Source: Planctomycetota bacterium (GTDB taxonomy: Bacteria; Planctomycetota; Planctomycetia; Gemmatales; Gemmataceae). Taken from it: a stretch of DNA of 64,000 bases. Both the position numbers and the translations under genes were made by a program. Below the pieces are notes generated by a model. The model made no database searches and had not been told where the DNA came from. It saw only the letters and a program-made list of their open reading frames with translations. Location of the stretch: the NCBI GenBank assembly GCA_016873095.1, contig VGYC01000004.1:1-64000 (forward strand). Reading direction: 5' to 3'. Positions 1 through 64,000 of this stretch are shown here, one piece after another; within the stretch, counting starts at the first letter, position 1, and each line of letters begins with the position of its first letter.

Positions 1-217
1 GTCCCGATTTGGGCTTGGCTGCTGGCTTCTTGTAATGCGGATGCGTGGTCGATGGCGGCTTCGACGAGTTGCTGGGATTCTTGCCGAGCTTGGCTTCGAG
101 TTCCGCCACGCGCGCGGTCAGCACGCGAATCTGCTCCGCCTGCCACTTGATCAAAGCAAGGACTTCAGGCGGCAGCGATGCCAACACTTCTGCCGATACT
201 GTCGGTGGAGCATCCAT
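1..217 (-). mobile_element. IS66-family transposase, N-terminal part (runs off left edge)
   Basis: Read on the minus strand, an open frame starts with ATG at 217 ([18 protein letters not shown]...) and stays open to base 1. It has the typical IS66 N-terminal layout: a short helical/coiled segment (LTARVAELEAKLGKN) followed by the hallmark NPSNSSKPPS motif and a Lys/Pro-rich stretch before the zinc-finger region, which would lie outside the window. IS66 transposases are DDE enzymes that move the insertion sequence. Whether the rest of the element is intact cannot be seen. The element end appears to lie between 218 and about 278, where the frame of the interrupted phosphotransferase on the other strand begins to look like real protein. 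Confidence 0.8.
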
Positions 218-942
218 GCCAACCGCAACAGTACCCGAAACCACGATTCCGAGCTATATCGACCCGTGACCGGTTACGACCGGAGGTCGTCGCCTATCTG
301 CCGGAGCACAATGCCCTCATCACGCGCTTCGTTCCCGGTAAGCTTCTTAACGCTGAAGACGTGCAGAGCCCCGACACCATGGGGCGAATCGCTCAAACAC
401 TACGTCGCTGCCATGATGCCCCGATTCCGGACCACCTGGGCGAGTTCTCGGTGTTTCAGACGGTGCGCGATTACCTGAATCTTGCCGCGGAAAAAAACGT
501 GACCATGCCCACGTCGCTCGTGGAGGCATTGACGGCACTTCAACGTGTCGAAAAGGGACTGAACTCGAGCCATCCGCAAGTTCTGACTCACAATGATCTC
601 TTGGCAGCGAACTTCATTGACGACGGCGTCAATTTGCGAGTGATCGACTGGGAATACGGCGGCAAAGGCGACCGTTTCTTCGATCTGGGAAACTTCGCCG
701 CCAACCTGCAGCTTACAGAGCAACAGGAACAGGCATTGTTGCACGCCTATTTCGGTGAAGTACGTCCGGAAGACCTTCGGCATTTGCAAATTATGCGCCT
801 AGCATCGGATCTCCGCGAGGCAGCCTGGGGCTACCTTCAGTCGGGCATCTCGAAATTGCACTCTCCGAAGTATTACCTCGACTATGGCGCCAAGCATTTT
901 GATCGATTCAGCGCTGCGGCGCGGAAGGCCAACGTGGTGTAA
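178..942 (+). CDS. Phosphotransferase (choline/ethanolamine kinase-like), 5'-truncated remnant
   Basis: From about base 278 the protein matches the C-terminal two-thirds of the LicA/choline-ethanolamine kinase-like phosphotransferase (APH fold) family. Visible are the catalytic loop HNDLLAANF (HxDxxxxN-type; here His-Asn-Asp) and the metal-binding segment IDWEYGG...[10 protein letters not shown]. These enzymes transfer the ATP gamma-phosphate to a small alcohol. The first ~34 codons (178-279) read through sequence antisense to the IS66 fragment and do not look like family sequence, and the N-terminal ATP-binding lobe is missing. The simplest reading is that IS66 insertion removed the 5' end, so this is probably a non-functional remnant even though the rest is open. 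Neighbouring eutC and amine-oxidase remnants suggest a former ethanolamine/amine catabolic locus (inference). Confidence 0.65.
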
Positions 943-991
943 TAGTGGATGCAATGGAAACGCTGAGTTGCCCAAAGTGAGGAGGCTCGAC

Positions 992-1449
992 GTGGAAGCC
1001 TATGACGCAATCGTGATTGGCGTGGGAGGGATGGGTAGCGCCGCCGTGTATCATCTAGCGCGCCGCGGTGTCCGCGTGCTGGGATTGGAGCAGTATGACA
1101 TTCCTCACGCCCGCGGGTCCTCCCACGGTATTGCGAGGAAGGCTCATTTTACGGTTTCCCCATCTTCGGTATTCCCGGTGCAAGTCGATGATCCAGCCGG
1201 CATGGATCGGGATTGCCCACGCTTTCGATGGCCACCTGCCTTTTTACGAACACGCCGGACGGGCCTTTTGTCATCGACGTTCACCCGGATTCACCTAGCG
1301 TCTATGTTGCCGGCGGTTTTTCCGGCCATGGCTTCAAATTCTGCAGTGTGGTCGGAGAGATTTTGGTAGACCTCGCGCAAGAAGGCGCCACTCGACATGA
1401 CATTGCGCTATTTCGTGCGACTCGTTTCGCAAGTAAGACGGGCACGTGA
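992..1449 (+). pseudogene. FAD-dependent sarcosine/N-methyltryptophan oxidase-type amine oxidase, degraded
   Basis: A good ribosome site (tgaggagg, 978-985) precedes a GTG at 992 that opens the canonical N-terminus of the SoxA/SolA family: [20 protein letters not shown] (Rossmann GxGxxG) then [15 protein letters not shown]. After about 50 residues the frame departs. A second frame carries [11 protein letters not shown] (central part of the family, near 1147-1180), and a third (1213-1449) carries the C-terminal part: [10 protein letters not shown] and [20 protein letters not shown]. Most of the middle (some 250 residues of a normal ~380) is gone. This is a pseudogene with at least two deletions and frameshifts. 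The functional family oxidises N-methyl amino acids to formaldehyde, amino acid and H2O2 using covalent FAD. Confidence 0.85.
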
Positions 1450-1459
1450 CCGCGCCGAC

Positions 1460-2704
1460 TCAGCCCAGCAACATGCGCACATGATCGTTGAGAAAACGGC
1501 CCTTGGGATCGAGCTTTCGTCGCAGGGCGCGGAAGTCGCCGTGCCGCGGATACAAGGCGGTCACATCATCGGTGTCGAGGAAGTGCATCTTGCCCCAGTG
1601 CGGGCGCGAGCCATAGCGGCGCAGGATCGAATCCACATCGTGCAAATATTCCCAGTAATCGATCCCCGGTTGGCCCGACACCGAAAGCGTAATGCTGTCC
1701 TGGTTATGGAATGGACTGAGCCATGCCGCGTCGCCTGCCGTGAACCGATATTCAATCGGGAAGATACAGTTCGTGTGCTTTCTCAACATCAGTTCCCGCA
1801 CCGCACGCACCGCCTCCTTGCCGTGCAGCAGCGGTACGGCATACTCTAGCTCGTGGAAGTTCGGCACATATTCGATCGGATAGATTTCCGAGGAGTAAGC
1901 GATCTTCTCGAATGGTGTATCCATCGGCGGCTTGTCGGTGATATCCATTACTTTCATCTCGCAGACGTCCGCGGTCTTCTTCGTCGATGTGCGGGGCGCA
2001 TCCGCCGTGTCCGCGATGCAATAGAGATGGCGGCTCTGAGGCGTTGGGCACCAAAAGAAGCCAAAATGCCGATGGTTCGCAGCGAGCTCGTCGTGGCGCT
2101 TCATGCAGGTTTCGAAGTCATCGCGCCAGACATGTTCGTGGAGGTTGTACGCATCCATCACCTGCAACGTGAGTTCCGAGATGATCCCGAGCGTGCCGAC
2201 AGACACTTGGGACGCGAGCAATAACTCGCGGTCCGAGCCATCCACGACGAGCACACTGCCGTCGGCTTGCACGAGCCTCATGCCGGCAATCGAACTCGCC
2301 AGGCAGGGAAGCTTGATACCGGTGCCGTGCGTGCCTGTGGTGAAAGCGCCGGCAACGGCCTGAGAGTCAATATCTCCTTGATTGACCAGCGAGAACCCGA
2401 GCTTCTTCAGGGCGATTCCGACATCGTGGATACGAGTGCCTGCCGCGACGTTGATCTGCTTTTTCGCCGTGTCGACGCCGTTAATACCCTGCAACTCTGC
2501 AAGTGACAGCAGCAAGCCGCCGGTTCCCACCACTGGCGTGAAGCTATGGCCGGAGCCCGCGACGCGCACGTTGAGGTCGCGGCGGTCGGCTTCCACGACC
2601 ATCTCGCGCAACTGATCTTCGGAATTTGGTGAACCCTTGTAACGAGCAATGCACGATTGGTTGCCCGCCCAATTACGCCACAGACCACCTTTTTCGAATT
2701 GCAT
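1460..2704 (-). CDS. FAD-linked D-arabinono-1,4-lactone/L-gulonolactone oxidase-type protein
   Basis: 414 aa, starting at ATG 2704 (MQFEKGGLWRNWAGNQSC) with GGAG about 10 bases upstream. It has a VAO-type FAD-binding domain (roughly residues 15-180) with GSGHSFTP, whose His is the usual covalent FAD attachment site, and ...NQGDIDSQAVAGAFTTGTHG. The C-terminal ALO domain has HWGKMHF and the family ending DPKGRFLNDH. Members oxidise aldono-lactones or alditols with O2. The gene is full length and is the only apparently intact one in the 1-3425 stretch, lying antisense between two pseudogenes. The exact substrate cannot be inferred; alditol oxidase is the main alternative. Confidence 0.88.
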   Translation of the reverse strand: MQFEKGGLWRNWAGNQSCIARYKGSPNSEDQLREMVVEADRRDLNVRVAGSGHSFTPVVGTGGLLLSLAELQGINGVDTAKKQINVAAGTRIHDVGIALKKLGFSLVNQGDIDSQAVAGAFTTGTHGTGIKLPCLASSIAGMRLVQADGSVLVVDGSDRELLLASQVSVGTLGIISELTLQVMDAYNLHEHVWRDDFETCMKRHDELAANHRHFGFFWCPTPQSRHLYCIADTADAPRTSTKKTADVCEMKVMDITDKPPMDTPFEKIAYSSEIYPIEYVPNFHELEYAVPLLHGKEAVRAVRELMLRKHTNCIFPIEYRFTAGDAAWLSPFHNQDSITLSVSGQPGIDYWEYLHDVDSILRRYGSRPHWGKMHFLDTDDVTALYPRHGDFRALRRKLDPKGRFLNDHVRMLLG

Positions 2705-2818
2705 GTTGGGCTCCGATTTGCATCGTGGAAGATCTTTCCGTAATCCTAGGGAAAGCCATCTTTGAGTGGAGGTCCCTTCCGCCAAATCGAACGAGTGATT
2801 ACTGCCGAGGCTTCCAGC

Positions 2819-3425
2819 ATGGCAGCGCCCCTCGGTTCCCCGGATCTGGGTGCGCGCCTGTCGGCGCAAAGTCGCGATTGGCTGACCCCGGAAAACCGTC
2901 AAGTCCAGATCGTAGTTTCCGATGGCCTGAGTGCCGAAGCGGTCCATCACAACATGCACGATTTGCTGCCGGTTTTGATGGAAGGACTGGTGGCACGCAA
3001 CATAACCACAGGACAACCCATCGTTGCCCTATATGGTCGAGTGAAGCTGGCGGAACCGCTGGCTGAGCTGCTGAGATGCGATCTGGTTGTGTACCTGATC
3101 GGGGAACGACCAGGTGGCGACGCACACGCCATCTCGAAGCCTGTCGGCTTATCTGGTTTATCGGCTTGGTGATCCCGTCGCACAAGAGGAGGCCGCTCGC
3201 TTCAGTGGCAATGCCGGAGTGCGCTTTGAGTACACCGTGATATCCAATATTTATTCGGGTGGACTCCCACCAGCCGAAGCGGGCGGCGTCATTGGCGAGA
3301 AGATCTGCGACATCGTCGCCCATAAGGCGGCGGGAAATCGTTTGGAGGACTCACTCAAGAAACCCACCGCCGCTTTACGCGCGTCGGTCCGCGTAGCGTC
3401 GTTGACACCCACGCGCGCAAATTAA
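2819..3425 (+). pseudogene. eutC: Ethanolamine ammonia-lyase small subunit, truncated and frameshifted
   Basis: Bases 2819-3120 encode a EutC-like central region (SPDLGARLS, VVSDGLSAEAVHHN, VVYLIGERPGG). At about 3115-3130 the reading frame shifts, and the other frame continues with SLSAYLVYRLGDP, YTVISNIYSGGLPPAEAGGVIG and the C-terminal tail to the stop at 3425. Roughly the first 80-100 residues of a normal EutC are absent, and no eutB precedes it. EutC with EutB forms the adenosylcobalamin-dependent lyase that turns ethanolamine into acetaldehyde and ammonia, so this copy cannot be functional. It supports the view that the whole left end is a decayed amine-degradation locus. Family assignment is from motif memory; a profile search would settle it. 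Confidence 0.8.
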
Positions 3426-3431
3426 TCTGTC

Positions 3432-3513
3432 GAACCTGTTCGGGTTCGCCCCGCTGAAGCAGGTTCAGGCAACTCCAGCCGGGAGACCGTGCCACAGCTT
3501 GTGACCGTGGCAC
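3432..3513 (+). other. Structured intergenic segment: two hairpins around an AGCCGGGAGACC motif
   Basis: Two perfect 7-bp stems: GAACCTG (3432-3438) with CAGGTTC (3460-3466), and GTGCCAC (3489-3495) with GTGGCAC (3507-3513). Between them lies AGCCGGGAGACC (3477-3488), which resembles the B12-box of cobalamin riboswitches. Other conserved riboswitch parts were not found, so no riboswitch is claimed. The segment directly follows the eutC remnant, an AdoCbl-dependent enzyme, which makes the resemblance worth noting. Confidence 0.3.
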
Positions 3514-3643
3514 TGCGTGGGGTGTGTAAAACTCGTAAGCGCAATGCAATGCAAAATGCCGCACCCAGGGAAATGGAGCACCAACGCTGGAATAATGTAA
3601 CCCTCGGCCAGGTAATCGGTTACGTTATTGGCTGCCATCTGGG

Positions 3644-3719
3644 AGGATGCGCCGAGGGGGTGTATGTCACTTTCTGGACGAATCCTGGACGAATACTCTG
3701 GACGAATATTCTGGACGAC
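3644..3719 (+). repeat. Dispersed TGGACGAAT repeat, copy A
   Basis: Begins GGATGCGCCGAGGGGG, continues with TGTATGTCAC TTTC, then three successive TGGACGAAT-type words (13-14 bp period). The same order of words occurs at 31501-31552 (plus) and 63116-63175 (minus). No gene was recognised in 3514-3865 around it. Confidence 0.8.
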
Positions 3720-3865
3720 GTGCCCGAAGAGGCCCGAGGGGCTGCCTTGCGTGAGCGTGGCGAACCTGTTGAGAAGGATGACCCGGGAAGCTGGGCAAGG
3801 GCGGCTCGTGCCGGCTGCAAACGCAACTTGGCGCGGTCTGGCGCTCTTGTTATCGTGTCTGCCCT

Positions 3866-4765
3866 ATGCCATTTTTCACCTGCATCATCCTGAGCCACAA
3901 CAAGCCGGTCCACCTGCTCGAGGCACTCGACAGCGTGATGGCCCAGACGTTTGCCGACTGGGAGGCCATCGTCTTCGATAGCGGCACGCTGCATGATCAG
4001 GGGTTCTTCGACACCGTGCCGGCCATGAAGGACCCGCGTGTCCGCCTGGTGCGTTCGTGGGAGACCGACGAGCTGCGCAAGACGCGGACGATCGCCTCCT
4101 GGTGCTTCAACGAGTGCTTCCGCAAGGATCTGGTGCGCGGCAAGTTCGTCACCTACCTGTGCGACGACGATCGTTTCTATCCGAATGCGTTCGCGGCCTT
4201 TCATCGCCATGCCGAGGACAACCCGGGCGTGCTGGCGATGTACGGGTCGATCGACATGACGGTGATCAATCTGCGCGGCGAGCGGCATTTTCTGAAAGAG
4301 CTGCGGGCCGAGGTGCCGCGCGGCAGCTGCTGCTTGCGGGCGCCGATCGACGGCCACGTCGATTACCTGCAACTGTGCCACCACGTTGACCTGATGCGCC
4401 TGCTGCCCGGCGACGAGTACTGGCCGGAGGATCGCCAGGTGATCCGCCACGCCGACGGCGTGTTCATGGAGACCATCGGCAAGCTGGTGCCGATTCAGCC
4501 GGTGGCCGCCAAGATCGGCGAGAACCGCAAGGTGCCGAGCAGCCTCAACGACGGCGGCGACCGCATCGATCTGCTGGAAGAGATCTGTCACGCCTATGCG
4601 GAAAACCGCCGCTTGAAGGAGATTCTCTCGCCCGACGGCCAGGTGCCCGTGCGTTATCGCATCGCCGACCACGTCAATGCGGCGCTCAAGCGCTTTCCGC
4701 GGCTGCACGAGATTGGCCGCAAGATGGTGCTGGCCGGCGTGCGGCACTGGCGGCGGACCGCATGA
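3866..4765 (+). CDS. Glycosyltransferase family 2-type protein
   Basis: 299 aa. The N-terminus FFTCIILSHNKPVHLLEALDS is the first beta strand and nucleotide-binding loop of a GT-A fold, followed by a QTFADWEAIVFD segment as in GT2 proteins. A DxD-like acidic cluster occurs in TYLCDDDRFYPNAF (near residues 95-105) and would bind the metal and sugar nucleotide. The C-terminal half (roughly 150-299) is less conserved and has no membrane segments. It probably adds a sugar to a surface polysaccharide; donor and acceptor are unknown. It stands alone between a repeat-filled gap and a convergent YciI gene. No strong ribosome site is visible at this ATG. Confidence 0.75.
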   Translation: MPFFTCIILSHNKPVHLLEALDSVMAQTFADWEAIVFDSGTLHDQGFFDTVPAMKDPRVRLVRSWETDELRKTRTIASWCFNECFRKDLVRGKFVTYLCDDDRFYPNAFAAFHRHAEDNPGVLAMYGSIDMTVINLRGERHFLKELRAEVPRGSCCLRAPIDGHVDYLQLCHHVDLMRLLPGDEYWPEDRQVIRHADGVFMETIGKLVPIQPVAAKIGENRKVPSSLNDGGDRIDLLEEICHAYAENRRLKEILSPDGQVPVRYRIADHVNAALKRFPRLHEIGRKMVLAGVRHWRRTA

Positions 4766-4787
4766 GCGAGTCTCCAGCGGGTGCATT

Positions 4788-4813
4788 GGCTCGGCAGGAG
4801 CCTCGCCCACGCG
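4788..4813 (+). repeat. GGCTCGGCAGGAGCC dispersed palindromic repeat, single copy
   Basis: The word GGCTCGGCAGGAGCCTCGCC, whose ends pair (GGCTC/GAGCC), occurs here between the convergent glycosyltransferase and YciI genes and again four times at 28481-28686. Position between convergent genes fits a terminator-like role (inference). Confidence 0.7.
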
Positions 4814-4826
4814 AGATCCGTGACGA

Positions 4827-5114
4827 TCACGCCGGGAACGCGTCACGATTGGCGATCACCGGGTTCCAGGGGCGCAGCACGTACTTGAGAAAGATGCCGT
4901 TCTTGTTGAAGGGATCGGCCTGGAGCAGGGCCTCGGCGTCCTCGCGGCTGGCAGCCTCGTAGATGATGAGCGCGCCGCTGTCGTCGGTGAACGGCCCGGA
5001 AGCGGCGAGCTGGCCGTTTTCCTTCAGACTGGCGAGATACTGCCGGTGCACCGGGCGAAGCTCCGCAATCTTGGCCTTGTCCTGCAGGTACTCGATGATG
5101 GCGGCAAATTTCAT
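4827..5114 (-). CDS. YciI family protein
   Basis: 95 aa from ATG 5114 (MKFAAIIEYLQDKAKIAELR), chosen because GAGGAGAG lies 8 bases upstream; an earlier in-frame ATG at 5141 lacks such a site. The protein is a single ferredoxin-like YciI (DUF1330-like dimeric alpha/beta barrel) domain with the typical RPVHRQYL...GPFTDD...ADPF...RPWNPV layout. The His and Asp residues in RPVHR and ADPF correspond to the conserved putative active-site pair of the family. Biochemical role is unknown; such proteins are often near enzymes of oxidative metabolism. Length is normal for the family. Confidence 0.85.
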   Translation of the reverse strand: MKFAAIIEYLQDKAKIAELRPVHRQYLASLKENGQLAASGPFTDDSGALIIYEAASREDAEALLQADPFNKNGIFLKYVLRPWNPVIANRDAFPA

Positions 5115-5141
5115 GATGATCTCTCCTCTGTCATGCGCCAC

Positions 5142-5594
5142 TAACCACGGATTACACGGATGGCACGGATAAGAAAAGTACCATTAACGGACTATCCTCT
5201 GCCATTCGAGTCTGGCACTCTTGAAATTCAACAAGAGGGCGAGCTTCAGATTGGTGATGTGCAAGTAGCCGATCATTTGGGCCATGTGTGATTCATTGAA
5301 CGCCGTTACCACCTTCGGATCAGCGATGACCAGATCATCCACGATCATGTCTGGTATCAACGTGCCGATGAGTTGTCTGTCGTAATGGACGTCAAACTGG
5401 CGCTGGTCTTCAACTTTATGACCCCTCTTGCGAAGTTCGATGATCAACGCCTTCTCATAGAGCTTTTCATCCAGGCCCGGCTTCAGGGTGTTTAGCACGG
5501 TCATCGCCGCTCCGATGATCGACTCGCTCAGTTCCTTATGAATCAGCTCGTGAGTCATGTCTTCTATCCGTGCTATCGGTGTGATCCGTGGTTA
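5142..5594. mobile_element. Inverted-repeat-bracketed element carrying a GxxExxY gene
   Basis: The left arm (5142-5173) reads TAACCACGGATTACACGGAT followed by GGCACGGATAAGA. The right arm (5561-5594), read on the minus strand, reads TAACCACGGATCACACCGAT followed by AGCACGGATAGAAG. The two arms match at about 26 of 31 positions and point toward each other, enclosing just the one gene. Two short elements with the same ends but no gene lie at 28374-28464 and 31202-31311. No target-site duplication beyond a base or two is obvious. Confidence 0.65.
5184..5558 (-). CDS. GxxExxY protein
   Basis: 124 aa, with the defining motif in LKPGLDEKLYEKALIIELR (G..E..Y) near residues 27-45. Also present are an RQFDVHYDRQLIGTLIPDMIVDD core and IGYLHITNLKLALLLNFK, a layout resembling the PD-(D/E)XK nuclease fold: D in PDMIVDD and, by inference, further acidic/basic residues. 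No function has been established for the family. The start codon at 5558 is only a few bases inside the right inverted repeat, so the repeat arm supplies its 5' leader (AGAAG just upstream). The gene fills almost the whole space between the two arms. Confidence 0.9.
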   Translation of the reverse strand: MTHELIHKELSESIIGAAMTVLNTLKPGLDEKLYEKALIIELRKRGHKVEDQRQFDVHYDRQLIGTLIPDMIVDDLVIADPKVVTAFNESHMAQMIGYLHITNLKLALLLNFKSARLEWQRIVR

Positions 5595-5615
5595 TGCCTT
5601 CAGCCAATCCTGTTT

Positions 5616-6602
5616 TCACTTTCCGCGCAGCTTGACGAAGCGTTGATACTGCTCGGCGACGTTGGCGGTTTCGCAGTCGCCTGTGTGGACGAGGATGCCG
5701 TAGCGCATGCGCAGGTGTTCGCCCTTGGCGAGGCGGACGAGGTCGGGGTTTTCTTTGGTGGCGGGGAAGGCGGCCTTCTTGCGGCCGAAGGGGTTGGCGG
5801 CCATCAGCCCGTAGTTGCGGGCATGCCAGCAGGTGGGGTGAGGATTCTTCGGATCGGCGAGGACGGCGATGCCGGCGACCTTGCCGTCGATGGGCCCGGA
5901 GTAATCGCACCACGCGGAGATCTGGCCCCAGCAGCCCTTCTCGTAGGTCTTGCCCTCGGCATTGGTCAGCTTGCCCTTGCCCTTCTTGTCGCCGCGAATC
6001 TGGTCGTTGACGCGGATGCCGAGCGCCCCCTCCTTGGTGTCGCCGAAGATGATGGGACAGACGCTGGCGACGAGATCCACGTCGAGGACGATGAGCCGGG
6101 CCTTGCCGAGGTCGTGCAGGGTGATCTTGCGGGTCTCGTCCAGGATCTTGTCGCCGTCGGCGGTTTGCCATTCGTTGTGCAGGACGATGCTGCCGTTCCT
6201 GGGCGTGCCGACCTTGCTGGTGACGATACGGCCGTGCCCCTTGTTTTCCGACCAGTAGTCGATGCCGTCCACGCCGCGGATCTTGTGCTTGATCTCCATG
6301 CCCTCGGGGATGACATCGCCGTGGCAGAACCAGGCGGATTTCTGGTGGATGTGGTCGTCCGATTCCTCTTTCGACTTGTCGACCATGGGCCAGCTGCGCG
6401 TGACCTTGACGCCGCCCGGCGCCAGCAGCGGCCAGAAGATGGGCCGCGGATATTTCGGCCCCATCTGGTAGCGTGCGACCAGTTCGCCGCCGGCATTGAA
6501 ATCGATGTGGTCCTTCGCGACCTTGATCTGCACGCCCTCGCCGGCCACGGCCAGGCCGGGAGCGAACAGAAACGCCAGGATGGTCCAATGTTGTTTGTTC
6601 AT
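5616..6602 (-). CDS. PmoA-like (DUF6807) secreted protein
   Basis: 328 aa from ATG 6602 (MNKQHWTILAFLFAPGLAVAG), which gives a clean signal peptide; a longer in-frame start at 6629 would add nine residues before it. The body matches the planctomycete/verrucomicrobial PmoA-like family (DUF6807), with YPRPIFWPLLAPGG, DDHIHQKSAWFCHGDV, and CWHARNYGLMAANPFG. The name comes from annotation of the family as methane-oxygenase-like. There is no good reason to expect methane oxidation, and the fold resembles a beta-sandwich sugar-mutarotase type. It probably acts in the periplasm on carbohydrate. It is transcribed divergently from the gene at 6805. Confidence 0.85.
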   Translation of the reverse strand: MNKQHWTILAFLFAPGLAVAGEGVQIKVAKDHIDFNAGGELVARYQMGPKYPRPIFWPLLAPGGVKVTRSWPMVDKSKEESDDHIHQKSAWFCHGDVIPEGMEIKHKIRGVDGIDYWSENKGHGRIVTSKVGTPRNGSIVLHNEWQTADGDKILDETRKITLHDLGKARLIVLDVDLVASVCPIIFGDTKEGALGIRVNDQIRGDKKGKGKLTNAEGKTYEKGCWGQISAWCDYSGPIDGKVAGIAVLADPKNPHPTCWHARNYGLMAANPFGRKKAAFPATKENPDLVRLAKGEHLRMRYGILVHTGDCETANVAEQYQRFVKLRGK

Positions 6603-6804
6603 GGGGTCCTCGTGCAGGGAATCAGTCAACCGCGAACGGAGAGCCGGCTTCGGGCGTGCCTTACCTGAAATCAGCGTACCATCTTGCGGGGCGCCCGGCT
6701 ATACTGCCACTGCTTGAAACAGCCTGACCGTTTCGCGGGTATCATTGGCACGGTCGCCCCCTTGACCCCCGGCATTCCCGGAGTCTTTCCGATAGGAGAT
6801 CTTC

Positions 6805-8445
6805 ATGTTGAGGCGCTGGCTGTCCCCGTTGGCAATTCTCTGCGTCGTTGCCCTGCCTTCGCTCGCGCGAGCGCAGGACGCGAGTCCTCCGACCAGCGTC
6901 GTCCGGGTGCGTTCGCTGGAAGCGGTCATCGACAATATCAAGATGGTCGTGGCCCTGGCCGGCAAGGAGAATGTCGCCGAGCAGATCGAAGGGCTGATCA
7001 AGACCAAGATCGGCGCCGATGGACTGGTGGGCATCGATCCCAAGCGGCCATTTGGCGGCTATGTGCGGCTCAGCAAGGATCTGGAAGTCCCGGCCGGCGC
7101 GGTCATGATTCCCATCGCCGATGAAAAGGCGTTTCTCGGCCTGCTGGAAAATCTCACCCTGAAGGTGACCAAGGACAAGAAGGGCATTTACTCGGTGTCG
7201 CTGAAGCCGGCCGTGCCGGTGGACATAGCATTCCGCTTCGCCAACAAGTATGCCTACGTGACGGCCCTGAACCTGGAGGCCCTCGAGCCGGGCAACCTGG
7301 TCCCGCCGGAGAAGATCTTCTCCGCCAACATGCCGGCATTGTCGGCCTCGGTACGGCTGGACCAGGTGCCCAACGCCGCCAAGCTGATCGCCGTCTCCGT
7401 GGTCGAGCAGAAGCTCGAGGAGGAGCAGAACAAGCGTCAGCCCGGCGAGACCGACAAGCAGCGCGAGCTGCGCGTGCAGATTCTCAAGAAGGTCGCCACG
7501 CAGATCCGGGACGTGCTCGAGGACGGCTCGGAACTGAGTGTCGCACTGGATGTCAGCAAGAAGGCGGGCGCCGTGACCGCCGACATTCGCCTGAGCGCCA
7601 TGTCCAAAAGCAATCTGGCGGAAACCATCCAGAAACTGGGCAAGACCCCGAGCCTGTTCGCGGGGCTCGCCGGCGCGGATTCGGCGGCGCATGGGCTGAT
7701 CCACTTCATCCCGGCCGAGGATATTCGCAAGGCGCTTGCCGGCGTCGTCGATGAAGCGATGGACAAGGCGCTGGCCAGCATCCAGGACGAGGCCAAGCGC
7801 AAGCAGGCCGAATCGCTGGCCAAGGCACTGGCGCCAACGCTGCGGGCCGGTGAGATCGACGTCGCCTTCAACCTGGCCGGACCCGGCAAGAACAAGAACT
7901 ACAATCTCATCGTTGCCGGCAAGGTGAAGGAGGGCAACCATCTCGGCAAGACCGTGCGGGCGCTGGTCGAGGATCTGCTGAAGTCCATCCCGCCGGCCGA
8001 GGCGGAAAAGATCAAGCTCGACGCCGACGCCGTTGGCGACATCAAGATTCATCGTGTCGAGATCCAGTCGGCGTTCGACCCGAAGGCCCGCGCCGTTTTC
8101 GGCGACAATCCCATCTACGTTGCCTTCCGCGACGATGCCGTCTTTCTCGCTCTGGGCGAGGGCGCGCTGCCGGCATTGAAGAAAGGATTGACCGCCAAGC
8201 CCGGCGAAGCGTCGCCGCTGGCCAACTTCGAGGTGTCGCTGGCCCGCATCGCCCCGCTGCTGGCCAAGACCGACGAGCAAAAGGAAATCGTCGAGAAAGC
8301 CTTCAAGGACGGCGAGCCTGGGACCGTGAGCGTCCGCCTGCAAGGCGGCGCCGACCTGCGGCTGAGCCTGTCGGCTCGCCTCTCCGTCTTGCAAGTCCTT
8401 GCTCAGCTGCTGGTCCGCGATGGCAAGTTCAAGATCGGCGAGTAA
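6805..8445 (+). CDS. Secreted planctomycete protein of unknown function
   Basis: 546 aa with a signal peptide (MLRRWLSPLAILCVVALPSLARA, cleavage likely near residue 23). GGAGAT lies 6-11 bases before the ATG. The mature part has no recognised catalytic motif. Phrases such as DGLVGIDPKRPFGGYV, NPIYVAFRDDAVFLALGEGAL and GDIKIHRV are typical of a planctomycete family whose members look like an alternating alpha/beta periplasmic scaffold. An internal charged helical stretch (KLEEEQNKRQPGETDKQREL) probably forms a coiled coil. It is not in an operon: it is divergent from the PmoA-like gene and convergent with tilS. Function unknown. Confidence 0.7.
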   Translation: MLRRWLSPLAILCVVALPSLARAQDASPPTSVVRVRSLEAVIDNIKMVVALAGKENVAEQIEGLIKTKIGADGLVGIDPKRPFGGYVRLSKDLEVPAGAVMIPIADEKAFLGLLENLTLKVTKDKKGIYSVSLKPAVPVDIAFRFANKYAYVTALNLEALEPGNLVPPEKIFSANMPALSASVRLDQVPNAAKLIAVSVVEQKLEEEQNKRQPGETDKQRELRVQILKKVATQIRDVLEDGSELSVALDVSKKAGAVTADIRLSAMSKSNLAETIQKLGKTPSLFAGLAGADSAAHGLIHFIPAEDIRKALAGVVDEAMDKALASIQDEAKRKQAESLAKALAPTLRAGEIDVAFNLAGPGKNKNYNLIVAGKVKEGNHLGKTVRALVEDLLKSIPPAEAEKIKLDADAVGDIKIHRVEIQSAFDPKARAVFGDNPIYVAFRDDAVFLALGEGALPALKKGLTAKPGEASPLANFEVSLARIAPLLAKTDEQKEIVEKAFKDGEPGTVSVRLQGGADLRLSLSARLSVLQVLAQLLVRDGKFKIGE

Positions 8446-8480
8446 ACGGCCCGCCCCAAGAACTGAGGCAACAACCTGCA

Positions 8481-8535
8481 GAGCCCGACGCGTCAGCGAG
8501 GGATGAACCGTCACCCTCGTTCGCGCGTCGGGCTC
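8481..8535. terminator. Perfect 12-bp inverted repeat between convergent genes (bidirectional terminator candidate)
   Basis: GAGCCCGACGCG (8481-8492) pairs with CGCGTCGGGCTC (8524-8535), with an inner GAGGG/CCCTC stem. It lies between the stop at 8445 and the tilS stop at 8511-8513. The last codons of tilS are inside the hairpin. No U-tract follows on either strand, so Rho-independent termination is only inferred. Confidence 0.5.
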
Positions 8536-9566
8536 TGTCGCGTTTCTACCAGCTGGATCACATGTTCCTGGCGGCGGGCCGTGATGCCGCCCGGCAAATC
8601 GACAGCGTTCTCCGTGCCGGCAACGAGCCCGGCCACCCTGGACCAGTCTTCGTAAGTCATCGGGCTGGTGGGCCATTGTTCACGGCGCCACAGCAGGCGA
8701 AAGACCTCCTGCACCTGATGGCGCGAGGCTTTTCGCAGCAAGGCGCGTGACAGCACCAGCATCTTGCCGGCGCGCGGCAGTTCGGCACGACGCAGCAGGC
8801 GCCGCGCGCGTGCCAGCACTTCTCGATGCAGATCGCCGGCCTGCATCCCCAGCCGGCACAGGACACGCTTGATGGCCGAGTTGAAGCTTGCTTCCAGCAG
8901 CGGCAACAACTGATGCCGGATGCGGTTGCGCGTGAAGCGCAGGTCGTCGTTGGATGAATCGTGGCGGTAGGTCTGCTGGATGTCGTGCAGGAAGGCGAGC
9001 AACTCGCCGCGCGTGATGTGCAGGAGCGGCCGCAGCAGCGTGACGCCCTGGGCCAGTTTGCGCCGTGGCGCGATGCCGCGCAGCCCGGCCAGGCCGGTGC
9101 CGCGCAGGATGTGATGCAGGACGGTTTCCGCCTGATCGTCGGCCGTATGCCCGGTGACGAGCCATGCCGCGTTCGCCTCACGAGCGACGTGGGTCAACCA
9201 GTCGTAGCGGATGCGTCGAGCCATCTGTTCGAGATTCTGACGGCCGGCGCGGGCCAGGGCAGCCACATCCTCGCGCCGGCTGATGCATCGCACCTCGAGC
9301 CGCGCGCCTGCGCCGAGGTTGCGTGCAAATTCGCCGACGAACGCCTCGTCGGCATCGCTCTCCGGACCGCGCAGCTGATGATTGAGGTGTGCGATGATCA
9401 GCGGGCCAAGCTTCTTGCGGGCACACCAGCGGGCCATGAGGCAGGCCAGCGCGACGCTGTCCGGGCCAGCGGAGACGGCGATCACACCGGCACCGTTCGT
9501 CGGCAGGTGGCGAGACATGCGGCGGAGCAAGCGGGTTTCCGGTAATCGATCGTGCTCACGGGACAC
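8511..9566 (-). CDS. tilS: tRNA(Ile)-lysidine synthase
   Basis: 351 aa. The N-type ATP-pyrophosphatase P-loop appears as VSAGPDSVALA (SGGxDS variant with Ala and Pro), followed by HLNHQLRGPESDADEAF and TGHTADDQAETVLHHILRGTG, the signature motifs of TilS. The enzyme attaches lysine to C34 of the tRNA(Ile) CAU anticodon and is essential in most bacteria. The start used is GTG 9566, which overlaps the trpC stop by 11 bases; Met17 would also leave the P-loop intact. The C-terminal tRNA-binding region is short compared with E. coli TilS (432 aa). The final residues (RQSPTRERG) are encoded by a repeat hairpin (8481-8535), suggesting that the original C-terminus was altered by repeat insertion. Confidence 0.92.
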   Translation of the reverse strand: MSREHDRLPETRLLRRMSRHLPTNGAGVIAVSAGPDSVALACLMARWCARKKLGPLIIAHLNHQLRGPESDADEAFVGEFARNLGAGARLEVRCISRREDVAALARAGRQNLEQMARRIRYDWLTHVAREANAAWLVTGHTADDQAETVLHHILRGTGLAGLRGIAPRRKLAQGVTLLRPLLHITRGELLAFLHDIQQTYRHDSSNDDLRFTRNRIRHQLLPLLEASFNSAIKRVLCRLGMQAGDLHREVLARARRLLRRAELPRAGKMLVLSRALLRKASRHQVQEVFRLLWRREQWPTSPMTYEDWSRVAGLVAGTENAVDLPGGITARRQEHVIQLVETRQSPTRERG

Positions 9567-10341
9567 CGCGCAGCTCCTTCAGCTTGACGGCGATGTCGGG
9601 CGCCCGCATGAACGTCTCGCCGATCAGCACGGCGCCGACGTTTGCCGCCTGCAGGCGCAGCATGTCAGCACGGGTGCGGATGCCGCTCTCGCTCACCAGG
9701 CAGCAATCCCGGGGCAGGCGCTCGGCCAGTTCCAGCGTGTGTTCCAGGCGGACCTCGAAGGTCCGCAGGTTGCGGTTGTTGACGCCGATCAGCCGGGCGC
9801 CCGCTTGCACGACGCGCTCGAGATTGTCGGCGTCGTAGAGTTCCACGAGGGCTTCCATGCCGAGTTCGCGCGTCTGTCGCAGCAACTCGGGCAACTCGCG
9901 CGGCCCGAGAATCTCGGCGATGAGCAGCACGGCGTCGGCTCCCGCGAGCCGGGCCTCGACCAGCTGGTGGCGATCGAGGATGAAGTCCTTGCGCAAGAGC
10001 GGCACCGCCACGGCCTGGCGGATTGCTTGCAAGTAGGCGATGCTGCCCTGGAAGAAGGCGACATCGGTGAGAACGCTGATGGCTGCCGCGCCATGCGCGG
10101 CGTAGGTGCGGGCGATGGCCAGCGGGTCAAAGTCGGCCCGGAGCACGCCGGCGGACGGCGAGGCCTTCTTGACCTCGGCGATGATGGCGACAGCGCCGGC
10201 CGCCTCGAGTGCGGCGCGGAAACCACGCGCCGGCGGCGCCTCCGGCAGGCGGCGCTCCAGGTCGGCGAGAGGCCTGGCGGCGCGGTCTTCCTCAACCTCG
10301 CGGCGCTTGTGCTGGACGATCTTGTCGAGAATCGTGCTCAT
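9556..10341 (-). CDS. trpC: Indole-3-glycerol phosphate synthase
   Basis: 261 aa from ATG 10341 (MSTILDKIVQHKRREVEE). It is a complete TIM-barrel IGPS with AIIAEVKKASPSAG (catalytic Lys of the KKASPS motif), RADFDPLAIARTYAAHGA, SVLTDVAFFQG, LLRKDFILD, IGVNNRNLRTFEV (substrate-binding NNRNL) and SESGI. It closes the indole ring in tryptophan synthesis, converting CdRP to indole-3-glycerol phosphate. No other trp genes are nearby, as is common when trp genes are scattered in planctomycetes. It overlaps tilS by 11 bases, so the two are probably co-transcribed and translationally coupled. Confidence 0.96.
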   Translation of the reverse strand: MSTILDKIVQHKRREVEEDRAARPLADLERRLPEAPPARGFRAALEAAGAVAIIAEVKKASPSAGVLRADFDPLAIARTYAAHGAAAISVLTDVAFFQGSIAYLQAIRQAVAVPLLRKDFILDRHQLVEARLAGADAVLLIAEILGPRELPELLRQTRELGMEALVELYDADNLERVVQAGARLIGVNNRNLRTFEVRLEHTLELAERLPRDCCLVSESGIRTRADMLRLQAANVGAVLIGETFMRAPDIAVKLKELRGVP

Positions 10342-10382
10342 ATCATACCCTGGACGCCATTTTACAGGAAACGGGCGAAGCG

Positions 10383-11417
10383 ATGTCGGACTGGCAGACA
10401 CTGCTGCTCGGAACGGCGGCCTACGCCGCGCTGGCGGTTCTCGCCGGCGGCGTCTGTCTCCTGTTGCGCATGCAGTCTGGCGGCCGGGCGCCGCTGTTGC
10501 CGTTGCCACGTCGGCCGCGCGGTGCCTGGAGCGGCCGAGAGGTGATCCTGACGTTTCTCGTCGTGGTGCTTGTGCCAGACGTTTGTCACGCGCTCTTGCA
10601 ATCAATCGGCTTCTATGAGCAGTTCTATGGCCGCACGCCGGCGCGCGATCAGCAGCAACTGTGGGCCATGCTGCTGGCCATGCCGATGATCGTGGCCGTG
10701 ATCGTCACGGGACTGCACCTGTCGAGCGGCACACGACCGGCGCAGGTTGGCCTGAGCCCTGTCCGGCTGGACGCCAATGCCTGCGTCGGCTGCCTGGGCT
10801 TTCTGTTGCTGTCGCCGCTGGTCTGGGGCATCCACGTGGCGGTGACTCAACTCATGGAGCCGCGCGGCCACGCCTTTGAGAAAATCCTGGAGGAGGCTGT
10901 CCCCGTTGAATGGGCGCTGGTGTTCTTCGAGGCCATCATCGCGGCGCCGATTTACGAGGAACTGGTCTTTCGCGGGGTGTTGCAAGGCTGGCTGAGCCGC
11001 GCGGCCCGCGGCGGACACTTCGCGGTGGCGATGATCACGCTGGTCGTGGGTCAGATGGCGATGCTGAACTTCCTTCTGGATGCCAAGGAAGATGCCCCAT
11101 TCCCCGGCTGGGAGCCGATGAGCTTCGCCTGCGTGCTTGGCGTTGGTTATCTGCTTGCCAGCTACCGGGCCTTCAGGCCGAAAGCCGGGCTACCGGCGGA
11201 GACGCCCGAGCATCCTCATCTCGCCATCTGGGGGACGAGCGCCTTGTTTGCCGTCGTGCACGGCAGCGCCTGGCCGGCGCCGATCCCGCTCTTTTTCCTG
11301 AGCCTGGGACTCGGCTGGATGGCCCAGCGCACGCATAGCCTGATCGGGCCGATCCTGTGCCACGCGCTGTTCAACGGCATCAGCTGCCTGACACTGCTGC
11401 TGAAGGCCCTCGGCTGA
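10383..11417 (+). CDS. CPBP family intramembrane metalloprotease
   Basis: 344 aa with about eight hydrophobic segments. The Abi/CPBP motif 1 EELVFRG (EExxxR) lies near residue 192, and later motifs include FAVVHGS (HxxxB-type His) and GPILCHALFNG. Members are membrane glutamic metalloproteases related to CAAX-prenyl protease Rce1; in bacteria their substrates are mostly unknown. ATG 10383 (MSDWQTLLLGTAAYAALAVL) is chosen because the first membrane helix begins there; longer in-frame extensions overlap the divergent trpC. It is convergent with the DUF47 gene. Confidence 0.9.
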   Translation: MSDWQTLLLGTAAYAALAVLAGGVCLLLRMQSGGRAPLLPLPRRPRGAWSGREVILTFLVVVLVPDVCHALLQSIGFYEQFYGRTPARDQQQLWAMLLAMPMIVAVIVTGLHLSSGTRPAQVGLSPVRLDANACVGCLGFLLLSPLVWGIHVAVTQLMEPRGHAFEKILEEAVPVEWALVFFEAIIAAPIYEELVFRGVLQGWLSRAARGGHFAVAMITLVVGQMAMLNFLLDAKEDAPFPGWEPMSFACVLGVGYLLASYRAFRPKAGLPAETPEHPHLAIWGTSALFAVVHGSAWPAPIPLFFLSLGLGWMAQRTHSLIGPILCHALFNGISCLTLLLKALG

Positions 11418-11426
11418 TGCCGACTG

Positions 11427-12065
11427 CTATGATCCCTTGATGACGATCTCGGAGATGACCTGCGCGGCATCCTTGCAGGCGTCCACGGTTTCCTCCAGCC
11501 AGCCGTACAGTTCGCGGAGCTTGATGAGCGTGAGGATGTCGGCGGCGCCGTTGGCGAAGAGGGCGCTGTCGCTGTCGCGATAGAGCTTGTCGGCCTCGTT
11601 CTCCAGCCGGCGGATCTCACGCAGGTGATGGTGAATCTCCTCCGGCTTGCGCAGGTTGCGGCACTCGCGGACGGCTTGCTCCAGGTGCGTGCAGCAGTCG
11701 AGGATGTACCCCCCCATTTTCACCGCCACCTCCGTCGGCCTGTCGATGCGAAACACGTCGAAGCGGTGGGCGGTCTCCTCCAGGTTGTCCATGATGTCAT
11801 CCAGGGAGGTGGCCAGCGTATGGATGTCCTCGCGGTCGAACGGCGTGATGAAGGTCTGGTCCAGGGCCCTGATGATGGCGGCAACGATGTCGTCGAGCCT
11901 GGTCTCTTCTTCCTTCAACTCCCGGCATCGTTCCGGCACGTTGTCGTAAGTCGTGAGCAGGCAAACGAACTTGCCGGCAGCGCGCGTGATCGTGGCGGCC
12001 GCCTCGTCGAACATGTCGAAGAACTTCAGCTCGCGCGGAATCAGGGAGAAGCCCAGAAAGCCCAT
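11427..12065 (-). CDS. DUF47 (PhoU-like) protein
   Basis: 212 aa from ATG 12065 (MGFLGFSLIPRELKFFDMFDE), with AGGAGCG at a good distance upstream. It has the all-helical PhoU-like layout of DUF47: FFDMFDEAA, an E/D-rich helix ELKEEETRLDDIV, FITPFDREDIHTLATSLDDIMD (conserved metal-cluster helix) and a closing helix LKLRELYGWLEETVDACKDA-like. Such proteins usually sit beside low-affinity Pit phosphate transporters and regulate them. No pit gene is adjacent here, so the partner must be elsewhere. It is divergent from the alpha/beta hydrolase at 12192. Confidence 0.9.
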   Translation of the reverse strand: MGFLGFSLIPRELKFFDMFDEAAATITRAAGKFVCLLTTYDNVPERCRELKEEETRLDDIVAAIIRALDQTFITPFDREDIHTLATSLDDIMDNLEETAHRFDVFRIDRPTEVAVKMGGYILDCCTHLEQAVRECRNLRKPEEIHHHLREIRRLENEADKLYRDSDSALFANGAADILTLIKLRELYGWLEETVDACKDAAQVISEIVIKGS

Positions 12066-12191
12066 CGGTCGCTCCTGTCGGACATGAAGACGTGTTCGGG
12101 CCATCTTCAAGGAAATTTTTATGGATTGCCCGGACATGCGCCTTGCGACCTCGATTGATACAACGTCAGGAACGACGATTACCTCTTCTGG

Positions 12192-14246
12192 GTGGATGCA
12201 CTCATGCCAGCCGTACTTCCCAAGCCGGAACCGAACGCCTTCGCCAACCTGATGCGTGCCGAAGCACGCGTCTTGCGAGCCAAGGACCAGCCGCCGCGGA
12301 CGCGGCAGGAGTGGGACCAGCGCCGGGCCGCGCTGCGGACCGCGATGTTCGAGGCGATGGGGACCTTTCCCGACAAGTCGCATCCCTTGCAGGCGCGCGT
12401 CACCGGAGTGCTCAGGCGCGATGGGTATCGGATCGAGAAGGTTGTCTTGCAGACCCGGCCGGGCGTGTACATGACCAGCAGTCTGTACTTGCCGGAGCCG
12501 ACGCGCGGCCCGTATCCGGCGGTGCTGGTGGTGCACGGCCACTGGCCGGGAGCGCGACGCGATCCGGTCGTGCAGGCGCGCTGCCTGGGACTGGTCAAGC
12601 TGGGCTTCGTTGTGCTCGCGGTCGATGCCTTCGGTGCCGGCGAGCGCTACACCGCGCCGGCCCTGGGCACGTATCATGGCGCGCTTTTTGGCAGCACGTT
12701 GTGGCCCGTGGGACAGACGCTGCTGGGCATGCAGGTCTATGACAATCGCCGGGCCGTGGATTACCTGACGTCGCGTCCGGAGGTGGACGGCAAGCGCCTC
12801 GGAATCACCGGCGCATCCGGCGGCGGCAACCAGACCATGTATGCCGGCGCGCTCGATGAGCGTTTCGGCGCCGTCGTGCCGGTCTGCTCGGTCGGCACCT
12901 ATCAGGCGTATCTGCAGGCGGCTTGCTGTGTGTGCGAGGTGCTGCCGGGGGCGTTGCGCTTCTGCGAAGAGGGCGACGTGCTGGCGCTGGTGGCGCCGCG
13001 CGCCCTGCTGGTGGTCAACGCCACCAGGGACGCCTTTCAGTTCAGCGTCGGCGAGGCGGCGCGCAGCATCAAGCGTGCCCGGCCAGTCTTTCAACTTCTC
13101 GATGCCGAGCCGAAGCTTCGCCACGCCACGTTCGAATCGCCGCACGCCTACAACCAGGCGATGCGCGAGACCATGTACGGCTGGATGACGCGCTGGCTGA
13201 AGAACGAGGGGCAAGGCAAGCCGATCGCGGAGCCGGCCCATCAGGTGGAGAAGGTGGAGGACTTGACCTGCTTGCCGGTGGGCAAGCGGCCCGCCGGGTT
13301 CCTGTTTCCGGCGACCTTCGCCGCCGCGGAAGCGCGGCGCCTGCTGGCGGCGAACAAGGCGCCGGACCACCTCGAGAGATGGCAGGCGACGGCAGCCGTC
13401 AAGCGAAGCCAGCTGGTGCGGCAGATTTTCGGCGAGTTTCCGCGCGCCCGCCTGCCGGAGGCCAGAACCGGCAAGGCCAGCACGCAGGGTGAAGTGCGGA
13501 CGCTGCCGCTGGTTTTGCATCCCGAGCCGGCCATGCCGGTGCCGGTACTGCTGCAAACGCGCGGCAAGGGCAAGGAACCGCGGCCGGCTTGCCTGATGCT
13601 GCACATCGAGGGCAAGGACGAGGCGCTGCGGCACCCGCTGGCCGCTGCCTTCCTGGAGCGCGGCTGGGCGGTAGCGGCGGCCGACCTGCGCGCCACCGGA
13701 GAGACCCGCTCCGCCAGCGACGGCCAGGGCATCGCCGGAGCGCCGGATCACAACTCCGCCGAGCACGCCCTGTGGGTCGGCCGGCCATTGCTCGGGCAAT
13801 GGGTCTTCGACGCGCGCTCGTTCCTTGAGTGGCTCGGAAGGCAAAAGACGCTGAATCCGCGACGGCTGACGGTGGTCGGCATCGGTCAGGCCGCGCTCAT
13901 TGCCGCCTGCGTGACGGGGGTCGAGGAGCATGTCGCGGGCCTGGTACTGATCGACGCGCCGGCCACGATCATCACGGAAACGCCGTATCCCTCGGGGACG
14001 CACATGGGAATGCTGGCGCCGGCCCTGCTGCGCGTGGGCGATGTGCCGCAGCTGGCGGCTCTGACGGGGCCGCGCAAGCTGGTGATTGCCGGCGGCAAGG
14101 ACGCGAGCGGCAAACCTCTGGCCGACAAAGACTTGCAAACGGCGTATCGCTTCACGCGCGACATCTATCGGTTACAGCGTGTCGAGCAAAGCCTGTCGAT
14201 GCGTCCACGCCTGGCAGCGGGAGACATCGCCGCACTGCTGGAATAA
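12192..14246 (+). CDS. Double alpha/beta-hydrolase (acetyl-xylan-esterase-like)
   Basis: 684 aa (ATG 12192; ATG 12204 is an alternative). Residues about 30-330 form an alpha/beta-hydrolase of the acetyl xylan esterase/AB hydrolase type, with VLVVHGHWPG (oxyanion loop) and GITGASGGGNQTM (nucleophile Ser in GxSxG). The likely His is in FESPHAYNQAM. Residues about 400-680 look like a second, diverged hydrolase domain (LMLHIEGKDEALRHPLA, VAAADLRATGET), in which the nucleophile elbow reads VVGIGQAAL, without Ser. No signal peptide is evident. Likely an esterase acting on acylated saccharides; the second domain may be structural. It stands alone, divergent from DUF47. Confidence 0.8.
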   Translation: MDALMPAVLPKPEPNAFANLMRAEARVLRAKDQPPRTRQEWDQRRAALRTAMFEAMGTFPDKSHPLQARVTGVLRRDGYRIEKVVLQTRPGVYMTSSLYLPEPTRGPYPAVLVVHGHWPGARRDPVVQARCLGLVKLGFVVLAVDAFGAGERYTAPALGTYHGALFGSTLWPVGQTLLGMQVYDNRRAVDYLTSRPEVDGKRLGITGASGGGNQTMYAGALDERFGAVVPVCSVGTYQAYLQAACCVCEVLPGALRFCEEGDVLALVAPRALLVVNATRDAFQFSVGEAARSIKRARPVFQLLDAEPKLRHATFESPHAYNQAMRETMYGWMTRWLKNEGQGKPIAEPAHQVEKVEDLTCLPVGKRPAGFLFPATFAAAEARRLLAANKAPDHLERWQATAAVKRSQLVRQIFGEFPRARLPEARTGKASTQGEVRTLPLVLHPEPAMPVPVLLQTRGKGKEPRPACLMLHIEGKDEALRHPLAAAFLERGWAVAAADLRATGETRSASDGQGIAGAPDHNSAEHALWVGRPLLGQWVFDARSFLEWLGRQKTLNPRRLTVVGIGQAALIAACVTGVEEHVAGLVLIDAPATIITETPYPSGTHMGMLAPALLRVGDVPQLAALTGPRKLVIAGGKDASGKPLADKDLQTAYRFTRDIYRLQRVEQSLSMRPRLAAGDIAALLE

Positions 14247-14311
14247 TCGGCGCATTTGATTCGCATAGCGTGAAAATGCTGCAAAAGTCGAAAATTTTAC
14301 CTATTTTTCCA

Positions 14312-14341
14312 TTGCTTTGCAATCGTTTCAGATCATACTAT
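14312..14341 (+). promoter_or_regulatory. Candidate sigma-70-type promoter of the YTV protein gene
   Basis: In a stretch clearly richer in A/T than its surroundings (14270-14380), TTGCTT (14312-14317) and TACTAT (14336-14341) are spaced by 18 bases, about 57 bases before the ATG at 14398. Spacing and composition fit a housekeeping promoter, but it is a pattern match only. Confidence 0.3.
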
Positions 14342-14397
14342 TTACTCCGATTCTCCACGTTCACTGTTTTATCACTCTTGGGAGGGGCGAGGGTCCA

Positions 14398-15078
14398 ATG
14401 AAGAAGTCGCTGGTCGTGTGTTTACTGGCTGCGTGGGTTGCACTCGGGGGAAACGATGCCGACGCCCGCGGCCGCAGGGGTTGCTGCGACAGCTGCTGTG
14501 ATTACGTTTGTTACAGTGGTTGCGCGCCGATCATCCAGGACGTCGATCAAAAGGTGACGGTCTACAAGACCGAGTGGCGGACCGAGAAGGTCCCCACCAA
14601 GGTCACGCGCTGCATCATGAAGACGGTCACCGAGCCGGTCGAGTACACGGTTCTGGTCCCCAAGATGGTCACCGTCAGGCAGACCGTGAACTACTGCGTG
14701 GCGGTCCCCAGGACCGTCGAGCGCGACGTGGTGACCTGCAACTACGTGCCCGTGACCTGCGTTGATCCGTGCACGGGCTGCAGCTACACCTCGTGCCAGG
14801 CGCAGACGGTGGTCAAGCGCGTCGCATGCACCGTCTACGAGAGCAAGATGATGAGCAAGGACGTGGACGTGCAGGTGTGCCAGTACGAGAAGCAGACGCG
14901 CAAGGGCACGGTGACGCGCTGCGTGCCCGAGTACGTGACCGAGAACGTCACGGTCGAGCGTCGCTACTGCGTATCGGTCCCGACCCAGGTGACCGTGCGC
15001 GTGCCGGTGTGCGTCGGCTACAGCAGCCCGGCGGCCTGCGAGAGCGGCAGCGGCGTCGTCATGCCGCACGCTCACTAA
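14398..15078 (+). CDS. Cysteine-rich YTV-type cell-surface protein
   Basis: 226 aa with a signal peptide (MKKSLVVCLLAAWVALGG). The mature protein begins with a Cys cluster (RRGCCDSCCDYVCYSGC), followed by repeated Val/Thr-rich units such as PVEYTVLVPKMVTV, YCVAVPRTVERDVV and YCVSVPTQVTVRVPVC. This YTV-repeat, cysteine-rich architecture is characteristic of planctomycete proteins found in the protein-rich cell wall, so a structural, disulphide-linked envelope role is likely. GGGAGGGGCGAGGG precedes the ATG. The upstream A/T-rich leader and a strong terminator downstream (15129-15155) suggest a well-expressed single-gene unit. About 20 Cys are present, far above any neighbour. Confidence 0.85.
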   Translation: MKKSLVVCLLAAWVALGGNDADARGRRGCCDSCCDYVCYSGCAPIIQDVDQKVTVYKTEWRTEKVPTKVTRCIMKTVTEPVEYTVLVPKMVTVRQTVNYCVAVPRTVERDVVTCNYVPVTCVDPCTGCSYTSCQAQTVVKRVACTVYESKMMSKDVDVQVCQYEKQTRKGTVTRCVPEYVTENVTVERRYCVSVPTQVTVRVPVCVGYSSPAACESGSGVVMPHAH

Positions 15079-15128
15079 ACATCGAGCATGGGAGGGCGCG
15101 GCTCGTTCCGAGCCGCAACTCAAACACG

Positions 15129-15164
15129 CAACCGCGGCCGCTCTGGCCGCGGTTGTTTGCTTTT
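15129..15164 (+). terminator. Rho-independent terminator after the YTV gene
   Basis: CAACCGCGGCC (15129-15139) pairs perfectly with GGCCGCGGTTG (15145-15155) around a 5-base loop, followed by TTTGCTTTT. It starts about 50 bases after the stop at 15078. Confidence 0.85.
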
Positions 15165-15244
15165 GCGGGGCCTTCATTTCTCGGCAAAGATCCAGGCCGC
15201 GCCGGCGAATGGCTGATATCGCCTGCACTCGAGTCGAGCGCGCC

Positions 15245-16015
15245 ATGATCATCCCTTACGGCGTCGATGTGCCGATGCGGCGCGTGCCGGTGGCCAACTG
15301 GCTGCTGATTCTCGGCACCTGCGTCGTCAGCCTGGCCGTCTGGCTGAGTCCTCGCCCGGCGGTGACGATTCGCGTCCCCGGCAATCTCGACACCGTCATC
15401 GTTCAGATGCAGGGCGAGACGATCCCCGCGCTGGCGCTGCAACCCGGCAAGTTCGCGATCACCCAGTTGTTCACGCATGTCCTGGTGCACGGCGACGTCG
15501 TGCACCTCCTGGGCAACATGCTGTTTCTGTTCGTCTTCGGCAACGCGGTGAATGCCAAGGTGGGACACGCGGTTTACCTGTTCTGCTATTTCTTGCTGGG
15601 CGCGATGGGCGGCGTCGCCTGGATGATGTTCGGCGAAGGCTTGCCGATGGTCGGCGCTTCCGGAGCGATCAGCGGCATCATCGGCATGTTCCTGGTCTTC
15701 TTCCCGCGCAACGACATCCGCATCCTGCTCTTCTGGGAATTCGCCTGGCAGGTGTTTTCGCTGTCGTCCATCTGGGTGGTGTGCTTCTACATGCTCTGGG
15801 ACCTGATCGGCACGCTGTTTCTCGCCGGCAGCGGCATCGCCTACGTGACTCATCTGGCGGGCGGCTGCCTGGGCATCGGCGTGGGAATGATCATGGCGCT
15901 CAGCATCTTCGGCCCGGAACCCTACGAGCGGAGCCTCCCACAAATGCTCGGCTGGCAGGAGCGCGAGGACGATGACATGACCCTGCGCCTGCGGCTACGT
16001 GGCAGGTTGAAATGA
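15245..16015 (+). CDS. Rhomboid family intramembrane serine protease
   Basis: 256 aa from ATG 15245 (MIIPYGVDVPMRRVPVANWL). About six transmembrane helices. Catalytic signature: HGDVVHLLGNMLFLFVFGN (HxxxN on TM2), MVGASGAISGIIG (GxSG, Ser near residue 139) and YVTHLAGG (His near 203). Rhomboids cleave single-pass membrane proteins within the bilayer. The polar loop between TM1 and the HxxxN helix (about residues 40-80) is long, as in several planctomycete rhomboids. An upstream in-frame ATG (15209) would overlap the leader and is less likely. Convergent with the LRR gene. Confidence 0.92.
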   Translation: MIIPYGVDVPMRRVPVANWLLILGTCVVSLAVWLSPRPAVTIRVPGNLDTVIVQMQGETIPALALQPGKFAITQLFTHVLVHGDVVHLLGNMLFLFVFGNAVNAKVGHAVYLFCYFLLGAMGGVAWMMFGEGLPMVGASGAISGIIGMFLVFFPRNDIRILLFWEFAWQVFSLSSIWVVCFYMLWDLIGTLFLAGSGIAYVTHLAGGCLGIGVGMIMALSIFGPEPYERSLPQMLGWQEREDDDMTLRLRLRGRLK

Positions 16016-16033
16016 GTCGAAGGAACACGAAGC

Positions 16034-16085
16034 GACGCTCATCGCTGATCAGGAAGGACGCCTTCCAGCAGCGTGGATGAGCGTC
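16034..16085. other. 10-bp inverted repeat between convergent genes
   Basis: GACGCTCATC (16034-16043) pairs with GATGAGCGTC (16076-16085), with an inner AAGG/CCTT. It sits between the rhomboid stop (16015) and LRR stop (16167). It may act as a two-way terminator; no T-tract is present. Confidence 0.35.
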
Positions 16086-16166
16086 GATCCATGTTCCAGG
16101 AATTGGCATGGCGGCTTGCCGCGTTTCGGTTGTGCTTTTTGGTGGCCCATTGTTGCCGTCGGGCAA

Positions 16167-18923
16167 TCAGCGGTCAAACGCGCAACCCGGCAGGGCTGCT
16201 TTGAGCTTCTTCACGCCTGCGTCAGTGACCTTGTTGTAGCCGACGGCCAGGTAGCGCAGGTTCTTGTGTCGGCCCAGCGGTTCGAGGCCGGCGTCGGTCA
16301 GGTTGATGTTGGTGATGCGCAGGTACTCCAGGTGCTCGAAGGCGGCGAGTTCCTTCAGGCTTGCCTCGCTGATGCCGGTGCCGCTCAGGCAGATGCTGTG
16401 GATGTGCGGGTGCGCCGCCAGTTCCTTGACTCCGGCGTCGGTCAACTTCTTCCATGAGGTGAACCAGTAAGTTGAGCGCGGCCGGGTCGCCGCCAGGAGA
16501 TTCTTGAGACCGAGATCCGTCTTGCAACCGTCCGGGATGTCCAGCGTTGTCAGATTGCGGCCCGCCAGGTGCGCCAGACCTGCGTCGGTGACGGCGGTTT
16601 CCTTCAGTCGCAGCTCGTAGAGGCGCTTCAGCTTGCCGATCGCTTTCATGCCAGCATCGCCGACGGGCGTGCGGTCCAAGTCGAGGATTTCGAGGCGAGT
16701 CATTCCTGCGATCTGCGCCGCGCCGGCATCGCTGATCGCAGAGCCTTGCAGGTAGAGGAAGCGGAACGCCGCCAGGTTCGGCAGGTCCTTGAAGCCGGTC
16801 CCCGTCACCGTCGTGCCGCTCAGGTTGAGGGTCCGCAGGCCCTTGTGTACGCCCAGTTCCTTGAGGCCCGCGTCGGTCACCTTGGTATGCCTCAGTGAAA
16901 GGGAGTGGAGGTCTTTCAAGTGGGCAAGCTCCTTCAGGCCGGCGTCGGTTATCTTCCACCAACCAAGATCGAGAACCATCGGCTCCGCAATAGCGGCCAG
17001 GTAGTGGCGCAGGCCGATGTCGGTCCGATGCGAGATTTCCAGGCTGTGGAGGCTCAGACCTGCCAAGGCCTTCGGCCCCTTGTCGGTGAGCTTCGTGCCC
17101 CGGAGGTCCAGCGTGCGCAAGTTCTTCAGGCCGGCCAGATGCTTCAAGCCTGCATCGGTGAGCAGCGTGCCTTGCAAATTGAGCGTGTGCAGGTTGGATA
17201 GCCCGGCAAGCTCCTTGATGCCTTCATCGGTGACCTGCGTGCAGTTGTAAAGACTCAACGACTGCAGGTGCTTGAGCTTGCCGATCTCCTCGAGGCTGGC
17301 GTCGGTGATGTTACGCTGACTCAGGTTCAGATTGTGCGCGGGACGCGTCGCGGACAGGTAGTGTTTCAAACCGACGTCGGTCCAGCATTTGTCGGGAAGC
17401 TGCAGGACGCTCAGGTTCATGCCGGCCAGCGACTTCAATCCTTCATCCGTGACGGCGGTGCGAGAAAGATTCAGGCCGCTCAGGTTCAAGCCGCGCAGGG
17501 CCTTCAATCCGTCATCGGTGACGGCGGTGCCGGAGAGGTCCAGGGAGCGCAGCTTCTCGAAAGCTGCCAACTCGCGCATGCCCGCGTCGGTGATCGGGGT
17601 GTCCGCCATGATCAGGTGGGTGAATTCGCGCGCAGCCGGATTCCGAGCGAGTTTGCGAAGCTCCCCATCGTTGAAGTCCTTTTGGCGCGAAACATTCGCC
17701 ACGCGCTGCGGCCACGGGCGGTCGGTGTCGCGCCGATCGTCGCGGTAACCGTCGTGGTCCGGCAGCATGGTCGCGCGTTTCAGCGTGGCGACGTCCGGGC
17801 AGGCGACCAGTGCCCGCAACCTTGGCCCTGCGTAGTCGATGCCATTGGTCCGCAACGCTTGCAGCCCCTTCAGTGCGGCGATGTGGTGGAGGCCCTCGTC
17901 GTCGAGCGACAGGCCCCAAAGGATAAGGGTGTGAAGTTCCTGAAGGGGGCCCAGTTCCGCGAGCCCCGCATTGGTGATGCGGTTGCTCTGCAAGTTCAGC
18001 AAGCGAAGCCGCCTGAGCTTGGCCAAATGCTTGAGCCCGGCGTCGCGCATCCTGGTGGTATCCAGGCTCAGCGAGCGAAGATTCACCAGCCTGGCAAGTT
18101 CCCCTGCTCCGGCCACGGATATCTCCGAGTGATCGAGATCGAGCGATTCCAGGCTCTTCGCCTTGCCGAGTTCCTTCATGGCCGCGTCCGAGATCGACGT
18201 CGCCCAGCGCCATTCCAGGCGTTTGAGCCGCTTGAGGTTCGCCAGTTCCGCGAGCCCAACTTCGGTAAGTCGGTTTCCTTCCAGGGTCAACGTGTGCAGG
18301 TTGGCTGCACCAGCGAGCGTTTGCATCCCTTCATCGGTCGCGCCAGTGAAATGAAACGTGATCTTCTTGAGAGAAGCAAGTTCCTTCAGATTCGCCGCGG
18401 TGAAGTAGCCGCCGGTGAGCGTGATGGTGTGCAGGGCCTTGAACGCGGGGAGCACCTGGATCGCGGCAGGGGACAGGCTTGTCTGTGTCAGATCGAGGGT
18501 TTGCAGGCTGGGAAGCGTCGCCAGGTCCTTCATGGCGGCGGCCGAGATGCGCGTGCGAAGGATGGCCAGGTAGCGCAGGTTGTGAAAGCGTGCCACTTCC
18601 TTGAAGCCTGCTTCGGGGACATGGCCTCTGCCAAGGTAGGCGTCAGGTCCCTCGATGAAGAGCGCGAACGGCACGCCGGGGTCGGGGAGGTTCGCAAGGA
18701 CGCCGTCGCGCCACGGGTGGTAGCGGAACGCCGGCAGTTCGCCGGGCCTGGCGCGGCCCTGCCGCCGATACTCGATCTCGCCCTTGGCGTTTACTTCCGT
18801 GCAGCCGGCGTGAACGCCGGCCTCCTGCCAGGCGGCGACGACGTGCTCGGGAATGGTCGCCTGAGCCACGGACGCGCCTTGGACTGCGAGCACGAACAGC
18901 ATTGCCAGGATGTTGCGTGTCAT
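16167..18923 (-). CDS. Secreted leucine-rich repeat protein
   Basis: 918 aa with a signal peptide (MTRNILAMLFVLAVQGASVAQA). A short N-terminal region (to about residue 110) precedes more than twenty LRR units of the cysteine-less ribonuclease-inhibitor/GALA type, e.g. LKNLRTLDLRGTKLTDKGPKAL and LTDAGLKELAHLKDLHSLSL, each with the LTDAGLKxLAxL consensus. Two spacer segments break the array: around residues 385-430 (RPWQRVANVSRQKDFNDGEL) and where units begin with LxxYLAA-type insertions. It is probably extracytoplasmic and binds protein partners. Repeat-number change by recombination would be easy given the high DNA similarity of the units. Planctomycetes carry many such paralogues; the specific target is unknown. 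Confidence 0.9.
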   Translation of the reverse strand: MTRNILAMLFVLAVQGASVAQATIPEHVVAAWQEAGVHAGCTEVNAKGEIEYRRQGRARPGELPAFRYHPWRDGVLANLPDPGVPFALFIEGPDAYLGRGHVPEAGFKEVARFHNLRYLAILRTRISAAAMKDLATLPSLQTLDLTQTSLSPAAIQVLPAFKALHTITLTGGYFTAANLKELASLKKITFHFTGATDEGMQTLAGAANLHTLTLEGNRLTEVGLAELANLKRLKRLEWRWATSISDAAMKELGKAKSLESLDLDHSEISVAGAGELARLVNLRSLSLDTTRMRDAGLKHLAKLRRLRLLNLQSNRITNAGLAELGPLQELHTLILWGLSLDDEGLHHIAALKGLQALRTNGIDYAGPRLRALVACPDVATLKRATMLPDHDGYRDDRRDTDRPWPQRVANVSRQKDFNDGELRKLARNPAAREFTHLIMADTPITDAGMRELAAFEKLRSLDLSGTAVTDDGLKALRGLNLSGLNLSRTAVTDEGLKSLAGMNLSVLQLPDKCWTDVGLKHYLSATRPAHNLNLSQRNITDASLEEIGKLKHLQSLSLYNCTQVTDEGIKELAGLSNLHTLNLQGTLLTDAGLKHLAGLKNLRTLDLRGTKLTDKGPKALAGLSLHSLEISHRTDIGLRHYLAAIAEPMVLDLGWWKITDAGLKELAHLKDLHSLSLRHTKVTDAGLKELGVHKGLRTLNLSGTTVTGTGFKDLPNLAAFRFLYLQGSAISDAGAAQIAGMTRLEILDLDRTPVGDAGMKAIGKLKRLYELRLKETAVTDAGLAHLAGRNLTTLDIPDGCKTDLGLKNLLAATRPRSTYWFTSWKKLTDAGVKELAAHPHIHSICLSGTGISEASLKELAAFEHLEYLRITNINLTDAGLEPLGRHKNLRYLAVGYNKVTDAGVKKLKAALPGCAFDR

Positions 18924-18986
18924 GGGCTCACCTCAATTGGATCGGCCGCGGCCTAACTGGTTCGTTTCAGCCGGCGATGCATATTA

Positions 18987-19085
18987 GAGGCCCTAAAAGA
19001 AAGGGGACAGGACCTTTGGCTGTCGCTGAATTGCGTCGTTCTTGGGGCGTTTGTAGAGGTCCTGTCCCCTTTCTTTTAGGGCCTC
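18987..19085. repeat. 99-bp element with perfect 29-bp inverted ends
   Basis: GAGGCCCTAAAAGAAAGG...GACAGGACCT (18987-19015) is matched base for base in reverse complement at 19057-19085, around a 41-base centre. The AAAGGGGACAGGACCT core resembles REP-like sequences associated with Y1 (RAYT-type) transposases (recollection, not searched). No transposase lies in the window. Confidence 0.85.
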
Positions 19086-19494
19086 AGCAACACAGCAGCC
19101 CGGAATTCACCAGCAAAGGAGCGGTGACCGTGAGCGTTCACGCCGGCGGTAATCACCACGAGCGGGCCGTACGAATGGCGGCAATAGATTGCATCGGGTT
19201 TTTCCTCGAATGTGTCGCTGCGGCCGGAAAGCGTCGCCTGGCCGGCTGGAATCTGCAAATCCACAACCCGGCGGCTACGCCCCAGTTGCCTGCCGACTTC
19301 AAGAAGACGGTGGCTTCGTGGCCTCGGCGATCCTGTCCTCTCGCTGCGGCATCCAGCTTGCGTTCCCTTTGGGAATTATCGCCGGTGCCTTGGGTGGGTC
19401 AAGAACAAAAGGGTTCCATCTGGATGGCAATTCCCCCAGCCGGCGGCTACAACAATGGCGATCCCAGGACATCCGGAGGTTGCGACGCATAGCG
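19086..19494. other. Gap without a recognisable gene
   Basis: Between the inverted-repeat element and the FAD/Fe-S protein. A plus frame is open across most of it (bases 18902-19492), but its predicted protein resembles nothing I know, it runs straight through the inverted repeat, and it has no ribosome site. It is treated as non-coding or as the decayed remains of a gene. Confidence 0.4.
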
Positions 19495-22455
19495 ATGAAC
19501 AAGCTCGAGCTGCCGACGGTTGCTGCGTCGCGCGCGCCGGGGCACGCCGATGTGGCCGGCTGTCTGTCGGCCCTGGAAAAGAGCATCGCCGGCGAGGTGC
19601 GCAGCGATCGTCTGAGCCGGGCCATTTACTCCACCGACGCCAGCGTTTATCAGATCGTCCCGGCCGGGGTCGTGCTGCCGAAGTCGCAAGCCGACGTCCG
19701 CGAAGTCGTCGGCATCAGTTCCGCCTTCGGCGTGCCGATCACGGCGCGCGGCGGCGGCACATCGCAGGCGGGGCAAGCCATCGGCCCCGGCATCGTGCTC
19801 GACTTCTCCAAGTATCTGAACGGCATCCTGGAGATCGACGCGGCCGGGCGGCGGGTCCGCGTCGAGCCTGGCTGCGTGCTGGACGATCTCAACCTTGCCC
19901 TCAAGCCGCACGGACTGCAGGTCGCGCTCGACATCTCGACATCCAATCGCGCCACCATCGGCGGCATGATCGCCAACAACTCGTCCGGCACGCGCTCGGT
20001 TGTCCACGGCAAGACGCTCGACCACGTCCTGGGCCTCAAGGTGATGCTCGCGGACGGGACGATCATCGAGGCGCAGCCGTTGAGCGCCGGGCAGCTGGCA
20101 AGCAAGCTCGCGGCAACGGATCTGGAAGGCGAATGCTATCGTGTGGTTCAGCGCCTGGCGCACGAGCATGCCGCCGAGATCGAGCGCCGCTATCCGAAGA
20201 TCCTGCGGCGCGTCGGCGGCTACAACCTCGATGAGTTCGTGCCCGGCAAGCCGTTCAACCTCGCGCGGCTGCTGGTCGGTTCGGAAGGGACGCTGGCGAT
20301 CACGCTGGAAGCGACGCTGCGGCTCACGGAGTTGCCGCGCGGCAAGGCGGTGCTGGTCGTGCAGTTTCACGATCTGCTCGACGCCCTGGCTGCCACGCCT
20401 GCCATCCTCAGGCATGGCCCCTCGGCCGTGGAAGTCATCGACAGGCATGTGCTGGACAGCACGAAGCTCAACGCCGAGGCGTCGCGGCTGCGTGGCTTCC
20501 TGCAGGGCGATCCGGGGGCGATCCTGATCATCGAGTTCTACGGCGACGGCCGCGACGAACTCGCCGGCAAGCTGGACGCACTGTCGAATGAGTTGCTCAA
20601 GCAGGGCCACGGTTATCATCTGCATCGGGCCATGGAGGCCGCCGAGCAGGCGAGCATCTGGAAGCTGCGCAAGCTGGCGCTTGGCTTGTCGATGGCGGAG
20701 AAGGGGGACGCCAAGGCGATGTCGTTCGTCGAGGATACCGCCGTCGCCGCCGGGAGCTTGCGCGACTACATCGCCGAGTTCCAGGAGATCATCCAGCGGC
20801 ATGGCACGACCGCCGGCATCTATGCGCACGCCTCGGTCGGCTGCCTGCACGTGCGGCCGGTGGTCGATCTCAAGACCGAGAGCGGCGTCAAGCAGTTCGA
20901 GAGCATCGCCGGCGAGGTCGCCGATCTCGTCCTCAAGCATGGCGGGGCACTGTCCGGCGAGCACGGCGACGGCCTGGTGCGCAGTCCCTTCCAGGAGAAG
21001 ATGTACGGGCCGATCCTGTACCAGGCGTTTCGCGAGATCAAGCGGACCTTCGATCCGAAGAACATCCTCAACCCCGGCAAGATCGTCGATGCGCCGCCGC
21101 TGGCGAGCAACCTGCGTTATGGTTCTGCATACGTGACGCCCAATGTGGAGACGACGTTTGACTTCAGCGCCGACGGCGGCGTGGTCCGCGCGACCGAGCT
21201 TTGTGGGGGAGTGGGCGAGTGCCGCAAGAAGCGCGACGGCGTGATGTGCCCCAGCTACCAGGCGACGATGGAGGAGCAGCACAGCACCCGCGGCCGGGCC
21301 AACGCGTTGCGGCTGGCCATGACCGGACAGCTCGGACTCGACGGGCTCACCGATCCGGCGTTGCACCACGCGCTCGACCTGTGTCTTGAGTGCAAGGCCT
21401 GCAAGAGCGAGTGCCCCACCAACGTGGACATGGCCAGGCTCAAGGCCGAGTTCCTGCACCAGTATCATCGCAAGCACGGCTTGCCGTGGCGCAACCGCCT
21501 CTTCGCCCAGGTCGCGAAATATAGCAGGTGGGGCCGGCGGGCGCCGTGGCTGTACAACTGGTTGACCGGCGGCCGGCTGCCGCGCTGGCTCAACGACAAG
21601 CTCTTCGGCATCGACCGCCGCCGTGTGCCGCCGAGGCTGGCGCGCGAGCGCATCGACTTTAGCCGGTTCTGGATCGAGGAACAGGGACTGACATCGGGCT
21701 CGCATTGTCCCGCTGTGCTTCTGTTTCCGGATACCTTCACGCGCTACCATGAGCCGGTGCTGGCCCGCGCGGCGGGGCGGATCATCAACAGATTCGGCTG
21801 GCACTTCCTGACTGCCGCTGAGCCGCCGGGCCTGACGTGTTGCGGTCGGCCGATGATCTCCAATGGCATGCTGGATCGTGCAGTTGCCTGCGCGCAACAG
21901 AATGTCGAGGCGCTGCTTCCCTGGGCGGACAGCGGTAAGCCGATCATCGCCTGCGAGCCAAGCTGCCTGCTGACGATCAAGGACGACTACCCGGCCCTGC
22001 TGCGCGGCGACTTACGCGACAAGGCGATGGTCGTGGCGCGACAGTGCCAGACATTTGAGGAATGGGCCGAGGCACGCTTCGCGGAGAAGAACCTCACACT
22101 AACAAGCAACGGGATGAAGAAGATCCTGGTGCAGGCGCACTGTCACCAGCGTGCCCTGGTCGGCGTCGAGCCGATGCTGCGCTTGCTGCGGCGCATCCCG
22201 GGTTTGGAGGTCATCGACCTGGACGCCGGCTGTTGCGGCATGGCGGGTTCGTTCGGCTACGAGAAGGAGCACTACGAAATCTCGCGTCTCGTCGGCGAGC
22301 AACGGCTGTTCCCCGCGATTCGCGCGGCGTCGCCGGATACCGTCATCGTCGCGCCGGGGCTATCGTGCCGCATGCAGATCGAGCATTTCACGGGGCGGAA
22401 GGTGCTGCATCCGGCGATGTTGCTGGATTCCCTTTTGGCGAGCGTCGCGGCGTGA
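19495..22455 (+). CDS. FAD-binding and (4Fe-4S) oxidoreductase (D-lactate/glycolate dehydrogenase-like)
   Basis: 986 aa from ATG 19495. The N-terminal FAD_binding_4 (VAO) domain (about 50-240) has ITARGGGTSQAGQAIGPG and NNSSGTRSV. The FAD_oxidase_C domain (about 260-560) ends with HGGALSGEHGDGLVRSPF and FDPKNILNPGKIV. An Fe-S region follows with CGGVGECRKK...MCPSY and CLECKACKSECP (residues about 565-650). The C-terminal CCG-type half (about 740-980) has LTCCGRPMISNG, CHQRALVG and DAGCCGMAGSFG. This fused GlcD-GlpC/GlcF layout is typical of quinone-linked 2-hydroxyacid dehydrogenases. D-lactate, glycolate or D-2-hydroxyglutarate are all possible substrates. Single-gene unit; its last codons form the left arm of a 28-bp inverted repeat. 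Confidence 0.93.
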   Translation: MNKLELPTVAASRAPGHADVAGCLSALEKSIAGEVRSDRLSRAIYSTDASVYQIVPAGVVLPKSQADVREVVGISSAFGVPITARGGGTSQAGQAIGPGIVLDFSKYLNGILEIDAAGRRVRVEPGCVLDDLNLALKPHGLQVALDISTSNRATIGGMIANNSSGTRSVVHGKTLDHVLGLKVMLADGTIIEAQPLSAGQLASKLAATDLEGECYRVVQRLAHEHAAEIERRYPKILRRVGGYNLDEFVPGKPFNLARLLVGSEGTLAITLEATLRLTELPRGKAVLVVQFHDLLDALAATPAILRHGPSAVEVIDRHVLDSTKLNAEASRLRGFLQGDPGAILIIEFYGDGRDELAGKLDALSNELLKQGHGYHLHRAMEAAEQASIWKLRKLALGLSMAEKGDAKAMSFVEDTAVAAGSLRDYIAEFQEIIQRHGTTAGIYAHASVGCLHVRPVVDLKTESGVKQFESIAGEVADLVLKHGGALSGEHGDGLVRSPFQEKMYGPILYQAFREIKRTFDPKNILNPGKIVDAPPLASNLRYGSAYVTPNVETTFDFSADGGVVRATELCGGVGECRKKRDGVMCPSYQATMEEQHSTRGRANALRLAMTGQLGLDGLTDPALHHALDLCLECKACKSECPTNVDMARLKAEFLHQYHRKHGLPWRNRLFAQVAKYSRWGRRAPWLYNWLTGGRLPRWLNDKLFGIDRRRVPPRLARERIDFSRFWIEEQGLTSGSHCPAVLLFPDTFTRYHEPVLARAAGRIINRFGWHFLTAAEPPGLTCCGRPMISNGMLDRAVACAQQNVEALLPWADSGKPIIACEPSCLLTIKDDYPALLRGDLRDKAMVVARQCQTFEEWAEARFAEKNLTLTSNGMKKILVQAHCHQRALVGVEPMLRLLRRIPGLEVIDLDAGCCGMAGSFGYEKEHYEISRLVGEQRLFPAIRAASPDTVIVAPGLSCRMQIEHFTGRKVLHPAMLLDSLLASVAA

Positions 22456-22518
22456 GCCCGACGTGTCCGCATGCCGCGCGCGACAACTACACGTCGGGCT
22501 CACGCCGCGACGCTCGCC
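22437..22518. terminator. Perfect 28-bp inverted repeat between convergent genes
   Basis: The segment 22437-22464 is the exact reverse complement of 22491-22518, around a 26-base centre. The left arm includes the last codons and stop of the FAD/Fe-S gene. The right arm ends six bases before the stop of the convergent di-heme gene. The core GAGCCCGACG is shared with the hairpin at 8481-8535. Probably a bidirectional terminator of repeat origin (inference). Confidence 0.65.
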
Positions 22519-22523
22519 GTCGT

Positions 22524-25500
22524 TTACTTGCCCGCGGTCAGCGACCGCTCGATGCGTGTCTCGTTGCCTTGTCGATCGCGCACGGAGACGGTCAACCGTC
22601 CGGCGGCGAGGTCGTTGATTGGCGTCTTGAGCGACAGTTCCCATACACCCTGGGTGAGCGGACGGAACCGGGAGGCAAGGTCCTGGCCCGCCGGGATGCC
22701 GTCGATGGCGAAGTCGGCGGTGACCTTGAACGACTTCATTTCCAGGCCGCTGCCGTAGTCGTGCATGCCGACCAGGATGCGCCGCAGCTCGCCATTCGCC
22801 CCCGCCCGCGGCTCGGTCACGGTCAGCACCGGACGGTTGTCGTCGAGCATCCAGCCGTAGCTCTTCTCGTTGGGATAGTCGAGATCGATGGGGCAGCCGA
22901 GGTCGATCCAGCGCAGGATGGTGCGGCGTTGCTCGTCGCTGAGCGGCTTGACCTTGCCGGCGGCGACGGCGTCAGGCGGCGGCATGCGTGGCGGCAGGTA
23001 GTCGACGTCGAAGCGCGCGCGATACTTCTTCACGTCCACCGGCTTGCCCTTCCAGACGAGCGTGCCGTCGCCGGGCTTCGCCTCGGACGGGTGGTCGTCG
23101 TTGTGGAAGCCGTCGACGCGTTCGCCGAAAATCTTCCAGACGAGCAGGCTGCGGCGCGACTGGAACTTGCGGATGTAGCGCGAGGCGTTTGGGTAGCCCC
23201 AGCTATCCCAGCCGGGCGGTTTGTAGCCGTACTTCGCCCGCTCATCGAGTGCCAGCCGATAGTACGTCCCCGGGAACTTGCCGTGGTGGTCGTGCTGGAC
23301 CAGCGTGTGGTCGGCGTCGAGATCGAGATTGCCTGCGGGCTTGCCATCCTTGCCGGAGTGGCACTGCACGCAGCTCTGCTTGAGGATCGGCTGGATGTCG
23401 CGGAAATACTCGACGTTGATCGGGCTCTTGTCCGCGTAACGCAGGCCGGTCTCTTCCTTCACGTCCCACTTCGTCTTCGATTCGTCGCGCGGCCGATCGA
23501 CGATGAGCGGCGTGCGCTTGGCAAGGTCCCAGACGGGATAGTCCGGCCGGGCGGCGCGCGTGAGGGCGAAGTCGGTCGGCTGCTGGCTGTGGGCATGGCA
23601 GCCGCCGCAGTTGGTGCGCATCTCGCCTGGGCGAAGCTGATGCCAGGTCTGCGCCATGTTCAGCAACATGCCGTGGCGGTCGATGGTCTGGAGGGTGAAC
23701 GGCGTGTCGGCAGGAATCTTGGCGAGGAAGCTGGTATCAGGATTGCCATCGGGGTCAAGCGGCTGATCTCCGGTCGCTGACGCTCCCGGCTCGCCAAAGC
23801 TGCGTAGCGGGATCTCGCCGAGGATGCGCAAGCGTTCGCGGGCGTGGCTGTGGAAGCGGCGGCCGGAGTTGGCACCGTGACGGTCCGTGGTCGGCTCCAT
23901 GACCAGGATGCGGACGGCATGAATCTGATCGTTGGTGTATAGCCCGGCGTCGGCGCCCTGGTTGTGCCAGTTGAGCGGCATGCCGTTGCCGTGGCTGGTG
24001 AAGGCGTCGAGGCCCTTCCAGGGGTCGTTACCGCCGGCGTAGGTCGCCGTCACCTTGCCCTTGGGGACGATGCCGTTGGGATAGCTCTCGCGCTTGTAGA
24101 AGCTGGACGTGCCCACCAGGCCGAAGGGCGTCCCCTGAGGCAGATGCCTGGACAGCTTGCCGTCGTTGGCGAGCCTGGGCAACTGTCGGGGTTCCTTGAC
24201 GCCGTAGATGCGCTCGTAGGGGACGAGTGAGCGCGGCCAGCATTCGTTGTACTTCGGATCGTTCTTGATGAGCCGCAACTGTGCGGGCTCGTCGATGACC
24301 GCGCCGTTCTTGAGGAGATAGATGCCGCCGTCGATCTGCGGCAGGTAGGTGTACTGATGGTTGACCGGGCCGGGCGAGTAGCACGTCAGCAGATGGTTGT
24401 CCGGCGCCCCGGAAGGATGCGTGAACTTGCCGACGGCGGGCGACTTCTTGTCGCCGCGGATGGAGCGATCGGCAGGCCCTTCGAGACCGAGCGCGAACGG
24501 CGTCAGGGCGATGGCGCCGGTCGGCATGAAGGGCATGCGATAGAGGCGTGGCCGGCCGTTGTCATGCCGGCCCATCCGCCACGACGGGCCCTGCGCGTCG
24601 CGCATGTTCGCCGAGCCGAACGCCGGCTGTCCCTTTGGCGGGGTCGGCGGCATCTTCAAGAGCGTGCCGAAGCCGCTGTTGTTCTGGTTGTAGTACTCCT
24701 CGAAGACGACGTGGCCGTCGGAAAGCTGGCTCTGGAAGTGGAAGCCGTTGGGCGCGCCGCCCGGATCGAAGGCGCTCACGAGCGGATTCCAGTTGGTGCC
24801 GTCGGGATGGATGGTCCAGATGCCCCAGAGGATGTCGCCGCGGTTGCCCTGCGATTCCAGGGTGCTGAACATGATCCGGCCATCGGCGAGCACGACGGGA
24901 TGCAGCGCGCCGGAGATGTTGAAGTGCCCGATCTTTTCCAGGTTGGTCGGCGTGTCGTCGTCGCCGATGCTGCTGTCGCGATCATCCATGACGAAGAGTT
25001 GCAGGGCGACGGCCGGGTAGCCCTTGGCCGGGCGATAGCCTTCGCGATTGCTGGTGAAGGCGAGCTTGCCGCCGGGCAGCGGGCACGGCCCCATGTTGAA
25101 GACGCCGTAGGTGAAGTGCGACGTACCCTGCTCGCCGCCGCGAAAGTCCTTCGACCAGCGGGCGGCGCCGGTGTGCGGCGAAAACTTCTGGTTGGTCAGC
25201 CGGACGATGCGTCGCGACTTGACATGGATCTTGAAGATGTCGGCCCCCTGGCGCGGCGGGCTCCACTGGTTGTGGTTCGTGAGATTGTGCAGGTGCGTGT
25301 AGAAGACCCATTGCCCGTCGAAGGACACCATCGGATCGGTGATCGAGCCGGCCCCGCCGGCGACGAGCAGTTCCTCGCTGCCGTCGGGATGCAGCAGCAT
25401 CAGGTCGGCGCCTGGTTCGATGGTGATGGGCGCGGAGAAATCGGTAAAGAAGCGCTTGTGAATCTTGTCGCCGGCGCGCGGGGCCCGCACGTAGACGATG

Positions 25501-25655
25501 TCGTAATCGTACTTGACCGCGTGGTCGGTCGCGATGGGCGGCACGTTGACGTCGATGACGTCGAGGAAGAGTTTTTCCTTCTGCTGACCGGCCGCCGGCA
25601 AGGATAGCGCCACGACAGCCAGGAAACCGACGGCCCAGGCAACGCGATTTCGCAT
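22524..25655 (-). CDS. Secreted di-heme cytochrome c/beta-propeller protein resembling hydrazine synthase alpha subunit
   Basis: 1043 aa with a signal peptide (MRNRVAWAVGFLAVVALSLPAAG). Residues about 90-480 contain propeller-like blades (e.g. DPMVSFDGQWVFY, CPLPGGKLAFTSNREG, GRIMFSTLESQGNRGDILWGIW), as in PD40/TolB-like proteins. Two CxxCH heme c sites follow: CGGCHAHSQQPTDF near residue 683 and CVQCHSGKDG near 761. The C-terminal part (about 850-1043) includes DYLPPRMPPPDAV and a beta-sandwich-like ending. This order matches the HZS-alpha-like family found across planctomycetes, including non-anammox ones. Periplasmic electron transfer or redox catalysis is likely, but hydrazine synthesis is not implied because no beta/gamma subunits are nearby. 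Confidence 0.82.
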   Translation of the reverse strand: MRNRVAWAVGFLAVVALSLPAAGQQKEKLFLDVIDVNVPPIATDHAVKYDYDIVYVRAPRAGDKIHKRFFTDFSAPITIEPGADLMLLHPDGSEELLVAGGAGSITDPMVSFDGQWVFYTHLHNLTNHNQWSPPRQGADIFKIHVKSRRIVRLTNQKFSPHTGAARWSKDFRGGEQGTSHFTYGVFNMGPCPLPGGKLAFTSNREGYRPAKGYPAVALQLFVMDDRDSSIGDDDTPTNLEKIGHFNISGALHPVVLADGRIMFSTLESQGNRGDILWGIWTIHPDGTNWNPLVSAFDPGGAPNGFHFQSQLSDGHVVFEEYYNQNNSGFGTLLKMPPTPPKGQPAFGSANMRDAQGPSWRMGRHDNGRPRLYRMPFMPTGAIALTPFALGLEGPADRSIRGDKKSPAVGKFTHPSGAPDNHLLTCYSPGPVNHQYTYLPQIDGGIYLLKNGAVIDEPAQLRLIKNDPKYNECWPRSLVPYERIYGVKEPRQLPRLANDGKLSRHLPQGTPFGLVGTSSFYKRESYPNGIVPKGKVTATYAGGNDPWKGLDAFTSHGNGMPLNWHNQGADAGLYTNDQIHAVRILVMEPTTDRHGANSGRRFHSHARERLRILGEIPLRSFGEPGASATGDQPLDPDGNPDTSFLAKIPADTPFTLQTIDRHGMLLNMAQTWHQLRPGEMRTNCGGCHAHSQQPTDFALTRAARPDYPVWDLAKRTPLIVDRPRDESKTKWDVKEETGLRYADKSPINVEYFRDIQPILKQSCVQCHSGKDGKPAGNLDLDADHTLVQHDHHGKFPGTYYRLALDERAKYGYKPPGWDSWGYPNASRYIRKFQSRRSLLVWKIFGERVDGFHNDDHPSEAKPGDGTLVWKGKPVDVKKYRARFDVDYLPPRMPPPDAVAAGKVKPLSDEQRRTILRWIDLGCPIDLDYPNEKSYGWMLDDNRPVLTVTEPRAGANGELRRILVGMHDYGSGLEMKSFKVTADFAIDGIPAGQDLASRFRPLTQGVWELSLKTPINDLAAGRLTVSVRDRQGNETRIERSLTAGK

Positions 25656-25799
25656 GATCTTGTCCCCCCTGCGTTTCTACGTCCAGTGTAGCAAGGGGAA
25701 GGACAAGGGTCATCCGTTTACGTCTTGCGCGTGCGTGTCCCCCTCCGGTACATGAATCAGGTGGCCGCAGGGGTTGCTCGAGCGCGAAACGTGAACAAG

Positions 25800-26111
25800 T
25801 CAGGCCGCGTGCTGCAACGATTTGGGGCGCGATGTGGAATAATCCTCGGCGGCGCGGGCGAGGTCGAGAAGGGCCCCCATGGGCGGGACGAGGATGTGGC
25901 GGCAGACCTTGCCGACGCGCTCGGCGGCGCGGGCCAGGTCAAGCAGAGCAACCAGATGCGGCGCCTCCGCTCTGCCGCAGGAACGGCACACGGGCTGGTT
26001 CGTCTCGGCGGTGAACAGGCCCGGTCCGGCGGCCTGGAGCAACGCTTCTCCGCAGACGCCGCAGGGTTCGTTACAGGGTTGATCGCCGTGCTGAATCGTC
26101 ATGAGTTGCAT
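25800..26111 (-). CDS. Small zinc-ribbon-like hypothetical protein
   Basis: 103 aa from ATG 26111 (MQLMTIQHGDQPCNEPCGVCG). Two CxxC pairs (CGVCGE and CRSCGR, about residues 17-45) could bind one zinc. The C-terminal half contains two copies of a similar helix, LVALLDLARAAERVGKVC and MGALLDLARAAEDY, an internal duplication. No signal peptide, no recognised family. An upstream in-frame ATG (26141) adds ten residues. The gene stands alone; 26112-26380 upstream holds no recognisable gene. Confidence 0.5.
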   Translation of the reverse strand: MQLMTIQHGDQPCNEPCGVCGEALLQAAGPGLFTAETNQPVCRSCGRAEAPHLVALLDLARAAERVGKVCRHILVPPMGALLDLARAAEDYSTSRPKSLQHAA

Positions 26112-26380
26112 GGGGATCTCGCTGGGTTGACCTGCCTCCACAAGGAATCAGATCGGCAATGGCCCTCGCGAAGTTCCCCGCGGCTCGCAAGAAATCGACG
26201 GGTTGGCGCGGGGGAGTTGTCGATGGGACTTTCTCCGGAAGCGTTGCCGCAAACGGGGCCTGGAGAAAGAACCGGGTCGCTGACAAGCCTGGCAAGGATT
26301 GCCGGCCGCGTCAAGTTTGCAGATCCTGCGGCAGATGCCGCGAGTGCCCGGCCTGACCGGCACGTCGGTATACTGTTACC

Positions 26381-27775
26381 ATGCAACCGCTGGTTCTGCT
26401 CAACACCGTTGGCCTGACCTCGCGACTGCTGGTGCTGGCGCCGCGGCTGAGCGAGCTGGCCAGGCAAGGCTGGCAGCGGCCGCTGGCCGAGGTTCATCCG
26501 GCGGTCACATGCACGGCCCAGGCGACGATGCTGACGGGGCAGCCGCCCCGGCAACACGGTATCGTCGGCAACGGCTGGCTCTATCGCGACACCGGCGAGG
26601 TCCGCTTCTGGCAGCAGTCCAACCGGCTGGTGCAAGCCGAGCCACTGTACGCCAGCGCTCGCCGCCGCGCTGCCGAGCGTGGCCGGGCGTTTCGCTGCGC
26701 CAAGCTCTTCTGGTGGTTCAACCAGGGGGCGGACGTCGCCATCAGCGTCACGCCCAAGCCCCATTACGGCGCGGATGGCAACAAGGCCTTCGACATCCTC
26801 GGCACGCCCGACGGCCTGGCCGATGACCTGAAGCGACGGCTGGGCCCGTTTCCCTTCCCGAGCTTCTGGGGCCCGATGGCGGGCCTGGCGTGCACGTCGT
26901 GGATCGCTCGCGCGGCCGCCGAGGTGCTGCTCGGAACCGGCAGCACGGACCGATCGCCGCCCGACCTGACGCTGGTCTACCTGCCGCACCTGGACTACGA
27001 GCCGCAGCGGCAGGGGCCGCAGAGCTGCGACTGGCCGAAGCTCGTCGGCGAGCTGGACGAGGCATGCGCGCCGCTGCTGGACGCCGCCCGGAAGGCCGGC
27101 GCCCGGGTCTGGCTGGTGAATGAGTACACGCATGTGCCGGTGAACCGGGCCGTGCTGCCGAACCGCGCGTTGCGCAGCGCCGGACTGCTGACGGCGCGTC
27201 CCGGGCCGTTCGGAGAGTCGCTCGACACCTTCGCCAGCCAGGCGTTCGCGGTCTGCGATCATCAGCTCGCACATGTCTATGTGCGCGAGCAAGGCGATTG
27301 GCCACGCGTCCGAGACGTGCTTGGTGGGCTGCCCGGCGTGGACCGCGTGCTCGTTGGCCCGGAGCGAGCGGACATCGGTCTGGATCATCCGCGCGCCGGC
27401 GAGCTTGTGCTGCTCGCCAGGGCGGATGCCTGGTTCGCGTATCCGTTCTGGCTGGATGACCGCCTCGCCCCGGACTATGCCCGCACGGTCGATATCCACC
27501 GCAAGCCCGGCTACGATCCCTGCGAGCTGTTCTTCGATCCGAAATTATGGTGGCCCAAGGGCCGGGCGCTGCGGCGGCTCTTGCAGAAGAAGCTCGGCTT
27601 GCGCGCGCTGTTCGATGTGATCCCGCTCGACCCGACGCTCGTGAAAGGCAGCCACGGGTTGCCCGTACCCGACCTGGCCGACAAGCCCGTCTTCATCGGC
27701 GACGGTCCACCGCCGTCAGCGCCGACTCAGATGGACGTTCATGATTGCGTGTTGCGGGCGCTCGAGCTGGATTGA
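26381..27775 (+). CDS. Alkaline phosphatase superfamily nucleotide pyrophosphatase/phosphodiesterase
   Basis: 464 aa. The N-terminus LVLLNTVGLTSRLLVLAPRLSEL and the motif HPAVTCTAQATMLTGQPPRQHGIVGN identify the type-I phosphodiesterase/nucleotide pyrophosphatase family; the Thr in TCTAQATM is the expected nucleophile. Metal-binding segments LVYLPHLDYEPQ (D and H) and VFIGDGPP follow. Substrates range from nucleotides to glycolipids or sulfated compounds. The expected first metal Asp of the family (usually in a ..DG/DA.. motif at the very start) appears replaced by Asn-Thr in LLNTVGLTSR, which is typical of one subfamily. No signal peptide. It converges with, and overlaps by 37 bases, the DUF2878 gene. 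Confidence 0.85.
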   Translation: MQPLVLLNTVGLTSRLLVLAPRLSELARQGWQRPLAEVHPAVTCTAQATMLTGQPPRQHGIVGNGWLYRDTGEVRFWQQSNRLVQAEPLYASARRRAAERGRAFRCAKLFWWFNQGADVAISVTPKPHYGADGNKAFDILGTPDGLADDLKRRLGPFPFPSFWGPMAGLACTSWIARAAAEVLLGTGSTDRSPPDLTLVYLPHLDYEPQRQGPQSCDWPKLVGELDEACAPLLDAARKAGARVWLVNEYTHVPVNRAVLPNRALRSAGLLTARPGPFGESLDTFASQAFAVCDHQLAHVYVREQGDWPRVRDVLGGLPGVDRVLVGPERADIGLDHPRAGELVLLARADAWFAYPFWLDDRLAPDYARTVDIHRKPGYDPCELFFDPKLWWPKGRALRRLLQKKLGLRALFDVIPLDPTLVKGSHGLPVPDLADKPVFIGDGPPPSAPTQMDVHDCVLRALELD

Positions 27776-28326
27776 TCGGGCCTCCACAATTCCAACAACC
27801 AGTAACAAACGATCAGCATCACTCCCCAAGGCCCAGCCAGTATCGCCATGGTGGTGCAAGCGTCGAAGGCGAAGCGGATCGCCCCCATTTCCTCGCCGGT
27901 CCAGTAGGCCAAAGGACCAAACACGGCGCCGGTGACGAACGTCCAGATGGGCTTGCCGACCAGCACGTTCAGGGAATGGTCGAGAGTCACGGCGAGCCCA
28001 ACCCAGATGGATGTGATCCAAATGGGCGCCAGCCAACCGAGCCCCGGAAATGTGCCGTTGTAGCCAATCAGTCCCGTGGCGTTGTAAATGCTGTCGACGA
28101 TCGTGCCCGCCAGCGCGACACTCAGGGCAAACCACAGCTCCCAGACTCGTCGCGTGTAGATGACGTGCAAGATCAAGAACAGGAAAAACGGCAATGCGCC
28201 CCAATAGCTGAGAGGTGGGCCAGCCACCGCGCCCCAGGCCGCGAGCAGCCAGCTTATCTTGAAGCCCACATACTGGATGAGCACCAGCCAGAAAAAATCC
28301 CAGGTCAAGTACTTGCTCTTCATCAT
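27739..28326 (-). CDS. DUF2878 family membrane protein
   Basis: 195 aa, about five to six transmembrane helices (e.g. LPFFLFLILHVIY, LWFALSVALAGTIVDSI, GAVFGPLAYWTG, AILAGPWGVMLIVCYWLL). The conserved DSIYNATGLIGYNG and DHSLNVL segments match DUF2878 inner membrane proteins of unknown function. In proteobacteria the family is often near cyclopropane-fatty-acid and flavin-oxidase genes; no such partners are here. Its 3' end overlaps the convergent phosphatase gene. Start at ATG 28326 (MMKSKYLTWDFFW), with Met2 as alternative. Confidence 0.85.
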   Translation of the reverse strand: MMKSKYLTWDFFWLVLIQYVGFKISWLLAAWGAVAGPPLSYWGALPFFLFLILHVIYTRRVWELWFALSVALAGTIVDSIYNATGLIGYNGTFPGLGWLAPIWITSIWVGLAVTLDHSLNVLVGKPIWTFVTGAVFGPLAYWTGEEMGAIRFAFDACTTMAILAGPWGVMLIVCYWLLELWRPDQSSSSARNTQS

Positions 28327-28373
28327 GCTGTCTCAGCGATGCCGCGACGCAAATGGAGAGCGCCTGAATCAGC

Positions 28374-28464
28374 AACCACGGATTACACTGATGGTACGGA
28401 TAAGACACTGGCGAAATGGCGCTACCTACTGGGCGGATCCGTTCTATCGGTGTGATCCGTGGTT
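28374..28464. mobile_element. Short gene-less element with ACCACGGAT inverted ends (copy 2)
   Basis: Left arm AACCACGGATTACACTGATG...ACGGAT (28374-28401), right arm in reverse complement AACCACGGATCACACCGATA...ACGGAT (28436-28464). The centre includes ACTGGCGAAATGGCG, close to ACTGGCCAGATGGCG in copy 3. It looks like a deletion derivative of the element at 5142-5594. Confidence 0.65.
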
Positions 28465-28480
28465 CAGACCCTGCGTTTCG

Positions 28481-28686
28481 GCGGAGGGAGGGCGAGGCTC
28501 CTGCCGAGCCGTGGAGCGCCAATAACCAAGCGGGTTCACGGCTCGGCAGGAGCCTCGCCCTCCCGCAATTGGGCCGATCCACTGCTCAGGGTTCAGGCTC
28601 GGCAGGAGCCTCGCCTTCCCGCAATTCGGCCATCCACTGCTCGGGTTCACGGCTCGGCAGGAGCCTCGCCCTCCCGCAATTCGGCC
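28481..28686. repeat. Tandem array of about 55-bp units built on GGCTCGGCAGGAGCC, plus one inverted copy
   Basis: Three direct units start at 28532, 28589 and 28643 (spacings 57 and 54). Each contains GGGTTCA, GGCTCGGCAGGAGCCTCGCC, and CCCGCAATT-GGCC, followed by ATCCACTGCTC in two of them. An inverted copy of the core is at 28481-28513. Core ends are self-complementary. Another copy is at 4788. The stretch 28327-28711 holds only repeats. Confidence 0.85.
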
Positions 28687-28711
28687 CATGCAATCTAGCG
28701 CGAGCTGGCGT

Positions 28712-30661
28712 TTACTTCTTCCCGCCCCAGATGCGTACGGTGCCGTCCTGGGCGGCGGAGGCGGCGATGCGGCCGTCGCGGGAGAAGGCGACGCTCCAGA
28801 CCATGTCGCCGTGGCCGTCGAACCGGCGCAGCTCCTTGCCGGTGATCACATCCCAGAGGCGGACCGTCCGGTCCTGGCCGGCGGACAGAGCGCGGCGGCC
28901 GTCGGGCGAGAAGGCTACGCTGTGGACATAGCCGGTGTGGCCGCTGAACGTGCGCACCGGCTGGCCCGTCTTGAGATCCCAGAGCTTGAGCGTCTTGTCG
29001 GTGCTGCCGGACAGGGCGCGTCGGCCATCGGGGGAGCAGGCGGCGCCGAGCACGGTGTCGGCATGGCCGGTGAGCTTCAGCCCCTGGCTGAGGCTGGCGG
29101 AGTCGGCCAGATCGAAGTAGCGCAGGCTGCGGTCGAGGCTCCCGGACAGGCCGTGTTTTCCGTCCGGGGCGAAGGCGACGCTCCACACGAAGTGATCGTG
29201 GCCTGGAAAGGCGGTGATCTCCTTGCCCGTCTCGACATTCCAGAGCCGCACCATGCGGTCGTCGCCGGCGGAGAGCAGTCGGCGGCCGTCGCGCGAGAAC
29301 GACAGGCTGCGCACGTAATCGGTATGCCCGCTGAAGCGGCGAATCTCCCGGCCTGTGCCCACGTCCCAGAGGAGAACCTGGTTATCGAAGCCGGCCGAGG
29401 CGAGGCGACGGCCGTCCGGCGCGAAGGCGATGGCCCACACGCGCCCCGTGTGGCCGTCGAGCTTGCGCAGCTCCCGCCCGGAGGCGACGTCCCAGATGCG
29501 CACGCTGTTGTCGGCTCCGCCGAAGGCGACCTTGCGGCCATCGGGCGAAATCGCCACCGCGTACAGCACGCCCATGCCCGGCTCGAGCGTGCGGATCGCG
29601 CCGGCGATCTCGCCGGCACGATACTCCGCCGGCAAGCGTTCGGTGATTGCCTGCAAGCGCTGCTGGGCGTCGTCGCGCAGCTGACCATCCAGCCCGGCAA
29701 TGGCCTGGACGTACCAGTGATAGGCACGCAGCCGCGGCTGAACTTGCAGGTCGGCCGGCAACTCGTCGGCGAACTTCTCCCAGGCGGCGCCCAGGCGCAG
29801 CTGGGCCTGGCCGTCCGCTGGGTCGGACAGGTCGAGCGCGGCGAGCTTGTTCAGAACGCCGTCGCCGCCGCGGTTCAGGTGCCGCAGACCCGTTTCCCAG
29901 TCGCCCTTGACGAAGGCGTGATACTTGCCCATTTCGAGATTGGCCTCCGCGTCCTTGGGATCCTTGCGGAGCGCTGCCGCGAACGGCCGCCAGTGGGCGA
30001 AGACCTTCTGGGCAGCGGCGATCTCCTGCTGGCGCTTGCGCAGGGCCGAGACGAGCGGGACGTTCTTGAGCTTGCGGGCAGCGGCGTCGGCATTGGCGAG
30101 GAACTGCAGCGCCGTCTCGTATTCATCGACGGCGACGGCGTCCTGCAAGGCGGCCAGGCAGGCGTCAATGATGGCGTGCTGGGCCTGCGGCGTGGTCGCC
30201 GACTGGGCGGCCTTGCCGAGCACGGCGATGCGCATCTTGAGAATCTGCGCTGCGGGGACGACGAAGTTCTGGGCCAGCTCATCGACGGCCTGGAGGGCGA
30301 CGGCCGAATCGCCGGCGGCCGACGCCAGCTCGCGTGCCTCGCGCAGCAGGACATAGCGCGCCGCCGGGTCGTCGCGCGAGTCGCGGGCCTCCTGCAGGAA
30401 CGTGAGCGCCAGCTGCGACCGCGCCGCCGGATCCTTCTTGGCCTTGGCGATGTCCGGGCCGTAGATCTCCTCGATGAGCTTCTCGATCCTGGCCTGCTCG
30501 GCCGGCGCAGGGATGCCCGGCTTCTTCTGCTTCTCCTGCGCGGGAGCGGACAGGGCCAGGCAGCCGAGCAGAACACACAGCGTCAGGACGCTGACGCACG
30601 GAGCCAGTCGAGAGGAGCGGTGCAATGACGACGCCCAGCGGCAGAGCCAGGTTGCTTTCAT
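28712..30661 (-). CDS. Secreted WD40 repeat protein
   Basis: 649 aa. An N-terminal hydrophobic segment (LAPCVSVLTLCVLLGCLALSAPA, after about 18 residues) acts as signal or anchor. Residues about 50-330 are helical (TPR-like; e.g. DPAARYVLLREARELASAAG, DPKDAEANLEMGKYHAF). Seven WD40 blades follow to the C-terminus, each ending in a RIWDV/LLWDV/RLWNV-type motif with a preceding GH dipeptide (GHTGRVWAIAFAPDG and so on), enough for one closed propeller. It is probably a periplasmic protein-interaction scaffold. The start ATG overlaps the stop of the upstream NTF2-like gene as ATGA, so the two are translationally coupled. Confidence 0.92.
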   Translation of the reverse strand: MKATWLCRWASSLHRSSRLAPCVSVLTLCVLLGCLALSAPAQEKQKKPGIPAPAEQARIEKLIEEIYGPDIAKAKKDPAARSQLALTFLQEARDSRDDPAARYVLLREARELASAAGDSAVALQAVDELAQNFVVPAAQILKMRIAVLGKAAQSATTPQAQHAIIDACLAALQDAVAVDEYETALQFLANADAAARKLKNVPLVSALRKRQQEIAAAQKVFAHWRPFAAALRKDPKDAEANLEMGKYHAFVKGDWETGLRHLNRGGDGVLNKLAALDLSDPADGQAQLRLGAAWEKFADELPADLQVQPRLRAYHWYVQAIAGLDGQLRDDAQQRLQAITERLPAEYRAGEIAGAIRTLEPGMGVLYAVAISPDGRKVAFGGADNSVRIWDVASGRELRKLDGHTGRVWAIAFAPDGRRLASAGFDNQVLLWDVGTGREIRRFSGHTDYVRSLSFSRDGRRLLSAGDDRMVRLWNVETGKEITAFPGHDHFVWSVAFAPDGKHGLSGSLDRSLRYFDLADSASLSQGLKLTGHADTVLGAACSPDGRRALSGSTDKTLKLWDLKTGQPVRTFSGHTGYVHSVAFSPDGRRALSAGQDRTVRLWDVITGKELRRFDGHGDMVWSVAFSRDGRIAASAAQDGTVRIWGGKK

Positions 30662-31143
30662 GGAAACCTCAAGAGCTTGTCAAACCCGGTGGGAAAGCGA
30701 CAGGCATAATGATATGCCAGGCAGCCGAAAAAGGCATGGATGAGCCTTCTCGGCGGGGGAGTGTGGTGCTGACGGCGACAGCTCGTCGGCGGGGCGGGGA
30801 GTCCGTGGTGCCGGAGAAAGGTGAGCCGGTCCCAGTAGCCGCGCTGGAAGTGGATCAGCCCGCCGACGACGTGGAACAAGCCGCAGCCGCGCAGCCCGTT
30901 GGGATCGCGCCACTCGAGGATCGCCCACTCGCCGTCCTCGAACACATTCTCGGGGATGCACACCATGCTGGCCGCCGCGAACTCGCGACGGAACATTTCG
31001 CGGATGGCCGCCCGGCCGACGACCGGCTCCAGCATGACCTGGTGATTGGTGGCGGCGTCCGCGTACAGGCCGGCCAGTCCATCCACGTCAGCCCGGTTGA
31101 ACGCCTCGACCCACGCGCCGACAACTTCCTTCGGGCGCCGCAT
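30658..31143 (-). CDS. SnoaL/NTF2-like protein
   Basis: 161 aa from ATG 31143 (MRRPKEVVGAWVEAFNRADV). Residues about 5-105 form a SnoaL-like/NTF2 cone domain: VGAWVEAFNRADVDGLAGLYADAATNHQV, the classic first helix-strand pair, then EWAILEWRDPNGLRGCGLF and IHFQRGYWDRLTF. Members are small-molecule hydrolases, isomerases or binding proteins; no function can be assigned. The tail beyond about residue 110 (HTPPPRRLIHAFFGC...) is not part of the domain and may be recent read-through up to the coupled WD40 start. Its stop overlaps the WD40 ATG (ATGA at 30658-30661). Confidence 0.8.
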   Translation of the reverse strand: MRRPKEVVGAWVEAFNRADVDGLAGLYADAATNHQVMLEPVVGRAAIREMFRREFAAASMVCIPENVFEDGEWAILEWRDPNGLRGCGLFHVVGGLIHFQRGYWDRLTFLRHHGLPAPPTSCRRQHHTPPPRRLIHAFFGCLAYHYACRFPTGFDKLLRFP

Positions 31144-31201
31144 GCGGTTAACCCTCCAAGATCGCCTGGAACAAGAAACCACGGATGACCTGGGACAAAG
31201 A

Positions 31202-31311
31202 AACCACGGATGACACTGATGGCACGGATACGAAACTGGCCAGATGGCGAACAGGGCATGGGAGTGTGATGCCTGCTGAACCGATCCGAGGTATCCGCGT
31301 GATCCGTGGTT
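31202..31311. mobile_element. Short gene-less element with ACCACGGAT inverted ends (copy 3)
   Basis: Left arm AACCACGGATGACACTGATG...CACGGAT (31202-31229), right arm in reverse complement AACCACGGATCACGCGGATA (about 31283-31311). An extra half-site AACCACGGAT lies at 31177-31186, 25 bases before the left arm. The centre shares ACTGGC.A.ATGGCG with copy 2. Confidence 0.65.
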
Positions 31312-31500
31312 CATTCTTAAAGGTTTCTGACAACTGCAGTGTGGTCGATGATTGACGCGTGGCGTGAGCAGTACCCCCAGATCTGCGAAAAGGCAAGGTC
31401 CCATTTGCGATGACGGGTGGACTCGGCGGCTTGCAGCCCTTCCTTCAAGAGAGCGGCCGCCTGCCAAATTGGCATGCCGAGGCGAAAATGATTCCAGCGA

Positions 31501-31552
31501 AGGATGCGCCGAGGGGGTATATGTCGGTTTCTGGACGAATCCTGGACGAATC
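31501..31552 (+). repeat. Dispersed TGGACGAAT repeat, copy B
   Basis: AGGATGCGCCGAGGGGGTAT, then ATGTCGGTTTC, then two TGGACGAAT words. Same word order as copies at 3644 and 63116. No gene is recognised between 31144 and 31758 apart from the repeats noted. Confidence 0.8.
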
Positions 31553-31758
31553 TTTTGAACGCATCTCCTGCCGAGTGAGGTCTCCGTTGTGGCTTTCGCG
31601 GCGGGTGCGTGGAGTTCGCGCAGGCAATGCGAGCGGAAGAGTGTGAGCAAACAACGTTTGCAACGCGAATGCCGCGTGACTACAATCTAAGTAACGATTG
31701 CCGGAATCATGGAGTCGGTATCCCACCTGGAAGTGCGCTTACCCACCGAGCGACGGCG

Positions 31759-32316
31759 ATGGCCGAGCCAAGACACCTGACGACCGAGCAGCTGGAGGCG
31801 GGGCTGGAGAGCATTCGCCAGTCGCCAAGGAACGATGGCGTGCTGGAGATGATCGTGCGCCGGCCGAGCGTCGGTGAGCGCGAGGTTGTACAGCAAGGCG
31901 AGTTGCGGCTGCGCGACGGGCTGGTCGGCGACAGCTGGGCCACGCGGGGCTGTCCGCTGACGCCGGACGGTTCGGCCCATCCGGACATGCAGCTCAACGT
32001 CATGAATGCCCGGGCGCTGGCTCTAGTGGCGCAGGACAAGGCGCGCTGGCAGCTGGCGGGCGACGAGCTGATTGTCGATCTGGACCTGAGCGAGGAGAAC
32101 CTACCGGCGGGGACGCGGCTGGCAATCGGCTCGGCGATCATCGAGGTGACGGCCCAGCCGCACACCGGATGCGAGAAGTTCGCGGAACGGTTCGGGGCCG
32201 ACGCGGTGCGTTTCGTCAACTCGCCGCTGGGCAAGCGTCAGCGGCTGCGCGGGCTGAACGCCAGGGTCGTCGAGGCCGGCGTCATCCGCACGGGCGACGT
32301 GGTGCGCAAGGTCTGA
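31759..32316 (+). CDS. MOSC domain-containing protein
   Basis: 185 aa from ATG 31759 (MAEPRHLTTEQLEAGLESIR). The MOSC beta-barrel appears with LRDGLVGDSWATRG, HPDMQLNVMNARAL and IIEVTAQPHTGCEKFAERFG, where the Cys of PHTGCEKF is the conserved molybdenum/sulfur-carrier Cys of the family. MOSC proteins handle molybdenum cofactor-linked or sulfur-transfer reactions. No Moco genes adjoin it. It precedes the PSCyt1 gene by 37 bases on the same strand, but a functional link is not evident. Confidence 0.9.
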   Translation: MAEPRHLTTEQLEAGLESIRQSPRNDGVLEMIVRRPSVGEREVVQQGELRLRDGLVGDSWATRGCPLTPDGSAHPDMQLNVMNARALALVAQDKARWQLAGDELIVDLDLSEENLPAGTRLAIGSAIIEVTAQPHTGCEKFAERFGADAVRFVNSPLGKRQRLRGLNARVVEAGVIRTGDVVRKV

Positions 32317-32353
32317 GCGAGGAGTAGAGGTCTGTGCTGGTTGGAGGGGGCTC

Positions 32354-34771
32354 ATGCCATTGCATCGCATTCTGCTGGCCCTGGCCGGGCTCGGCTGTTT
32401 CGCTTCCCGGGCGTGGACGGGCGGGCCTGCGCCCTCGGCGGAGCAGGTCCGCTTCTTCGAGACCAGCATCCGACCGTTGCTCGTCGAGCACTGTTTCAAA
32501 TGTCATGGTGCCGCCAGGCAGAAGGGCGATCTGCGTCTCGATTCGCGTGAGCATCTTCTCAAGGGGGGCCTGTCCGGTCCCGCCGTGACTCCGGGCCGGC
32601 CGGAGAAAAGCTTGCTCATCAAGGCGATCCACTACCGTGACCAAGGGTTGAAGATGCCTCCCAAGGGCAAGCTGTCGTATCGGCAGATCGCCGACCTGAC
32701 GCGCTGGGTCAAATCGGGGGCCGCGTTTCCGGCGAATGTCGTCACGACCAAGAAGCCTGGCGACCACTGGGCCTTTCAGCCGCCGCGTGAGCCCGCGGTG
32801 CCGGCGGTAAAGAATGCGCAGTGGCCGCGGAACGCCCTGGACCACTTCGTGCTGGCACAGCTGGAAGCGAAGGGGCTGCAGCCGGCGCCGCCGGCGGACA
32901 AGCACACGCTCATTCGCCGCGCGACGTTCGATCTCACCGGCTTACCGCCGACGCCGGCAGAGGTCGATGCCTTCCTGGCCGATACGTCGGCGGACGCCTT
33001 CGCCCGGGTTGTCGATCGGCTGCTGGCCAGCACGCATTACGGCGAGCGCTGGGCTCGCCACTGGCTGGACGTGGCCCGCTATGCCGATTCCAACGGGCTC
33101 GACGAGAATGTCGCCTTCGGCAATGCGTGGCGCTATCGCGATTACGTCGTCACCGCCTTCAACCGGGACAAGCCCTACGACCAGTTCCTGCTGGAACAGC
33201 TTGCCGGCGATCTGCTGCCCGGCGACCCGTCCACGCGCCAGGAACGATTGATCGCCACCGGCTTCCTGGCGCTGGGCCCGAAGGTCCTGGCCGAGGGGGA
33301 CGAGAAGAAGATGGAGCTGGACATCATCGACGAGCAGATCGATACGCTGGGCAGGGCGTTGATCGGCATGACACTGGGTTGTGCGCGCTGCCACGATCAC
33401 AAGTTCGACCCGATCAGCACGCGCGACTACCACGGCCTGGCCGGCATCTTCACCAGCACGAGGACGATGGAGAACTTCAAGCGCGTCGCCAAGTGGCACG
33501 AGCACGCGATCGGCTCGGAAGAGGACAGGGCCCGGAAGGCGAAGCACGACAAGATCGTGGCCGAGCGCAAGACCGCCATCGAGCAGTTGATTGCCAAGGC
33601 CAGCGCAAAGGTGAAGGCTGAAGCCAAGGCGGGGAAGACGCTGCCCAAGGACATCGAAGCGCTCTTTGCCGTCGAAACGAAAAAGGAAATCAAGCAACTG
33701 CGCGACAATCTCGCCGCGCTGGAGAAGAGTGCACCGGAGATTCCCACTGCCATGGGCGTGGCCGACGGCAAGGTGACGGACGTGCCGATCTTCCTGCGTG
33801 GCGATCACCTGAAGCCGGGCAAGCTGGCGCGGCGACAGGTTCCCGTCGTGCTTGCCGGCGAAGCGCCGCCCGCCTTCGACACGAAGCACAGCGGCCGGCT
33901 GGAACTGGCGCGCTGGCTGGTCCGCCCGGAGCATCCGTTGACGGCCCGCGTCATGGTCAACCGCATCTGGCGCTGGCGCTTTGGCCAGGGCATCGTGCCG
34001 ACACCGGACAACTTCGGCCTGCTGGGAGAGGCGCCGGTCAATCCCCCGCTGCTCGACTGGCTGGCCAGGCGATTCATCGAAGACAAGTGGTCGATGAAGG
34101 CCATGCACCGCCGGATGATGCTGTCCAGCACCTACCAGATGAGCGCGACCGACGATGCCAGGGCGGCGCGGGTCGATCCTGAGAACCGGCTCAACTGGCG
34201 AGCCAACGTGAAACGTCTGGAAGCCGAGGCCATCCGCGACAACCTGCTAGCCGTCACCGGGACGCTCGATCGATCCCTGGGAGGCTCGCTGCTGCACGTG
34301 AAGAACCGCGACTATCTATTCGACCACACGTCGAAGGATACGACGAAGTACGACAGCCGGCGGCGCTCGCTGTACCTGCCGGTGATCCGCAACAACGTCT
34401 ACGATGTCTTCCAGCTCTTTGACTTCCCCGACCCAGCGGTGGCGAACGGCCATCGGGCTACCACCACCGTGGCCACGCAAGCGCTATTCTTCATGAACAG
34501 CGACTGGGTCGCCCAGCTTTGCGAGGAATGGGCAGGCAAGCTGTTGCAAGACGCCAAACTCGATGACGCCGGCCGAGTCGAGCGAATCTATCGCCGCGCG
34601 TATGCGCGGAGGCCAACGACGCAGGAGGCCGCCGCGGCCCAGACGCTCGTTGGCAACGTGACAGCAGTGCTGTCCCGCAGCGAGGCAAACAGCGATCGTT
34701 GCCGCCGTCAGGCATGGGCCAGCCTGTGCCAGACGGTGCTGGCCGCGAATGAGTTTGTTTACGTGCAGTGA
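32354..34771 (+). CDS. PSCyt1-DUF1549-DUF1553 cytochrome-like protein
   Basis: 805 aa with a signal peptide (MPLHRILLALAGLGCFASRAW). Planctomycete cytochrome c domain PSCyt1 (about 30-125) with the heme site CFKCH (47-51). DUF1549 (about 160-370) has DLTGLPPTPAEVDAFLAD, HYGERWARHWLDVARYADSNG and a second CxxCH (CARCHDH, near 342). A long charged helical spacer (about 380-460) comes next, then DUF1553 (about 515-770) with HPLTARVMVNRIWRWRFGQGIV and AEAIRDNLLAVTG. These proteins are periplasmic and nearly always paired with DUF1501, as here with the next gene 34 bases downstream. Their substrate is unknown; a redox role on sulfated or complex carbohydrate has been suggested by context. Confidence 0.95.
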   Translation: MPLHRILLALAGLGCFASRAWTGGPAPSAEQVRFFETSIRPLLVEHCFKCHGAARQKGDLRLDSREHLLKGGLSGPAVTPGRPEKSLLIKAIHYRDQGLKMPPKGKLSYRQIADLTRWVKSGAAFPANVVTTKKPGDHWAFQPPREPAVPAVKNAQWPRNALDHFVLAQLEAKGLQPAPPADKHTLIRRATFDLTGLPPTPAEVDAFLADTSADAFARVVDRLLASTHYGERWARHWLDVARYADSNGLDENVAFGNAWRYRDYVVTAFNRDKPYDQFLLEQLAGDLLPGDPSTRQERLIATGFLALGPKVLAEGDEKKMELDIIDEQIDTLGRALIGMTLGCARCHDHKFDPISTRDYHGLAGIFTSTRTMENFKRVAKWHEHAIGSEEDRARKAKHDKIVAERKTAIEQLIAKASAKVKAEAKAGKTLPKDIEALFAVETKKEIKQLRDNLAALEKSAPEIPTAMGVADGKVTDVPIFLRGDHLKPGKLARRQVPVVLAGEAPPAFDTKHSGRLELARWLVRPEHPLTARVMVNRIWRWRFGQGIVPTPDNFGLLGEAPVNPPLLDWLARRFIEDKWSMKAMHRRMMLSSTYQMSATDDARAARVDPENRLNWRANVKRLEAEAIRDNLLAVTGTLDRSLGGSLLHVKNRDYLFDHTSKDTTKYDSRRRSLYLPVIRNNVYDVFQLFDFPDPAVANGHRATTTVATQALFFMNSDWVAQLCEEWAGKLLQDAKLDDAGRVERIYRRAYARRPTTQEAAAAQTLVGNVTAVLSRSEANSDRCRRQAWASLCQTVLAANEFVYVQ

Positions 34772-34805
34772 TTCAGGCGAATTTCCGCCACGGGAAGATC
34801 AGGCC

Positions 34806-36212
<1,407 letters not shown>

Positions 36213-36537
36213 GTTGCCGTCTCGTCGAGCGCCTCGGCGTTGCCGAGCGATGGATTGCCTTGCGCTTGCGAGTTTGATGCACACGCACCCGAATTGAGAC
36301 TCTTCCGCGCCGACTTATCCATCTCCTTACTCCACACCTCCCGCTTTTCCCATATCTCCCATATTCCCCAAGGTTACCGACTCCATGCGCTGCCTCGAAC
36401 GCCGATGACGATTTTCAGTTGCAGGCATCGAATAAGCCGGTCCGATACAGTATGGACTCGACGAGCCTGGTCGCGGACCGTGGACGTTCCGCCCCGCTGT
36501 GCCGTCTCGCTACGATCTGCTACGCGCTGGTGTCAGC
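36213..36537. other. Gap with no recognisable gene
   Basis: 325 bases between the DUF1501 and GT2 genes. It is richer in C and T on the plus strand than its surroundings (36300-36380). I see no convincing gene or repeat, only a small CTCGGC/GCCGAG hairpin near 36235. Confidence 0.5.
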
Positions 36538-37290
36538 ATGTACCGTGACAAGAAAGTCGTCGTGGTCCTTCCTGCCTACAATGCGGCCCGGACGCTGCAC
36601 GATACCGTGCGCGAGATTCCATTCGAGCTTGTGGATGAGCTCGTTCTCGTGGACGATGACAGCAAGGACAACACCATCGAGGTGGCCCACCGGCTCGGCA
36701 TCAAGCACATCATCAAACATGAGCAGAACAAGGGCTATGGCGCCAATCAGAAGACGTGCTACAACAAGGCCCTGGAGCTGGGAGCGGACATCATCGTCAT
36801 GCTGCATCCCGATTACCAGTACACGCCCCTGCTGTTGCATGCCATGATCTCGATGATCGGCAACGGGGTTTACCCGGTCGTCTTCGGCTCGAGGATTCTC
36901 GGCAAGGGCGCGCGCCGGGGCGGCATGCCGGTCTACAAGTACTTCTCCAATCGCATCCTGACGTTTGTCCAAAACGTGCTCCTGAACCAGCATCTCTCGG
37001 AGTATCACACTGGCTACCGCGCTTTTTCGCGCGAGGTCCTGAAGCGCGTCAACTATGTCGCGAACGCCGATGGCTTCATTTTCGACAATGAAATCGTGGC
37101 GCAGATCTTTCATTGCGGCTACGAGATCGCCGAGATCACCTGTCCCACCAAGTACTTCCCCGAGGCGTCGTCGATCCGCTTCCTGCAGAGCATGAAGTAT
37201 GGATTCGGCGTGCTGCGCGTGTCTTTGCTCTATTTCTTGAACAAGACCGGAGTCTTTCATTGGAAACGCCTGACCAACCGCTCGGCCTGA
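36538..37290 (+). CDS. Polyprenyl-phosphate glycosyltransferase, GT2 (DPM1/DolP-mannosyltransferase-like)
   Basis: 250 aa from ATG 36538 (MYRDKKVVVVLPAYNAARTL). GT-A signatures: VVLPAYNAARTLHDTV, ELVLVDDDSKDNT, EQNKGYGANQKTCYNKA, and the metal site MLHPDYQYTP (DxD-like D-Y-Q). HTGYRAFSREVL is also typical of polyprenyl-phosphate hexosyltransferases. No C-terminal membrane domain, only a hydrophobic end. It probably loads a sugar onto undecaprenyl phosphate for use by the next gene, a GT39-type enzyme starting inside its 3' end. This two-gene arrangement matches ArnC/ArnT-like pairs. Confidence 0.92.
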   Translation: MYRDKKVVVVLPAYNAARTLHDTVREIPFELVDELVLVDDDSKDNTIEVAHRLGIKHIIKHEQNKGYGANQKTCYNKALELGADIIVMLHPDYQYTPLLLHAMISMIGNGVYPVVFGSRILGKGARRGGMPVYKYFSNRILTFVQNVLLNQHLSEYHTGYRAFSREVLKRVNYVANADGFIFDNEIVAQIFHCGYEIAEITCPTKYFPEASSIRFLQSMKYGFGVLRVSLLYFLNKTGVFHWKRLTNRSA

Positions 37291-38966
37291 AACGAGCCGA
37301 CGTCTGCTATCTCACGGTCTTGCTCGTTTCGGCGCTACTCTTCTTCATCCCCAACCTGGGCCGCGTGCATCTGTTTGACTGGGATGAGATCAACTTTGCC
37401 GAGTCGGCGCGCGAGATGATCGTCACGGGCGATTACGCCCGGGTGCGCATCAACTTTCAACCGTTCTGGGAGAAGCCGCCGTTCTTTCTGTGGCTGCAAT
37501 GTCTCTGCATGAACGTCTTCGGCATCGGCGAGTTCGCCGCGCGGCTGCCGAACGCGATCTTTGGCGTCCTTACGCTCCTTACCCTGTACTGGATCGGCAA
37601 ACGCAGCGTCGGTCGCCGTTTCGGCTTCATCTGGGGAGTATGCTATCTCGGCTCGTTTCTGCCTCATATGTATTTCAAGTCGGGCATCATCGATCCGGTG
37701 TTCAATTACTTCATCTTCCTGGGCATCTATGTCGCCTATCGGGCCATCCAGGATGACGCGAAGAGCCCCGCGCAGCTGGCGCTGCTCTCCGGCGCGCTGA
37801 TCGGGCTGGCCAACTTGACCAAGGGCCCTGTGGGGCTGTTGATCTTCATGTTGACCATGACCGCGTACTGGCTGGCGCTGCGTTGCAAGAGAATCGTCAG
37901 CCTCTGGACCATGCTGGCTTTTGCCCTGTCCTTCACCCTGGTCTCATTCTTGTGGTTCGGCATGGAAGTGCTGCAACATGGGCCCTGGTTCGTGATCGAG
38001 TTCATCAAGTACCAGATCGAGTTGTTTGCCACGCCGGTGGCCGGGCACAAGCAACCCATCTATTACCACTTCGTGGTCGTGTTCATCGGTTGCTTTCCCA
38101 TGTCGATCCTGGCCCTGCCGTGCCTGCTCAACCGCAGCAGGGACGGCGACGACGCGCTCATGGGACTGATGCGATTGCTGTTCTGGGTCGTGATGATCCT
38201 GTTCACGATCGTCTCCACGAAGATTCTGCATTATTCATCCATGTCGTATCTGCCGCTGTCGTATCTCGCCAGCGTCTATATCCACCGCCTGGTGACGGCG
38301 CGCGAAGAACTGGCACGCTACGTGTTTCGCTTGCTGGCGTTGACCGGCGTGTCGATCTGCGTCATTCTGGTGGCGGCGCCGCTGGCCGTTTACCGAAGCG
38401 ACCTGCTGATTCCCTACCTCAGGCACGAATTCCTCGTCGCCTGCTTGCAATCGCAGGTCACCTGGCAAGGCTACGAGTTTCTGGTGGGTCCGCTCTACCT
38501 GCTCGCGCTGGTGACTGCGCTCATTCTGCTGATGCGCCGGCACATCACGCAAGGGCTGCTGGCGCTGCTCTACTCGACGGCAACTTGCATGGCCCTGTTT
38601 CTGCTGACCATGATGCCGATTATCGACGCTTACTATCAGGCCCCGGCGATCAACTTCTACAAGAGCATGGCGGGACGGGACGTTTACGTCTTGCCGGTGG
38701 GCTTCAAGAGTTATGCCCACTATTTCTATTTCCAAAAGCCTCGCCGAACGGAACATGGAGACCAGGAGGAGCGCTACCTGTTGACCGGCAACATCGACAA
38801 GCCGGCTTACTTCGTCACCAAGGCCAACAACCGGGACTTTCCGAAGGCCAATCCGGGCTGCCGGCTATTGAAGCGCGAAGGCGGCTACCTGTTCTATAGC
38901 CGGATGCCCACAAGAGAGCTCGTTAGCCGCGGCGAGCGCTCCTCCGCAACCCGTTCGGGCCCTTGA
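37260..38966 (+). CDS. ArnT/PMT-type (GT39/GT83) membrane glycosyltransferase
   Basis: 568 aa, about 11-12 transmembrane helices. The motif HLFDWDEINFAESAREM (catalytic Asp/Glu pair on the first periplasmic loop) followed by QPFWEKPPFFLWLQ is diagnostic of dolichyl-phosphate-mannose/ArnT-like glycosyltransferases, which move a sugar from a polyprenyl phosphate carrier to lipid or protein on the periplasmic side. No ATG fits before the first helix; TTG 37260 has GGAG at 37249-37252 and is the best start, overlapping the GT2 gene by 31 bases. The C-terminal soluble part (about 460-568) is short. It works with the upstream GT2 enzyme. Confidence 0.9.
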   Translation: METPDQPLGLKRADVCYLTVLLVSALLFFIPNLGRVHLFDWDEINFAESAREMIVTGDYARVRINFQPFWEKPPFFLWLQCLCMNVFGIGEFAARLPNAIFGVLTLLTLYWIGKRSVGRRFGFIWGVCYLGSFLPHMYFKSGIIDPVFNYFIFLGIYVAYRAIQDDAKSPAQLALLSGALIGLANLTKGPVGLLIFMLTMTAYWLALRCKRIVSLWTMLAFALSFTLVSFLWFGMEVLQHGPWFVIEFIKYQIELFATPVAGHKQPIYYHFVVVFIGCFPMSILALPCLLNRSRDGDDALMGLMRLLFWVVMILFTIVSTKILHYSSMSYLPLSYLASVYIHRLVTAREELARYVFRLLALTGVSICVILVAAPLAVYRSDLLIPYLRHEFLVACLQSQVTWQGYEFLVGPLYLLALVTALILLMRRHITQGLLALLYSTATCMALFLLTMMPIIDAYYQAPAINFYKSMAGRDVYVLPVGFKSYAHYFYFQKPRRTEHGDQEERYLLTGNIDKPAYFVTKANNRDFPKANPGCRLLKREGGYLFYSRMPTRELVSRGERSSATRSGP

Positions 38967-39054
38967 GCCGATGCTGTTCTCGCCATGCTGGCGTTGCTCG
39001 ACTCCCATTTGCGGCTATTATGTATGAATGTCCTCCAATCGAAATTGCACCGCC

Positions 39055-40467
<1,413 letters not shown>

Positions 40468-40502
40468 TGCCAGTCCACATCGGCAGCCGGATTGAGTCTT
40501 TG

Positions 40503-41660
40503 TCAAGCCACCACGACCATGTCACGCCCGTAACTTGAGAGCAGCTCCGCGCCGTCATCCGTGACCACCACGTTATCGATGATACGTGCACCGAGCCGCT
40601 CGTCGCCGAGGAAGACCGGCGGCTCGACGCTGACCACCATGCTGGTCTGGAGCGTGTAGGTGCTGCCGCCGAACATGTGGATGGGTTCGCCCCAGGTGGG
40701 CGGAAAGCCGGGCGCCAGGCCGTAGCCGCTGGTGTGCACACGGCCATGGTCGAGGCCCGATTCCTGGATGACGCGCCTGGCGGCCTCGTGGGGAATCACG
40801 GCAGGTACGCCGCCGCGAATCTGGGCGATGCAGGCATCGGCGGCCGCGCGAACCAGGGTATACAGCTCGCGCATCCTGGGCGTGGGCGGGCCGATGCAGA
40901 ACTGGCGACCGATCGTGGCCGTGTAGCGCTTGCAGGTCGCGCCATACTCGATGTTGCCGAAATCGCCGCGCCGCAGGCGGCGCTCCGTGGGTGCTCCATG
41001 GCTGAAGCACGAGCGTTCGCCCGAGACGAGATTGATGGGGCTCGCCGCCAGGCCGCTGCCGGCGGTGAGCAGGGCATGATGGACCTCTCCAGCCAGTTCC
41101 AGTTCACTGACGCCTTCGCGCAAGGCTCTGGCGAAGACGGTCATGGCCGCATCGGCTCTGCGGCCGGCCTCGCGGATGTACTCGAGCTCGGGCGCTGATT
41201 TCACCAGTGTCAGGTCATGGACCAGGTTGGTCGGCTCAGCAACGAGTGCCTTGCCGAGCAATTCCTGGATCCGGGCATAATGGTGCGGATGCAGATAGTA
41301 GGCCGGGACTTCCATGCCGACGCGGGCGCTCCGCAGATCGAGCGCTGCCGCCAGCCGTGCAAATGCCTCGACCGGATCTTCGGGTTCAGGGCCGCCGAAT
41401 GTGTGGATCTCATCCACCAGGGCATCGTCCCGGAACTCGTTGCGTTCCCCTTCGCGCGTCAGGATCGTGAGAGGTCCGGGCCTGGCCGAGAGCGGCAGGC
41501 ACTGAAACTCCTGGTAGCTCTTCGCATCCGATCCCGTCAGCCAGCGGATCGACACCGGATGGAAGAGCAGCAGCCAGTCCAGGCCGGCCCGGCCGATGGC
41601 ATCGCGCGCCCGCGCCCGCCGACCGGCAAACTCTTCCGCGGAGAAATCGTGCTTCGACAT
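40503..41660 (-). CDS. M24 peptidase-fold (pita-bread) hydrolase, metal ligands not conserved
   Basis: 385 aa: creatinase N-terminal domain (about 1-150; LDWLLLFHPVSIRWLTG), then an M24 domain. Where Xaa-Pro peptidases have five metal ligands (D, D, H, E, E), this protein has the first Asp (RGDFGNIEYGATCKRYTATIGR) but Arg/Tyr at the second. The His region reads HTSGYGLAPGFPPTWGEP, the first Glu is present (VSVEPPVF), and the last is Ile (ARIIDNVVVT). This suggests a metal-independent amidinohydrolase or ectoine-hydrolase (DoeA)-like enzyme rather than an aminopeptidase. It is divergent from the MFS transporter 105 bases away, so the two may handle the same small molecule. Confidence 0.85.
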   Translation of the reverse strand: MSKHDFSAEEFAGRRARARDAIGRAGLDWLLLFHPVSIRWLTGSDAKSYQEFQCLPLSARPGPLTILTREGERNEFRDDALVDEIHTFGGPEPEDPVEAFARLAAALDLRSARVGMEVPAYYLHPHHYARIQELLGKALVAEPTNLVHDLTLVKSAPELEYIREAGRRADAAMTVFARALREGVSELELAGEVHHALLTAGSGLAASPINLVSGERSCFSHGAPTERRLRRGDFGNIEYGATCKRYTATIGRQFCIGPPTPRMRELYTLVRAAADACIAQIRGGVPAVIPHEAARRVIQESGLDHGRVHTSGYGLAPGFPPTWGEPIHMFGGSTYTLQTSMVVSVEPPVFLGDERLGARIIDNVVVTDDGAELLSSYGRDMVVVA

Positions 41661-41765
41661 GGGTTTCTTTCAAATAGCGTGGTCGCATTCGTGAAGGCAG
41701 TCATACCTTATGACATTGTCGGATGCCGTAGCAGCTGGACTTTCTCCATTAGCGAGTGCCCTTTG

Positions 41766-43040
41766 ATGTCGTTATCTCACGACGAGCACCAGCCCACCAT
41801 ACATCGCTGGCTCATCGTCTGCATGTTGATGGGTTTCACGTTCCTGGGACATTTCAATCGCGTCAGCATTTCAGTCGCGGGCAACGAGCGCTTCATCGGT
41901 CCGAACGGCATGAGCAACGAGCAGATGGGCATGGTCTATTCCGCCTTTCTGCTGGTGTACACGATCTGCATGTTGCCTGGCGGCTGGGTGATCGACCGTA
42001 TCGGGCCGAGGCTGGCTCTGACGGGTATGGGACTCGGCATGGGGTTTTGCGTCATCCTCACCGGCGCGCTGGGCTGGCTGGCGTTGCCCATCGTGTCGCT
42101 GTGGTTGCCGCTGCTGGCGATTCGTGGCTGTGCAGGGGTCGTGAGCGTGCCGCTGCATCCCGGGGCAGCGCGCAGCGTATCCTTGTGGGTGCCGCTGGCC
42201 GATCGTGCCACGGCCAATGGCCTGGTGACAGCTGGCGCACTTGTTGGCATCGCCTTGACCTATCCGCTTTTCGGCATGCTCATGGACTGGCTCGACTGGC
42301 CGCTGGCGTTCGTCGTCTGCGGCGCAACCATGATGCTGTTTGCACTTGTGTGGTGGCGACTGGCTGCCGATCCTCCGGCCGAACGAGGCCTCAATGTCAC
42401 ACCTGGACAGGTCATCGCGCGTACGCGAACAAGCAGCGCCGAGGTATTCGAACTGTTGCGCAATCGGAGCCTCGTTCTGTTGACGCTCAGCTATGCGATG
42501 CTCAGTTACTTCCAGTATCTGTTCTTCTACTGGATCGAGCATTACTTCGAGAAGGAACTCCATCTACCCGTTACCGCGAGCCGGCGGGCCGCCTTCACTG
42601 TGACGATGGCGATGGCCTTCGGCATGGCGTTCGGCGGGTATGGCACCGACTACCTGTGCCGCAGATTCGGACGTCGCCAGGGTTGTCGGGCCATGGCGCT
42701 CACCGGCATGGGCTTGAGCGCACTTTTCGGGTGGCAGGGCGTTTCGGCACAGGATCCCAGCCATGTCGTCGTGCTCTTTGCACTGGCGCTGGGATCGCTT
42801 GGGCTGTGCGAAGGCATCTTCTGGACGACGGCACCAGTTCTTGGCGTGCGCAACGGCGGCCTGGCATGCGCCTTCCTGAACACCATCGGCAATGCCGGCG
42901 GATTGCTGGCGCCGGTGTTGACACCATGGATCGGTGAGCAATACGGCTGGACCGCCGCCATCGCCGTGGCGTGCCTTGTTTGTGCCGCGGGCGCTCTGTT
43001 ATGGCTGGTGATCGACACCCAGCCAGCGGATCGATGCTGA
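41766..43040 (+). CDS. MFS transporter
   Basis: 424 aa from ATG 41766 (MSLSHDEHQPTIHRWLIV), twelve predicted transmembrane helices. The MFS loop 2-3 motif reads GGWVIDRIGPRLAL (G-x3-D-R-x-G), with its second-half counterpart GGYGTDYLCRRFGRR. HFNRVSISVAGNE in the first helix resembles anion:cation symporter (sugar acid/hexuronate) members. Likely imports a small organic acid or sugar derivative. It is divergent from the M24-type hydrolase, so import plus hydrolysis of one compound is plausible, and convergent with the sialidase. Confidence 0.88.
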   Translation: MSLSHDEHQPTIHRWLIVCMLMGFTFLGHFNRVSISVAGNERFIGPNGMSNEQMGMVYSAFLLVYTICMLPGGWVIDRIGPRLALTGMGLGMGFCVILTGALGWLALPIVSLWLPLLAIRGCAGVVSVPLHPGAARSVSLWVPLADRATANGLVTAGALVGIALTYPLFGMLMDWLDWPLAFVVCGATMMLFALVWWRLAADPPAERGLNVTPGQVIARTRTSSAEVFELLRNRSLVLLTLSYAMLSYFQYLFFYWIEHYFEKELHLPVTASRRAAFTVTMAMAFGMAFGGYGTDYLCRRFGRRQGCRAMALTGMGLSALFGWQGVSAQDPSHVVVLFALALGSLGLCEGIFWTTAPVLGVRNGGLACAFLNTIGNAGGLLAPVLTPWIGEQYGWTAAIAVACLVCAAGALLWLVIDTQPADRC

Positions 43041-43067
43041 GTGACGTGTGCGGCTCGTTTTGGTAGC

Positions 43068-44165
43068 TCAACCCGGGTCCCTGAGCGCGACAAAGGTCAG
43101 CGCGCGATAATCGTCGCGCTCGAAGAGCACGCCGATCCGGCCGTCTGGGAGCGTGGCCAGGCAGGAGTACGCAGCCGCGCCCTCGTGGATCAGCATGCTT
43201 TCGGGCCAGGTCTTGCCATCGTCGTGGCTGAGGCGGATGGTCAGGCGTTCGCGCTTGCGAGTAGACGCCGGATTGCTGAAGACCAGACTCTTGCCGTGGC
43301 GATGCAGGCTACCCTGGCAGATCGGCTCGATCAAGGCATCGTCGTAGCGCGAGTCCGACCAGGTTTGCCCACCGTCCTTGCTGAAGGCGACGGCGCGGCG
43401 TCGCGACCTGTCCTTGTCGCCGTGGTAGTTGCGCATGTTGAGCATCAAGGAGCTGTCCCCAAGCTCGACGACCTGGCATTCGTTGGTGAACGGTCCAGCA
43501 GCACCGCCAAGCTGCCAGGTCTTGCCGTGATCGTCGCTGTAGATGATGTGCGAGTGGTAACCGGCGTTGCCGGGCTGCGCTTTCACCTTGTGATCGCAGG
43601 GGATGACCAGCCGGCCCGCGAAGTTCCCCTTCGCAAGCTGGATGCCGACGCCGGGGCCGGTGGCGACCCAGCTCCAGCCGGGCCTCGTCACCGCGGCGGT
43701 GATGTTTACCGGCCTTGCCCATGTCTTGCCGTCGTCCCTGCTGTGCGTGACGAAGACAGCGCGGTTGTCGCGGCAGAACGGCAACCAGATGACGCCGGTG
43801 TCGCGATCGACGACCGGGCACGGATTGCCGATGGTGATCTTGGCGGTGTCGCCTGCCTCGTAGACAAGTTCCAGAGGACCCCAGGTCTTGCCACCGTCGC
43901 CGCTGCGCTTGAGGACCAGATCGACGTCGCCATGGTCCGACCGGCTGGTCTTGCGGCCCTCGCAAAAGGCAAGCAACGTCCCCTTGGGCGTGACGAGTAG
44001 CGACGGAATGCGGAAGGTATGATAGCCTTCCTTGCCGCTGACGAAGACATCTATGTCCGTTGCAGGATTGCCGTCGCCGGATGCGTCCGCGCGCGTCAGC
44101 ACCATCACGACAGGAACAAGTGCGTGCGTCAAGGCAACTGCCCAGAACTTGCGATGGTTTTTCAT
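43068..44165 (-). CDS. Exo-alpha-sialidase (BNR repeat, GH33-like)
   Basis: 365 aa from ATG 44165 (MKNHRKFWAVALTHALVPVVM), giving a signal peptide. The FRIP motif (HTFRIPSLLVTPKG, catalytic Arg) is near residue 50, followed by FCEGRKTSRSDHGDVDLVLKRS (catalytic Asp region). Five Asp-boxes follow (SGDGGKTW, SRDDGKTW, SDDHGKTW, SKDGGQTW, SHDDGKTW). These define a six-bladed sialidase propeller. It would release terminal sialic acid or a related sugar from glycans outside the cytoplasm; planctomycete members may use other 2-keto sugars. Single gene, next to the serpin remnant. Confidence 0.92.
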   Translation of the reverse strand: MKNHRKFWAVALTHALVPVVMVLTRADASGDGNPATDIDVFVSGKEGYHTFRIPSLLVTPKGTLLAFCEGRKTSRSDHGDVDLVLKRSGDGGKTWGPLELVYEAGDTAKITIGNPCPVVDRDTGVIWLPFCRDNRAVFVTHSRDDGKTWARPVNITAAVTRPGWSWVATGPGVGIQLAKGNFAGRLVIPCDHKVKAQPGNAGYHSHIIYSDDHGKTWQLGGAAGPFTNECQVVELGDSSLMLNMRNYHGDKDRSRRRAVAFSKDGGQTWSDSRYDDALIEPICQGSLHRHGKSLVFSNPASTRKRERLTIRLSHDDGKTWPESMLIHEGAAAYSCLATLPDGRIGVLFERDDYRALTFVALRDPG

Positions 44166-44221
44166 GTGGCATCCCGGATTGCTTCGGCTCCGCTCCCCTG
44201 ACGCAAGCAAACGCGCGTCAG

Positions 44222-44292
44222 ATCACGGTCCCGTCCAGCACGACGGCTCCCTTGGGGATGACGACGATGCCGTCGCGGATGACGTAGTTCTT
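44222..44292 (-). repeat. Duplicated 3' end of glgC (71 bp, exact)
   Basis: Identical over 71 bases to 45623-45693, which encodes the last 23 or so codons of glgC. It lies 1.4 kb away on the far side of the serpin pseudogene, in the same orientation. It has no start and is not part of a gene here. Confidence 0.95.
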
Positions 44293-44369
44293 GTATCGAG
44301 AAGGGGGTGGCAACGCAATGAATCTTTCGTTGCCGGCAAAAGCCGCGTCTTGAGAACAACGATACGGTC

Positions 44370-45597
44370 AACGCTTGGCAGCTTTCGGCCGTGGCGCTGC
44401 GCCCTCGCTTGGGTCCATCACCCGGCCGCCGCAAAGGATGAAATGGTCACTGCGGCGCACGATCAGGAACAGGAAAGGGTGATCCGCGCGGAAGCTTGGC
44501 GGCTCCTTTGGTGGATCCTTTTCAGCGGCCTTTTTGTCGACCACGATGGCCGTGATCGCCGCCGCTTTGGTTCCTTCTTCGGTGACGTCCACGTAGGTTT
44601 TTTGCCTGGCATCCGACACATGAAGATCGCCTGCCGGCCATACCTGAAAGGTCTGCCTGGCCGCGCGCGAATACCGTCTTCATGCCGAGTCTGGCAAGCA
44701 TGTCGTTGAGCTTAATCTCCGTAGCGATACGAAACCGTGGCAGATGGACGCGCACCTCCGGTTCCATTTTGAGGCTCTTGATTGCCTCCACGCATCGCGC
44801 CGCCGACAGCCGTTTTTCCATGTCGGCCAAGCCCTTGACATTGTTGGGTAGGACAAGGACCATTGCCAAATCGCCACCCTTGTAAGGCAACTCGAGGACC
44901 TGGTGGTCCTTGGCTTCCGCGTAGCGAAACGAGCCGACGACATACATCAAGGGAACTTTGACAGCATCAGTGTCATCACGATAGAAATTCAGCAAGTGTG
45001 TACCGCGCGCGTAGAAGGGCTCTTGCCAGAAGCCGTTGAAATAGAAAGCATTCGCCAGGACCAGGACCGTGAGCGGCTGTAGTTGACCGGGTTGCAGCAA
45101 GTCCTTGATCATGCCGCGAGTCTGCTTGGCCCCCCAGGCGTTGATGGCCTCGCGGGCTTGTTCGGGATTGGCGGCAAAATCAGTTTCATGGAAGCCGGCT
45201 CGATAGGAGTTGTTCATGATTCCCAGAAAGTCGGGTCGCCAGCCAAAGTCCTTCTGTCCCCAGAGAGCATTGGCCATCGCGAGCTGAAAGTCGCCCTTCT
45301 TCGTCGCTGCGTCAAGTTCGTGGATCAGCCCGGAATTGGCGGCTGCCAGCTTTTCCGCCGATAGCTTCAGGTGCCGGGCGCGTCCTTGGCGAGGAGAGGA
45401 TACAGATCCATTGCCAGGCGGTTGTTGCTTTCCACCAGCGCTTCCCGGTCCGCGGCGGGAACCGGCGCTCGTTTTTCCGCGCGGTTTTTGCCATCGTCAG
45501 CGACCTTGTCTTCGGGCTTGCCGCGCCCTTTCGAGCAGCCGAATATTGCGATCCAGCAGGCCACAATACCGAACAAAGCGGCACGCTTTAGATCCAT
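44370..45597 (-). pseudogene. Serpin (serine protease inhibitor) lipoprotein, degraded
   Basis: Three pieces on the minus strand in changing frames. First (45597-45367): a lipoprotein signal ending IAIFGCSKGRG and the serpin start ESNNRLAMDLYPLLAKD, which then hits a stop. Second (about 45375-44630): LKLSAEKLAAANSGLIHELD, FQLAMANALWGQKDF, ANAFYFNGFWQEPF, a well-conserved serpin core. Third (about 44632-44370), after another frameshift: KTYVDVTEEGTKAAAITAIV (the hinge of the reactive loop) and HPFLFLIVRRSDHFILCGG. About 50-60 residues between pieces one and two (the SPYSISTAL region of serpins) are deleted. An intact gene would have been a membrane-anchored protease inhibitor. Confidence 0.85.
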
Positions 45598-45618
45598 GGC
45601 TTGACTCCTTCGCGACCA

Positions 45619-46911
45619 TCAAATCACGGTCCCGTCCAGCACGACGGCTCCCTTGGGGATGACGACGATGCCGTCGCGGATGACGTAGTTCTTCCCCTCG
45701 GCATCGCGGACCTTTTCTTGATTGACGATGCGGACATTGGCGCCGATGCGGCAGTCCTTGTCGAGGATGGCGTTTTCGATGACCGAGGCTTCGCCGATGC
45801 CGAGGTCGGGTACGCCGCGATGGCGGTTCTCCTGGCGCTGCCCGTCGGTCTCGAAATGGTCGGCGCCGATGATGACGGTGTCGCGGATGGCGGCGGCGCG
45901 ACCGATGCGGGTGCGGACCCCGACGATGCAGCGCTCGATCTGGCAGTCCGCTTGCACGAGACAGCCATCGCCCAGCAGGCAGTTCTTGACACGGGAGTTG
46001 ACGACGCGCGAGGCCGGCAAGTAGCGCATGCGCGTGTAGATGACGCCCTCCGGGGCATGGAACTCGAACGGCGGATTATCGTCGGCCAGGGCCAGGTTGG
46101 CCTCGTGGTACGACTTCACCGTGCCCACATCTTCCCAGTAGCCATCGAACACGTGGGCTTGCACGTGCTGCTCCCGGATGCTGCGCGGGAAGATCTCCTT
46201 GCCGAAGTCGGCGGCCAGCGGCGGCGCGTTCAGCAGATGGAAAAGCGTGTCGCGCTTGAACAGGTAGATGCCCATGCTGGCCAGGAACACCCGTCCATCG
46301 CCGGCGCGCACGCTGTGCTGGCGCTCCAGCAACTCCGGCGACGTCTTCCAGGGCGCCTGCTCCGCTGCCGTCTTCGGCTTCTCGACGAAGCCGGTGATCC
46401 GTCCGCCATCGTCCAGCCGGACGATGCCAAAGCTTGACGCCTGTTCCGCCTTGACGGGCAGCACGGCAATGGTCACGTCGGCGCCGCTCTGGCGATGCGT
46501 GCGGAGAAGGTGGCGAAAATCCATGCGATAGATCTGGTCGCCGGAGAGGACAAGCACGTCGCGGCAGCCGTCCTCGTGCACGTAGCGGATGTTCTGCCGG
46601 ACGGCGTCGGCGGTGCCCTGGTACCAGTCCGAGGCCGCCATCGTCTGCTGGGCGGCCAGAATCTCGACGAAGCCACGGCTGAACGGATCGAACTTGTAGG
46701 TGTTGGCGATGTGCCGGTGCAGGCTCACGCTGAGAAACTGCGTGAGCACGTAAACGCGGTTGACACCGCTGTTGATGCAGTTGCTGATAGGGATGTCGAT
46801 GATGCGATACTTGCCGGCAATGGGCACGGCCGGCTTGCTGCGCAGCATCGTCAACGGATACAGCCGCGTGCCGCGTCCGCCGCCAAGGATCAAGCTCAAC
46901 ACATCTCGCAT
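45619..46911 (-). CDS. glgC: Glucose-1-phosphate adenylyltransferase
   Basis: 430 aa. The N-terminal nucleotidyltransferase domain has [39 protein letters not shown] (ATP-binding and activator-binding), [22 protein letters not shown] and FVEKPK. The C-terminal left-handed beta-helix (about 300-430) has [15 protein letters not shown] and the end VVLDGTVI. It makes ADP-glucose, the committed step in glycogen synthesis. It lies downstream of glgX on the same strand (182-base gap), forming a glycogen unit. Its last 23 codons are duplicated at 44222-44292. Confidence 0.97.
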
Positions 46912-47093
46912 GGGGTACTCGTTCTGCTAAGGTTCTTGACCGGAGGCACCAAAAGTGCTTGCGTCCGTGGCCGGAGGCAACGGCAACGGCTCTTCGACCG
47001 TCGGCCTGGAAGCGTGAGCTTATCCGCCATGGCGAGGCTCCAGGTCTTTGCCCGCCATCATATCAGCATGGCAGTAGCCACCAAAAAGGGCGG

Positions 47094-49271
47094 TCATTTC
47101 ACCGCGCGAAAAGAGCCGCTTGACATGGCATCGTACTCCTCCTGCTTCGGCAACTCTGTCCTCAGCACCACCATCGATCGGCCTTGCAGTTCATAGGTCT
47201 TGCCGATGGCGAACTTGGCCGGTTCGGCGTCGGGGGCGGCGGTATCGCTGAGGCGCTCCCATTCCTTGTGTTCGCCGCTGGGCGGCAGCGTGAATGGGAT
47301 CGGCTCGTGATGGGCGTTCAAGAGCAGCAGGATGGTGTCGCCGCTCACCGGATCGCCATGCTCGTCGGTCTCTTCGAGTCCCTGGCCCGCCCAGCGGACG
47401 CCAAGGCAGCGGACGAAGCCGGCGTTCCAGGCCTCGTCGGGCATCTCCTTGCCGCTGGGCTCGAAGAAGCTGAGGTCCTTGACGTCGCTGCCGCGGATGA
47501 CGCGCCGGCCCTGGCAGAACTTGCGACGCCGCAGCACCGGCTCGCTCATCTTCAGGGCGATCATCTTCCGCGTGAAATCGAGCAGCTTCTTCTGGTCGTC
47601 GGTCAGCTTCCAGCTGATCCAGCTGATCTCGTTGTCCTGGCAATAGGCGTTGTTGTTGCCTTTCTGCGTATGGCCGATCTCGTCGCCGGCCAGCAGCATG
47701 GGCACGCCCTGGGAGAGCAGCAGCGTGCACAGGAGGTTGCGTTTCTGCCGTTCGCGCAGGGCCTTGATGCCTTGATCGTCGGTCGGGCCCTCGGCGCCGC
47801 AGTTCCAGCTCAGGTTATCGTTGCTGCCGTCCTGGTTGTTCTCGCCGTTGGCCTCGTTGTGCTTCTCGTTGTAGCTGACCAGGTCGTTGAGGGTGAAGCC
47901 GTCGTGGGCGGTGATGAAATTGATACTGGAGTACGGCTTCTTGCCGCTCCACTGGTAGAGGTCGCTGCTGCCGCACAGGCGCGTGGCGAACTCGGAGACG
48001 GCGCCGCCGTCGCCCTTCCAGAACTTGCGGACCGAGTCGCGATACTTGCCGTTCCATTCGGTCCACAGGACGGGGAAATTGCCGACCTGGTAGCCGCCGT
48101 CGCCCAGGTCCCATGGCTCGGCGATCAGCTTGACCTGCGAGAGAACCGGATCCTGGTGGATGATGTCGAAGAAGGCGCCCAGCTTGTCCACTTCGTGCAG
48201 TTCGCGGGCCAGGGCGCTGGCGAGATCAAAGCGGAAGCCATCGACGTGCATGTCGAGCACCCAGTAGCGCAGGCTGTCCATGATGAGCTGCAAGACGCGC
48301 GGGCTCTGCATCTGCAACGTATTGCCGCAGCCGGTGTAGTCCATGTAGTAGCGCGGATCGTTGGCGACGAGGCGATAGTAGGAGGCGTTGTCCACGCCGC
48401 GAAAGGAAATCGTCGGCCCCAGGTGGTTGCCCTCGGCCGTGTGGTTGTAAACCACGTCGAGGATGACTTCCAACCCGGCGGCGTGCAAGGCCCGCACCAT
48501 CATCTTGAACTCGCGCACTGCCTCGCCGGCCGTCTCGGAAGAGCAATAGCGCGGGTCCGGAGCGAAGAAGCCGATGGTGTTGTAGCCCCAGTAATTGGTC
48601 AGGTTTTTCTCGACGAGATAACGGTCGTTGACGTGGTGATGCACCGGCAGCAACTCGACGGCCGTCACCCCCAGGTCGGTGAGGTACTTCAGCGCCGCTT
48701 CCGAGGCGAGGCCCGCGTAGGTGCCGCGCTGCGCCTCCGGGACCTTCGGATGCAGCTTGGTGAAGCCCTTGACGTGCATTTCATAGATGATCGTCTTGTG
48801 CCACGGCGTCCGCAACGGCTTGTCGTCTCCCCAGGTGAACGCCGGATCGATGACGACGGCCAGCGGCGCCAGCGAGGCATTGTCGCGATCGTCCATCGCC
48901 AGGTCCTGTTCCGGGTCGCCCAGCTTGTAGCCGAACATCTGATCGCCCCAGCTGATGAGCCGGCCAAGGCACTTCGCGTACGGATCGAGCAGGACCTTGT
49001 TGGGGTTGAATCGATGACCGGACTTGGGTTCATAAGGTCCGTGCACGCGGTAGCCGTAGAGTTGTCCCGGCCTGGCCTCCGGCAGATAGCAATGCCACAC
49101 CAGGTCGGTGTGCTCGCGCATCTCGATGCGCGTACTCTCCTTCGGCGCGTCCACGGCGTCGAACAGACACAGCTCGACCTTGTTGGTATGTTCGGAGAAG
49201 ATGGCGAAGTTGACGCCGGCGCCATCCCACGTCGCCCCCAGCGGATACGGATTTCCGGGCCAAACTCGCAT
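47094..49271 (-). CDS. glgX: Glycogen debranching enzyme (isoamylase type)
   Basis: 725 aa from ATG 49271 ([22 protein letters not shown]), with GAGGAGAC about 8 bases upstream; a longer open extension runs through repeats and is rejected. N-terminal CBM48 (about 8-110: [27 protein letters not shown]). GH13_11 catalytic barrel with [27 protein letters not shown] (nucleophile Asp), LIAEPWDLG (acid Glu) and [14 protein letters not shown]. It cuts alpha-1,6 branches of glycogen or maltodextrin. Operon partner of glgC. The intergenic 46912-47093 shows only short GGCCGGAGGC-type words. Confidence 0.96.
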
Positions 49272-49336
49272 GGACGCAGTCTCCTCGGTGTGAAGCTTTC
49301 CCAATGAAATGATACGAAGTGTGCGTCGTTTCCGTA

Positions 49337-49472
49337 GGACAAGCGGCTCGCTTGGCGGAAGTGTGCGGTCGGGATGAGGCCGGACCGGCAAGCCGCCGGC
49401 CCTGTGTGGGACAAGCGGCTCGCTTGCCACAACACATGCGCCCGCCACGCCGCTGGACAAGCGGGCCCCTTC
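49337..49472. repeat. Short palindromic repeats GGACAAGCGGCTCGCTTG
   Basis: Exact copies at 49337-49354 and 49409-49426, and a partial third (GGACAAGCGGGCCC) at 49455-49468, with a related CCGGCAAGCCGCCGG word between them at about 49385. CAAGCG pairs with CGCTTG. They fill the divergent glgX/TIGR03067 intergenic region. Confidence 0.8.
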
Positions 49473-49525
49473 TGCTACGATTCACTGCGTTGGCTGACGT
49501 CCCGTAGTCTCATCGGAGGCAAGGA

Positions 49526-49972
49526 ATGATGCGCGTTTTCGCAGTGATGCTGCTGGCTTGTGCTGGCTGGACCGTCAACGCGGGCGGCGGCGAGAAAGAC
49601 GCCGCCAAGGCAGACCTGAAGAAGCTCCAGGGGACGTGGACTCTTGTCTCGATGGAGATGGACGGCAAGAAAGCGCCGCCGGAGGCGGCCGAGGGCATCA
49701 AGGCGGTTGTCGAAGGCAACAAGGTGACGATTTCCTTCAAGGGCGAGGTGAAATCCGCGTCCACGTTCACCGTCGATGCCTCGAAAAAGCCCAAGACGAT
49801 GGATGCGACCGCTGTCCTGGCCCCGAACAAGGGCAAGAAAGCCTTCGCCATCTACGAACTTGACGGCGACACCTTCAAGATTTGCACAGGCGAGGGAAAC
49901 AAGCGGCCAGCGGCGTTCGCCACCAAGGAAGGTTCCGGCTTCAGCCTCATGGTGTGGAAGCGTGCCAGGTGA
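49526..49972 (+). CDS. TIGR03067 domain protein (planctomycete-specific)
   Basis: 148 aa with a signal peptide (MMRVFAVMLLACAGWTVNAGG). The single TIGR03067 domain shows KLQGTWTLVSMEMDGKK at the start, VEGNKVTISF, and the end DTFKICTGEGNKRPAAFATKEGSG. This lipocalin-like domain is expanded in Gemmata-like planctomycetes; function unknown, probably periplasmic. ATG 49529 is an alternative start one codon later; GGAGGC lies upstream. Single gene between glgX (divergent) and the response regulator (convergent). Confidence 0.93.
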   Translation: MMRVFAVMLLACAGWTVNAGGGEKDAAKADLKKLQGTWTLVSMEMDGKKAPPEAAEGIKAVVEGNKVTISFKGEVKSASTFTVDASKKPKTMDATAVLAPNKGKKAFAIYELDGDTFKICTGEGNKRPAAFATKEGSGFSLMVWKRAR

Positions 49973-50000
49973 GTTGCCTCGCCTTGCAGTGTGTGCGCGG

Positions 50001-51449
50001 CTAACCTGCCGACCTGGCCCGCTCATCCTGCCACTGGTTGAGCTTGTTGTAAAGTGTCTTGAGGACGATGCCAAGCTCGGCGGCAGCAGCGGGTTTGTTG
50101 CCGCCGTGCTTCTCCAGCACGTGAAAGATGTGATCCATCTCGATTTCTTTCAGAGTCCGCGGCTGCTCACGGACTCCTGACTCCTGAACCCGGACTCCCG
50201 TTTCCTGACTCCTGACCGCTGACTCCTGAATCCTCGGCTTCATCGGCAGCGTGGCCGGCCCGGACAGGCCGCGGATGTGATGCGGCAGATCGTCCGGCTT
50301 GATCGGCTTGCCGCCGGCAATGATGTAGGCATACTCCATGACATTGGCGAGTTCGCGGACGTTGCCGGGCCATTCATGTTCGAGCAGCGCGTCGATGGCC
50401 TCCGGCGTGAGCAGGTCGGCCACCTGTTCGACCGGACGCTTGGCGGCGCGGGCCAGCAGATGCTTGGCCAGATCGGGGATATCGGCACGGCGCTCGCGCA
50501 TGGGCGGGATGCGGATCTCGAAGGTGTTGATGCGGAAGAACAGGTCCTCGCGGAACTGATCTTCCTGCACCATGATGCGCAGGTCGCGGTTGGTGGCGCA
50601 CAGCACGCGAACGTCGGTGCTCAGCGACTCCGTGGCGCCGACACGGCGAATCTCACCCGACTCCAGGAAGCGCAGCAGCTTGGCCTGGATGTTCTTGTTC
50701 AGCTCGCCGACCTCGTCGAGGAAGAGCGTGCCGCCGTTGGCGACCTCGAACAAGCCCTTCTTGTCGCGGTCCGCTCCGGTGAAGGCGCCCCTGACATGGC
50801 CGAAGAGTTCGCTCTCCGCGAGGTTCTCCTGCAACGCGCCGCAGTTGACGGGAACGAAGGGCATGTCGGCCCGCTGGCTCTGCTGGAAGACCGTCCGCGC
50901 CACCAGCTCCTTGCCGGTGCCCGTCTCGCCGAGGATGAGCACCGTCGAATCGGTGGGAGCGACCGTGCTGATGAGCCGATGGACGCTGCCCATCGCCGGC
51001 GAATCGCCGACCAGGATGCTCGGCCCTTCCGCGGCGCTGACCCGACTCTGCAAGGCCATGTTCTTGTGGCGAAGGTCGCGCTTCTCGGCGATCTTGGCGA
51101 GGATCGCCTCGATCTCGCTGAGCTTGCAGGGCTTGGTGATGTAATCGAAGGCGCCCAGCCGGACCGCCTCGATGGCCGTCTCCATGCTGGCGTGTCCGGT
51201 CATGACGACGGCTTCCGTGTCCGGCGCGACTTGCTTGAGTTGCTCGAGCACCTCGATGCCATTGAGCCCCGGCATGCGCAGATCGAGGATGGCGGCGTCG
51301 AAGATGTTCTTCTCGAGCGTCTTGACGGCGGCCTTGCCGTCGGGGCACACGGTCACCTCGTGCCCGAGACGCGGCAGCTCCGAGCGCATGAATTCCTGCA
51401 GCGACTTCTCGTCGTCGGCGAATAGGATGCGTAGTCCCTTGTTGGCCAT
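50001..51449 (-). CDS. Sigma-54-dependent response regulator (NtrC family)
   Basis: 482 aa. REC domain (about 5-120) with acidic pair D12-D13, phosphoacceptor D56 (ILDLRMPG), T84 and K106. AAA+ domain (about 145-390) with Walker A GETGTGKE (174-181), GAFTGA sigma-54 contact loop (221-226), Walker B GGTLFLDE (near 245) and arginine-finger region. C-terminal Fis-type HTH (about 435-475: GGNKPAAAAELGIVLKTLYNKL). Phosphorylated by the kinase encoded just upstream, it would activate sigma-54 promoters. Residues about 405-426 (RIQESAVRSQETGVRVQESGVREQ) are encoded by a short-word DNA repeat inserted in frame in the linker. GGAG lies directly before the ATG. Confidence 0.96.
   Translation of the reverse strand: MANKGLRILFADDEKSLQEFMRSELPRLGHEVTVCPDGKAAVKTLEKNIFDAAILDLRMPGLNGIEVLEQLKQVAPDTEAVVMTGHASMETAIEAVRLGAFDYITKPCKLSEIEAILAKIAEKRDLRHKNMALQSRVSAAEGPSILVGDSPAMGSVHRLISTVAPTDSTVLILGETGTGKELVARTVFQQSQRADMPFVPVNCGALQENLAESELFGHVRGAFTGADRDKKGLFEVANGGTLFLDEVGELNKNIQAKLLRFLESGEIRRVGATESLSTDVRVLCATNRDLRIMVQEDQFREDLFFRINTFEIRIPPMRERRADIPDLAKHLLARAAKRPVEQVADLLTPEAIDALLEHEWPGNVRELANVMEYAYIIAGGKPIKPDDLPHHIRGLSGPATLPMKPRIQESAVRSQETGVRVQESGVREQPRTLKEIEMDHIFHVLEKHGGNKPAAAAELGIVLKTLYNKLNQWQDERARSAG
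50170..50235. repeat. ACTCCTGA word-repeat inserted in frame in the response-regulator gene
   Basis: The words GACTCCTGA, CTGACTCCTGA and variants (ACTCCCG, TTTCCTGA, AATCCTC) recur with 7-8 base spacing over 66 bases. The codon pattern is unlike the flanking gene. It encodes the AAA+/HTH linker. Confidence 0.85.
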
Positions 51450-51458
51450 TGCCGTCTC

Positions 51459-51527
51459 CAGTTTTCAGTTTTCAGTTTTCAGTTTTCAGCAAGAATGTCC
51501 AACTGAGAACTGAACACTGAAAACTTG
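51459..51527. repeat. CAGTTTT tandem repeat with inverted partner, between kinase and regulator
   Basis: CAGTTTT four times plus CAG (51459-51489), then AACTGAGAACTGAACACTG-AAAACTTG (51501-51527), which can pair with it. It fills nearly all of the 80-base space between the kinase stop (51530) and the regulator ribosome site (51455-51458). Confidence 0.85.
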
Positions 51528-51529
51528 CC

Positions 51530-53137
51530 TCATGCTGCCTTGCGTAGTGCCGCCGTCTCGCATTCGACTTCGGGTTCGGCGGCGACCTCGACCGGTTGCA
51601 GGGGAATGCGGACGGTGAAGGTGCTGCCCTGGTTCGGTCCCGCGCTGGCCGCCTCGATGTCGCCGCCGTGCTGGTTGATGATGCGATGACTGATGGACAG
51701 GCCCAGGCCGGTCCCCTTGCCGGTGCGGCTGCGCGTGAAAAACGGCTCGAAGATATTCTCCAGCACCTCCTCGGTCATGCCGCAGCCGGTGTCCTGGAAG
51801 GTCATCTCGGCCATGCCGTCGCGCTGCCGCAGGCCGATCGTCAGCTTGCCGCTTTCATCCATGCTGTCCAGGGCGTTCACCACCAGGTTGAGCACAACCG
51901 ACTGAACCTCCTGGGAGTTGACCCAGGCCTCGACCGGAGCGCTTGGCAGCAGGATGAGTTCCTTACCCTTGCAATTGGGCATCAGCTGGACGATGTCGAG
52001 CACGCCTTGAATGAGCTTGCCGATGTCGGTTGGCTCGCGATGCCGGTCACCGCCGCGCGAGAACTCCAGCAGCCGTTCGGTGATCTTCTTGCAACGAAAC
52101 GCCTCGTCCTGGATCATCTTCAGATACTTGGCGACGATCTCGCGGTCTTGACTGGCGCAATCAGCGCCCTTGCGGCCCAGGCCGGCCATGCCGTTGAGCA
52201 GTTCCTGAAAGCGCGTCTCGAGCGCCTCGCTGCAGAAGGCGATGCCGGCCAGCGGATTATTGATCTCATGCGCCACGCCGGCCGCCAGGAAGCCGACGCC
52301 GGCCAGCCGCTCGGAACGCACCAGCTGACGGCTGCGCTCGTTTACCTGCCGGGCCAGATCGCGATACATCTCGCGCAGCCGGCTGCTCATGTCGTTGAAC
52401 GCCTCCGCCAGATCCTCGATCTCGTCGCCGGAGCGCACATCGATGCGGTACTCGAAGTTGCCCTTGCCAACGCGGTCCACGCCCTGTTGCAAGTCGCGGA
52501 TCGGATAAAAAATCCAGCGATAGAAGAAACGCAGCAAGCTGAGCAGCAGCAGCACTCCGACGATGGCAGTGCCCAGCACAATTCCGAAGCTGAGCTTGTA
52601 ATCGGCTTTCGATTTTCTGATGCGGTCGAAGAGGTCGTTGTAGATGACGTTGTGCAGGTCATTGGAAGTCTGCACGAGGTTGTCGATGGCGAGCTTGACC
52701 TTTTGGTTGAGCAGCACGCGCGTGGCGTGATCCGCCGGCCCGAATGCGCGCTCGACGGCGACGTCGAGGCGCTTGAACCCCTGCTCCAGCGCCTTGGCCT
52801 GCTCCATTTCCTTGAAGCTGTTGTCCGGATTGCGGCCGGTGTCGATGGTCTCCTGCAGCTTGGCATGGTAGCCGCGCAGCGCCGCCCGCGCCTCGGCGAG
52901 ACGGTCCTTGATGCCGGCGAGCGGATCCTGAAGGTCGCCGCGCGGCGCCAGGAACTTGACGGTGCTGCGGATCTTGTCGCACTCCTGTAATTCTTCGAGC
53001 CGGCTGTCGATGGCGCGCATGGTGGCCCGATAGGACGCCAGCCCCTTGAGGGTACCGGCCAGCAGCAGCCCCATGATGGCCACGACCAGGCCGAGTCCGA
53101 GCATCAGCTTGTGGCGGAAACGCCATTTGCCGCCCAC
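51530..53137 (-). CDS. Sensor histidine kinase (NtrB-like, HAMP-containing)
   Basis: 535 aa starting at GTG 53137 ([17 protein letters not shown]). The GTG is chosen because AGGAGGT stands at ideal distance and the first membrane helix follows at once; the frame extends further upstream without a ribosome site. TM1 (about 12-32), periplasmic helical sensor domain (33-185), TM2 (about 190-215), HAMP (about 215-270), HisKA with [15 protein letters not shown] (phospho-His), then HATPase with [14 protein letters not shown] (N box), [34 protein letters not shown] (G1-F-G2). It phosphorylates the sigma-54 regulator downstream in the same operon. Confidence 0.95.
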
Positions 53138-53485
53138 GAGACCTCCTGTCCGCGGCCTGAGAAGCTGGAACCACGGGGCGGACTTCGCCCCTCTCGCAAT
53201 CCTGTCCGGCGACAATCGGCGGCGAATCTAACAGAACTTCAGGCTCTTGAGAATTGCAGATTGTGGACTTCTCCGCCATTTCGGCAGGCCTCACTGTTCC
53301 CGGCGACTTCGCCATGGGGACTAAGGGGATTGAGAGGCTTGGCCGGGCTTTGGGTGGCACGCCTTGAGGTACTCCGAAGTGCTGTTGAAGCGTCTTTGAC
53401 TGGAACCACACCCCGACGCTACCTTGCCCACATTTACACGGCGCCGGCTTCAAGAGTATAATTTCACCGAGAAGGGAGGCCCATC
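53138..53485. other. Divergent promoter region, no gene seen
   Basis: 348 bases between the kinase and acyl-CoA dehydrogenase starts. One short hairpin (GGGGCG 53175-53180 with CGCCCC 53186-53191). No convincing gene or promoter could be picked out. Confidence 0.4.
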
Positions 53486-55252
53486 ATGGCACTGACCGCC
53501 GAGCAGATCGAGCAACAGAAAAAGCAGGCCGAAGAGATCCTGTTCACCGGTCCGGAGACGATCGGTTTCGCCAAGAGCCTGTTCTTTGGCCAGTTTCGCG
53601 CGCCGCTGCTGTTTCCCTATCCCGAGCTATCCAGCGCGGATCGCGCACAAACCGAGCAGGCGGCAGCGGAGCTACGGCGCTTCGCCGCCGAACATATCGA
53701 CGCCGCCGCCATCGACCGCAACGCCGACATCCCACGTTCGGTCATCGACGGGCTGGGGCAACTCGGCGTGCTCGGCATGGCGGCCCCCGAGGAGTTTGGC
53801 GGCCGGGGCTTCTCCCAGCTTGCCTACTGCACGATCATGGAGATCATCGGCGGGCACTGCGCCTCCACGGCCGTGTTCGTCAACGCTCATCACAGCATCG
53901 GCATTCGCGCCCTGGTGCTGTTCGGCACCGAGGAGCAAAAGCGCCGCTGGCTGCCGGACATGATCGCCGGCCGCAAGCTCGCCGCCTTCGCCCTCACCGA
54001 GCCGATGGCCGGCTCCGATGCCGCGAACGTGCAGACCACGGCCACGCCCAGCGCCGACGGCAAGTCATTCATCCTCAACGGCGAGAAGCGCTACATCACC
54101 AACGGCGCCATCGCCCAGGTCCTCACCGTGATGGCCCGCACGCCGGGACCCGACGGCAAGTCGAAGGTCACCGCATTCCTGGTCACGCCCGACATGCCCG
54201 GCTTCGAGGTCGTGGAGGCGCGCATGGACAAGTGCGGCATCCGCGGCACGGCGACGGCACGGCTGGCCTTCCGCGACATGGCCGTGCCGGCGGAGAACGT
54301 CCTCGGCCCGCTCGGCAAGGGTTTGCGCGTCGCGCTGACGGTCCTCGATTTCGGGCGGACCACGTTCGGCGCGAGCTGTACCGGTTCGGCGAAGACCTGT
54401 CTCGCCGCCTCGGTCAAGCATGCCCGCGAGCGCATCCAGTTTCAGCAGCCGTTGGCCGAATTCGAGCTGGTCAAGAAGAAGATCGCCTACATGGCCGCCA
54501 ACGCCTTCGCCATGGAGGCCACCACCAGCCAGTGCGCCAGCTTCATCGACCGCGGCGCGGAAGATTACATGCTCGAGACGGCCATGCTCAAGGTGTTCTC
54601 GACCGATGCGCTTTGGCAGATCGTCAACGACACGCTGCAGATCTACGGCGGCCAGGGCTACTTCTCGAACGAACCCTACGAGCGCATGATGCGCGACGCC
54701 CGCATCAACCTCATCGGCGAGGGGGCCAACGACGTGCTCTTGGCCTTCATCGCCCTGGTCGGCATGCGCGGCGTAGGCGAGCATCTGCAGGGGGTCGTGA
54801 ACGCCATCAAGCATCCCATCAAGCAGTGGGGCACGCTCTGGCGTTTCGGCCGCAACCAGGTGGCCTCGCGCTTCACGAGCCCCGAAGTGCCGGTGGTCAG
54901 TCCCAGCCTGCGCGAAGATGCCCGCCTCCTTGGCAAACGCGTCCGCGACTTCGGCCTGGCGGTGCAAACCGTGCTGCGTCAGCACCGCGAAGCGGTGCTC
55001 ACCAAGCAGTATCTGCAGGAGCGCATTTCCTGGGTGGCCTGCGACCTGTACGCGTCAAGCTGCGTGCTCAGCCGGCTGGATCATCTCCTGAACCACGGCA
55101 ACGGCAAGGCGGAGGACGTCAACCGCGACGCCCAGGCCGGCCGCTACTTTTTAAAACTCGCCGGCCGCCGCATGACTCGCAACCTCGACGAACTGTGGAG
55201 CAACGACGACGAGGAGACGACGCGCACGGCCGACGGCTACCTGGGACGGTGA
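53486..55252 (+). CDS. Acyl-CoA dehydrogenase (VLCAD/ACAD9-like)
   Basis: 588 aa, longer than the ~380-aa short/medium-chain enzymes, with the extra C-terminal helical domain of very-long-chain types. FAD and substrate motifs: GMAAPEEFGGRGFSQL, FALTEPMAGSDAANVQTTA (signature 1), GEKRYITNGAIAQV, and YGGQGYFSNEPYERMMRDARINLIGEGANDV (signature 2). The catalytic Glu is in this IGEGAND region as in long-chain enzymes. It introduces the first double bond in beta-oxidation. AGGGAGG is a good ribosome site. Single gene; an electron-transfer flavoprotein is not nearby. Confidence 0.95.
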   Translation: MALTAEQIEQQKKQAEEILFTGPETIGFAKSLFFGQFRAPLLFPYPELSSADRAQTEQAAAELRRFAAEHIDAAAIDRNADIPRSVIDGLGQLGVLGMAAPEEFGGRGFSQLAYCTIMEIIGGHCASTAVFVNAHHSIGIRALVLFGTEEQKRRWLPDMIAGRKLAAFALTEPMAGSDAANVQTTATPSADGKSFILNGEKRYITNGAIAQVLTVMARTPGPDGKSKVTAFLVTPDMPGFEVVEARMDKCGIRGTATARLAFRDMAVPAENVLGPLGKGLRVALTVLDFGRTTFGASCTGSAKTCLAASVKHARERIQFQQPLAEFELVKKKIAYMAANAFAMEATTSQCASFIDRGAEDYMLETAMLKVFSTDALWQIVNDTLQIYGGQGYFSNEPYERMMRDARINLIGEGANDVLLAFIALVGMRGVGEHLQGVVNAIKHPIKQWGTLWRFGRNQVASRFTSPEVPVVSPSLREDARLLGKRVRDFGLAVQTVLRQHREAVLTKQYLQERISWVACDLYASSCVLSRLDHLLNHGNGKAEDVNRDAQAGRYFLKLAGRRMTRNLDELWSNDDEETTRTADGYLGR

Positions 55253-55290
55253 ACGCAAGAAAAGAGGAGTCTCGTTCGAGCTCACTCGTG

Positions 55291-55339
55291 GATTCGTTGC
55301 CGGGGTGCCGAGAGGGGGGGTGGCAACGCAACGAATCCT
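55291..55339. repeat. Inverted repeat GGATTCGTTGC, family shared with 44304-44323
   Basis: GGATTCGTTGC (55291-55301) pairs with GCAACGAATCC (55329-55339). The word GGGTGGCAACGCAAYGAATC also occurs near 44305-44323, beside the glgC tail copy. Likely small mobile-repeat remnants in intergenic DNA (inference). Confidence 0.6.
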
Positions 55340-55449
55340 GCAGCGAGGGCGGCGCTACGGATGAGCCGAGGGCTATTCCAGCACGTCTTCCAGCCGCCGG
55401 CGTTGACATGGCTCCATGCAAGCCGCCGTCCCGGTTGTACCCAGACAAG

Positions 55450-56340
55450 CTACATCGCCGCCAGCGTCAGCGCCCCATGGACCACAACATCTTCTCCCAG
55501 CGCCGCGGGCACGATGTCGGTCAAGCCGCGAAACGGTTCGAAGTCGAGTTGCGCGAGCCGTTCACGCAGCGGACGGAAGAGGGGGTCGCCCATCAATGAC
55601 ACGCCGCCGCCGATGACGATCCGCCGCGGGCACAGGAGCACGATGACGTGACGGATGGCCTGCCACAGGGCGTCGCAGGTCTCGCTCAGCACATCGAGCG
55701 CGCGCGGATCGCCGTTGCGGGCGCGGTCGCCGACTTCGCGCGCCGTGATCTGGCCGCCGCTGCGGGAACTTGCCCGCCGGCCGATGGCCCAGCCGGAGGC
55801 GACATGTTCCAGCAAATCTTCTTTTCTCGACGCTGGGTCGAAGACATGCACGTGGCCAATCTCCGCGCCGCCGCGGCCTTGTCCGCGATAGATCTGGCCA
55901 TCAACGATGAAGCCGCCGCCGATGCCGGAGCCGATGGTGATGTAGAAGATCGGCGAGAGTCCCTTGCCGGCACCGTGATGTGCCTCGGCGAGGCCGGCCA
56001 CATCGGCGTCGTTGCCCAGCACCGCCGGCAGGCCCAGAGCTTGCGAGATCCAGTCAGCCAGCGGAAAGTTCTCCCAGCCTTCGATCTGGTGCGACTTGAT
56101 GACGGTCCGCCGGGCGTCATCCACCGGCCCGCCAAAGCCGATGCCGATGCCGCGGAGATCGCCATGCTGGAGTTTCGCGTCGGTCAGCAACGCCGGGACG
56201 GCGTCGAGAATCTGGCGACGAATTCCCACGCCGCCTTCGGTGACATCGACATCGCCACGCCAGCGCGCCCGCAGCACGCCATCCCCGGCGCCGATGCCAA
56301 GCTGCAACTTCGTCCCGCCGATTTCGATGCCGAGGAACAT
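55450..56340 (-). CDS. ROK family sugar kinase (glucokinase-like)
   Basis: 296 aa from ATG 56340 (MFLGIEIGGTKLQLGIG). ATG 56367 (MQRYLPDSY...) is an alternative that begins inside a short-word repeat. ATP phosphate-1 motif IEIGGTKLQLG; catalytic Asp in GNDADVAGLAEAH; ITIGSGIGGGFIVDGQIYRG; HVHVFDP region. The zinc-binding CxCGxxGC cluster of classical ROK proteins is absent, with no Cys in the matching GGAEIGHVHVFDPASRKEDL segment. The adenosine motif is LLCPRRIVIGGGVS. Probably phosphorylates glucose or another hexose. It converges with the acyl-CoA dehydrogenase and follows the Ldh gene on the same strand. Confidence 0.9.
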   Translation of the reverse strand: MFLGIEIGGTKLQLGIGAGDGVLRARWRGDVDVTEGGVGIRRQILDAVPALLTDAKLQHGDLRGIGIGFGGPVDDARRTVIKSHQIEGWENFPLADWISQALGLPAVLGNDADVAGLAEAHHGAGKGLSPIFYITIGSGIGGGFIVDGQIYRGQGRGGAEIGHVHVFDPASRKEDLLEHVASGWAIGRRASSRSGGQITAREVGDRARNGDPRALDVLSETCDALWQAIRHVIVLLCPRRIVIGGGVSLMGDPLFRPLRERLAQLDFEPFRGLTDIVPAALGEDVVVHGALTLAAM

Positions 56341-56364
56341 GTAGGAATCGGGAAGGTAACGCTG

Positions 56365-56417
56365 CATTCTTCGTTTTTCATTCTTCGTTTGGGCCGCAAA
56401 ATGAAAACACGAAGAAT
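56365..56417. repeat. CATTCTTCGTTTT word repeat with inverted partner upstream of the ROK gene
   Basis: CATTCTTCGTTTTT (56365-56378) and CATTCTTCGTTT (56379-56390) in tandem, then AAATGAAAACACGAAGAAT (56398-56417), partly complementary. Same style as the CAGTTTT repeat at 51459, different word. Confidence 0.75.
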
Positions 56418-56448
56418 TGACAACGAACAAGCGTAGTGCACATCTGGT

Positions 56449-57483
56449 TCATATGGTTGCCACGCCGAGCGACTTCGCCGTCGCCGTGATCTGTCCCCAG
56501 GTCGTATCATCGAGATCGATGCCATCCCTGGACCGCCGAGCGCGGTTTTGGTTTTCGGGCTCGCCCGGCATGAGGATTTCCGCAGTCGGCGACGTCTTCT
56601 TCGATGTCTTGATGTAGGCTGCGAAGCGTTCGACCTCGGCGTGGAATTCCTCCTCGCTGATGAAGAAGCCAGGCGACAGCAGGATGGTCAGCATGCCGTT
56701 GGTAAGCCGGGTGGCGGCGGGGTTGCTGCAGCCGTTGCCGGTGAGGGCGCCGGCGAGGACGTCGGCGATGATGCTCAGGCCGTAGCCCTTGTGTCCGCCG
56801 AAGGGGAGAATCGCGCCCGGCGGCGGGCCGTAAAACGTCTTGGGATCGTTGATCGGCTTGCCTTCCGAGTCGATGATGCAACCGTCCGGGACGGGCACGC
56901 CCTTGTTGAGGGCCACCTTGATCTTGCCCTCGGCGATGACGGAGGTGGACACGTCCCAGATGATGGGCGGCCCATGGCGGACCGGGATTCCGGCCGCTAC
57001 CGGATTGGCCGACAGGCGCCGCTCGATGCCGCCGACCGGGGCGACCAGGATGCCGACGCCGCTGGTGTTGACGAAGTGCAGCGACAGCATACCGGCCGAC
57101 GCCGCCATCTCCGCCCAGTCGCCGATGCGGCCCAGGTGGGCCGGGTTGCGCAGCGCGATCACGGCCACGCCGGATTTCTTGCACTTGGCGATGCCGAGCT
57201 GCATCGCCCTCTCCCCCATCACCTGCCCGAAGCCGAACTGGCCATCGACGACGGCCATCACGTCATTCTCGTGAACAACCTTGAGCTCCTGGTTGGCCAG
57301 GACCTTGCCCTCCTTGAGCCACTGGATGTAGACGGGCACGCGGATGACGCCGTGGGAATCGTGGCCAACCAGATTGGCTTCGACCAGGTAATGGCCGATG
57401 CGCTCGTTCTCGGGTGGCCGGCACCCCGCGGCGGCGAAAATGTCGGCGACCAGGCGCTTCAGCGGTACGGGGAGGATTTTCAT
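56449..57483 (-). CDS. Malate/L-lactate dehydrogenase family (Ldh) oxidoreductase
   Basis: 344 aa from ATG 57483 (MKILPVPLKRLVADIFAAAG). This is the NAD(P)-dependent Ldh/YlbC/ComC fold, unrelated to classical LDH: ANLVGHDSHGVIRVPVYIQWL (catalytic His), FGFGQVMGERAM, NPAHLGRIGDWAEMAA, VAPVGGIERRLSANPVAAGIP, and LPFGGHKGYGLSIIADVLAGALTG (cofactor-binding). Substrates in the family include sulfolactate, ureidoglycolate, 2,3-diketogulonate and malate, so specificity is open. It lies upstream of the ROK kinase (about 100 bases), possibly one transcription unit. Confidence 0.9.
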   Translation of the reverse strand: MKILPVPLKRLVADIFAAAGCRPPENERIGHYLVEANLVGHDSHGVIRVPVYIQWLKEGKVLANQELKVVHENDVMAVVDGQFGFGQVMGERAMQLGIAKCKKSGVAVIALRNPAHLGRIGDWAEMAASAGMLSLHFVNTSGVGILVAPVGGIERRLSANPVAAGIPVRHGPPIIWDVSTSVIAEGKIKVALNKGVPVPDGCIIDSEGKPINDPKTFYGPPPGAILPFGGHKGYGLSIIADVLAGALTGNGCSNPAATRLTNGMLTILLSPGFFISEEEFHAEVERFAAYIKTSKKTSPTAEILMPGEPENQNRARRSRDGIDLDDTTWGQITATAKSLGVATI

Positions 57484-57640
57484 GGAGCTTTGGCCTCGCG
57501 TGTGTGGTTGCTCTCTGTTGTAGGGCGGCGCGGTGCGGCGGCGAGCGCATCCCATGCACCGGTAGCTCGAGCAACGGCCGCGCTGCCAACCCTGCACATT
57601 CTCCTTGCCAATCCATTCGCCGGATGGGAAACTAACAGGC

Positions 57641-60013
57641 ATGAGAAGAACGATGCCAATAGCTTGCGTGTGCGTGCTGGCCGGGGCGGCGCTTGGCCAG
57701 ACCGGAGTCTCCGTTCCTGGCAAAGGCGCGGCCGACAAGGTGCAGTTCGCCCGCGATATCCAGCCGATCCTGGCGTCGAGCTGCCTCGTCTGCCACGGAC
57801 CGGATGAGAAGATGCGCAAGGCGGGCCTGCGGCTCGACGTCCGCGAGTCGGCCTTGAAGTCGCTCAGGAGCGGCGGCAAGGCCATCGTTCCCGGCGATGC
57901 CAGGTCCAGCGAGTTGCTGACGCGCATCCACTCCGAGGGCAGCGACCGCATGCCCCCCGCCAAGAGCAACATCACGCTAAAGCCCAAGCAGAAGGAACTG
58001 CTCAAGCGCTGGATCGAGGAGGGGGCCGAGTACCAGAAGCACTGGTCGTTTGTCGTCCCGCAACGGCCGGCGATCCCCATCGTCAAGACGAAGGGCTGGG
58101 CCAGGAACGCGCTCGACGACTTCGTGCTATCCCGGCTGGAAGCGGAAGGGTTGAAGCCGTCGCCCGAGGCGGATCGCCATGCCCTGGCCCGGCGCGTGAG
58201 CCTCGACCTGACGGGTCTACCGCCGACCATCGCTGCCGTCGATCGCTTTGTCAACGATCCGAGCCCGGATGCCTACGAGAAGTACGTGGACCGGCTCTTC
58301 GAGTTGCCGGCCTACGGCGAGCACTGGGCCCACAACTGGCTCGATCTGGCCCGCTACGCGGATTCCAACGGCTATGCCACCGACAACCTGCGGACCATCT
58401 GGAAGTATCGCGACTGGGTGATCGACGCCATCAACGCCAACAAGCCGTTTGACCAGTTCACGATCGAGCAGATCGCCGGCGACATGCTGCCGCAGGCGAC
58501 GACGCAGCAGATCCTGGCGACGGCGTTCCACCGCAACACGCTGACCAACGACGAGGGAGGCACCAGCGACGAGGAGTTCCGTGTCGCCGCCGTCGTCGAT
58601 CGCGTCAACACCACCATGCAGGTATGGATGGGCCTCACCATCGGCTGCGCCCAGTGCCACAGCCACAAGTACGACCCGATCAGCCAGGAAGAGTTCTTCC
58701 GTGTCTACGCCATCTTCAATCAGACAGAGGATGCCGACCGTTCGGATAACAGTCCGCTGCTGTCCGCGCCGACTCCCGAGCAGGCGAAGCAGAAAAGCAA
58801 GCTGGACGCCGAGATTGCGGCGCTCGACAAGCAACTGAAGCAGGTGAAGGGCGCCGGTCCGGAAAAGAAGAAGATCACCGACCAGCTCGCCGTCCTGCGC
58901 AAGCAACTGGCCGCCGTGAAGCCGCTAACGACTCCGATCATGCACGAGCTGCCCGACGGCAAGAAGCGCAACACACGCATCCACATTCGCGGCAACTTCC
59001 TCGACGAGGGCAAGCCGGTGACGCCCGGTGTGCCCGCCGTGCTGCATCCACTGGCCGACAAGACGAAGCCCGACCGGCTGGCACTCGCCCGCTGGCTGGT
59101 CGATGCCAGCAACCCGCTCACGGCGCGTGTGACGGTCAATCGCTACTGGGAGCAGGTCTTCGGCAGCGGGCTGGTCGAGACGCCGGAGGACTTCGGCATC
59201 CGCGGCAAGCTACCGACGCATCCGGAGCTACTCGACTGGCTGGCGGTCGAGTTCGTTGCCCAGAAATGGGACGTCAAGAAGCTGCTCCGCATGCTGGTGA
59301 CGTCGGCGACGTACCGGCAATCGTCGCGCATCACGCCCGAGCTGGAACAGCGCGATCCGAGCAACCGCCTGTTTGCCCGCGGTCCACGACATCGCAGCTC
59401 GGCGGAGACCATCCGCGACCAGGCGCTGTTCGTCAGCGGCCTGTTGAGCCCGAAGATGCACGGCCCGCCGGTGCGGCCGCCGTGCCCCAAGCTCGGCCTC
59501 ACTGCTGCCTTCGGCTCGGGCACCGACTGGGAAGACAGCAAGGGCGAGGACAAGTATCGCCGGGCGCTGTACACGCAATGGCGGCGGACCACGCCGTATC
59601 CGTCGATGATCACGTTTGACGCGCCGAGCCGCAATGTCTGCTCGGTGAAACGGCCGCGGACCAACACGCCGCTGCAAGCGTTGACGACCTTGAACGACCC
59701 CGTCTACGTGGAAGCGGCACAGGCGCTAGCGCGGCGCATGGTGAAGGCAGGCGGCGCCACGCCGGAAACTCGGGCGACCTACGGTTTCCGCTTGTGCCTG
59801 TCGCGCCCGCCGCGCGACGCCGAGCTGAAACGGCTCGTCGATCTACAGCGTACGGCCCGCGAGAAGTTCGCCAAGGCGCCGAAGGAAGCCGTGCAGATGG
59901 CGACGGAACCGCTCGGCCCGCTGCCTCCCGGCATGGAACCCGCGGACCTGGCCGCCTGGACCGTTGTCAGCAATGTGCTGCTGAATCTGGATGAGATGTT
60001 TGCGAAGCGATGA
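57641..60013 (+). CDS. PSCyt1-DUF1549-DUF1553 cytochrome-like protein
   Basis: 790 aa from ATG 57641 (MRRTMPIACVCVLAGAALGQ), a short signal peptide; ATG 57605 is a longer option. PSCyt1 with heme site CLVCH (48-52), DUF1549 with DLTGLPPTIAAVDRFVND, YGEHWAHNWLDLARYADSNGY and CAQCHSH (near residue 336), a helical Lys-rich spacer (about 390-425), and DUF1553 with NPLTARVTVNRYWEQVFGSGLV and RPRTNTPLQALTTLNDPVY. Same architecture as the protein at 32354 but clearly diverged. It heads the operon; in place of an immediate DUF1501 partner, two nuclease-fold-like genes come first. Confidence 0.94.
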   Translation: MRRTMPIACVCVLAGAALGQTGVSVPGKGAADKVQFARDIQPILASSCLVCHGPDEKMRKAGLRLDVRESALKSLRSGGKAIVPGDARSSELLTRIHSEGSDRMPPAKSNITLKPKQKELLKRWIEEGAEYQKHWSFVVPQRPAIPIVKTKGWARNALDDFVLSRLEAEGLKPSPEADRHALARRVSLDLTGLPPTIAAVDRFVNDPSPDAYEKYVDRLFELPAYGEHWAHNWLDLARYADSNGYATDNLRTIWKYRDWVIDAINANKPFDQFTIEQIAGDMLPQATTQQILATAFHRNTLTNDEGGTSDEEFRVAAVVDRVNTTMQVWMGLTIGCAQCHSHKYDPISQEEFFRVYAIFNQTEDADRSDNSPLLSAPTPEQAKQKSKLDAEIAALDKQLKQVKGAGPEKKKITDQLAVLRKQLAAVKPLTTPIMHELPDGKKRNTRIHIRGNFLDEGKPVTPGVPAVLHPLADKTKPDRLALARWLVDASNPLTARVTVNRYWEQVFGSGLVETPEDFGIRGKLPTHPELLDWLAVEFVAQKWDVKKLLRMLVTSATYRQSSRITPELEQRDPSNRLFARGPRHRSSAETIRDQALFVSGLLSPKMHGPPVRPPCPKLGLTAAFGSGTDWEDSKGEDKYRRALYTQWRRTTPYPSMITFDAPSRNVCSVKRPRTNTPLQALTTLNDPVYVEAAQALARRMVKAGGATPETRATYGFRLCLSRPPRDAELKRLVDLQRTAREKFAKAPKEAVQMATEPLGPLPPGMEPADLAAWTVVSNVLLNLDEMFAKR

Positions 60014-60023
60014 TGGAGGTGAC

Positions 60024-60809
60024 ATGGCTATCAGTGAGCAACCGATTGCGCCGCCGAATCCGCCAGGAGGCGTGCCGCCGGGAAGTGCGCCCCCAGTCGA
60101 GTTAGATGCCTATTACAACCCCGACGATCCTACAAAGCCTCTGCCTCCCGAGCTCTGGCCTGAGGTCGACCACCTCGTGACGGAGGACGACACGCCCGTG
60201 GACAATATGTACTCGGAAAAGCAAATGCGTTTGTTGACGGAGCCGCTGTATGCGTGCTGGCCAGGCCCCGGGAACGACCGGCCGTTTCTTGTAACCGCCA
60301 ACGTCGGTCTTTTTTATAGCGCGCACGAGCCGGCGATTGTCCCGGATGTCTTGTTGAGCCTGGACGTGAAGCCGCGGGAAAACTTGCTGATCAAGCGTCA
60401 TCGCTCCTACTTTATTTGGGAATTCGGCAAACCGCCCGACGCCATCATCGAGATTGTCTCGAACCGGGTGGGCGATGAGTTCACGCGCAAGGCGGCGGTG
60501 TATGCGACGCTGGGCGCTCCCTATTACATCGTCTGGGACCCGGATAATCTGCTCGACAAGGGCACGCTCAACATCTTTGCCTTGCGTGAAAAGGAATACC
60601 AGCCTCTCGCGGACGGGCGCTTGCCTGTCATCGGTCTTGAACTCGTCGTCTGGCACGGCATCTTCGAAAACGTGGAGGCGGACTGGCTGCGCTGGCGGCT
60701 TCCTGAAGGCAACTTGATCCCCACTGGCGCCGAGCGCGCCGAGCAAGAACGCCAGCGCGCCGACCGCCTGGCCGCCCAGCTTCGCGCCCTTGGAATCGAG
60801 CCGGAGTAG
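60024..60809 (+). CDS. Uma2 family (DUF820) PD-(D/E)XK-like protein
   Basis: 261 aa from ATG 60024 (MAISEQPIAPPNPPGG), with TGGAGGTG just upstream. The N-terminal ~50 residues are Pro-rich. The core of the putative restriction-endonuclease fold shows IVPDVLLSLDV (Asp), PPDAIIEIVSNRVGDEF (Glu followed by I-V-S rather than the usual E-x-K) and AVYATLGAPYYIVWDPDN. The C-terminus ends in a coiled-coil-like ERAEQERQRADRLAAQLRAL. Uma2 genes are massively expanded in planctomycetes and cyanobacteria, with unknown function; association with inactivation or repeats is speculative. Only 10 bases after the PSCyt1 gene and 2 bases before DUF4058. Confidence 0.92.
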   Translation: MAISEQPIAPPNPPGGVPPGSAPPVELDAYYNPDDPTKPLPPELWPEVDHLVTEDDTPVDNMYSEKQMRLLTEPLYACWPGPGNDRPFLVTANVGLFYSAHEPAIVPDVLLSLDVKPRENLLIKRHRSYFIWEFGKPPDAIIEIVSNRVGDEFTRKAAVYATLGAPYYIVWDPDNLLDKGTLNIFALREKEYQPLADGRLPVIGLELVVWHGIFENVEADWLRWRLPEGNLIPTGAERAEQERQRADRLAAQLRALGIEPE

Positions 60810-60811
60810 TC

Positions 60812-61606
60812 ATGCTGTTTCCCGGAATGGACCCGTACCTGGAAGAACCCGTGCTGTGGACCGGCGTCCACACCGCGCTGATTGTCTACATCCGCAATCA
60901 GCTTCAGCCAGTCCTCCGGCCGCGCTACCTGACCGCGATCGAGGAACGCGTGTATGTGGAGGGTCCGGCCAAGGAACGCGTGCCGGATGTCTGGGTCAAG
61001 AAGAAAAAGAAAGCAAAAGGAGCCGTCGCCGTCCTCGAAGCGGATAAGCCGGTCGTCGTTCGGACCCCCGCGCGAGAGCTTCACGAAGCGTATCTGAACA
61101 TCCTTGACCTGCACGACAAGCAACGGCTGGTGACGGTCATCGAAGTCCTGAGCCCCACCAACAAGTATGCCGGACCCGGGCGCGAACTGTATCTGGCCAA
61201 ACAGCGGGAGATTCGCCGCAGCGCGGTCCACCTAGTGGAGATCGATCTGCTGCGGACGGGTCCGCATGTGCTGGCCGTCGCCGAGTGGGCCGCCCGCGCC
61301 CAGCGGCCGTATCACTATCTCGCTTGCGTCAACCGCGGCAGCGGCGAGCGCGACGAGTTCGATCTCTATCCGCGCCGGCTAGCCGAACGGCTGCCGCGGA
61401 TCGGGATTCCGCGCGCAGGGAAGGATCCCGATGTGCCGCTCGACGTGCAAGCCGTCGTCGAGCAGACCTATACCGATGGCTGCTACCAGGACCGCATCGA
61501 CTACAACCAGCCCTGCCGGCCGCCGCTGTCGCCCGAGGAGCAGGCCTGGGCCAACCGCCTGCTCCGCAAGGCCGGCTATCGACCAACCACCAGGAAGCGA
61601 AGATGA
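60812..61606 (+). CDS. DUF4058 family protein
   Basis: 264 aa starting with the family hallmark MLFPGMDPYLEEPVLW. Further conserved elements: RYLTAIEERVYVE, RVPDVWVKKK (PD), RLVTVIEVLSPTNKYAGPGRELYLAKQREI (E-V-L-S-P-x-N-K), VHLVEIDLLRTG and YDQPLPPPLS-like end (YNQPCRPPLSPEE). The PD...EVLSPTNK pattern suggests a PD-(D/E)XK-type fold, like the Uma2 protein before it (inference). No function is known. It shares ATGA with the DUF1501 gene that follows (61603-61606), so the operon is tightly coupled. Confidence 0.92.
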   Translation: MLFPGMDPYLEEPVLWTGVHTALIVYIRNQLQPVLRPRYLTAIEERVYVEGPAKERVPDVWVKKKKKAKGAVAVLEADKPVVVRTPARELHEAYLNILDLHDKQRLVTVIEVLSPTNKYAGPGRELYLAKQREIRRSAVHLVEIDLLRTGPHVLAVAEWAARAQRPYHYLACVNRGSGERDEFDLYPRRLAERLPRIGIPRAGKDPDVPLDVQAVVEQTYTDGCYQDRIDYNQPCRPPLSPEEQAWANRLLRKAGYRPTTRKRR

Positions 61607-63060
61607 ACCATCTCTACTTCAACCACAAACTCCACATCACCCGCCGCCACTTCCTGCGCGATTCGCAAGCCGGCATCGGCGCCGTCGCCTTGTCGCTGCT
61701 GATGAACGACAGTGCGGCGAAAGCCGACGACCGCCCCGCCGCCAATCCACTGGCGCCGCGCCGGCCGCATCATCGGCCACGGGCCAAGAACGTGATCTAC
61801 CTGCACATGGCCGGGTCGCCGCCGCATCTCGATCTCTTCGATTACAAGCCGGAGCTGGTGCGGCGCAACGGGCAGGATTGTCCGCAGGAGTTTCTGCGTG
61901 GCCGACGCTTCGCCTTCACCAGCGGCGTGCCCAAGCTGCTCGGCACGCCGCAGCCGTTCGCCCGCCATGGCGCGAGCGGTGCCTGGGCGTCGGCCGCCGT
62001 GCCGCGCATCGCCGGCATCGCCGACGATCTCGCGTTCATCAAGTCGCTGACCACCGACCAGTTCAACCACGCGCCGGCGGAGCTGCTGCTGTTCACCGGC
62101 TCGCCGCAGTTTGGCCGGCCATCGATGGGCACCTGGGTCACCTACGGCCTCGGCTCCGAAAGCCAGAACCTGCCCGGGTTCATTGTCCTCGTCTCCAGCG
62201 GCACCTTCCCGAGTGCCGGCAACAGTATCTGGAGCAACGGCTTCCTGCCGTCCGTCTATCAGGGCGTGCAGTGCCGCTCGCAAGGCGATCCGGTGCTGTT
62301 CGTCTCCAACCCGCGCGGCATGGACCGCGACATGCGCCGGCTCAGCCTCGACGCCCTGCGCGACCTCAACGAGATGCAAGGTGCCGAGCTGGGAAACCCG
62401 GAGACACAGACGCGCATCGCGCAGTATGAGCTCGCCTTCCGCATGCAGACGGCCGTACCCGAGGTGATGGACATCTCCCGCGAGCCACGCAACGTCCTCG
62501 ACATGTACGGTGCCCAGCCGGGCGGCGCCAGCTTCAACAACAACTGCCTGCTGGCCCGCCGGCTGGTCGAGCAGGGCGTGCGCTTCGTGCAACTGCACGA
62601 CTGGGGCTGGGACTTCCATGGCACGGGACCGGGCGAGGACATCCGCCAGGGGTTGACGAACAAGTGCCGCGGCATGGACCAGGCCGTCGCCGCGCTGATC
62701 CGCGACCTGAAAGCCCGCGGCCTGCTGGATGAGACACTGGTCATCTGGGGCGGCGAGTTTGGCCGGTCGCCGTTCCGCGAGGGCCGCACCGCCGGCAGCC
62801 CGAACCTCGGCCGCGACCATCACCCCTTCTGCTACACGCTGTTCCTGGCCGGCGGCGGCATCCGCCCCGGCGTCAGCCACGGCAACTCCGACGAACTCGG
62901 CTTCGACGTCGCCGAGAACCCGGTCACGCCTCACGACCTCCAGGCCACCATCCTGCACCTGCTCGGCATCGAGCACACCCGGCTCACCTTCCGCTTCCAG
63001 GGCCGCGATTACCGGCTGACGGATGTCTTCGGCAACGTGGTTCGCGAGATCGTCGCGTGA
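61603..63060 (+). CDS. DUF1501 family (sulfatase-like) protein, Tat-exported
   Basis: 485 aa from ATG 61603 (MNHLYFNHKLHITRRHFLRD), with twin-arginine pattern TRRHFLRDSQAGIGAVALSLL. The body includes KNVIYLHMAGSPPHLDLFDYKPEL, LTTDQFNHAPAELL, RRLVEQGVRFVQLHDWGWDFHG, LLDETLVIWGGEFGRSP, RDHHPFCYTLFLAGGG and DLQATILHLLGIEHTRLTF. It belongs to a different DUF1501 branch from the two paralogues at 34806 and 39055 (HDWGWDFHGTG replaces THSDxxVQWDQH). It would act in the periplasm with the PSCyt1 protein at the head of the operon. Confidence 0.94.
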   Translation: MNHLYFNHKLHITRRHFLRDSQAGIGAVALSLLMNDSAAKADDRPAANPLAPRRPHHRPRAKNVIYLHMAGSPPHLDLFDYKPELVRRNGQDCPQEFLRGRRFAFTSGVPKLLGTPQPFARHGASGAWASAAVPRIAGIADDLAFIKSLTTDQFNHAPAELLLFTGSPQFGRPSMGTWVTYGLGSESQNLPGFIVLVSSGTFPSAGNSIWSNGFLPSVYQGVQCRSQGDPVLFVSNPRGMDRDMRRLSLDALRDLNEMQGAELGNPETQTRIAQYELAFRMQTAVPEVMDISREPRNVLDMYGAQPGGASFNNNCLLARRLVEQGVRFVQLHDWGWDFHGTGPGEDIRQGLTNKCRGMDQAVAALIRDLKARGLLDETLVIWGGEFGRSPFREGRTAGSPNLGRDHHPFCYTLFLAGGGIRPGVSHGNSDELGFDVAENPVTPHDLQATILHLLGIEHTRLTFRFQGRDYRLTDVFGNVVREIVA

Positions 63061-63075
63061 CATTCGCAGGTACGC

Positions 63076-63425
63076 CATGCGCACGCAAAGCCGTGAGCAT
63101 GGCACGCGGGCGATCCGTCCAGAATATTCGTCCAGGATTCGTCCAGAAACCGACATATATCCCCTCGGCACATCCCGCTCCGGACGCATTCAGCGAAATC
63201 TGCTGCCGCCCGGCACAGCTGACCTGGCAAAGCCGGCTTCTCATGGTCTAATGGACGTAGGGGCCGGTCTGCGGCAGAGCGACGGCTCACAAACTGCATG
63301 CCACGCGCTTGCGGTTTCGCGCACCGTGTCCCCAGGCGGGCGAGGATCGTCGTTAGTGAGTCGATTTGGTCCGCGCAAGCGCGTGGCGTGCTGGTTTGCC
63401 ATGCTCACGCAAAGCCGTGAGCATG
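63076..63425. repeat. Palindromic repeats CATGCTCACG-CGTGAGCATG and relatives
   Basis: CATGCTCACG (63400-63409) pairs with CGTGAGCATG (63416-63425) around CAAAGC. A copy with one mismatch is at 63076-63101. A separate long-range pair, CCACGCGCTTGCG (about 63301-63313) with CGCAAGCGCGTGG (about 63374-63386), lies between them. Both are planctomycete-type dispersed repeats; 63061-63550 holds no gene that I recognise. Confidence 0.7.
63116..63175 (-). repeat. Dispersed TGGACGAAT repeat, copy C
   Basis: On the minus strand: GGATGTGCCGAGGGGATATA, TGTCGGTTTC, then TGGACGAATCC, TGGACGAATATTC, TGGACG. Matches copies at 3644 and 31501. Inverse orientation to the other two. Confidence 0.85.
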
Positions 63426-63550
63426 GCACGCATGGCACGCGAGTGTTGTCGCAACCGTTCGCGCATTTTCGCTTGGCGAGCCGAGAGCGTCAGCGCAATC
63501 ATTCTCGGTCGCTTACAAGTCGGCCATTTGGCGGGATTCGGCAGGAGACC

Positions 63551-64000
63551 ATGTCCAATGTGATCACGGACTCGTGGAATCGTTTCCTTGACGCGATCCT
63601 TCCTCGCGTTTCCGCCTGGTTATTGTCCCGTACTGCCCCCGCGCGTCAATTCCCGCAAGAGCTGCAGTTCATTCTCGCTCAACCAGAAGTCATGGAGATA
63701 TTCTCGCTTGATCCGGAAGATCATCGCAACAGCGATCCGCACGATCGGTGTCACGGCTACCGAATCCTCGGGCAGCTCACCGTAACATCTTCAGGGCAGC
63801 GTCGCAAAATTGGTCGTTCGCTCGTAGCCGGCAACTGTCGAACTGGCCCGAGCTTCAAGTGCTTCGATCCGCACATGGGCGTCAGGGTGGAGCGAGCCGG
63901 TCAACGAGCGTCGCTAGCGGCGTGCTTCTGGTGCGGAAACGTCGAGGTCATTGGTCCTGCGGCGGATCGCGAAATCTATCCGTTATCAGGCTGGCCCGCA
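63551..64000 (+). CDS. Planctomycete hypothetical protein, incomplete at right edge
   Basis: The frame from ATG 63551 (MSNVITDSWNRFLDAILPRV) is open for 150 codons to the end of the window. Its C-terminal half shows a pattern I recognise from uncharacterised planctomycete proteins: HGYRILGQLTV, then FKCFDPHMGVRVERAGQ and ACFWCGNVEVIG, i.e. a CFxPRHGIR-like segment followed by a CFxC pair that could bind a metal. No signal peptide is evident. The N-terminal 30 residues are less certain, and the start may lie elsewhere. Function unknown. Confidence 0.6.
   Translation, partial: MSNVITDSWNRFLDAILPRVSAWLLSRTAPARQFPQELQFILAQPEVMEIFSLDPEDHRNSDPHDRCHGYRILGQLTVTSSGQRRKIGRSLVAGNCRTGPSFKCFDPHMGVRVERAGQRASLAACFWCGNVEVIGPAADREIYPLSGWPA

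Follow-up and report, generated by a model that had tools for sequence, protein, structure and literature searches.

Homing nucleases with a PD-(D/E)XK domain are known, and for TnpB-type nucleases it has been proposed that the element is retained by cutting of empty sites, after which the unit is copied back. In REP/RAYT systems, dispersed short palindromic repeats go with a nuclease gene that is flanked by them (PMC2817692, PMC3733652). The 23S rRNA intervening sequence of Coxiella has an S23p open reading frame that is preceded by three tandem GACAGAT heptamers (PMC4990558). We analyzed a planctomycete locus that shares features with several of these systems. It contains a gene of the GxxExxY family, whose members are widespread small proteins without an assigned function. 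An earlier note on this DNA had proposed that the gene and the inverted repeats around it form a minimal mobile element.

The locus and its protein

The window is the whole 64-kb stretch of DNA that was analyzed, and it comes from a genome assembly of 8.36 Mb in 548 contigs. A left arm at 5142–5171 (plus strand; TAACCACGGAT-TA-CACGGAT-GG-CACGGATA) faces a right arm at 5565–5594 (minus strand; read inward, TAACCACGGAT-CA-CACCGAT-AG-CACGGATA). Each arm is 30 nt long, 27 of 30 positions (90%) are complementary, and the only open reading frame in the 393 nt between them is the GxxExxY gene (5184–5558, minus strand; 124 amino acids), whose start codon and the right arm's inner edge are 6 nt apart. 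These measurements confirm the earlier description of facing ends (about 31 bp, with roughly 26 matches) that enclose only this gene, with its start codon within a few bases of one arm. The left arm contains three CACGGAT heptamers, and three CACGGAT iterations separated by 2 nt describe the ends better than a single 31-bp repeat does. The note's choice of ACCACGGAT as the defining feature needs to be corrected accordingly: the defining feature is an iterated heptamer, and its sequence varies with the protein subfamily. The host genes on either side, a DUF6807 gene upstream (PF14100; 5616–6629) and a YciI-like gene downstream (PF03795; 4827–5129), are on the minus strand, as is the gene in the unit.

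The GxxExxY protein matches TIGR04256 (GxxExxY; E = 3.9e-36, 123.9 bits versus a curated cut-off of 35) and PF13366 (PDDEXK_3; E = 1.3e-34, 119.5 bits versus a curated cut-off of 22); it does not belong to PF05635 (S23p/four-helix bundle). The putative catalytic residues are E31, D70, D80-x-K82, and Q94xxxY98, and E31, D70, E/D80, K82, Q94, and Y98 are conserved in 135–142 of 142 sequences. No solved relatives were found by sequence. An AlphaFold2 model (mean pLDDT 96.6, pTM 0.88) has lambda exonuclease-type enzymes and the Cas4 protein SSO0001 as its nearest solved folds in Foldseek (probability about 1.0, TM up to 0.60, and E of 1e-3 to 7e-3, which is just above 0.001). From the residues and the fold, we predict that GxxExxY is a PD-(D/E)XK nuclease of the RecB/Cas4/lambda-exo-like group. 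The profile, the conserved residues, and the predicted structure thus bear out the note's suggestion of a PD-(D/E)XK-like protein.

By profile search, PD-(D/E)XK is the only domain in the unit and there is no transposase (DDE, HUH, or serine or tyrosine recombinase); profile and structure searches of the unit found no Y1 (HUH) transposase, and no Rfam family matched in it. PADLOC gave no match to a defence family. An origin from phages or plasmids was considered and rejected: there was no match to a phage family in PHROG, and we found six plasmid records and three viral contigs, one (L193) with arms of the GxxExxY-unit type. The open literature mentions GxxExxY only in passing, and none of the arm strings that we tested is printed there in a relevant paper (the sole print is in an unrelated fish eDNA study); most subscription papers lie outside this search, so an earlier description is possible.

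The window contains seven copies of ACCACGGAT versus 0.43 expected, and none of 100 shuffles reached seven. It also contains gene-less copies, which the note had mentioned: one at 28374–28464, with facing arms of the window unit's class and a 35-nt loop, and one at 31176–31311, with a 54-nt loop and a left arm of which part is duplicated (at 31176 and 31201). Across the source genome, a 26-nt arm pattern has 66 matches (the reversed control has none), mostly in facing pairs with loops of under 75 nt. We parsed 23 facing pairs, and the single gene-sized pair is the one around the GxxExxY gene. There was no target-site duplication above expectation in these 23 pairs. The flanks of units diverge too fast to fix the exact insertion point, and no sufficiently close empty site was available. 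Spacers compared between the arms of one gene-less pair were no more alike than spacers from different pairs (p = 0.57; this is a weak test, as the pairs are partly of common descent). The source genome's two other GxxExxY genes have facing repeats as well, and the sequences of these differ from those at the window's gene (GCCGCAAGAAACGCAAAA; CCACAAAGGACACAAAG).

Other repeats were noticed in the window. A dispersed palindromic repeat, CGGCTCGGCAGGAGCCTCGCCCTCCCGC, lies at 28486–28683 and 4788–4820, with near copies singly or in rows; it is REP-like and unrelated to the unit. There are perfect inverted repeats at 18987–19085 (29 nt, GAGGCCCTAAAAGAAAGGGGACAGGACCT, 41-nt loop) and at 22437–22518 (30 nt, 22-nt loop), and another dispersed repeat (CGCCGAGGGGGTATATGTCGGTTTCTGGACGAATC) has three sites, at 31487–31571, 63106–63190, and 3645–3707.

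Facing arms around GxxExxY genes in other genomes

Because the other GxxExxY genes of the source genome have different repeats, we scored flanks de novo. The arm score is the inverted similarity between the 200-bp flanks of a gene, our criterion was a score of at least 31, and shifted windows at the same loci were the control. Among genes with long enough flanks in 31 planctomycete genomes and the source genome, 40 of 58 GxxExxY genes reached this score, versus 1% of 1,171 shifted windows. In a wider set from a scan of all prokaryotes (3 of the 83 loci are from viral contigs), 54 of 83 genes had arms versus 0.6% of 2,760 shifted windows; the spurious cases among the 54 (L195, L162, L188, and L124) were dropped from later tests. 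Eight further genomes gave 24 of 28, with a few genes that overlap the wide set. Over all three sets, which span Planctomycetota, Bacteroidota, Chloroflexota, Proteobacteria, and archaea, 118 of 169 GxxExxY genes have facing arms with a score of at least 31. The expectation that facing repeats would be commoner around these genes than in a control therefore held (65–86% versus 0.6–1% of shifted windows). At the same threshold, 14–35% of GxxExxY genes lack recognizable arms. When flanks were cross-paired, 8% reached a score of 31, which is above background; because one syntax common to all units lifts cross-paired scores, the shifted windows are the cleaner control. The two arms agree within a unit and differ between units, even in one genome.

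These genes and repeats are abundant. At least one GxxExxY gene is present in 32 of 59 related genomes, and one scan gave over 580 candidate loci. CACAGAG/CACGAAG/CACGGAT-type repeats, which have had no named owner, reach over a hundred matches per genome, and the generic arm pattern reaches up to 174. Gene-less units outnumber gene-bearing units. No recent duplication of a complete gene-bearing unit within a genome was seen, and identity between paralogues of one genome did not exceed 74% in the genomes that we compared. On the tree of proteins from the wide set, phylum labels change 32 times versus a minimum of 15 (the tree has few columns and weak support), which is compatible with horizontal spread but is not proof of it. 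At five loci (L156, L114, L118, L076, and L099), the whole flanking arm is a hairpin, which places a gene-less unit at each end of the unit. L082 (genome G025) has a hairpin-gene-hairpin arrangement, in which a GxxExxY gene with a stop codon has a complete gene-less hairpin on either side.

A typical arm has about three heptamers of the form CRCNRAK (CACAGAG, CACGGAG, CGCAGAG, CACGAAG, CACAAAG, CACGGAT, and others) with spacers of 1–3 nt. Between a unit's two arms, the cores mismatch at 7.3% of positions versus 40.3% for the spacers (p = 7e-70), and within the core only the free position N is frequently mismatched (27%). Selection for an RNA stem would be expected to bias mismatches toward G-U pairs in the sense transcript. 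We counted 179 G-U wobbles in the sense orientation and 163 in the antisense orientation of GxxExxY units, which is no strand bias, and 34 and 43, respectively, in units with a four-helix-bundle gene. Without a sense-strand bias, the arms resemble sites that a protein recognizes in DNA more than an RNA stem, and the spacers, in which complementarity is not preserved, also argue against the RNA-stem model. We conclude that selection maintains the heptamer word, most simply as a protein's recognition site in DNA.

Arm similarity rises with protein identity across genomes (Spearman 0.35 among 90 units, 0 of 500 permutations as high; within single sets, r was 0.16–0.18, with 3–4 of 500 permutations as high). 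The window protein's clade has D instead of E at residue 80. Within Planctomycetota, members of this D80 clade at 62–77% identity to the window protein have CACNGAT arms: L082, L096, L104, and L109 have CACGGAT, and L105 is decayed. Two D80 proteins from a Verrucomicrobiota genome, at 40–45% identity, have CACTGAT (L242) and CACGGAT (L248) arms. The correspondence between arm class and protein clade is not one to one and not strict. L077 is D80 with other arms, L253 is D80 with odd arms, and L247 is E80 with CACGGAT arms. Among genomes with at least four matches to the generic arm pattern, 10 of 10 have GxxExxY, versus 11 of 31 others (p = 0.0005), and a window-type protein is present in 5 of 10 genomes with at least five CACGGAT repeats versus 1 of 49 (p = 0.0003); both tests are without correction for phylogeny, with thresholds set after the counts were known and with some incomplete assemblies. 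No window-type gene was detected in the other five genomes with at least five CACGGAT repeats, several of which are incomplete assemblies. The note had suggested that the protein acts on the repeat. The correlation between arms and protein and the constraint on cores versus spacers support this indirectly; the action itself is something that we infer from these patterns.

Filled, empty, and gene-less sites

Within a genus of Bacteroidaceae, ten species have a mutA/mutB joint of 2–23 nt, and two have a 490-nt GxxExxY unit there; in genome G191 (L296), the insert is a four-helix-bundle gene (PF05635), and its facing arms consist of 7-nt iterations. In Flavobacterium, the batD/batE joint is 0–48 nt in 29 species that we read closely; seven have a GxxExxY unit, and others have shorter inserts, of which one is a clean gene-less hairpin (L312) and several are decayed remnants. 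The miaB/regulator joint is empty in the nearest relative (83% identity) of the genome in which it is filled, three other species have GxxExxY units of other arm classes there, two have gene-less hairpins of the 7-nt type rather than the GxxExxY type, and further species have different small genes. The bioB joint of Mucilaginibacter is represented by empty sites, GxxExxY units, and HepT/MNT pairs. Since these joints are empty in some relatives and filled in others, the units are insertions. The note had looked to empty sites in relatives as a sign of mobility, and all four joints provide them. Small cassettes of several kinds insert preferentially at operon joints.

Two observations concern other inserts and sites. 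At the miaB/regulator joint of Flavobacterium, L381, L382, L383, and L385 have a small putative membrane protein in arms of 7-nt GTTTAAA-type iterations; the L381 copy had no Pfam match, and this protein may represent a third type of gene for units of this kind. The GxxExxY unit L241, in Flavobacterium G059, is upstream of thrA and follows what appears to be a threonine leader peptide, in an attenuator-like region.

For GxxExxY orthologues at batD/batE, dN/dS is 0.03–0.09, and the CAC..A.G columns of their arms are invariant although synonymous sites are near saturation. Strong purifying selection acts on the genes, and the ends are under purifying selection as well. The GxxExxY gene shares the sense of the upstream gene in 67 of 75 units, and that of both neighbors in 57 of 75 (from heuristic ORF calls); elsewhere, 68% of adjacent gene pairs are on the same strand. 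As the units occupy narrow gaps within transcription units and mostly share the upstream gene's sense, host transcription should read through them.

Among planctomycete four-helix-bundle genes (TIGR02436), 17 of 32 have facing arms, mostly of about 7-nt iterations such as (CAGTTTT)n and (GATGAGG)n. Given also the four-helix-bundle gene with 7-nt-iterated arms at a mutA/mutB joint, there is a parallel class of unit. The Coxiella intervening sequence encodes the same protein family and has its tandem heptamers ahead of the open reading frame, and the intervening sequences in general may belong to a broader class of elements, as its residents in rRNA genes. We found no unit in an rRNA gene. Ten loci had short matches to rRNA probes (nine to one 16-nt probe, in the mutB region, and L087 with a 15-nt match, on both strands, close to the unit), and we took these to be chance.

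Possible mechanisms and relation to known systems

Comparison of sequences was enough to establish the architecture of the unit, its recurrence across phyla, the filled and empty sites, the gene-less versions at the same joint, and the association of arm class with protein subfamily. The explanation that we favor, with moderate confidence, is a minimal insertable unit whose nuclease recognizes the heptamers at its own ends and whose cutting mobilizes or keeps the unit. The nuclease would bind these heptamers as double-stranded DNA in the unit that encodes it and also, in trans, in the dispersed units of its class that have no gene, and cutting of DNA would be the step that mobilizes the unit or keeps it at its site. 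The joining of ends to target could be due to host repair, to a replication-linked copy step, or to a recombinase acting in trans. It counts against this explanation that the unit encodes no strand-transfer activity, and no single PD-(D/E)XK domain is known to integrate DNA alone. The empty sites, the enrichment of facing arms, and the transposase-free unit do support the note's minimal element without a classical transposase.

The ends could instead be MITE-like and moved in trans by an unrelated transposase (e.g., Y1/RAYT or DDE), with the nuclease as a passenger or a retention device. We consider this unlikely. It would suit the excess of gene-less over gene-bearing units, the lack of a joining enzyme in the unit, and the genomes that have repeats without the matching type of nuclease. 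However, an unrelated transposase would not predict that arm class tracks GxxExxY subfamily across phyla, and a GxxExxY gene is present in every genome that is rich in the generic arm repeat. We are more doubtful that the arms are operators for autoregulation, or that recombination at hot spots in operon joints, rather than the unit's own action, has spread the unit as cargo, for example as a defence gene. The same joints do also take up HepT/MNT-type pairs and further small genes, and the arms are within a few bases of the gene, but the arms face each other on both sides, there are up to 174 generic-pattern matches per genome, gene-less remnants occur at the same joint, and no defence family matched.

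In an RNA-level element like the 23S rRNA intervening sequence, the arms would pair in the transcript and be trimmed by RNase III, the insertion would be neutral, and the protein would be incidental. The sense orientation of the units within transcription units (67 of 75 with the upstream gene and 57 of 75 with both neighbors), the S23p gene and tandem heptamers in Coxiella (PMC4990558), and the four-helix-bundle unit at the same mutA/mutB joint all fit such an element. We nevertheless consider it very improbable: there is no sense-strand G-U bias (179 versus 163), complementarity is not preserved in the spacers, dN/dS lies well below 1, and we found no unit beside an rRNA gene (again taking the ten short-probe matches as chance). 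Generic intergenic repeats are abundant in these genomes and might by chance lie on either side of a small gene, but a qualifying arm score occurs in 0.6–1% of shifted windows versus 65–86% of GxxExxY genes, and left and right arms agree within a unit and differ between units. The chance of this is negligible, and at the level of the family the shifted-window controls refute it.

Overall, it seems probable that GxxExxY genes mark a previously undescribed, pan-bacterial class of minimal mobile elements, which combine a Cas4-like nuclease with facing arrays of its cognate heptamer and can both seed and maintain gene-less copies, and that they parallel an S23p/four-helix-bundle class that includes the 23S rRNA intervening sequences as special cases. 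The link to the repeats offers a function for testing for these proteins, an origin for the repeats, and a type of mobile element without a recognized joining enzyme. The correspondence between arms and proteins would be a natural series of nuclease specificities. If the four-helix-bundle parallel is true, there is a type of element that inserts between ordinary genes, and the 23S rRNA intervening sequences would be a special case of it.

Among described systems, Cas4 and lambda exonuclease resemble GxxExxY in predicted fold and in the D-ExK-QxxxY residues, but the GxxExxY unit has no CRISPR or recombination partner gene. With 124 amino acids, GxxExxY also lacks the extra domains of Cas4. Insertion sequences and MITEs share inverted ends, a single gene, gene-less derivatives, and empty sites with these units; the GxxExxY unit differs from them in having no transposase and no detectable target duplication, and in having ends that are iterated recognition words and that differ between units of one genome. 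As with homing endonuclease genes (PMC3943268), a stand-alone nuclease gene is inserted at joints, but here there is no intron or intein, there are many insertion sites, and the unit has its own facing ends and gene-less derivatives. The association of dispersed palindromic repeats with a nuclease gene is shared with REP/RAYT; unlike in REP/RAYT, there is no HUH/Y1 transposase and no GTAG-tagged hairpin, the enzyme is predicted to be PD-(D/E)XK, and the ends are iterated heptamers. Compared with the 23S rRNA intervening sequences (PF05635, TIGR02436), the GxxExxY protein is unrelated, the ends have CRCNRAK words with 1–3-nt spacers instead of a 7-nt period, and the units are between protein genes instead of in rRNA, with no RNA-pairing constraint seen. 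Nevertheless, both have the same plan: one small gene, in about 430–540 nt, between facing ends.
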